A DNA stretch of 23,345 nt from a virus: IMG/VR virus record IMGVR_UViG_3300017956_005733, positions 1 through 23,345 of that record; one strand, written 5' to 3'. Below are positions 1 through 23,345 of the stretch, in pieces. How positions within the stretch are numbered: the stretch's first letter is position 1; every line of letters starts with the position of its first letter. The position numbers and the translations under genes are program-made. The notes below the pieces were generated by a model. The model worked only from the letters and a program-made list of their open reading frames with translations. It searched no databases and was not told the origin of the DNA.

Positions 1-567
1 AAAGATTGTTTAATACTTAATGCTGATTATTCTCCTATAGGTATTATTAATTGGCAAAAAGCAATTACTTGGTCATTTAAATATAAGTATAAAAAAAATC
101 AAGGCATAGAAATTATTGATTACTATAGTAATGAATATATTATTGGTGCTAATAGAAGATTTCCAATCCCAGCTGTCGCCAAAACCGTCCGATATTTCAA
201 GTTGCACAAAAGATACAATATAGTTTTTTCTCGCAAAAATTTATTCACTAGAGACAACTATACTTGTCAATATTGCGGTAATGTATTTTCTCATAATCAT
301 CTTACTTATGATCATGTAGTGCCTAAATCAAGATTTGTAGATACAAGATCCGCAACAAATTGGACCAATATTGTAACGGCTTGCTCTAAATGTAATAGAA
401 GAAAAGGAAATAAAACCCCTAAAGAGGCTAATATGACATTGATAAACGAGCCTCTTAAGCCGTCTTTCTCTATAAAATACTTGCCGTGGTATCAACATTT
501 GATTACTATAGGTAATGGCACAACTAATGAAAAATGGCAACAGTATATATCTGGCTATAATCTATGA
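1..567 (+). CDS. HNH endonuclease, 5' truncated by the window edge
   Basis: The reading frame is open from base 1, so the start lies upstream of the window; the TTG at 202 is internal. The visible 188 residues begin with LILNADYSPIGIINWQKA, the N-terminal segment typical of a phage/bacterial HNH nuclease family. The HNH core follows: C89-x2-C92, the D104-H105 pair in YDHVVPKS, and C128-x2-C131-N132. The Cys pairs should bind a structural zinc, and H105 and N132 belong to the beta-beta-alpha-metal active site. Its stop overlaps the next start (ATGA, 564-567). It could be a free-standing homing endonuclease or a packaging/recombination nuclease; the sequence does not decide. Confidence 0.88.
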   Translation, partial: KDCLILNADYSPIGIINWQKAITWSFKYKYKKNQGIEIIDYYSNEYIIGANRRFPIPAVAKTVRYFKLHKRYNIVFSRKNLFTRDNYTCQYCGNVFSHNHLTYDHVVPKSRFVDTRSATNWTNIVTACSKCNRRKGNKTPKEANMTLINEPLKPSFSIKYLPWYQHLITIGNGTTNEKWQQYISGYNL

Positions 568-956
568 AATTTAGCATTAAAAAACACACAGAAGATACAA
601 CATTCTATACTTTAAATGGCTTACATGATAATTACGATCCAGCAGGCTATCCTCTATTAGATGGGGATCAAAAAGACAAGGCTATGGCAAAGAAGGTCAA
701 GCAAAAGCTACCTGATCATTCCAAGCTTGTTGATCAATACGATTATTACATTAGAACATACACAGACAAAGAGCCTTTTAATCCAGTAGAAAAACTATCG
801 ATTAAATCCAAAAGAACAAATACATATATAGATTCTGTTTGTAAGTCAGAAACAATATTCACCAAAGTTCCACACTCTATTTTTAAACAGTATATCGATT
901 TTCTCAGAACAAAAAATGAAAGAATATTATCTTTTATACATAGAGAAATAAAGTAA
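564..956 (+). CDS. hypothetical protein, paralogue of the gene at 1273
   Basis: A 130-residue charged protein of unknown function. No catalytic motif, signal peptide or membrane segment is visible. Its last 70 residues (from YYIRTYTDKEP to the end) align by eye with the last 69 of the gene at 1273: a YY start, an (N/D)P-x3-LS motif, an F-x2-Y-x2-(F/Y)L-x-TKN motif and a final RE pair, about 17 identities in all. The two genes are therefore probably an ancient duplication flanking the zinc-ribbon gene at 956. It starts in an ATGA overlap with the HNH gene and ends in a TAATG overlap with the next gene, so translation is probably coupled. Confidence 0.75.
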   Translation: MKFSIKKHTEDTTFYTLNGLHDNYDPAGYPLLDGDQKDKAMAKKVKQKLPDHSKLVDQYDYYIRTYTDKEPFNPVEKLSIKSKRTNTYIDSVCKSETIFTKVPHSIFKQYIDFLRTKNERILSFIHREIK

Positions 957-1276
957 TGCCAGAGTACACTTACATTTGTGATCATTGCGGACTGAAAACA
1001 GAAATATTTTTTAGCCTTAAAGACTATAAGGATACTATAGAGTGCTCATGTGCTTCTATGATGAGAAGATCATATCAGGATGATCTGGGAGGATTAACCA
1101 ACTCAATCATTAAAACTGACGATGAATTAAATACTATAGGTGATTTAGCTAATAGAAATAGAGACAGAATGAGTAACGATGAGAAAGCCCACTTACACAA
1201 AAAACATAATGCATATAAAGATGATTACACAGGATTTAAACTACCTAACGGTATGACTTCAATGAGGCAAAAATGA
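956..1276 (+). CDS. FmdB-type zinc-ribbon protein
   Basis: A 106-residue protein opening with MPEYTYICDHCGLKTEIFFS, which matches the start of the FmdB/CxxC_CxxC_SSSS zinc-ribbon family. Metal ligands are probably C8, C11, C30 and C32; the second pair is C-x-C rather than the usual C-x2-C. After residue 35 the protein is polar and rich in Asn, Asp and Lys, with no recognisable domain. Family members are small, poorly characterised proteins, some proposed as regulators; no function is claimed here. It is joined by a 1-nt TAATG overlap upstream and an ATGA overlap downstream, and lies between two paralogous genes. Confidence 0.75.
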   Translation: MPEYTYICDHCGLKTEIFFSLKDYKDTIECSCASMMRRSYQDDLGGLTNSIIKTDDELNTIGDLANRNRDRMSNDEKAHLHKKHNAYKDDYTGFKLPNGMTSMRQK

Positions 1277-1650
1277 CATTTCATACAATAAAGATTAGCA
1301 AAGACACGATTAAGGAAAACAGTACATTATATTTTTGTGCTGAACAAGATAGTGAATTTATAGATGAGAACAACAACTATAGATGTTCAACAGACACGAA
1401 CTCTGTGGCAAAACAAACCCACCTACATAACACTGTTTTATATTATGTAAAAGTGTCGAATTATGGTAAATTGCTCGATCCGTACTCTCAACTATCGGTT
1501 TCAGAAGAGTTTACTCATGCAAAAAAAAGATTAATTAAAGAATCGTATCAATTTAAAACTACCAACATGATTGTTTTTGATATGTATAAAAAATACCTAC
1601 AAACTAAAAATACCAAATGGCTTCTGCAAGCTGAAAGAGAGATGATTTAA
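1273..1650 (+). CDS. hypothetical protein, paralogue of the gene at 564
   Basis: A 125-residue protein of unknown function. The C-terminal 69 residues (from YYVKVSNYGKLLDP) share motif order and spacing with the gene at 564, including (N/D)P-x3-LS, F-x2-Y-x2-(F/Y)L-x-TKN and a terminal RE-x-I/M. The N-terminal halves are much less alike. No enzymatic motif is visible. It begins in an ATGA overlap with the zinc-ribbon gene and ends in a TAATG overlap with the next gene. A small structural or nucleic-acid-associated protein is possible, but nothing in the sequence proves it. Confidence 0.72.
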   Translation: MTFHTIKISKDTIKENSTLYFCAEQDSEFIDENNNYRCSTDTNSVAKQTHLHNTVLYYVKVSNYGKLLDPYSQLSVSEEFTHAKKRLIKESYQFKTTNMIVFDMYKKYLQTKNTKWLLQAEREMI

Positions 1651-1955
1651 TGCCTAAGATTAGTAAAGCACAGACATATGCTGTTGAATATCTGTATACT
1701 TCAGGAAAAAATATTGATTTTATTTGTGAGGATTTAAACTTATCTAAAAAACAAATAGAAACTATTATACAAGATAAAAATCTTACAACACAAATCAGTA
1801 ATGCAAACACAGAAACAATTAATGAAAATAAACAAAGTTCTAACAATGCTAGAATTATGACCAAAAATGATTCTATGCTTGCTGATAATTTAAGGAAAAA
1901 AACCCAACCGACCACTGTTAATCATTCTCACATTTTTAGACCAAAGAATAAATAA
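1650..1955 (+). CDS. small HTH-like protein
   Basis: A 101-residue protein. Residues about 6-40 (AQTYAVEYLYTSGKNIDFIC, then EDLNLSKKQIETII) fit a helix-turn-helix of the kind found in small terminase-like or transcription factors: a helix, a turn, then a recognition-like helix starting at LSKKQIE. The remaining 60 residues are polar, low in complexity and probably disordered. It may bind DNA and regulate phage genes, but no operator or homologue can be named. It is joined to both neighbours by TAATG overlaps. Confidence 0.65.
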   Translation: MPKISKAQTYAVEYLYTSGKNIDFICEDLNLSKKQIETIIQDKNLTTQISNANTETINENKQSSNNARIMTKNDSMLADNLRKKTQPTTVNHSHIFRPKNK

Positions 1956-2299
1956 TGGATATAGAAAAACTCAAAAAAAATCCAGAACAGGTTAAAGAGC
2001 TAATATCTTTACTGTCTTCATTACTTGATGTAACCGAAGATGGATCAAACAATAGTTCTAACACAAAACCATCTAGAACAAATAAATTTTTACAAATGTC
2101 AGAGTTCAAGATGCATAAAGAAGATGCAGACATTGATAAAAAACTTCATGAAAATGTAGCGCCAATAGAGAGAAGCAGAGAATTTGAACCTGTTCAAGTA
2201 ACGTGTAGAATATGTGGCAAAAAAGAAAAAGTTAGTCCAAGTTTAGTGAGTTCATATGACAGATACAAATGCAACAGATGCTCCGGATCATCAGGATGA
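1955..2299 (+). CDS. C-terminal zinc-ribbon protein
   Basis: A 114-residue protein with a short leucine-rich N-terminal helix (MDIEKLKKNPEQVKELISLL), a Ser/Asn-rich linker, and a C-terminal zinc ribbon made of CRICGKKEKV followed by YKCNRC (two C-x2-C knuckles about 19 residues apart). The ribbon ends five residues before the stop. It probably works through protein or nucleic-acid contacts. The function is unknown; its place just upstream of the recombination genes suggests a replication-associated accessory role. The last 44 bases overlap the next gene in another frame. Confidence 0.68.
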   Translation: MDIEKLKKNPEQVKELISLLSSLLDVTEDGSNNSSNTKPSRTNKFLQMSEFKMHKEDADIDKKLHENVAPIERSREFEPVQVTCRICGKKEKVSPSLVSSYDRYKCNRCSGSSG

Positions 2300-2663
2300 T
2301 AATCAAAAATATATTACTGATGAAGAACATATTGCTAATATCTTAGAAGAATTGCGTAAAAGCAATTACAACTTTGATCAAGGGCAATATGCCGATTTCT
2401 TTAATAAGGATTCAGGAAATCAGGAAAGAGGCGTTCCAGATAAAGAAAATTGTCTCCACGAGATAATCATTACTGTACAATATCAAGTAATAGCAACAGA
2501 TCATAAGAAAAAAGAGTTGGGTTGTGTCGAAGCGATAGACGACAGATACATCATCCCTGTTGCTGTAGCAGAAGACTATAAGCCTTTTATAGACAAGTTT
2601 AAAGAGCATTTGAATAAATCTTTAGCAGAAGCGGCTAAAGACGTTGATTTACCAAAGCAATGA
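2256..2663 (+). CDS. acidic hypothetical protein
   Basis: A 135-residue protein with an acidic first half (many Asp, Glu and Asn) and a more ordered second half, with strand-like segments around HEIIITVQYQVIA and RYIIPVAVA and a C-terminal helix. No motif is recognised. The ATG at 2256 is the only in-frame Met near the front and gives an unusually long 44-nt overlap with the preceding gene; an undetected alternative start further in would shorten this. It ends in an ATGA overlap with the gene at 2660. Confidence 0.62.
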   Translation: MTDTNATDAPDHQDDNQKYITDEEHIANILEELRKSNYNFDQGQYADFFNKDSGNQERGVPDKENCLHEIIITVQYQVIATDHKKKELGCVEAIDDRYIIPVAVAEDYKPFIDKFKEHLNKSLAEAAKDVDLPKQ

Positions 2664-3076
2664 AATACAATTCTAAATATTCACAATCTCAAGTAACTGC
2701 TGCTCAGTACGTTACAGAAATAGTGTGTGAACACAAAGCGGTTAAAGATAAAAAGGATCTTTATTATCGTTTTTGGCTGAATAAGGAATGGTCTAGATTT
2801 TTCCGTAATCAAATAGCCACAGCCAACAAACTGATTAGCAAGTATGGAGAGAAGCCTGTCATTCGAGCTTTGAATGACTACAGAGCACAAAAGATTTTTT
2901 CCTTGAGAGCACCTCATCTGATACAGATTATAGAAGAGAAAGTTCTTGAGGTGGAGAAGGAAAATCAGACTTTAACTAAAAAATTGGTAAGAAATGCGGT
3001 CAACACTTATAGAAAACACAATAATAAAAGTAGTATTTTAGATAAACTAGAGGATATAGACAATGACGAAAATTAA
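2660..3076 (+). CDS. hypothetical helical protein upstream of recA
   Basis: A 138-residue, Lys-rich, mostly alpha-helical protein. The central part contains LYYRFWLNKEWSRFFRNQI, then ANKLISKYGEKPVIRALNDY and KIFSLRAPHLIQIIEEKV. From memory, a similar arrangement (an FW...W segment, an A-x2-L-x3-Y helix and an S-L-x-A-P motif) precedes recA in other phages, but I cannot name the family. The position, overlapping the recombinase start by 14 nt, suggests a protein that works with the recombinase or helicase. No catalytic residues are evident. Confidence 0.65.
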   Translation: MKYNSKYSQSQVTAAQYVTEIVCEHKAVKDKKDLYYRFWLNKEWSRFFRNQIATANKLISKYGEKPVIRALNDYRAQKIFSLRAPHLIQIIEEKVLEVEKENQTLTKKLVRNAVNTYRKHNNKSSILDKLEDIDNDEN

Positions 3077-4082
3077 AGACGATGTTAATAAAAAGTTTGG
3101 CGACGGCATTGTTGTATCGGGCAATTCTGTAGTAGACAGAGAGCAGATTGTGATTCCTGTAAGTCCTTCGCTAGATATTGTTTTAGGAGGTGGTATCCCG
3201 GAAGGAAGTTTTATAGTATTTACGGGACAACCTAAATGCGGCAAGACTACCACATCGCTAGACTTTGCTGCCACAGCGCAAAAGCCAGAATACGCTCACG
3301 GAAGTTTTGCTAAGGGCAGACAAGTGTATTACCTGAACATAGAAGGTAGATTAAAGAAGAGAGACATTCAAGGGATACCTAATTTAGACTTAGACAGATT
3401 TAATATTATAGGTTCTCAAACTGGCAAAATTTTGCATGCAGAAGAATATCTTCAAATTGCAGAAAGAATTATCAATGAGGAACCTGGCTCTATAGTTATC
3501 ATAGACTCATATTCTGCTTTATGTACGGAAGCTGAGATTACTTCCGGTATGGATAAAATGCAAAGAGCTGATGGTGCAAAATTATTGGCTAAGTTTTGCA
3601 GAAAAGTGGCGAATGTTATTCCTGTTAATCAAAATATAGTGATCGGTATTACGCATTTAATGGGTAATCCTGGATATGGTAATGTAGAATGGAAAGAAAA
3701 AAGCGGACAAGCTATTGCTTATCAAACAGATATCAAAATTAGAGCAGAATATTTTAAGGCTTGGTCGATTGGAAAAGAAGACGATAAAAACCAGATAGGT
3801 CAAGAGGTGGTTTGGAAAGTGTTGTGCTCGGCTCTTGGTCCGCCTGGGGGTAGTATTAGTAGTTTTATTAGGTATGGCACGGGGATAGATAAAAATGCCG
3901 AACTATTTAAGTTAGCAGTAGATTTGGGTTTAATTTCTAAGGGGGGCGCTTGGTACACATACTCTTCTGTTGAAGATAAACCAAAATTTCAAGGCATGGA
4001 AAAAGCAATAGATTATCTATCTGGAAATCCTGAGCTTTATGATTCTCTTTGGCAAGAAGTAAAAACAACTATGGGCATTTAG
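3063..4082 (+). CDS. recA: RecA/UvsX-type recombinase
   Basis: A 339-residue ATP-dependent strand-exchange protein. The Walker A motif is GQPKCGKTT (residues 55-63). The catalytic Glu is probably E94 in NIEGRL, and Walker B is SIVIIDS. After the fourth core strand, GITHLMGNPGYG carries H198 where E. coli RecA has the allosteric Gln194 and T4 UvsX has His195; E94 likewise falls close to UvsX Glu92. This marks it as UvsX-like in its ATP switch. It should form filaments on single-stranded DNA for recombination-dependent replication and repair. Neighbours downstream are a nuclease, a UvsY-like candidate and the helicase. Only the core and a short C-terminal segment are present. Confidence 0.93.
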   Translation: MTKIKDDVNKKFGDGIVVSGNSVVDREQIVIPVSPSLDIVLGGGIPEGSFIVFTGQPKCGKTTTSLDFAATAQKPEYAHGSFAKGRQVYYLNIEGRLKKRDIQGIPNLDLDRFNIIGSQTGKILHAEEYLQIAERIINEEPGSIVIIDSYSALCTEAEITSGMDKMQRADGAKLLAKFCRKVANVIPVNQNIVIGITHLMGNPGYGNVEWKEKSGQAIAYQTDIKIRAEYFKAWSIGKEDDKNQIGQEVVWKVLCSALGPPGGSISSFIRYGTGIDKNAELFKLAVDLGLISKGGAWYTYSSVEDKPKFQGMEKAIDYLSGNPELYDSLWQEVKTTMGI

Positions 4083-4083
4083 T

Positions 4084-4494
4084 ATGCAAATTGTAGATTT
4101 AGACGGCAATACTCAAAATTGGTCATTAACTGGACATATCGCAAAAGGTCAGATGAAAAATAAATCTGATCTGCATCTCAAAGCTCGTCAATTAATTAAA
4201 GATACTTTTCCTACCATGCAGATACTGGAGGAAGTCGGCATACCTTTAAGATATGGTACTACTTTATTTTTAGATTTTTATGTACCATTACTAAAATTGT
4301 GTATTGAAGTAAATGGTGAGCAACACTATAAGTTCATTCCATTTTTTCATGGCACACAGTTAAATTTTATGAAACATAAAAGAAGGGATAGGGAAAAAAG
4401 GGATTGGTGCGATATCAATGATATCAAAATTATTGACTTGCCTTATGACGAATCTGTGGTACAATGGGGTGAAAGGCTGAACATACATGAGTAA
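4084..4494 (+). CDS. Vsr/DUF559-like PD-(D/E)XK nuclease
   Basis: A 136-residue protein with the compact fold signature of Vsr-like nucleases: the strand LFLDFYVP with D64, then CIEVNGEQHY with E75, E79 and H81, and a helix with D102 (KRRDREKRDW) followed by the last strand IKIIDLPYDE. It lacks an added DNA-binding domain and sits between the recombinase and the UvsY-like gene, so it is more likely a resident recombination or repair nuclease than a mobile one. Substrate (nick, branch or mismatch) cannot be read from sequence. One base separates it from recA, and it overlaps the next gene by 8 nt. Confidence 0.75.
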   Translation: MQIVDLDGNTQNWSLTGHIAKGQMKNKSDLHLKARQLIKDTFPTMQILEEVGIPLRYGTTLFLDFYVPLLKLCIEVNGEQHYKFIPFFHGTQLNFMKHKRRDREKRDWCDINDIKIIDLPYDESVVQWGERLNIHE

Positions 4495-4978
4495 AACTTC
4501 CAAAGAACAAGTAGAATATTGGGATAAAATTCTTGATGAATACGAGTCAAGCGTCGGATTACCGAAGTATAGTAGAGACGCTTTGCCTGAACAGGAACTC
4601 AACACTTATCTTACAATGAACAGGGACGATCTAGAAAAATTAACACCTCCCGATTGTGGACAAATAGCATATAGACTATCTCAATTTGTTTTCCATCTGC
4701 AAAGAACTATTAATAGAGAAATAGCTCGATACAACTGGGCTGAAGAAGAAATTAAAATAACTATAGCCGACGAAATCAATAATTATAAAGGATATGGCTA
4801 CGTAGAAAAATCCCTACAAGCTATTAAACATAACGAAAAAGCATACGCTCTGAATCAAATAAAAAAATATGCGAAACAAAGAAATGACAGACTATCTTAT
4901 ATGGCAAATAGTTTAAAAAATTTATCTGACGTTCTTGTTTCTATACAAAAAACTAAGTCAAACCCCAATCTAGGATAA
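4487..4978 (+). CDS. UvsY-like recombination mediator candidate
   Basis: A 163-residue, almost wholly helical, Lys/Glu-rich protein. The middle reads GQIAYRLSQFVFHLQRTINR and then YNWAEEEIKITIADEINNYK, a pattern I associate with UvsY-family proteins of phages, which load UvsX onto SSB-coated single-stranded DNA. It is slightly longer than T4 UvsY (137 residues). The context supports the call: recombinase and nuclease genes lie directly upstream and the replicative helicase directly downstream. The identification rests on weak sequence resemblance plus position; other helical replication factors remain possible. Confidence 0.5.
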   Translation: MSKTSKEQVEYWDKILDEYESSVGLPKYSRDALPEQELNTYLTMNRDDLEKLTPPDCGQIAYRLSQFVFHLQRTINREIARYNWAEEEIKITIADEINNYKGYGYVEKSLQAIKHNEKAYALNQIKKYAKQRNDRLSYMANSLKNLSDVLVSIQKTKSNPNLG

Positions 4979-4980
4979 AT

Positions 4981-6435
4981 ATGTTATCAGATCCTGCCGC
5001 AGAACGAGCTGTTTTAGCTGGTATTATTACTTATGGTGAAAATGTTTATTTGGATGTTTCTGATATTGTTTCGGAAAATAGTTTTACTATATCAACCAAT
5101 AGTATTATATATAAGTGTATAAAGCAAATTTATGAAGAGTCTGATACAAAAACCATAGATGTTCCATCAATATATTCTGCCGCAAAGCAATTAGGTTGCG
5201 ATACCGTACTTGCTGGCAAAAGCGAAAGCGAGCATTTAAAATCTCTTATAGATTTTCCTGTAGAGTCAGAAAATCTGAGAAAGTTTGCTGCTACTCTTAA
5301 AAAATTAGAAATAGCAAGAACTCTTAAAAGAAAACTAGAACTTGCTGGTAAGAAGATAGGAGATCTTACAGGTACAGAAAGTGTTGGTAAAATTTTAGCT
5401 ATAGCAGAAGATACGGTGTTTGATTTTGGATCCTCTGTTTCTGATGCTGAAAATCAGCCAATACATATCGGAGATACTGTTGATGAACACATCGATTATT
5501 TAATCAGCAATCCTGTTACCAATGTCGGTATCTCAACCGGCTTTCCAATCTATGATCAATCTATAGGAGGAGGCTTGAGAAGAGGTACGGTTAATGTTAT
5601 TGCAGCAAGACCAAAAACCGGTAAAACTTTGCTGTCTGATAATATGGGTTTTCATATAGCTTCGAAATTACAAATCCCTGTTTTGAATCTAGATACAGAA
5701 ATGTCCCATGAAGACCATATACATAGAATTTTAGCCATGATTTCATCAATAGAAATTAATAAAATTGAGACCGGAAAATTTGCTAATAGCGAAATGCAAA
5801 AGACTAAGATTCTAGAAGCAGCCAAACAACTCAAAGAATCTAAACTTTATTATAAATCTATTTCTGGCAAACCGTTTGATGAGCAGTTGTCTGTTATAAA
5901 AAGATGGCTTGTAAAAGATGTGGGTCTCAATTCAGATGGAACTGCTAAAGACTGCGTGATATTTTATGATTATTTGAAACTTATGGATAGCCAGGGCATT
6001 TCTCAAGACATGAAAGAATATCAAGTGCTCGGTTTCATGATGACATCTTTGCATAACTTAGCAAATAAATATAAAGTACCGATTGTTTCTTTTATACAAT
6101 TAAACAGAGATGGTATCACGAAAGAATCAACAGATACAGCCAGCGGCTCGGATAGAATCATATGGTTATGTAGTAATTTTACAATATTCAAAAGAAAATC
6201 TGATGAAGAAATTGCAGAAGATGGACCAGAAGCTGGAAATAGAAAACTAATTCCAGTGATTAGTAGACATGGTGGAGGATTGGATGACAATGACTATATC
6301 AATTGTCATATGGAAGGTTGGTGTGCAAAAATTACTGAAGGTAATACTAAATTAGAAATTAAGAACAATATTTCCTCTAAAAATGATGGGTTTATAATCA
6401 ATGAACAGTCTGATGAAACAATCGACTTCGTATAG
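4981..6435 (+). CDS. dnaB: Replicative DNA helicase, DnaB family
   Basis: A 484-residue hexameric 5'-3' helicase. The N-terminal domain begins MLSDPAAERAVLAGIITYG, the usual DnaB start. The RecA-like motor domain follows from about residue 180: INVIAARPKTGKT-type Walker A with K215, then DTEMS, Walker B-like CVIFYDYL with D330, and SFIQLNRD holding the sensor Gln. Near the C-terminus, PVISRHGGGLDD stands where bacterial DnaB has an arginine-finger K-x-R-x-G segment, so this phage has an altered version. No intein is seen. It unwinds DNA at the fork with the primase encoded next, whose start lies 35 nt inside this gene. Confidence 0.95.
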   Translation: MLSDPAAERAVLAGIITYGENVYLDVSDIVSENSFTISTNSIIYKCIKQIYEESDTKTIDVPSIYSAAKQLGCDTVLAGKSESEHLKSLIDFPVESENLRKFAATLKKLEIARTLKRKLELAGKKIGDLTGTESVGKILAIAEDTVFDFGSSVSDAENQPIHIGDTVDEHIDYLISNPVTNVGISTGFPIYDQSIGGGLRRGTVNVIAARPKTGKTLLSDNMGFHIASKLQIPVLNLDTEMSHEDHIHRILAMISSIEINKIETGKFANSEMQKTKILEAAKQLKESKLYYKSISGKPFDEQLSVIKRWLVKDVGLNSDGTAKDCVIFYDYLKLMDSQGISQDMKEYQVLGFMMTSLHNLANKYKVPIVSFIQLNRDGITKESTDTASGSDRIIWLCSNFTIFKRKSDEEIAEDGPEAGNRKLIPVISRHGGGLDDNDYINCHMEGWCAKITEGNTKLEIKNNISSKNDGFIINEQSDETIDFV

Positions 6436-7564
6436 TCAAACGCAACTTAAAAATTTGTGCGACCTAGCTTGTGATGATATTGAAAAATTATTGGAAGTGC
6501 TGGGCGTTGAAGATTACAGAATGACAGATAAGATGGTGCTTTGTAGATGCCCCATTCACGAAGGAGACAATCACTCAGCCTTAAATCTTTATTATACAGG
6601 AGATATGTATAGGGGTAATTGGAAATGCAGAACACACAACTGTGAAGAAGTATTCAAATCTTCTATCATTGGTTTTGTTAGAGGTGTGTTATCTAGACAA
6701 CAGTATGAATGGTCGGAATCTGGAGATAAAACAGTATCGTTTAAACAAGCCGTAGAATTTATCCTTAAATTTTTAAATAAAGACCTCGATAGCATTAATA
6801 CAACAAAGTCAAGTAGTGTGGACAACTTTGTATATATAGCTAAGAATTTTAGCAAAAATACGCAATCCGAACAAATGAAATTAGACCCGCAGCAAGTTAA
6901 GCGGTCATTGCATATACCTGCTCAATACTACCTAGATAGAGGCTATTCTAGGGAAGTATTAGAAAAATATAGTGTCGGCCTATGTGACAACCCCAAGAAA
7001 CCATTTTATAATAGAGTAGTAGTCCCAGTATATTCAACAGATGGAATGTATGTTACCGGATGCACAGGTAGAAGCATACATTCACAATGTTCTAGTTGTA
7101 AATCTTACCACCATCCAAACAAACAATGCCCAGAACCCAACAAAAGATGGATTTACTCAAAATGGAAGCACAATCAGAATTTTCAATCACAAAACAATTT
7201 ATACAACTTTTCTTTTGCCAAACCTTATATCAAGGATACAAAAACAATAATTTTAGTTGAAAGCCCAGGAAATGTGTGGAGGCTCGAAGAAGCTGGCTTG
7301 CATAACAGCGTTGGTTTATTTGGCTCTTCTTTGAGTAACTATCAGAAACTCTTGATAGATTCTTCTGGAGCTATGAACATTGTGGTATTAACGGACAATG
7401 ATGAAGCTGGTCATAAGGCATATCAACAAATTCAAGAAAAGTGTAAGGACATATATCGCATATATAGACCGGAGTTTGATGCTCCTGATATTGGAGAAAT
7501 GAAAATAACAGATATACAAAATATAATCTTACCTCAATTAGAAAAAATTTATGAGCAATACTAA
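6401..7564 (+). CDS. dnaG: DNA primase with CHC2 zinc domain and TOPRIM
   Basis: A 387-residue primase. The zinc-binding domain has C50-P-I-H53 and C76-x4-C81. The TOPRIM domain has the catalytic E287 in ILVESPGN, a GLFGSSLS loop and the metal-binding D332-N-D334 followed by EAGHKA. Between them is an extra Cys/His cluster (QCSSCKSYHHPNKQC) that may hold a second zinc. It makes RNA primers for the polymerase encoded downstream. It is shorter than bacterial DnaG because it lacks a C-terminal helicase-binding domain. The start may be ATG 6401 or ATG 6413; both lie inside dnaB and neither has a clear ribosome binding site. Confidence 0.9.
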   Translation: MNSLMKQSTSYSQTQLKNLCDLACDDIEKLLEVLGVEDYRMTDKMVLCRCPIHEGDNHSALNLYYTGDMYRGNWKCRTHNCEEVFKSSIIGFVRGVLSRQQYEWSESGDKTVSFKQAVEFILKFLNKDLDSINTTKSSSVDNFVYIAKNFSKNTQSEQMKLDPQQVKRSLHIPAQYYLDRGYSREVLEKYSVGLCDNPKKPFYNRVVVPVYSTDGMYVTGCTGRSIHSQCSSCKSYHHPNKQCPEPNKRWIYSKWKHNQNFQSQNNLYNFSFAKPYIKDTKTIILVESPGNVWRLEEAGLHNSVGLFGSSLSNYQKLLIDSSGAMNIVVLTDNDEAGHKAYQQIQEKCKDIYRIYRPEFDAPDIGEMKITDIQNIILPQLEKIYEQY

Positions 7565-8156
7565 TACAACTATCATAGCGATTGCTGGTCGTAAACAATC
7601 TGGTAAAACTAGCGCATGTGAATTTATAGCCAATATCTATGCGCAAACTATGAGAAAAAATTCTGCCATATATAATTTTGCTGATCCTTTAAAGCAAATG
7701 TGCATAGATATATTAGGCTTAACTTATGAACAATGCTACGGTTCTGATGAACAAAAAAATCAGTTTGTTAGTTGTGTTTGGCCAGATAATCAAAAACCTA
7801 TGAGCGCTAGAGAGGTAATGCAATATGTCGGCACTAATGTGTTCAGAAAAATGCAAAACAACGTTTGGGCTGATGCTACCATTCGAAAAATACAAGACGA
7901 AAATCTTCCTTTAGCTTTAATAGCAGATTGTCGTTTCCCGAATGAGGTCGAAGCCGTTAAAAGTGTTGGTGGTTTAGTTTTTAAATTGAATAGAAATTTA
8001 TATGATTCTCAACACGAAAGTGAAACAGCTCTTGATGAGGATAACTACGACTACTCCAATTTTGATTTGGTAATAAATAATACAGACATGCAAATAGGAC
8101 GTAAAAACGAACTTATATATGATTTTCTCACAACAAAAGGAATAGTCCAATTATAA
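7551..8156 (+). CDS. Deoxynucleoside monophosphate kinase (T4 gp1-like)
   Basis: A 201-residue P-loop kinase that phosphorylates dNMPs to dNDPs for phage DNA synthesis. The ATP-binding loop is GRKQSGKT (residues 13-20). Other landmarks of the T4 gene 1 family are NFADPLKQMCIDILGL, SAREVMQYVGTNVFRKM, VWADATI, ADCRFPNEVEAVKSVGG and HESETALD. It overlaps the primase by 14 nt. Its TAA stop (8154-8156) shares its last base with the proposed ATT start of the next gene. The length is a little below that of T4 gp1 (241 residues). Confidence 0.88.
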   Translation: MSNTNTTIIAIAGRKQSGKTSACEFIANIYAQTMRKNSAIYNFADPLKQMCIDILGLTYEQCYGSDEQKNQFVSCVWPDNQKPMSAREVMQYVGTNVFRKMQNNVWADATIRKIQDENLPLALIADCRFPNEVEAVKSVGGLVFKLNRNLYDSQHESETALDEDNYDYSNFDLVINNTDMQIGRKNELIYDFLTTKGIVQL

Positions 8157-9196
8157 TTACATATTTTCGTAGCTCATCCTACAATACTCACGATATGTGT
8201 GAGCAACAATATTTCTTTGACTATGTTCTAGGATATAAAGGACCGTCAAATAAAAAAGCTGATAAAGGAACTATTGTTCATAAGGTATTAGAAATTCTTG
8301 CTTTTGTTAAATATACAGAGCAAAAGGGTGAAAATTCTTTTGAAGATGATATCTTAGGTAAGATAGATATCAACAACTATGAATTAGACAAAATCATAGA
8401 TGACGTATACGCATACTACACCTCTATGTTTAATCACCATAAGTGGTCATCAACAGATTATAAAGATTGTCATAAATGGACTTATAAAGCCATAGAATAT
8501 GGCGATGGAATGTTTGATCCCAGAAATAGAAATATATTGTATCCAGAACAAAGATTCGATATCCCAATCAATAAAAAATGGGCAAAATTTACTTACGATT
8601 ACAATGGTGAAAAATTAGAAGGAACTTTGTCAATTAAAGGTACAATAGATTTATTAACCAGACCAAATGATAATACTGTTGAAATTATTGACTGGAAAAC
8701 AGGAAGAAGATTGAACTGGGCAACTGGAGAGGAAAAAACCCAAGAAAAGTTAGAAAAAGATCCCCAGCTGATGTTATACTTTTATGCTGTGCAACATCTC
8801 TATCCAGAAATAGAAAATTGTATTGTGACTATATTTTTTATTAATGATGGCGGACCTTTTAGTGTTTCCTTCAAAAAATCTGATCTAAACCAAATGGAAG
8901 ATCTGCTCAGAAAAAAATTCAAGAAAATACAAAAATGTCAAACTCCGACATTAAGCAAAAGTTGGAAATGTACAAAACTATGCCATTATGGCAAAACTAA
9001 TTTTCAAGATACCGATCATGTTTTGCCGATCATAGAATATAGAGACGGTCAGGTGTGCCAAAAGGGTGACTTTATGACGAAATGCGAACAAATACATCAC
9101 GAAATTCTGACCAAAGGTATGAAAAATGTGGTTGACGAATACACAGTTCCAGGCTATAATGTTGGATACTACAAGCCTCCCGGTAGTGCAGAATAA
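8156..9196 (+). CDS. Cas4/RecB-type PD-(D/E)XK nuclease, probable ATT start
   Basis: A nuclease with probable iron-sulfur cluster. The first ATG in frame (8195) would cut off TYFRSSSYNTHD, which belongs to the conserved N-terminus of this family, so the start must lie upstream. The frame is open only back to 8123 and holds no ATG, GTG or TTG; ATT at 8156 sits in TAATT, exactly where neighbours have TAATG, giving 346 residues. Active-site residues are H42 in GTIVHKVLE, D165 in GTIDLL, E176, and D179-W-K181, then the Q-x3-Y motif DPQLMLYFY. C15 plus C272, C276, C301 and C310 could bind a 4Fe-4S cluster as in Cas4, AddB and Exo5. It probably trims DNA ends for recombination. Confidence 0.85.
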   Translation: MTYFRSSSYNTHDMCEQQYFFDYVLGYKGPSNKKADKGTIVHKVLEILAFVKYTEQKGENSFEDDILGKIDINNYELDKIIDDVYAYYTSMFNHHKWSSTDYKDCHKWTYKAIEYGDGMFDPRNRNILYPEQRFDIPINKKWAKFTYDYNGEKLEGTLSIKGTIDLLTRPNDNTVEIIDWKTGRRLNWATGEEKTQEKLEKDPQLMLYFYAVQHLYPEIENCIVTIFFINDGGPFSVSFKKSDLNQMEDLLRKKFKKIQKCQTPTLSKSWKCTKLCHYGKTNFQDTDHVLPIIEYRDGQVCQKGDFMTKCEQIHHEILTKGMKNVVDEYTVPGYNVGYYKPPGSAE

Positions 9197-9200
9197 GGAG
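9195..9200 (+). promoter_or_regulatory. Strong Shine-Dalgarno site for the gene at 9208
   Basis: AAGGAG lies 7 nt before ATG 9208 and overlaps the stop codon of the preceding gene (TAA, 9194-9196). Most junctions in this operon rely on stop/start overlap, so an exposed, near-ideal ribosome binding site here suggests the sulfotransferase-like protein is translated independently. Confidence 0.75.
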
Positions 9201-9207
9201 TTTTGAA

Positions 9208-9816
9208 ATGAAAAAAGAATTAGATATTTTAATAGTTGGCTCTGGAGGTAGTGGTCAGAGCTATTTCATGAAGCAATTAGGTAAAAATTTTATAACCAAT
9301 TCTGTTGGAGATAATGATGGGCTTAAGCACAGTAGCAGCCCCAATAATCCTAAATTAGCAAATTACAAAGTAAACAAGTGTATTTTCTTATATAATAAAT
9401 CTTTTGAATGTATATGTTCTTTTTACAGAAGAAATCCAAGCTGGTCGTGGTTGCAAGTGGTAAAGCTTGGAAACGCACAAAAACTGAAACCTGCAAATCT
9501 GGCCAATGCCGATAGGTTTTTTTCTCTGGTCGAAGAAAGAAATTGCGATTTGTTTTCCATAGAACATCAATTTGAAAATTGGATAAATGCAGATACCAGT
9601 TTCCCGATTTATTTTGTTGACTTTAATAATATTGATACAGCAAAACTGTCTTCTTTCTTGTGTTGTGATGAGAACATCTTATCTTTTGACGTAAAACCCA
9701 GACGAGAATATCCAGAACTTAGCAACAAATATCCTAATGCTTATTCTCTGTATCAAGATTTAGACAACAAAAAACAAAGATTGGCACAAGAAGCAAACAG
9801 AAAACAGGGGCTGTAA
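9208..9816 (+). CDS. Sulfotransferase-like P-loop protein
   Basis: A 202-residue protein with the N-terminal strand and loop DILIVGSGGSGQSYFMKQLG, resembling the PAPS-binding loop of sulfotransferases. KCIFLYNKSFECICSFYRRN matches the strand-helix in which sulfotransferases bind the 3'-phosphate, and FENWINADTSFPIYFVDFNN resembles the later 'w...p...v.yE.l' segment. The substrate is unknown; phage sulfotransferase-like genes usually occur with surface-sugar or small-molecule modification genes. Its position between a nuclease and the polymerase is unusual. It has a strong ribosome binding site and overlaps the polymerase gene by 1 nt (TAATG). A plain P-loop kinase is a less likely alternative. 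Confidence 0.55.
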   Translation: MKKELDILIVGSGGSGQSYFMKQLGKNFITNSVGDNDGLKHSSSPNNPKLANYKVNKCIFLYNKSFECICSFYRRNPSWSWLQVVKLGNAQKLKPANLANADRFFSLVEERNCDLFSIEHQFENWINADTSFPIYFVDFNNIDTAKLSSFLCCDENILSFDVKPRREYPELSNKYPNAYSLYQDLDNKKQRLAQEANRKQGL

Positions 9817-11693
9817 TGACAAGTAACAATAGTTATGTTCCGTTGCACGTTCATAGTCACTATTCTTTATTAGACGGCCTAAGTAGGCCGAAGCAAATTG
9901 CTCAAAGATGTGTTGACATAGGAGTTAAGAGCTGTGCGATAACGGATCATGGAAATATAGCAGGTGCTGCACAAATACACTCAGCACTAAAGTCTAAAGG
10001 AATTAAACCCATTCTTGGTTGCGAACTATACATTTGCGATAAACACGCATCTATTAAAGATAAAAGCAATGCTAAATTAAGTCATTTCTTAGTCTTGGCA
10101 AGAAATCTGCAAGGTTGGAATAAATTAGTCAATATTATTTCTGAATCTAATAAGCCAGATTTTTTTTACAAAAAACCTAGAATTAGTATGCAGCAACTGG
10201 CTGAGATAGTAGATGATAATCTTATTGGTTTTTGTGGACATCTCGGCTCTTACATTGCAAATAAAATTATAGATAATGACACCATAGTTCCTAATTGGGA
10301 AGATATTGCTTATGATGAAATATCAATGCTCAAAAATATATTTGGTGAGTATTTCTTTCTAGAAGCACAACTAATGGATTATGAATTAAATCCGATACAG
10401 AAGGAACTAACAGAATGCATCAGAATTATAGCCCAAAAAACAGGAGTCAAAGTTATTTGCACCCCAGATGCTCACTATGCTAACCAAAAAGACGCTATTG
10501 ATCAAAGAATACTTTTATGCAACAACCTCAAAACAACTTTGCCAGAGATTAATCGTAAACTCGCCAATAATGAAGATGTGCCAATGTCTACATTTTTCAT
10601 TAGTGACAAATACTACATTCTTTCAGGAGACGAAATGTCTGAACTGCATCCGCAGGAAGAAATAGACAATACTATTTATGTAGATAGTTTATGTGAAGAA
10701 TATGACATCAATCATGCCCCTAGACTTCCACCATTTCAATCGGAATCGGCTCCAGACGAATATTTAAGGCAATTATGTCGAGAAGGGTGGAGGAATAAAA
10801 TAGCAAAAAAAGTAGATGAATCGTTACACCAAAAGTACGCGGATAGAATCAAATATGAGCTATCTATTTTACAAACTGCTGGCTTGTCTAGCTATTTTTT
10901 AATAGTGTCCGATATAGTCAAATATGTGAAGTCTCAGGGGTGGTTAGCTGGACCGGGCAGAGGTAGTGCTGCTGGTTGTTTAGTCTCTTATCTGATTGAT
11001 ATTACGTCTATCGATCCAATTAAGCACGATTTAATATTTGAGCGTTTTTATAATGCAGGAAGAAATACCACAAATCGTGTTTCCATGCCTGATATTGACA
11101 TGGATGTGCCTATTAATCAAAGAGAACAAGTGATTGATTATATTAAAAATAAATACGGATCTGATAATGTATCTCAAATGATTACTTTCAATACTCTCAA
11201 AGGGCGTGGTGCCTTAAAGGATGTATTAAGGGTGTATGGGGATGTATCTTTTGATGAAATGAATCAGATTACCAAGCATATTCCAGACGAAGCTAAGATA
11301 GCAGACGAATTAGAAGAAATGAAAGACGAGCACGGAGACGCTTCAATTATTAGGTGGGCTCTGGAAAATAGGGTTGACAGCCTTGAGAATTGGTGTTATA
11401 TTGATAAGGAGGGCAATCTCGCAGGGCCGTTCGCAAAAAGGTTCGAACAAGCCATGAGGCTAGAAGGAACCAAGGTAAATCAATCAAAACACGCTGCTGG
11501 GGTTGTGATAACAGACCAAAAATTAGAAAAAATATGTCCAATGATTTTTGATACAAAAACTAAACAACCAATTGCCGGTATGGAAATGAACGACTTAGAA
11601 TATTTGGGTATCATTAAGTTTGATGTTCTAGGCATTGCAATGTTAGACAAAGTAATGAATATTAGTAATACACTTAGGTATGGAGAATTATAA
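9816..11693 (+). CDS. dnaE: DNA polymerase III alpha, N-terminal half (PHP and palm)
   Basis: A 625-residue first half of a bacterial-type C-family replicative polymerase. The PHP domain (about residues 5-290) has VPLHVHSHYSLLDG, AITDHGN, LGCELY, GFCGHLGS and CTPDAHY, so most metal ligands appear present and it may have phosphoesterase activity. The palm begins around residue 340, with GPGRGSAAGCLVSYL, the catalytic pair D426-I-D428 in MPDIDMDV, and the third catalytic Asp D603 in IIKFDVLG. The protein stops 22 residues after D603, before the fingers, which are encoded at 12560. No intein sequence is present at the end. The product must pair with the C-terminal half to work. Confidence 0.95.
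   Translation: MTSNNSYVPLHVHSHYSLLDGLSRPKQIAQRCVDIGVKSCAITDHGNIAGAAQIHSALKSKGIKPILGCELYICDKHASIKDKSNAKLSHFLVLARNLQGWNKLVNIISESNKPDFFYKKPRISMQQLAEIVDDNLIGFCGHLGSYIANKIIDNDTIVPNWEDIAYDEISMLKNIFGEYFFLEAQLMDYELNPIQKELTECIRIIAQKTGVKVICTPDAHYANQKDAIDQRILLCNNLKTTLPEINRKLANNEDVPMSTFFISDKYYILSGDEMSELHPQEEIDNTIYVDSLCEEYDINHAPRLPPFQSESAPDEYLRQLCREGWRNKIAKKVDESLHQKYADRIKYELSILQTAGLSSYFLIVSDIVKYVKSQGWLAGPGRGSAAGCLVSYLIDITSIDPIKHDLIFERFYNAGRNTTNRVSMPDIDMDVPINQREQVIDYIKNKYGSDNVSQMITFNTLKGRGALKDVLRVYGDVSFDEMNQITKHIPDEAKIADELEEMKDEHGDASIIRWALENRVDSLENWCYIDKEGNLAGPFAKRFEQAMRLEGTKVNQSKHAAGVVITDQKLEKICPMIFDTKTKQPIAGMEMNDLEYLGIIKFDVLGIAMLDKVMNISNTLRYGEL
11374..11402 (+). promoter_or_regulatory. Possible internal sigma-70 promoter
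   Basis: Inside the N-terminal polymerase gene, TTGACA (11374-11379) is followed after exactly 17 bases by TATATT (11397-11402), 11 of 12 consensus positions. It would direct transcription of the small gene, the exonuclease and the second polymerase half. It lies in coding sequence of an AT-rich genome, so a chance match is possible. Confidence 0.3.
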
Positions 11694-11881
11694 TGTCAAA
11701 ATTATTTTCAGAACTTAAAGAGGGTGATAAATTTACAATTCCTGGCAAAACAACTGTGTTTGAAAAAATAAAGGCGCAAAAAGTGAGCTGTTGCAAATCT
11801 TTAAACGCTAGGCAGGTAGACGATAACTCTCAGAAAACATTTTTACAACCAGGAACTATAGTGGAACCACAGAATGGCTAA
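11693..11881 (+). CDS. small conserved-looking protein between polymerase halves
   Basis: A 62-residue protein beginning MSKLFSELKEGDKFTIPGKT. The pattern 'L-K-E-G-D-x-F-T', a central strand and a closing 'PGTIVEP' suggests a small beta-barrel (SH3- or OB-like) domain of the kind seen in many short phage proteins. The function is unknown. It is tied to the polymerase N-half by a TAATG overlap and to the exonuclease by an 8-nt overlap, so it is made with both and could help join the split enzyme; that role is only inference. Confidence 0.7.
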   Translation: MSKLFSELKEGDKFTIPGKTTVFEKIKAQKVSCCKSLNARQVDDNSQKTFLQPGTIVEPQNG

Positions 11882-12563
11882 TAAACAAAAAATTTGTGTT
11901 TTTGATTTGGAAACAGACGGATCCGATCCAGAAAGCTGTGATCCCGTACAGATTGCTGCAATTATGGTAGATCCTATAAAGTTAGAAATTATTCCAGACT
12001 CTGAATTTAATATCAACTGTAAACCCTTGATATTAGATAAAAAGAAAGACTATGCTTATGAAGATAGCGATGTGTTAGACTTTCATGCAAAAGTTTCTAA
12101 TTCTTCAAAAGACAAAGTATTAGCTACTTGGCATAATTATCCCAAGCAATCTGCTAGCTGGAAAATGTTTGTTAGTTATCTGGAAAAGTATCATACAAGA
12201 TCAGCTAGAAAAAATCAGTTTTCAGCCCCTATTGCTGCTGGATATAACATAAACAAATTTGATCTTAGAATATTGCAGAGACTCAGCAAAAAATATAAAA
12301 ATGTTAATAAGGAGGGGAATTCTGACCTATTCTATCCTAGAGATGTCATAGATATTATGAACCTACTCTTCTATTGGTTTGAATCAAACGATGAGTTGCA
12401 AAAATATACACTTGATCATTTTCGTGATTACGTGGGTATTTCCAAAGAAGGTGCTCATGACGCCCTTAAAGACGTTAAAGATTCAGCAGAAATTCTAATC
12501 AGATTTTTAAAATTACACAGGAACCTTTCGCAGAAAATTAAATTTAGAAATTCTTTTGTATGA
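11874..12563 (+). CDS. dnaQ: DnaQ-like 3'-5' proofreading exonuclease (DEDDh)
   Basis: A 229-residue exonuclease. Exo I is VFDLETDG (D11, E13), Exo II is GYNINKFDLRIL (D130), and Exo III is AHDALKDVKD (H195, D200), giving the complete DEDDh set. It should remove misincorporated 3' nucleotides as the epsilon-like partner of the polymerase. There is no obvious alpha-binding tail like that of E. coli epsilon, although the C-terminus is basic. It is encoded between the two polymerase halves and overlaps the second half by 4 nt (ATGA), which argues that all three proteins belong to one holoenzyme. Confidence 0.92.
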   Translation: MANKQKICVFDLETDGSDPESCDPVQIAAIMVDPIKLEIIPDSEFNINCKPLILDKKKDYAYEDSDVLDFHAKVSNSSKDKVLATWHNYPKQSASWKMFVSYLEKYHTRSARKNQFSAPIAAGYNINKFDLRILQRLSKKYKNVNKEGNSDLFYPRDVIDIMNLLFYWFESNDELQKYTLDHFRDYVGISKEGAHDALKDVKDSAEILIRFLKLHRNLSQKIKFRNSFV

Positions 12564-14179
12564 AATATTATACTTTTGATTGCGGTTGCAAGTTTAGGTT
12601 GTTAGAAGAAGAGTCTGACAGGGAAATTCCTTTATTAGATTTTTCTTTGAATTTAGAAAATCTAAATTTGGAATGCAAAAAAACCTGGGATTTGATATCG
12701 TCGGGCAATACCAAAGGTTGTTTTCAGTTAGAGTCCAGACTTGGCAGGTCGATGGCCAAAAAATTACAGCCATCTAATATAGAACAGCTTTCTGCTCTTA
12801 TTAGTATCATGAGACCCGGTTGTTTAGAGGCTATGAGAGATGGTAAGAGTGTTAGTAATCACTTTATCGACAAAAAGAATGGTAAAGAAAGTATAGACTA
12901 CTTTGATTCATGTCTAGAGTCTGTTCTATTGCCCACATATGGGGAAATGATATACCAAGAACAAGCCATGGAAATTGCCAGAATTGTTGCTGGTTTTGAT
13001 TTGCAAGAGGCTGATGTTCTAAGAAAAGCAATTGGAAAGAAAAAGGTTGATCTTATGGCAAAGGTTAAAAAATCTTTCCTGGATGGTGCTAAAAAAACTA
13101 AAGCAACATCCATTGAAAACGCTAAAGAAATTTTTGGTTGGATTGAAAAAAGTCAGAGATACAGCTTCAACAAGAGTCATGCCATCTCTTATGCCTATAA
13201 TGGCTATCTATCCGCATATAGCAAAGCTCATTTTCCTAAAATATTTTTTGCTTCCTATCTTAAATACGCTAAAGATAAAATAGACCCTCAACAAGAAGTC
13301 AGGGAATTGGTACAAAACGCAACAGAAATGGGTATAGAAATCAGCGTTCCTGTGCTTTCCTTTATGAATAAGCATTTTTGCATTAAAGACAACAGGATAC
13401 ATTTTGGTTTAACAGATATTAAGAATGTTGGTGATTCTGTATTTAAAAAACTACAGAACATTACTCAAGAAAACGACCTATCTAATTTATCGTGGTCTCA
13501 GTGTTTATTCTTTATATTAGATAAAATTACATCTACAGCAGCCAAAGCTTTAATTTCTTGTGGAGCTTTGGACAAGTACAATAAACCCAGAACAGAAATG
13601 TTGTTTGAGTACGATGCTGTATTAGAATTAACAAAAAAAGAAAAAGAATATATATGCAGCCTAGATCTTTTTGAGTTTAATTTAATTGATATACTCAACA
13701 TATCTCTCAAAAAACCCAGATTAAACACAAACAGAAAAGGTGTGATTAACAATTTAATTCATACGCTAGAAAATCCTCCCTATTCTCTCGCAGATAAGAT
13801 AGAATGGATATGTGATACAGAAACAGACCTACTAGGTATTAATCTCACGCATTGTCGTTTAGATTCATATAATATGAGTAATACCAATGCTGAATGTAAA
13901 GATATCACAGGACTCCAACCCGGTGCTAAAATTATAATGGGTGTTGAGGTAGATAATTTCAATATTGTGAAAATAAAAAATGGTCCAAACAAAGGTAGCG
14001 ATATGTGCTTCATGACAGTTAGAGACAGCACCGGATCATGCGATTCTGTTATTTTGTTCACAGAGCAGCTTACCTTGTATAGAAATGAGCTGTTTGAGGG
14101 AAATATTATTATCATACAGGGTAAAACTGCCAAAAACGGTGGTATAGTGCTAGATAAGATATACAAACCCAGAGGTTGA
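12560..14179 (+). CDS. dnaE: DNA polymerase III alpha, C-terminal half (fingers to OB)
   Basis: A 539-residue second half of the C-family polymerase. Homology resumes near residue 26. KGCFQLESRLG (F55-S59) and ALISIMRPG match the start of the fingers of DnaE, followed by PTYGEMIYQEQAMEIARIVAGF, ADVLRKAIGKKK, RYSFNKSHAISYAYNGY and HFPKIFFASYL. ISCGALDKY marks the helix-hairpin-helix region, and the last about 100 residues form an OB-fold (GAKIIMGVEVDNF to GIVLDKIYKPRG). A tau-binding tail is absent. The two halves total 1164 residues, close to E. coli alpha (1160). The first 25 residues, with C8-G-C10, are an addition not found in ordinary DnaE. Confidence 0.94.
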   Translation: MKYYTFDCGCKFRLLEEESDREIPLLDFSLNLENLNLECKKTWDLISSGNTKGCFQLESRLGRSMAKKLQPSNIEQLSALISIMRPGCLEAMRDGKSVSNHFIDKKNGKESIDYFDSCLESVLLPTYGEMIYQEQAMEIARIVAGFDLQEADVLRKAIGKKKVDLMAKVKKSFLDGAKKTKATSIENAKEIFGWIEKSQRYSFNKSHAISYAYNGYLSAYSKAHFPKIFFASYLKYAKDKIDPQQEVRELVQNATEMGIEISVPVLSFMNKHFCIKDNRIHFGLTDIKNVGDSVFKKLQNITQENDLSNLSWSQCLFFILDKITSTAAKALISCGALDKYNKPRTEMLFEYDAVLELTKKEKEYICSLDLFEFNLIDILNISLKKPRLNTNRKGVINNLIHTLENPPYSLADKIEWICDTETDLLGINLTHCRLDSYNMSNTNAECKDITGLQPGAKIIMGVEVDNFNIVKIKNGPNKGSDMCFMTVRDSTGSCDSVILFTEQLTLYRNELFEGNIIIIQGKTAKNGGIVLDKIYKPRG

Positions 14180-14204
14180 CATAGTACATCGTCCGTGATA
14201 TAAT
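14176..14204 (+). promoter_or_regulatory. Perfect sigma-70 promoter of ssb
   Basis: TTGACA (14176-14181) and TATAAT (14199-14204) are separated by exactly 17 bases, matching all 12 consensus positions. The -35 box overlaps the stop codon of the polymerase C-half. Transcription should begin near 14211 and leave a roughly 40-nt leader before ssb. This promoter would be read by host RNA polymerase without phage factors. Confidence 0.9.
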
Positions 14205-14234
14205 AAGTATCGTTTGGTTTTTATTTTAGAAAGC

Positions 14235-14239
14235 AGGAG
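14235..14239 (+). promoter_or_regulatory. Ribosome binding site of ssb
   Basis: AGGAG lies 11 nt before ATG 14251, separated by an A/T-only spacer. It sits in the leader of the dedicated ssb transcript and confirms the start. Confidence 0.8.
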
Positions 14240-14250
14240 TTAATTAAAAA

Positions 14251-14631
14251 ATGAATATAGCTTTAATCAAAGGTAATCTGGCTAGAGATCCAATTGTTCG
14301 ATCTGTTCAAACTAGTAGTGGTAAAAATACTTCAGTGGTCAATTTTACTATTGCCACATCCAGAGAGTATACTAAAAATAATGGACAAAAGGATAAGATT
14401 AAGTCTTTTATTCCGTGTGAGGCTTGGGACACTGGAGCCGAAATTATAGGAAATTCTTTTAGCAAGGGTGACTTAGTTATGGTCGAGGGGTCAATTAGAA
14501 ATGATAGCTGGGAGAAGGATGGTGTTAAGCATTCAACTCTTAAGATCAGGGTTAATAATTTTTCTAAGATAACCAAGCTGTCCAACGACAAGAAAGAAGA
14601 AGCGGAAGAGGATACCGTTGCTGCCTTCTAG
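14251..14631 (+). CDS. ssb: Single-stranded DNA-binding protein
   Basis: A 126-residue bacterial-type SSB. The OB-fold starts MNIALIKGNLARDPIVRSV and continues with VVNFTIATSREYT, SFIPCEAWDTGAEII, KGDLVMVEGSIRNDSW and STLKIRVNNF, all in the order seen in E. coli SSB. A short acidic tail (KKEEAEEDTVAAF) ends in Phe, recalling the DDDIPF tip through which SSB recruits partner proteins. It coats single-stranded DNA at the fork and in recombination. Unlike its neighbours it has its own promoter, leader, ribosome binding site and terminator, so it can be made at higher or different levels from the replisome enzymes. Confidence 0.95.
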   Translation: MNIALIKGNLARDPIVRSVQTSSGKNTSVVNFTIATSREYTKNNGQKDKIKSFIPCEAWDTGAEIIGNSFSKGDLVMVEGSIRNDSWEKDGVKHSTLKIRVNNFSKITKLSNDKKEEAEEDTVAAF

Positions 14632-14653
14632 AGTCTTATGATGTAAGCTAGGG

Positions 14654-14682
14654 AAAGGCGGGGCTATCCCCCGCCTTTTTTA
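14654..14682 (+). terminator. Rho-independent terminator after ssb
   Basis: AAAGGCGGGG (14654-14663) pairs with CCCCGCCTTT (14669-14678) around a 5-nt loop, with the T run continuing to 14681. A 10-bp GC-rich stem with a U tail is a strong intrinsic terminator. It ends two bases before the next start codon, so the gene at 14685 must use read-through or a promoter inside or upstream of ssb. Confidence 0.92.
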
Positions 14683-14684
14683 TT

Positions 14685-16355
14685 ATGAAACGAGACCGAC
14701 TCAAAATTTTAATATGCGGAGAAGCTAGTTTTCTAGACTCTGGCTATGCTGTTTATCAGCACAGACTTTTAACTAAATTGTCTCAAAATCCAGCCTTTCA
14801 TGTGGCCGAACAAGCGGGCTATAGTTGCATTAATGATCCCAGAGACACAAAATGCAACTGGAGATTTTATGCTAATGCTGTCAGAGATAACGATCCAAGA
14901 ATAAAACTGTATCAATCCAATACACAAAATTCCTTCGGGAAGTGGAGATTTGATGCTGTTGTTGCAGATTTCAGACCTGATGTTGTGATAGACATAAGGG
15001 ATTTTTGGATGAATTCTTTTCAAAGATTATCCCCATTGAGAGAATGTTTTCATTGGGTATTAATGCCAACAATAGACTCTATGCCACAAAAAGAAGAGTG
15101 GATAGACACATATATGAATTGTGATGCTATTTTTACATATTCTGATTGGGCTAGAGATGTGTTAAATAATCAAAGTTTTGGTCAAATTAATTATATAGAT
15201 ACATGTTCTCCTGGATATGATTCTGAATTTTTTGAGTTTACTGGAGGAACGGCTAAAAAAGCCTCTAGAAATTTAATGGGTATAAGTGATGACAGTATCA
15301 TAATAGGTACTGTCATGAGAAACCAAAAGCGAAAACTTTTTGCAGAGCTTATTAGGGATTTCAGAAAATTATTAGATCATCTGAAAGCAGAGGGTTTTGA
15401 TCAATGCAATAATATTTTCTTATATCTTCACACAAGCTATCCGGATTTCTTGTGTTGGGATATACCAGACTTATTGAGAGAATGTAGGGTGTTAAATAAA
15501 ACTTTATTTACCTACAAGTGTGAAAAATGTAGCCACATTCAGTCGTGTTTATATTCTGGCCCAATGACCCTATGCAACCACTGTAAGCAGAAATCAGCAT
15601 CTATGCCCACAGTCTCTAAAGGCGTTACCAGACGACAATTAGGACTAATATATTCTCTCTTTGATATGTACGTGCAGTATTCCATATGTGAAGGTTTTGG
15701 AATGCCTCAGATAGAAGCTGCTTCTTGCGGTGTTCCAGTTATGGCTGTTAATTATAGTGCTATGGAAGATGTGATCAAAAAGCTAGACGCATATCCAATC
15801 GATTTGGCTTACAAATTTAGAGAACTTGAAACATTTGCAGATAGAGCATATCCAAGCTCTGATTCTTTTATAAGAAATATTAAATCTTATTTATCTTTAG
15901 ACGAAACACACAAACAGCTGAAAAGTCTCAGTTTTGCTCATGGATGCTACAAGCAGTATCAATGGGATCATAGTCTAGACAAATGGGAAAAATATTTAAT
16001 GTCCCTCTATAATAATGGTTATAAGGCTGATTATCGTAAACCGAGAATACCAATTAGTCCAATCACTAAACATGAAATAAACAGCTTGTCTAATAATACA
16101 GATATAATAAGATATATGTTTGATAGATTAGCTCCTTTTAACTTAAAGAGTTATACTATGCTAGATATGTTAAATAGGATTAATTATGGTTATGTCATTG
16201 ACAACGGTAGGCAACAAAACTTTAACATAGACATGGCTCTTAGAAATGTGAATATTTTAATTGATAACTATAATTATAGCATTGAATTAATTAATAGTGA
16301 TATGACGCAACACGAAGACTATATTCAATATGCTAACATGAAGGATCCCATATGA
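14685..16355 (+). CDS. GT4-family glycosyltransferase with zinc-ribbon insertion
   Basis: A 556-residue GT-B enzyme. The N-terminal domain begins LKILICGEASFLDSGYAVYQ and ends near CSPGYDSEFF. The donor-binding domain starts with IIIGTVMRNQKRKL and carries the E-x7-E motif (E336 to E344) in CEGFGMPQIEAASCGVPV. Inserted in this domain is a zinc ribbon, C279-x2-C282 and C297-x2-C300. After about residue 450 comes a helical extension with no known match. It should transfer a sugar from a nucleotide-sugar donor; the acceptor (virion protein, host glycan or DNA) is unknown. It follows the ssb terminator directly and overlaps the next gene by 4 nt. Confidence 0.85.
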   Translation: MKRDRLKILICGEASFLDSGYAVYQHRLLTKLSQNPAFHVAEQAGYSCINDPRDTKCNWRFYANAVRDNDPRIKLYQSNTQNSFGKWRFDAVVADFRPDVVIDIRDFWMNSFQRLSPLRECFHWVLMPTIDSMPQKEEWIDTYMNCDAIFTYSDWARDVLNNQSFGQINYIDTCSPGYDSEFFEFTGGTAKKASRNLMGISDDSIIIGTVMRNQKRKLFAELIRDFRKLLDHLKAEGFDQCNNIFLYLHTSYPDFLCWDIPDLLRECRVLNKTLFTYKCEKCSHIQSCLYSGPMTLCNHCKQKSASMPTVSKGVTRRQLGLIYSLFDMYVQYSICEGFGMPQIEAASCGVPVMAVNYSAMEDVIKKLDAYPIDLAYKFRELETFADRAYPSSDSFIRNIKSYLSLDETHKQLKSLSFAHGCYKQYQWDHSLDKWEKYLMSLYNNGYKADYRKPRIPISPITKHEINSLSNNTDIIRYMFDRLAPFNLKSYTMLDMLNRINYGYVIDNGRQQNFNIDMALRNVNILIDNYNYSIELINSDMTQHEDYIQYANMKDPI

Positions 16356-17227
16356 TTTCTTATGTCAAAGAATATAGTTCTGAGTTAATCAATACTATAT
16401 CACAAGAAGTTGCAAATATATTAGGCGCAGACCAAAATCATCTTCTTCAATTTAATTTATATAACAATATTGTTATTTCAAATATTTTTGATATCAATAT
16501 TAGTATCCCTAACACTCCTTCGCACATCGCTTCTCATCAAATTTCTAACAAATACAGATTTATAGATAAGATTTTTGTCTTTAATAACCACGAAGCAAAT
16601 CAATACAAAGAATACAATCCTCAGATATTAGATATACCCATCAGAAATAATTCTGAAATTTTACTAAATAATTTCAATAGACACAAGTTTTATAAGTTTG
16701 CATATGTTGGTAACCTAGAATATGATTTGCCTATCATCAGCAATTTATTGTATTCTTTTACAAAATCAGCTATGAAAAACAATAATATTTCTATGTCACT
16801 GTTATTAGAGTCTGATCAAAAAAGTCTAACGAATTTTAAAAATCAATTTTATCAACAAAACAACCTAAAAGATTTATTAAATCACAGAATATATTTTATG
16901 TGTCAAGATCAAATAACGCAGCACACCAAAGAAACGTTTATAAATAGTATTGATTCTCTAGTATACGCAACAACAAGAAGCACAGACAACTATCTTCTCT
17001 ACTACGCCCTATGCAACAACACAAAAGTTTACTCGCCAATAAAATATTTTGATGATATATCTACCATAGACTCACACCCAAGCGTTATTTATGAAGCACA
17101 TGAAGATATCATATATCAAACACCATGTATACAAAATCTCATAGATATATTCTCACATCCAAAAAAATCACAAAAAAATAGTGAAAAATTTTTAACCTCT
17201 GGCATACAAAATTACTTTAAATCATGA
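16352..17227 (+). CDS. unknown protein, weakly glycosyltransferase-like
   Basis: A 291-residue, very Asn/Ile/Tyr-rich protein without a recognised family. The segment FAYVGNLEYDLPIISNLLYSF resembles the first strand-loop-helix of the second GT-B domain, and SIDSLVYATTRSTDNYLLYY recalls the region of glycosyltransferases that precedes the donor-binding helix, but the E-x7-E motif is missing. It may be a degenerate or highly divergent glycosyltransferase. ATGA overlaps link it to both neighbours. The DNA is notably AT-rich: bases 16741-16800 contain 13 G or C in 60. Confidence 0.65.
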   Translation: MISYVKEYSSELINTISQEVANILGADQNHLLQFNLYNNIVISNIFDINISIPNTPSHIASHQISNKYRFIDKIFVFNNHEANQYKEYNPQILDIPIRNNSEILLNNFNRHKFYKFAYVGNLEYDLPIISNLLYSFTKSAMKNNNISMSLLLESDQKSLTNFKNQFYQQNNLKDLLNHRIYFMCQDQITQHTKETFINSIDSLVYATTRSTDNYLLYYALCNNTKVYSPIKYFDDISTIDSHPSVIYEAHEDIIYQTPCIQNLIDIFSHPKKSQKNSEKFLTSGIQNYFKS

Positions 17228-18003
17228 TAGATATATATAACCATCTATACAAAAATTTTGATAAAAAAATTCTATATATCAAACATAATTCGTCATTTGA
17301 TTTGTTGATGTCAAAAATATTTCCAAATGCAGTATACGCGGATTCGTTAGATAATATTAATTACTATTTTACCTATTGTAGCGTGATATACAATAGTTTG
17401 TTAGAGATTAATAAGAATCAATATCAAGAAATGCTTCAAAGACTAGAGTACTGTAGAGAGAATAGTATATGTTTTGTTCATGATGATGTGGTTTCACATA
17501 CGAAACCAGAAGATCTACAGATTATGTTGAATAATAATAGCGGTCTACAATTAATTAATTTACATCCATCAAATAAAAATGTTATGGGATATACAAAATA
17601 TGGTATACCATATAATAATTTACTAATAAATAAAACATCTAATAAAATACTACTAATTAATCCTGAATATCAAACAGAAGAGATGTTGAAAAAATTCAAT
17701 CTCAAACATGATACGATCACTAGTTTCCATCAGTTTACAAATTATGAAGAATATTTATCTTTCTTATTAAACTATAAAATAGTTGCATCTAATAATATAA
17801 TAGATAGGCTCATAGCGCAATCAGTTGGTTGCTTTACACTTGACCCAAATAGTCTTAATATAGATGATCAGCATCACGAATTTACAAAGTACTACTTTAA
17901 TCCAGTCAACACAGCAAAAATTTCGGATATATTTATTAATTTAAATTTCCATTCTTTTAAAAGAAATATTTTTAATGAAGAAAACACTAAAGATCTCCTG
18001 TAA
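17224..18003 (+). CDS. unknown protein, possible divergent GT-B fold
   Basis: A 259-residue protein without recognised family. It alternates strand-like and helical stretches (KKILYIKHNS, NSICFVHDDVV, NKILLINPEYQTEEMLKKF, YKIVASNNIIDRLIAQSVGC), as expected for two Rossmann-like halves. NNIIDRLIAQSVGCFTLD resembles the helix after the donor site in glycosyltransferases, but conserved acids are absent. It overlaps the previous gene by 4 nt and the next by 29 nt. Composition is as AT-rich as the rest of this cassette. The function is unknown. Confidence 0.65.
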   Translation: MIDIYNHLYKNFDKKILYIKHNSSFDLLMSKIFPNAVYADSLDNINYYFTYCSVIYNSLLEINKNQYQEMLQRLEYCRENSICFVHDDVVSHTKPEDLQIMLNNNSGLQLINLHPSNKNVMGYTKYGIPYNNLLINKTSNKILLINPEYQTEEMLKKFNLKHDTITSFHQFTNYEEYLSFLLNYKIVASNNIIDRLIAQSVGCFTLDPNSLNIDDQHHEFTKYYFNPVNTAKISDIFINLNFHSFKRNIFNEENTKDLL

Positions 18004-18352
18004 AAAACTAGAAGAACTATCTGACATACCAAATTTTTCAGTAATGTGCTTACAATTGCACGATATCGATGAAATAGAAAATAAACATGAAGCCCTAGCC
18101 GCAGCTGTTCAAAAGTTAAGAAAAAATGGAGAAATATTAATTGATTATATTAACATGGACAGAATAATTCGAATGTACACTGATAAAGAAATGTTGTATG
18201 AAGAAGTTTATAACAAAATCAAACAAGCCCCACACCTTACTAAATATGAGGATTTTTTAGAGTTTATAGATCTGAATAATTCTATTTTAATATATAAGGT
18301 AATTGAGCAAAAAACAATAGATATAGTATCTCTACTTAGAACGGGTTATTAA
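17975..18352 (+). CDS. unknown protein, weak methyltransferase-like C-half
   Basis: A 125-residue protein. The stretch VMCLQLHDIDEIENKHEALA, then VQKLRKNGEILIDYINMDRI, resembles the second half of class I SAM-dependent methyltransferases ('...leh..d...al.e..r.Lk.gG.lii...n'), but there is no SAM-binding Gly loop, so it would be inactive alone or a different fold. No sign of a frameshift joining it to the preceding gene was found. It overlaps that gene by 29 nt and is one base from the next. Confidence 0.6.
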   Translation: MKKTLKISCKKLEELSDIPNFSVMCLQLHDIDEIENKHEALAAAVQKLRKNGEILIDYINMDRIIRMYTDKEMLYEEVYNKIKQAPHLTKYEDFLEFIDLNNSILIYKVIEQKTIDIVSLLRTGY

Positions 18353-18353
18353 A

Positions 18354-19052
18354 ATGGATACAAAGTGTTCTTTATGTTGTTTTTTTAATGACATGAAATG
18401 CGATTTTGGGATTGATACCATCCTCAATGATAAAATCTTAAATTCTGAAACAGAAAAACAAATCATATCAGATTATCACTGTAATTATGCTTATGGGATA
18501 AAAACTTACGAGGATAACAAATATAACTTGACATATGAAGAACTTAAACAAAAAATATTAGACAGAAATTCACTAAATTTTGTTTTATATCTGAGACTTA
18601 CAAATGATGTTTTTGATTTCGATAAGTCTATAAATCTTTTGAATGCATTCAGCTTCACGCCTGCCGCTATAATAATTGCCTCAAATGATCTGGCAGACAA
18701 AGATGCCGTGGAACAATTCGGACAACAAATAAATATTCCTTGGAGAATTTCACAAAAACATCCAGATGTGTCTGAGTATGACCTTTTTGCATCGTCATTT
18801 AATCAATATGTACAATATTATCCAGACGCTCTTTTAATAAATGGGTATGAGTGTGACTTAAATAGCTTTGTAAACGAAATTCATATTCGAAGCAAAATTT
18901 ATCAAGATACTATTAAGCAACTAATAGTGGATAAAATGCACAGTAATATTTATATATTTAAGGAGTGTTTTTTTGAAAATAGATATGATTGGAAAACATT
19001 ATTTAATAACCCTGAAGAGTATATTAAAACCATAGAATGTCTAAATCTATGA
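18354..19052 (+). CDS. unknown protein with N-terminal Cys cluster
   Basis: A 232-residue protein. The N-terminus has C5, C8, C9, C16 and C43, which could form a small zinc site. The middle (NFVLYLRLTNDVFDFDKSIN, FTPAAIIIASNDLAD) and PDALLINGYECDLNSFVNEI suggest an alpha/beta fold loosely like a GT-A glycosyltransferase without a clear D-x-D motif. The function is unknown. It lies within the AT-rich cassette and its TGA stop overlaps the ATG at 19049. Confidence 0.62.
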   Translation: MDTKCSLCCFFNDMKCDFGIDTILNDKILNSETEKQIISDYHCNYAYGIKTYEDNKYNLTYEELKQKILDRNSLNFVLYLRLTNDVFDFDKSINLLNAFSFTPAAIIIASNDLADKDAVEQFGQQINIPWRISQKHPDVSEYDLFASSFNQYVQYYPDALLINGYECDLNSFVNEIHIRSKIYQDTIKQLIVDKMHSNIYIFKECFFENRYDWKTLFNNPEEYIKTIECLNL

Positions 19053-19732
19053 TTAATGTAACATTAATAATGACTGAAATTACTAAAGGTATGAAATCTG
19101 TAGGCCCTAAATATATCTACAAATATAAGAATAAAGCTCTAATAGAATATCAGTTGCATTTCTTAAAAAAATATAAAACAAAAATGAATCTTAATTTATT
19201 GGTTGGGTTCGGTTCAGACCGTGTTGAGAAGCAGTTGCAGAAACAGAAAAATATCAAAATAAATTACTTATATAATCCTAATTATACTAATGAAGAAAGT
19301 GGCGGTAATTTTGAAATTGCTATCAATAACTTTAATCCACAGAAAGAATCTGGGCTGTTATTGATCAATAATGGTATTATTGCAAATATTAATTGGGAAA
19401 GATATATCAATAAAATATCTAAAAAGTCTAATATATTGTTTTACACAGATGAGTTGTGCCATAATTTTAACTTGGGATTTACAGATACGGGAGATTATTT
19501 GTTTTATGACCTACCCAACACATGGCTAGAAGTTCTTTATATTTCTAAAGCTTCTGCTATGAGTTTACAAAAGAAACCTATTAGTTCAATTCATAAAAAT
19601 ATGTTTCTTTTTGAGATTATTAACGAAATGAAAAATAATGATTACGCTTTTGAATCGTGTAAAATTCCTGGCAAAAAAATATTTAAATTTAATTCACCTA
19701 AAGATCAAAAAATGCTTTCTAAGTTCTTATGA
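19049..19732 (+). CDS. Nucleotidyltransferase-like (GT-A fold) protein
   Basis: A 227-residue protein from ATG 19049, chosen because it forms the ATGA overlap used by its neighbours; ATG 19037 would add four residues. The layout follows sugar-phosphate nucleotidyltransferases: a first strand INVTLIM, GPKY, YKNKALIEYQLHFLKKY, LNLLVGFGSDRVEKQL, INYLYNPNYTNEESGGNFEI, then GLLLINNGIIAN in the place of the metal-binding strand. The canonical A-A-G-x-G-x-R loop is absent and the usual Asp is replaced by Asn, so it may be inactive or use another chemistry. It could activate or transfer a sugar for the glycosyltransferase upstream. Confidence 0.6.
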   Translation: MINVTLIMTEITKGMKSVGPKYIYKYKNKALIEYQLHFLKKYKTKMNLNLLVGFGSDRVEKQLQKQKNIKINYLYNPNYTNEESGGNFEIAINNFNPQKESGLLLINNGIIANINWERYINKISKKSNILFYTDELCHNFNLGFTDTGDYLFYDLPNTWLEVLYISKASAMSLQKKPISSIHKNMFLFEIINEMKNNDYAFESCKIPGKKIFKFNSPKDQKMLSKFL

Positions 19733-20352
19733 TACTAATATCTAAAACAGAATGTAAATTTTTAAATTGCATAGCTATTGCCTGTCATGAAAATAATATT
19801 CCGTATCAATTTATAGACGTAGAAGATATTTTTATGTATTATGATTTATATTCTCCAAAAATTATATTTATATCTGATAAAGACAAACATAATAAAGCTG
19901 TTCAATTGATAAATTCTACAGAAATTATTAATGTTATTACAGAAAACCATAATCTAGTAAGCGAAACAACGAATATAAAACCTGATACAAAATCTTCTAT
20001 GGTAGCTATGTTTCTAGACGGTATTACAAAAATACCCAAAAATATAGAAGAATTAATATATCCCAAGACCATATCTAGAATTCAGCTGTTTAACTGTTCT
20101 ATTCGACACCCCCAAAATGTCGGCCTGTTAAACGAAATAGATAAATTAAGCATTATACAAAAATATATTGGATTAATAGATTTAACTGGAGAATATAGAG
20201 AAGAGTGTGCAAATTATGGGACATTTTATAGTGATGGCACAGACATGACAACAGACCTGATCAACCGATGGTTTACTGAGCAAAATTGCGACGCGCAAAA
20301 AAGCAACAAAATCACCTATAAAGATTATTTACTGGGATTAATTAATGAGTAG
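19729..20352 (+). CDS. hypothetical protein in the glycan cassette
   Basis: A 207-residue protein without recognised family. The front half is alpha/beta (MILISKTECKFLNCIAIACH, IPYQFIDVEDIF, PKIIFISDKDKH), like a small Rossmann or flavodoxin-type fold. The second half is more polar, with Cys residues at SIRHPQNVGL-adjacent and REECANYGTF positions. No catalytic signature is visible. It overlaps the previous gene by ATGA and the next by 8 nt. Confidence 0.6.
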   Translation: MILISKTECKFLNCIAIACHENNIPYQFIDVEDIFMYYDLYSPKIIFISDKDKHNKAVQLINSTEIINVITENHNLVSETTNIKPDTKSSMVAMFLDGITKIPKNIEELIYPKTISRIQLFNCSIRHPQNVGLLNEIDKLSIIQKYIGLIDLTGEYREECANYGTFYSDGTDMTTDLINRWFTEQNCDAQKSNKITYKDYLLGLINE

Positions 20353-20791
20353 TGATATAGGAATTATTATAGACAATAACAATAATCTTAATACAAAAGT
20401 ATTATCGGAATTATACAATTCATATATTGTAAAAAACAACCTTGATCAATTTATTATTTTTGCGTCTGAACCTATCAGTTTAAATGTTATACCTCAACTG
20501 CCCTTGAGGGATGCTGTTTTTTTTGACGGAGCATTAGTTTTATTTAGCAATAATGCGTTACTCATTGCCAAAGATTTTGTGAATTATTCAAAACTGTTAT
20601 ATGTAATCGAAGAACCAGCATGGACATCAATATCGCAAAATAGCTCTTATAATTCGATAAGAGAATTATATACAGAAACACGGGACTTGTATTTTATAAC
20701 CAGTAACCAAAACATTTATTCTTTGTATACTACTCTGTGGGGGAATAATATCATATTAGGAGATATCAATTATGAAAAAGCAATATTGTGA
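20345..20791 (+). CDS. hypothetical protein at the end of the glycan cassette
   Basis: A 148-residue protein without recognised family. It has repeated strand-like stretches (DIGIIIDNNNN, QFIIFASEPISL, DAVFFDGALVLFS, KLLYVIEEPAW, DLYFITSNQNIYSLYT), consistent with one Rossmann-like domain and reminiscent of the N-terminal half of a GT-B enzyme. No catalytic residues can be named. Its last 20 bases overlap the homing endonuclease gene, whose ribosome binding site lies inside this one. Confidence 0.58.
   Translation: MSSDIGIIIDNNNNLNTKVLSELYNSYIVKNNLDQFIIFASEPISLNVIPQLPLRDAVFFDGALVLFSNNALLIAKDFVNYSKLLYVIEEPAWTSISQNSSYNSIRELYTETRDLYFITSNQNIYSLYTTLWGNNIILGDINYEKAIL
20758..20763 (+). promoter_or_regulatory. 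Ribosome binding site of the gene at 20772
   Basis: AGGAGA lies 8 nt before ATG 20772, inside the end of the preceding gene. It supports this start and suggests that the endonuclease gene is translated independently. Confidence 0.6.
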
Positions 20792-21572
20792 ATTAAATGA
20801 TCAAGAAAAACAAAAAATTATTACTAAGTACTATATTGATCAAAAGAAAAGCTTTCAAGATATAGCTACAGAATACGACACTTATGCCAATAGAATTAGA
20901 AGAGATGCAAAAAAATACAACATTAATATTCGAGATAAGAGTCAAGCACAAAAAAATGCGCTCAAGACAGGAAAGCATAAGCATCCAACCAAAGGTAGTG
21001 TTAGATCAGAAGAAACAAAAAATAAAATAGGAAATTCTGTTTTAAAATCATGGGACAGCCTTACTCCTGATCAAATAAAGAAAAGGAAAGCTAAAAATTT
21101 AGCAGCATGGAATAAATTAACAGATGAGCAAAAACAAAAAATGCAACAAGCTGCCAATAACGCCATAAGAGAAACCAGCAAGGTTGGCTCTAAACTAGAG
21201 AAGTTTTTACTTCAGAAATTTATAGAAAACAAAGTCAATGTGCAGTTTCATAAAGAACAATTTTTAGTAAATACCAAGTTGCAAATTGACCTATTCCTGC
21301 CTAGTATAAATACAGCAATCGAAGTTGACGGCCCTTCACATTTTTCTCCTGTTTGGGGAGAGGATGCTTTTGCTAAGGCTCAACAGTACGATAAGAAAAA
21401 GCAAGGGCTGATTTTAGGAAAAGGATTGGCCCTAATTAGAATTAAACAAACAAAAGATTTTTCTAAAGCTAGATCAGAAATCATTTTTCAAAAACTAATC
21501 CAATTAGTCGATCAGATCAAGACTCAGTTTCCTGAACCAGACAACAGATTTTTCGAAATAGAGGATGTATAA
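20772..21572 (+). CDS. Vsr-like (EDxHD-type) homing endonuclease with NUMOD3-like segment
   Basis: A 266-residue modular nuclease. Residues about 8-50 look like a helix-turn-helix (DQEKQKIITKYYIDQKKSFQ, then DIATEYDTYANRIRRDAKKY). A NUMOD3-like segment (KGSVRSEETKNKIGNSVLKS) and a Lys-rich helical linker follow. The C-terminal catalytic domain has E143 (SKLEKFL), D173 (QIDLFLPS), E184 and H190 (AIEVDGPSHF) and D207 (QYDKKKQ), matching the residue order of the EDxHD family typified by I-Bth0305I. Such enzymes cut cognate genomes and spread themselves. It separates the unknown cassette from the annealing-protein candidate and may have brought neighbouring DNA with it. Confidence 0.82.
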   Translation: MKKQYCELNDQEKQKIITKYYIDQKKSFQDIATEYDTYANRIRRDAKKYNINIRDKSQAQKNALKTGKHKHPTKGSVRSEETKNKIGNSVLKSWDSLTPDQIKKRKAKNLAAWNKLTDEQKQKMQQAANNAIRETSKVGSKLEKFLLQKFIENKVNVQFHKEQFLVNTKLQIDLFLPSINTAIEVDGPSHFSPVWGEDAFAKAQQYDKKKQGLILGKGLALIRIKQTKDFSKARSEIIFQKLIQLVDQIKTQFPEPDNRFFEIEDV

Positions 21573-22255
21573 TGGGTAAAGCTAAAAAGACTATTCCTAC
21601 AGTTAATGATTTAGAGTGGAACGACTATGTGTTGGGTCTACTAAACGATGATGAAAAAATTGAAGGCAATCCTACAACAGACGGTCTAAGGAGAATTTTT
21701 GAAATCGCCTTGGACTGTACTCTGGTTGGTTCAAATTCAGAAGTTGTTCAATCTCCAGACCCTAATAATGGCCAGAGAGCCACTGTAGTCCATTCCCTGA
21801 CTTTTATTTTAAATGATCCGGATTTGAGTCCAGAATTTAAAACCAGGTCAGTAAATGGGTCTGCTGACGTTTATTGGGGTAATTGCGACAAAATCTACAG
21901 AAACCATCCTGTGGCAGTCGCAGAAACCAGAGCAGAAGGAAGGGCTCTGAGAAGAGGCTTGAGACTCAGAAAGGTGGTAGCAGCAGAAGAAATAGCCAAA
22001 GATGTTGAGGATATTGACGGGGACTCTGTTGGCAAAATTACAAGCAATCAAATTAACTTTATTGATGTGTTGGCTAAGAGATTAAACATTAATGTGAAAA
22101 ATTTGGTAACAAATCTTAATATAGATACCGCTAATGTATTAGACCTAGCGCATGATGAAGCTGTGCTTATAATAAGAAAACTATCTTCTTTGCAGCAAAA
22201 CATAGAGGATATTCCCGAAACTATTATGAGTTATGATTCTAACTGGAGAGATTGA
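21572..22255 (+). CDS. Single-strand annealing protein candidate
   Basis: A 227-residue protein. WNDYVLGLLND and the PTTDGLRRIFEIAL segment are followed by strands around ATVVHSLTFIL and VNGSADVYWG, then VAVAETRAEGRALRRGLRLR, which resembles the 'A-x-T-x-A-x-G-R-A-L' helix of phage Rad52/Erf-type annealing proteins. The C-terminal region (ITSNQINFIDVLAKRLNINV, then LAHDEAVLIIRKL) is like the small helical domain that ends several such proteins. It would anneal complementary single strands in recombination. No family is certain from sequence alone. It begins in a TAATG overlap with the endonuclease gene. Confidence 0.45.
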   Translation: MGKAKKTIPTVNDLEWNDYVLGLLNDDEKIEGNPTTDGLRRIFEIALDCTLVGSNSEVVQSPDPNNGQRATVVHSLTFILNDPDLSPEFKTRSVNGSADVYWGNCDKIYRNHPVAVAETRAEGRALRRGLRLRKVVAAEEIAKDVEDIDGDSVGKITSNQINFIDVLAKRLNINVKNLVTNLNIDTANVLDLAHDEAVLIIRKLSSLQQNIEDIPETIMSYDSNWRD

Positions 22256-22257
22256 AA

Positions 22258-22596
22258 ATGAAAGCTTCTTATAAGATTAACGATAGAATATCTTTTGAAT
22301 TTCAGGCAGAAGGACAGAAAGAACTATTTAAAGAAATGTCTACTGTCCAAGAAATTTTTGGAGAAAGTAATTGCGGTATGTGCGACAGCGACGATATTCG
22401 TTTTGTTGTTCGTAGTGTAGAAGATAATGATTATTACGAATTAAAGTGTGGTAAGTGTGGAGCCACACTCTCTTTTGGTCAGCATAAGAAGGGGAATACT
22501 CTTTTCCCTAAGCGTCGTGATGACGAAGGAAATTATATGTCACACAATGGGTGGTACAAGTGGCAGGGTAATAACAACAATTCCAAGAAGAAGTAA
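22258..22596 (+). CDS. Conserved phage zinc-ribbon protein
   Basis: A 112-residue protein from ATG 22258. The frame also holds TTG at 22252, but GGAGAG (22245-22250) is ideally placed 7 nt before the ATG. The N-terminal half is an alpha/beta segment (YKINDRISFEFQAEGQKELF). The second half is a zinc ribbon, CGMC and CGKC, ending LSFGQHKKGNTLFPKRRDDE and GWYKW, a tail I recall as recurrent in phages, often near annealing-protein genes. The function is unknown, but a nucleic-acid or recombination accessory role is plausible. Its stop abuts the stop of the minus-strand gene with no gap. Confidence 0.75.
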   Translation: MKASYKINDRISFEFQAEGQKELFKEMSTVQEIFGESNCGMCDSDDIRFVVRSVEDNDYYELKCGKCGATLSFGQHKKGNTLFPKRRDDEGNYMSHNGWYKWQGNNNNSKKK

Positions 22597-22986
22597 TTAC
22601 CATTTCTTTATAGGACAATGCTGATCAGCCCAGTCAAGCTTGCTAATAAACTTAGCTTTAGCCTTGATTGGGCATCCGCATTTAGTACACACGCTATCAT
22701 TAAAAAATTCGCACGCTTGACATATTCTGTATCTTTTATTTCTTAAAAATGGGGATGATCTCTTACCTCCGGTTTTAATATGATGATACAAGGAATGTGA
22801 GAAATTTTTAATCTTTGTATATATTCCTGGCGGACTCAGCTTCGCATGAATATTACCAGAACATGGTATAATAGGTAATTCTTCCATCTCTATTGGAGCT
22901 TTTAAGATATTGTGACAAGTAATGCATTTGTATTGATTGTATTGGTCATCAATGCGTTTTTCAAATTGAAATTGACATGTATTCAT
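22597..22986 (-). CDS. Cys-rich zinc-binding protein, minus strand
   Basis: A 129-residue protein. An N-terminal knuckle (YKCITCHNIL) and later Cys precede a C-terminal module RICQACEFFNDSVCTKCGCP, then IKAKAKF and HCPIKKW. The order C-x2-C, C-x2-C-x-C and a final C-P-x3-W is a recurrent small zinc domain in phage proteins, often near virion genes. The start at 22986 has GAGA-type Shine-Dalgarno sequence (AAGAGATATT before the ATG on its strand). It ends against the plus-strand zinc-ribbon gene and is eight bases downstream of the Thr-Pro protein gene, so the two minus genes probably form one unit. Confidence 0.75.
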   Translation of the reverse strand: MNTCQFQFEKRIDDQYNQYKCITCHNILKAPIEMEELPIIPCSGNIHAKLSPPGIYTKIKNFSHSLYHHIKTGGKRSSPFLRNKRYRICQACEFFNDSVCTKCGCPIKAKAKFISKLDWADQHCPIKKW

Positions 22987-22994
22987 AATATCTC

Positions 22995-23345
22995 TTAACC
23001 TTGATCTTGTTGTGTCTTAGAAGGGGTTGGCGTTGGCGTTTTGGTTCTTGTCGGGGTTGGGATTGGCGTTTCGGTTCTTGTCGGAGTTGGGGTTTTGGTT
23101 CTTGTCGGTGTTGGAGTTTTGGTTTTTGTTGGTGTTGGAGTTAGCGTTAATTCTGGTATTGATGAACACTGTAATATAACAGATTTTGCCAATGAACGCT
23201 TTTCTGCAGGATCAGAAATCCTATATAGCCAAGCAAGCTCATCAATTACATATCTTGTTTTGCGTTCTAATCTACCAAAAATATTTTCTGGCGGCTCAAT
23301 ACAAAGCTCTGACGCTGACGGAGGTGGTGGTGTTGTTGGTATACC
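22995..23345 (-). CDS. Thr-Pro repeat protein, C-terminal part (5' end outside window)
   Basis: The minus-strand frame is open from base 23345 to the stop at 22995-22997, giving at least 116 residues; an apparent TTG start at 23192 is internal. The visible protein has a Pro-rich start (PTTPPPPSAS), a short folded-looking part (RKTRYVIDELAWLYRISDPA), and about 40 residues of TPTPTRTK-type repeats ending SKTQQDQG. Such low-complexity Thr-Pro tails occur in phage virion proteins as flexible or glycosylated spacers. The function is unknown. Confidence 0.7.
   Translation of the reverse strand, partial: GIPTTPPPPSASELCIEPPENIFGRLERKTRYVIDELAWLYRISDPAEKRSLAKSVILQCSSIPELTLTPTPTKTKTPTPTRTKTPTPTRTETPIPTPTRTKTPTPTPSKTQQDQG
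23022..23149. repeat. 24-bp tandem repeat encoding Thr-Pro octapeptides
   Basis: Copies of GGTTCTTGTCGG start at 23043, 23073 and 23097, and a variant GGTTTTTGTTGG starts at 23121; spacings are 30, 24 and 24 bases. The unit encodes TPTPTRTK on the minus strand, the 30-base interval adding one extra Thr-Pro pair. In-frame spacing shows that the repeat is kept for its protein product and can expand or contract by slippage. Confidence 0.85.

Follow-up and report, generated by a model that had tools for sequence, protein, structure and literature searches.

A glycosyltransferase gene in a phage is usually taken to encode one active enzyme that works by itself. Two-subunit systems in which an active glycosyltransferase is paired with a partner include GtfA-GtfB, whose GtfB subunit is glycosyltransferase-like and catalytically inactive, and EryCIII-EryCII, whose EryCII partner is a P450 homologue and not a glycosyltransferase. 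The EryCIII-EryCII pair is described as forming a heterotetramer (PMC3391682). Among large phages, cyanobacterial jumbo phages carry polysaccharide clusters with several glycosyltransferase and sugar-nucleotide genes as well as epimerases and sugar kinases, and these clusters are polymorphic and sporadic even among related viruses (Iyer et al. 2021, PMC7824862). Mycobacteriophage-encoded glycosyltransferases are thought to modify the capsid or tail (cited in PMC12619734), and the description of this virion glycosylation, as far as it goes, contains no degenerate multi-gene set. Moraphages, which are large phages of aquatic habitats, are described as having several putative glycosyltransferases in their core gene set and a family B polymerase (PMC12619734). 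Within the terms that we searched, the open-access literature on phage glycosyltransferase clusters and two-subunit glycosyltransferases contained nothing resembling the cassette described below.

The cassette was analysed in a 23,345-base IMG/VR fragment (hereafter the window), where positions 16352-20791 hold seven tightly packed ORFs of 125-291 aa, termed g1 to g7, between a GT4-type glycosyltransferase gene and an endonuclease-like gene (Table 1). Upstream of GT4 and of the SSB-like gene, a name that we presume from recognition of the sequence rather than from a family search, lie RecA/UvsX-like, DnaB-like helicase, primase, dNMP kinase (at 7551) and exonuclease genes, together with a PolIII-alpha-like polymerase in two parts. 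The endonuclease-like gene is followed by two conserved proteins that we label for convenience erf, which had no Pfam match, and zn, which had a weak zinc-ribbon match only. Between GT4 and the endonuclease-like gene, seven of the eight junctions overlap by 4-29 nt, the exception being a 1-nt gap at 18352/18354, and the tight packing and overlap reported in a preliminary description of this DNA are borne out with that gap aside. The same description placed a sulfotransferase-like gene further upstream, which was not recovered; the mid-sized ORF tested (9208-9816) has no Pfam or PHROG match. Scans of the window with Rfam and a tRNA search were both empty.

Table 1. Position and assignment of GT4, the seven cassette genes and the two boundary genes in the window
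Feature	Position	Strand	Basis
SSB-like gene	14251..14631	+	Constant upstream boundary of cassette; detected in 242/243 loci
GT4-type glycosyltransferase, inserted CxxC..CxxC zinc ribbon	14685..16355	+	PF00534, phrog_2170, E-x7-E
g1, degenerate GT4-family GT-B protein	16352..17227	+	Pfam matches of homologues, profile match to GT4
g2, probably GT-B-like, catalytic glutamates lacking	17224..18003	+	Profile similarity to g6
g3, perhaps one half (C-terminal) of a class I methyltransferase, SAM-binding half absent (weak)	17975..18352	+	Weak profile matches
g4, N-terminal four-cysteine domain and GT-A-like domain without DxD	18354..19052	+	AF2 model of homologue
g5, nucleotidyltransferase fold resembling LicC, with a substituted catalytic Asp	19037..19732	+	Profile match to 1jyk
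g6, GT-B-like, E-x7-E region with a single conserved glutamate	19729..20352	+	Profile matches to GT4 and g2
g7, GT-B relative, about half normal length	20345..20791	+	AF2 model of homologue
NUMOD3 / endonuclease-like gene	20772..21572	+	phrog_559 1.2e-14, phrog_9084 1.9e-8; constant downstream boundary of cassette, same position in 221 loci

The GT4 product matches PF00534 (Glycos_transf_1; E 1e-8, 35.4 bits against a cut-off of 26.4) and phrog_2170 (2.9e-21), and these matches and its E-x7-E motif confirm that the neighbour of the cassette is a GT4 enzyme, as previously proposed. The motif glutamates E336 and E344 are invariant (63/63), and E-x7-E is present in 237/237 full-length GT4 copies, 233 of which fit one pattern while 4 deviate just past the motif. 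An intein-like insert lies directly before E-x7-E in two loci (L197 and L200); inteins usually sit in functional sites of needed proteins. As far as sequence motifs can tell, GT4 is the sole cassette member with an intact catalytic signature. A second intact GT4 occurs elsewhere in the genome (L248), where the adjoining gene is IMPDH-like and a PAP2 protein and a head maturation protease are encoded nearby, and three further loci (L246, L247 and L249) have a GT4-like gene with a similar neighbourhood of ORF sizes. Virion glycosylation, the role assigned to the mycobacteriophage enzymes, may be served by this second GT4, which is the better virion candidate here.

The preliminary description had found the seven genes to lack recognisable families, and this is true of the window's own copies in Pfam and PHROG scans, where g3 gave one sub-threshold match to a DUF. 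Profiles, homologues and structure models, the last obtained with AF2 for the g4 and g7 homologues in L030 and not for the window copies, assign folds well for g1, g4, g5 and g7 and moderately for g2 and g6. PF00534 was matched by 8/44 g1 homologues (best 3.5e-15), and the g1 profile matched GT4 with 93% probability. The E-x7-E motif is absent from the window copy of g1 and kept in 18/95 non-redundant genomes belonging to several clades; in a quickly built tree whose only support values are SH-aLRT, L040, L050 and L114, which lack the motif, are nested in a supported clade that otherwise has it, and by this sequence comparison the motif has been lost at least once within an otherwise intact clade. 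The g6 profile, in which E159 is nearly invariant, matched GT4 (81% probability) and g2 (84%) over the motif region, and the g2 and g6 profiles aligned across 39 columns in the C-terminal motif region (78% probability), with a longer alignment in another comparison. None of the 46 g2 members had a Pfam glycosyltransferase match, and g2 is a probable GT-B relative because g6 matches both GT4 and g2.

The model of the g7 homologue (pLDDT 95.5) aligns 140-149 of its 155 residues to GT-B enzymes of 357-376 residues, with Z 12.4-14.2 among the top rows; T4 alpha-glucosyltransferase is among the fold matches (Z about 9.6), as are many other GT-B enzymes. The two Rossmann-like domains of GT-B are not both present, as the 155 residues cover only about 145 of 360. 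We take g7 to be probably the N-terminal domain plus the terminal helix, the predicted missing part being the nucleotide-binding domain because of the length and the aligned ends. Foldseek alone gave no g7 match below E 0.001, and the structural aligner did better. Profile searches of the PDB with g1, g2, g3, g4, g6 and g7 yielded chance-level or misleading matches only, such as LRRTM for g3 and pyrroline-5-carboxylate reductase for g2, both of which were rejected.

Methyltransf_31 is matched by 2/43 homologues of g3 (best E 0.028), a protein of about 125-140 aa that has no convincing PDB match and whose profile matches are too weak to align the SAM-binding glycine-rich region; that g3 is part of a class I methyltransferase is weakly suggested. 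In the model of the g4 homologue (pLDDT 94.6), residues 77-250 resemble GT-A transferases and related nucleotidyltransferases of the PDB (Z 12-13 over 151-167 residues), which places a GT-A match alongside the GT-B and nucleotidyltransferase folds of the cassette. The first 76 residues, hardly tested structurally, contain the invariant C5, C8, C16 and C43. DxD is absent from g4, in which no pair of acidic residues is conserved at model positions 164-179, a site located from strand order and not by superposing an active site. The g5 protein shares fold and sequence profile with LicC, the CTP:phosphocholine cytidylyltransferase (1jyk, E 5.4e-8), but the 'DAD' of LicC is mostly N/S-N/S-G in g5 and its motif 1 region reads EITKGMKS. 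Aspartate occurs at DAD columns 111, 112 and 113 in 5, 0 and 1 of 78 main-group genomes, respectively, GD stands at the DAD place in 4/8 short variants, and K20, F192, E193 and N196 are invariant in 95/95 genomes. These residues point to a constrained site in g5, which may still be active. The folds proposed earlier are therefore upheld for GT-B (g1, g6 and g7) and nucleotidyltransferase (g5), and only weakly for methyltransferase (g3), while the proposed lack of key catalytic residues in every gene holds across the family for g1 (E-x7-E), g4 (DxD) and g5 (Asp).

A working glycan pathway with diverged active sites, adding an unusual sugar or phosphocholine-like group to a virion or envelope glycan, would fit this set of folds, the new invariant site of g5, the 18 genomes with an intact g1 motif and the one glutamate retained by g6. 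However, g4 is without DxD and g5 without the catalytic Asp, about half of GT-B is absent in g7 and the g1 motif is lost in most genomes, and we regard such a pathway as decidedly unlikely.

We searched for homologues with a g5 scan, then with a GT4 profile and then with erf and g5 profiles. Two contigs that share the gene order of the window, the close L002 and the distant 187-kb L003, came from the g5 scan, and 80 loci from 118 relatives came from the GT4 profile search; no relatives of g1 turned up when a single sequence was used as the query. Across the 243 loci compared, many of which are overlapping stretches of shared contigs, the complete order SSB-GT4-g1-g2-g3-g4-g5-g6-g7-endonuclease-erf-zn is found in 130 and the same order minus g4 in 49, the remainder being clipped by contig ends or shorter variants (GT4-g1-x-g3-g5-x, GT4-g4-g5-x and g4-g5 alone). 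When 95 non-redundant genomes are considered, all seven genes are present in 50, g4 is absent in 23 and other sets occur in 22, with g5 present in 95/95 and in every cassette variant; the lineage of L142, L144 and L145 keeps g4-g5, with GT4 undetected. The cassette, previously called an orphan, is thus a fixed feature of one phage lineage, and its fixed order and mostly missing catalytic motifs set it apart from the cyanobacterial jumbo phage clusters. The seven ORFs are, on comparative sequence grounds, real genes, because the same order recurs in over 130 loci and dN/dS is well below 1 in close pairs.

Overlaps are also conserved: in 132 complete loci, 84-100% of the cassette junctions overlap, compared with 0% at the SSB-GT4 junction and 40-47% at the pair of junctions that follow the endonuclease gene, with start sites taken from the longest ORF, so that exact junction distances are approximate. 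This conservation supports the coordinated expression that the overlaps in the window had suggested.

The phages that carry the cassette are widespread, large and apparently uncultured. IMG/VR contigs with the SSB-GT4-g1..g7-endonuclease order reach 244 kb, and the cassette is absent among 50,697 records of phage isolates searched with GT4, erf, endonuclease and g5, the searches matching nothing beyond distant GT4s of 19-26% identity. The one match in bacterial genome contigs, a 25-kb contig with the whole cassette in an Alphaproteobacteria MAG, is at most a hint of the host. Moraphages were considered as the phage lineage and dropped, as they are described as using a family B polymerase whereas the cassette lineage has the split PolIII-alpha-like polymerase, a comparison made by polymerase only.

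The base composition of the cassette differs from that of the rest of the window, as the preliminary description had asked to be checked: its counts of 13/60 G/C at 16741-16800 and 27/60 at 11281-11340 are exact, G+C is 27.5% in the cassette and about 35% in the flanks, and 60-nt bins have a median G/C of 16 inside the cassette and 21 elsewhere in the window (Mann-Whitney p 6e-13). In 59/59 contigs, GC in the cassette falls below that of the flank upstream of it (median -5.7 points), so that low GC belongs to the cassette genes themselves and does not indicate recent transfer. The g1-g7 proteins have median pairwise identities of 21-38%, lower than those of the neighbouring GT4 (55%), endonuclease (58%), erf (64%) and zn (74%). 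In close pairs, from which selection was judged since dN/dS is saturated at large distances, dS is alike inside and outside the cassette, dN is mostly at least twofold higher inside, and dN/dS in the cassette genes is about 0.04-0.28; the window and L002 give the same pattern, with dS near saturation. Because dS is similar while dN is raised and dN/dS stays low, we conclude from these alignments that the cassette undergoes faster protein change under purifying selection, and neither allele swapping nor decay. A horizontally acquired or decaying pseudogene island, to which low GC and degenerate motifs could point, is scarcely credible and is refuted by the fixed position and order, the constant low GC and the purifying selection; low GC as a mark of foreign DNA, and an acquired island, are unsupported.

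DNA had been named earlier as a less likely target, and GT4 could in principle glycosylate phage DNA with accessory subunits. The cassette has SSB on one side and recombination-type genes on the other, there is a gene for a dNMP kinase upstream and the g7 matches include T4 alpha-glucosyltransferase along with many other GT-B enzymes. Against this, a thymidylate-synthase-family gene was found in 0/15 records of 120-244 kb (possibly incomplete), while the control was positive in 9/14 genomes, which makes the hydroxymethyl-base route to DNA glucosylation unlikely and disfavours hypermodification of the T4/SPO1 type. Searches for Tet_JBP and Gp23 were blank, but their control searches were blank too and they are not counted. 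We consider DNA modification highly unlikely.

The explanation that we favour, tentatively, is that the cassette specifies one translationally coupled multi-protein assembly in which GT4 is catalytic and g1-g7 are mainly non-catalytic subunits. GT4 would be the active glycosyltransferase of the assembly, and g1-g7 would descend from surface-glycan enzymes (GT-B, GT-A, a sugar/choline-type nucleotidyltransferase and perhaps a methyltransferase) that have mostly lost catalysis and may now serve as scaffolds and as subunits that bind acceptors or nucleotides, a role that can be likened to that of the non-catalytic partners in some two-subunit glycosyltransferases. In comparison with EryCIII-EryCII, the putative association would involve up to seven candidate partners of several fold classes. 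Interfaces and target would evolve fast, probably because what is targeted is a glycan of the host envelope or a component of host defence. A single complex, the use of the other members by GT4, and the target are what we infer here. The rigid order and overlaps, the E-x7-E of GT4 in 237/237 copies and the intein-like insert at this motif count for such an assembly, as do the lost catalytic signatures of g1, g4, g5 and g7, the purifying selection and the fast joint divergence of all seven genes. Counting against it, GT4 is not obligatory in L142, L144 and L145, the intact GT4 near the head protease could serve virion glycosylation, and genes for envelope glycans are not usually located within a replication operon. 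Canonical motifs are dispensable in some GT-A and GT-B enzymes, and the new invariant residues of g5 likewise suggest that some cassette members may be active.

Next after the coupled assembly comes a doubtful alternative in which former glycan or nucleotide enzymes serve as binding proteins against host defence or for takeover (inhibitors, decoys or nucleotide sponges), with GT4 separate. The lost signatures of g1, g4 and g5, the fast divergence, the location in the replication operon and the minimal g4-g5 version without GT4 would all suit such non-enzymatic proteins, but GT4 adjoins the set in nearly all genomes in a rigid order, whereas arms-race genes usually differ in both presence and order among relatives. 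Possible, though on the unlikely side, is that the cassette is a lineage-defining machine of up to seven glycan-biosynthesis pseudoenzymes that lost catalysis more than once and were kept as a coupled set for a non-enzymatic role in infection, which might be that of a scaffold, of nucleotide or glycan binding, or of counter-defence.

This large phage group retains a rigid set of one active-looking enzyme and seven degenerate relatives under purifying selection. Should these assemble into a single machine, they would represent a new design for a glycosyltransferase; should there be no catalysis at all, they would be an extensive example of pseudoenzymes taken over as a group. The question can be tested on variants that occur naturally, namely GT4-g4-g5, g4-g5 on its own, and g1 with or without its motif.

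In two relatives of the window, L197 and L200, the gene for the GT4-type glycosyltransferase is longer by about 400 codons and has an intein-like insert that begins with Cys, contains the motifs GLFAADG and GMFMGDG and lies exactly 5' of the catalytic CEG motif. A second, intact GT4 gene in L248 adjoins an IMPDH-like gene, and nearby genes encode a head maturation protease and a protein of the PAP2 type; in L246, L247 and L249 a GT4-like gene is surrounded by ORFs of similar sizes. The full cassette is also carried by a 25-kb contig (L250) that was binned into an alphaproteobacterial MAG from Lake Lanier.

An exonuclease gene separates the two polymerase genes of the window, as it does in L002 and L003; this differs from the PolIII-alpha split reported in jumbo phages, which occurs together with a family B polymerase (PMC7824862). 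The homing-endonuclease-like gene that follows the cassette is constant in position and therefore looks domesticated, not mobile.

Features of the window and related loci
Feature	Coordinates	Remark
GT4 with intein-like insert	L197:2228-5080	
GT4 with intein-like insert	L200:2244-5105	
Second GT4, intact	L248:7152-8210	
PolIII-alpha-like polymerase, split into two genes	window 9816-11693 and 12560-14179	
Homing-endonuclease-like gene	window 20772-21572	same location in 221 of 243 loci, many of them overlapping stretches of the same contigs
Second homing-endonuclease-like gene, small	window 4084-4494	immediately 3' of RecA-like gene
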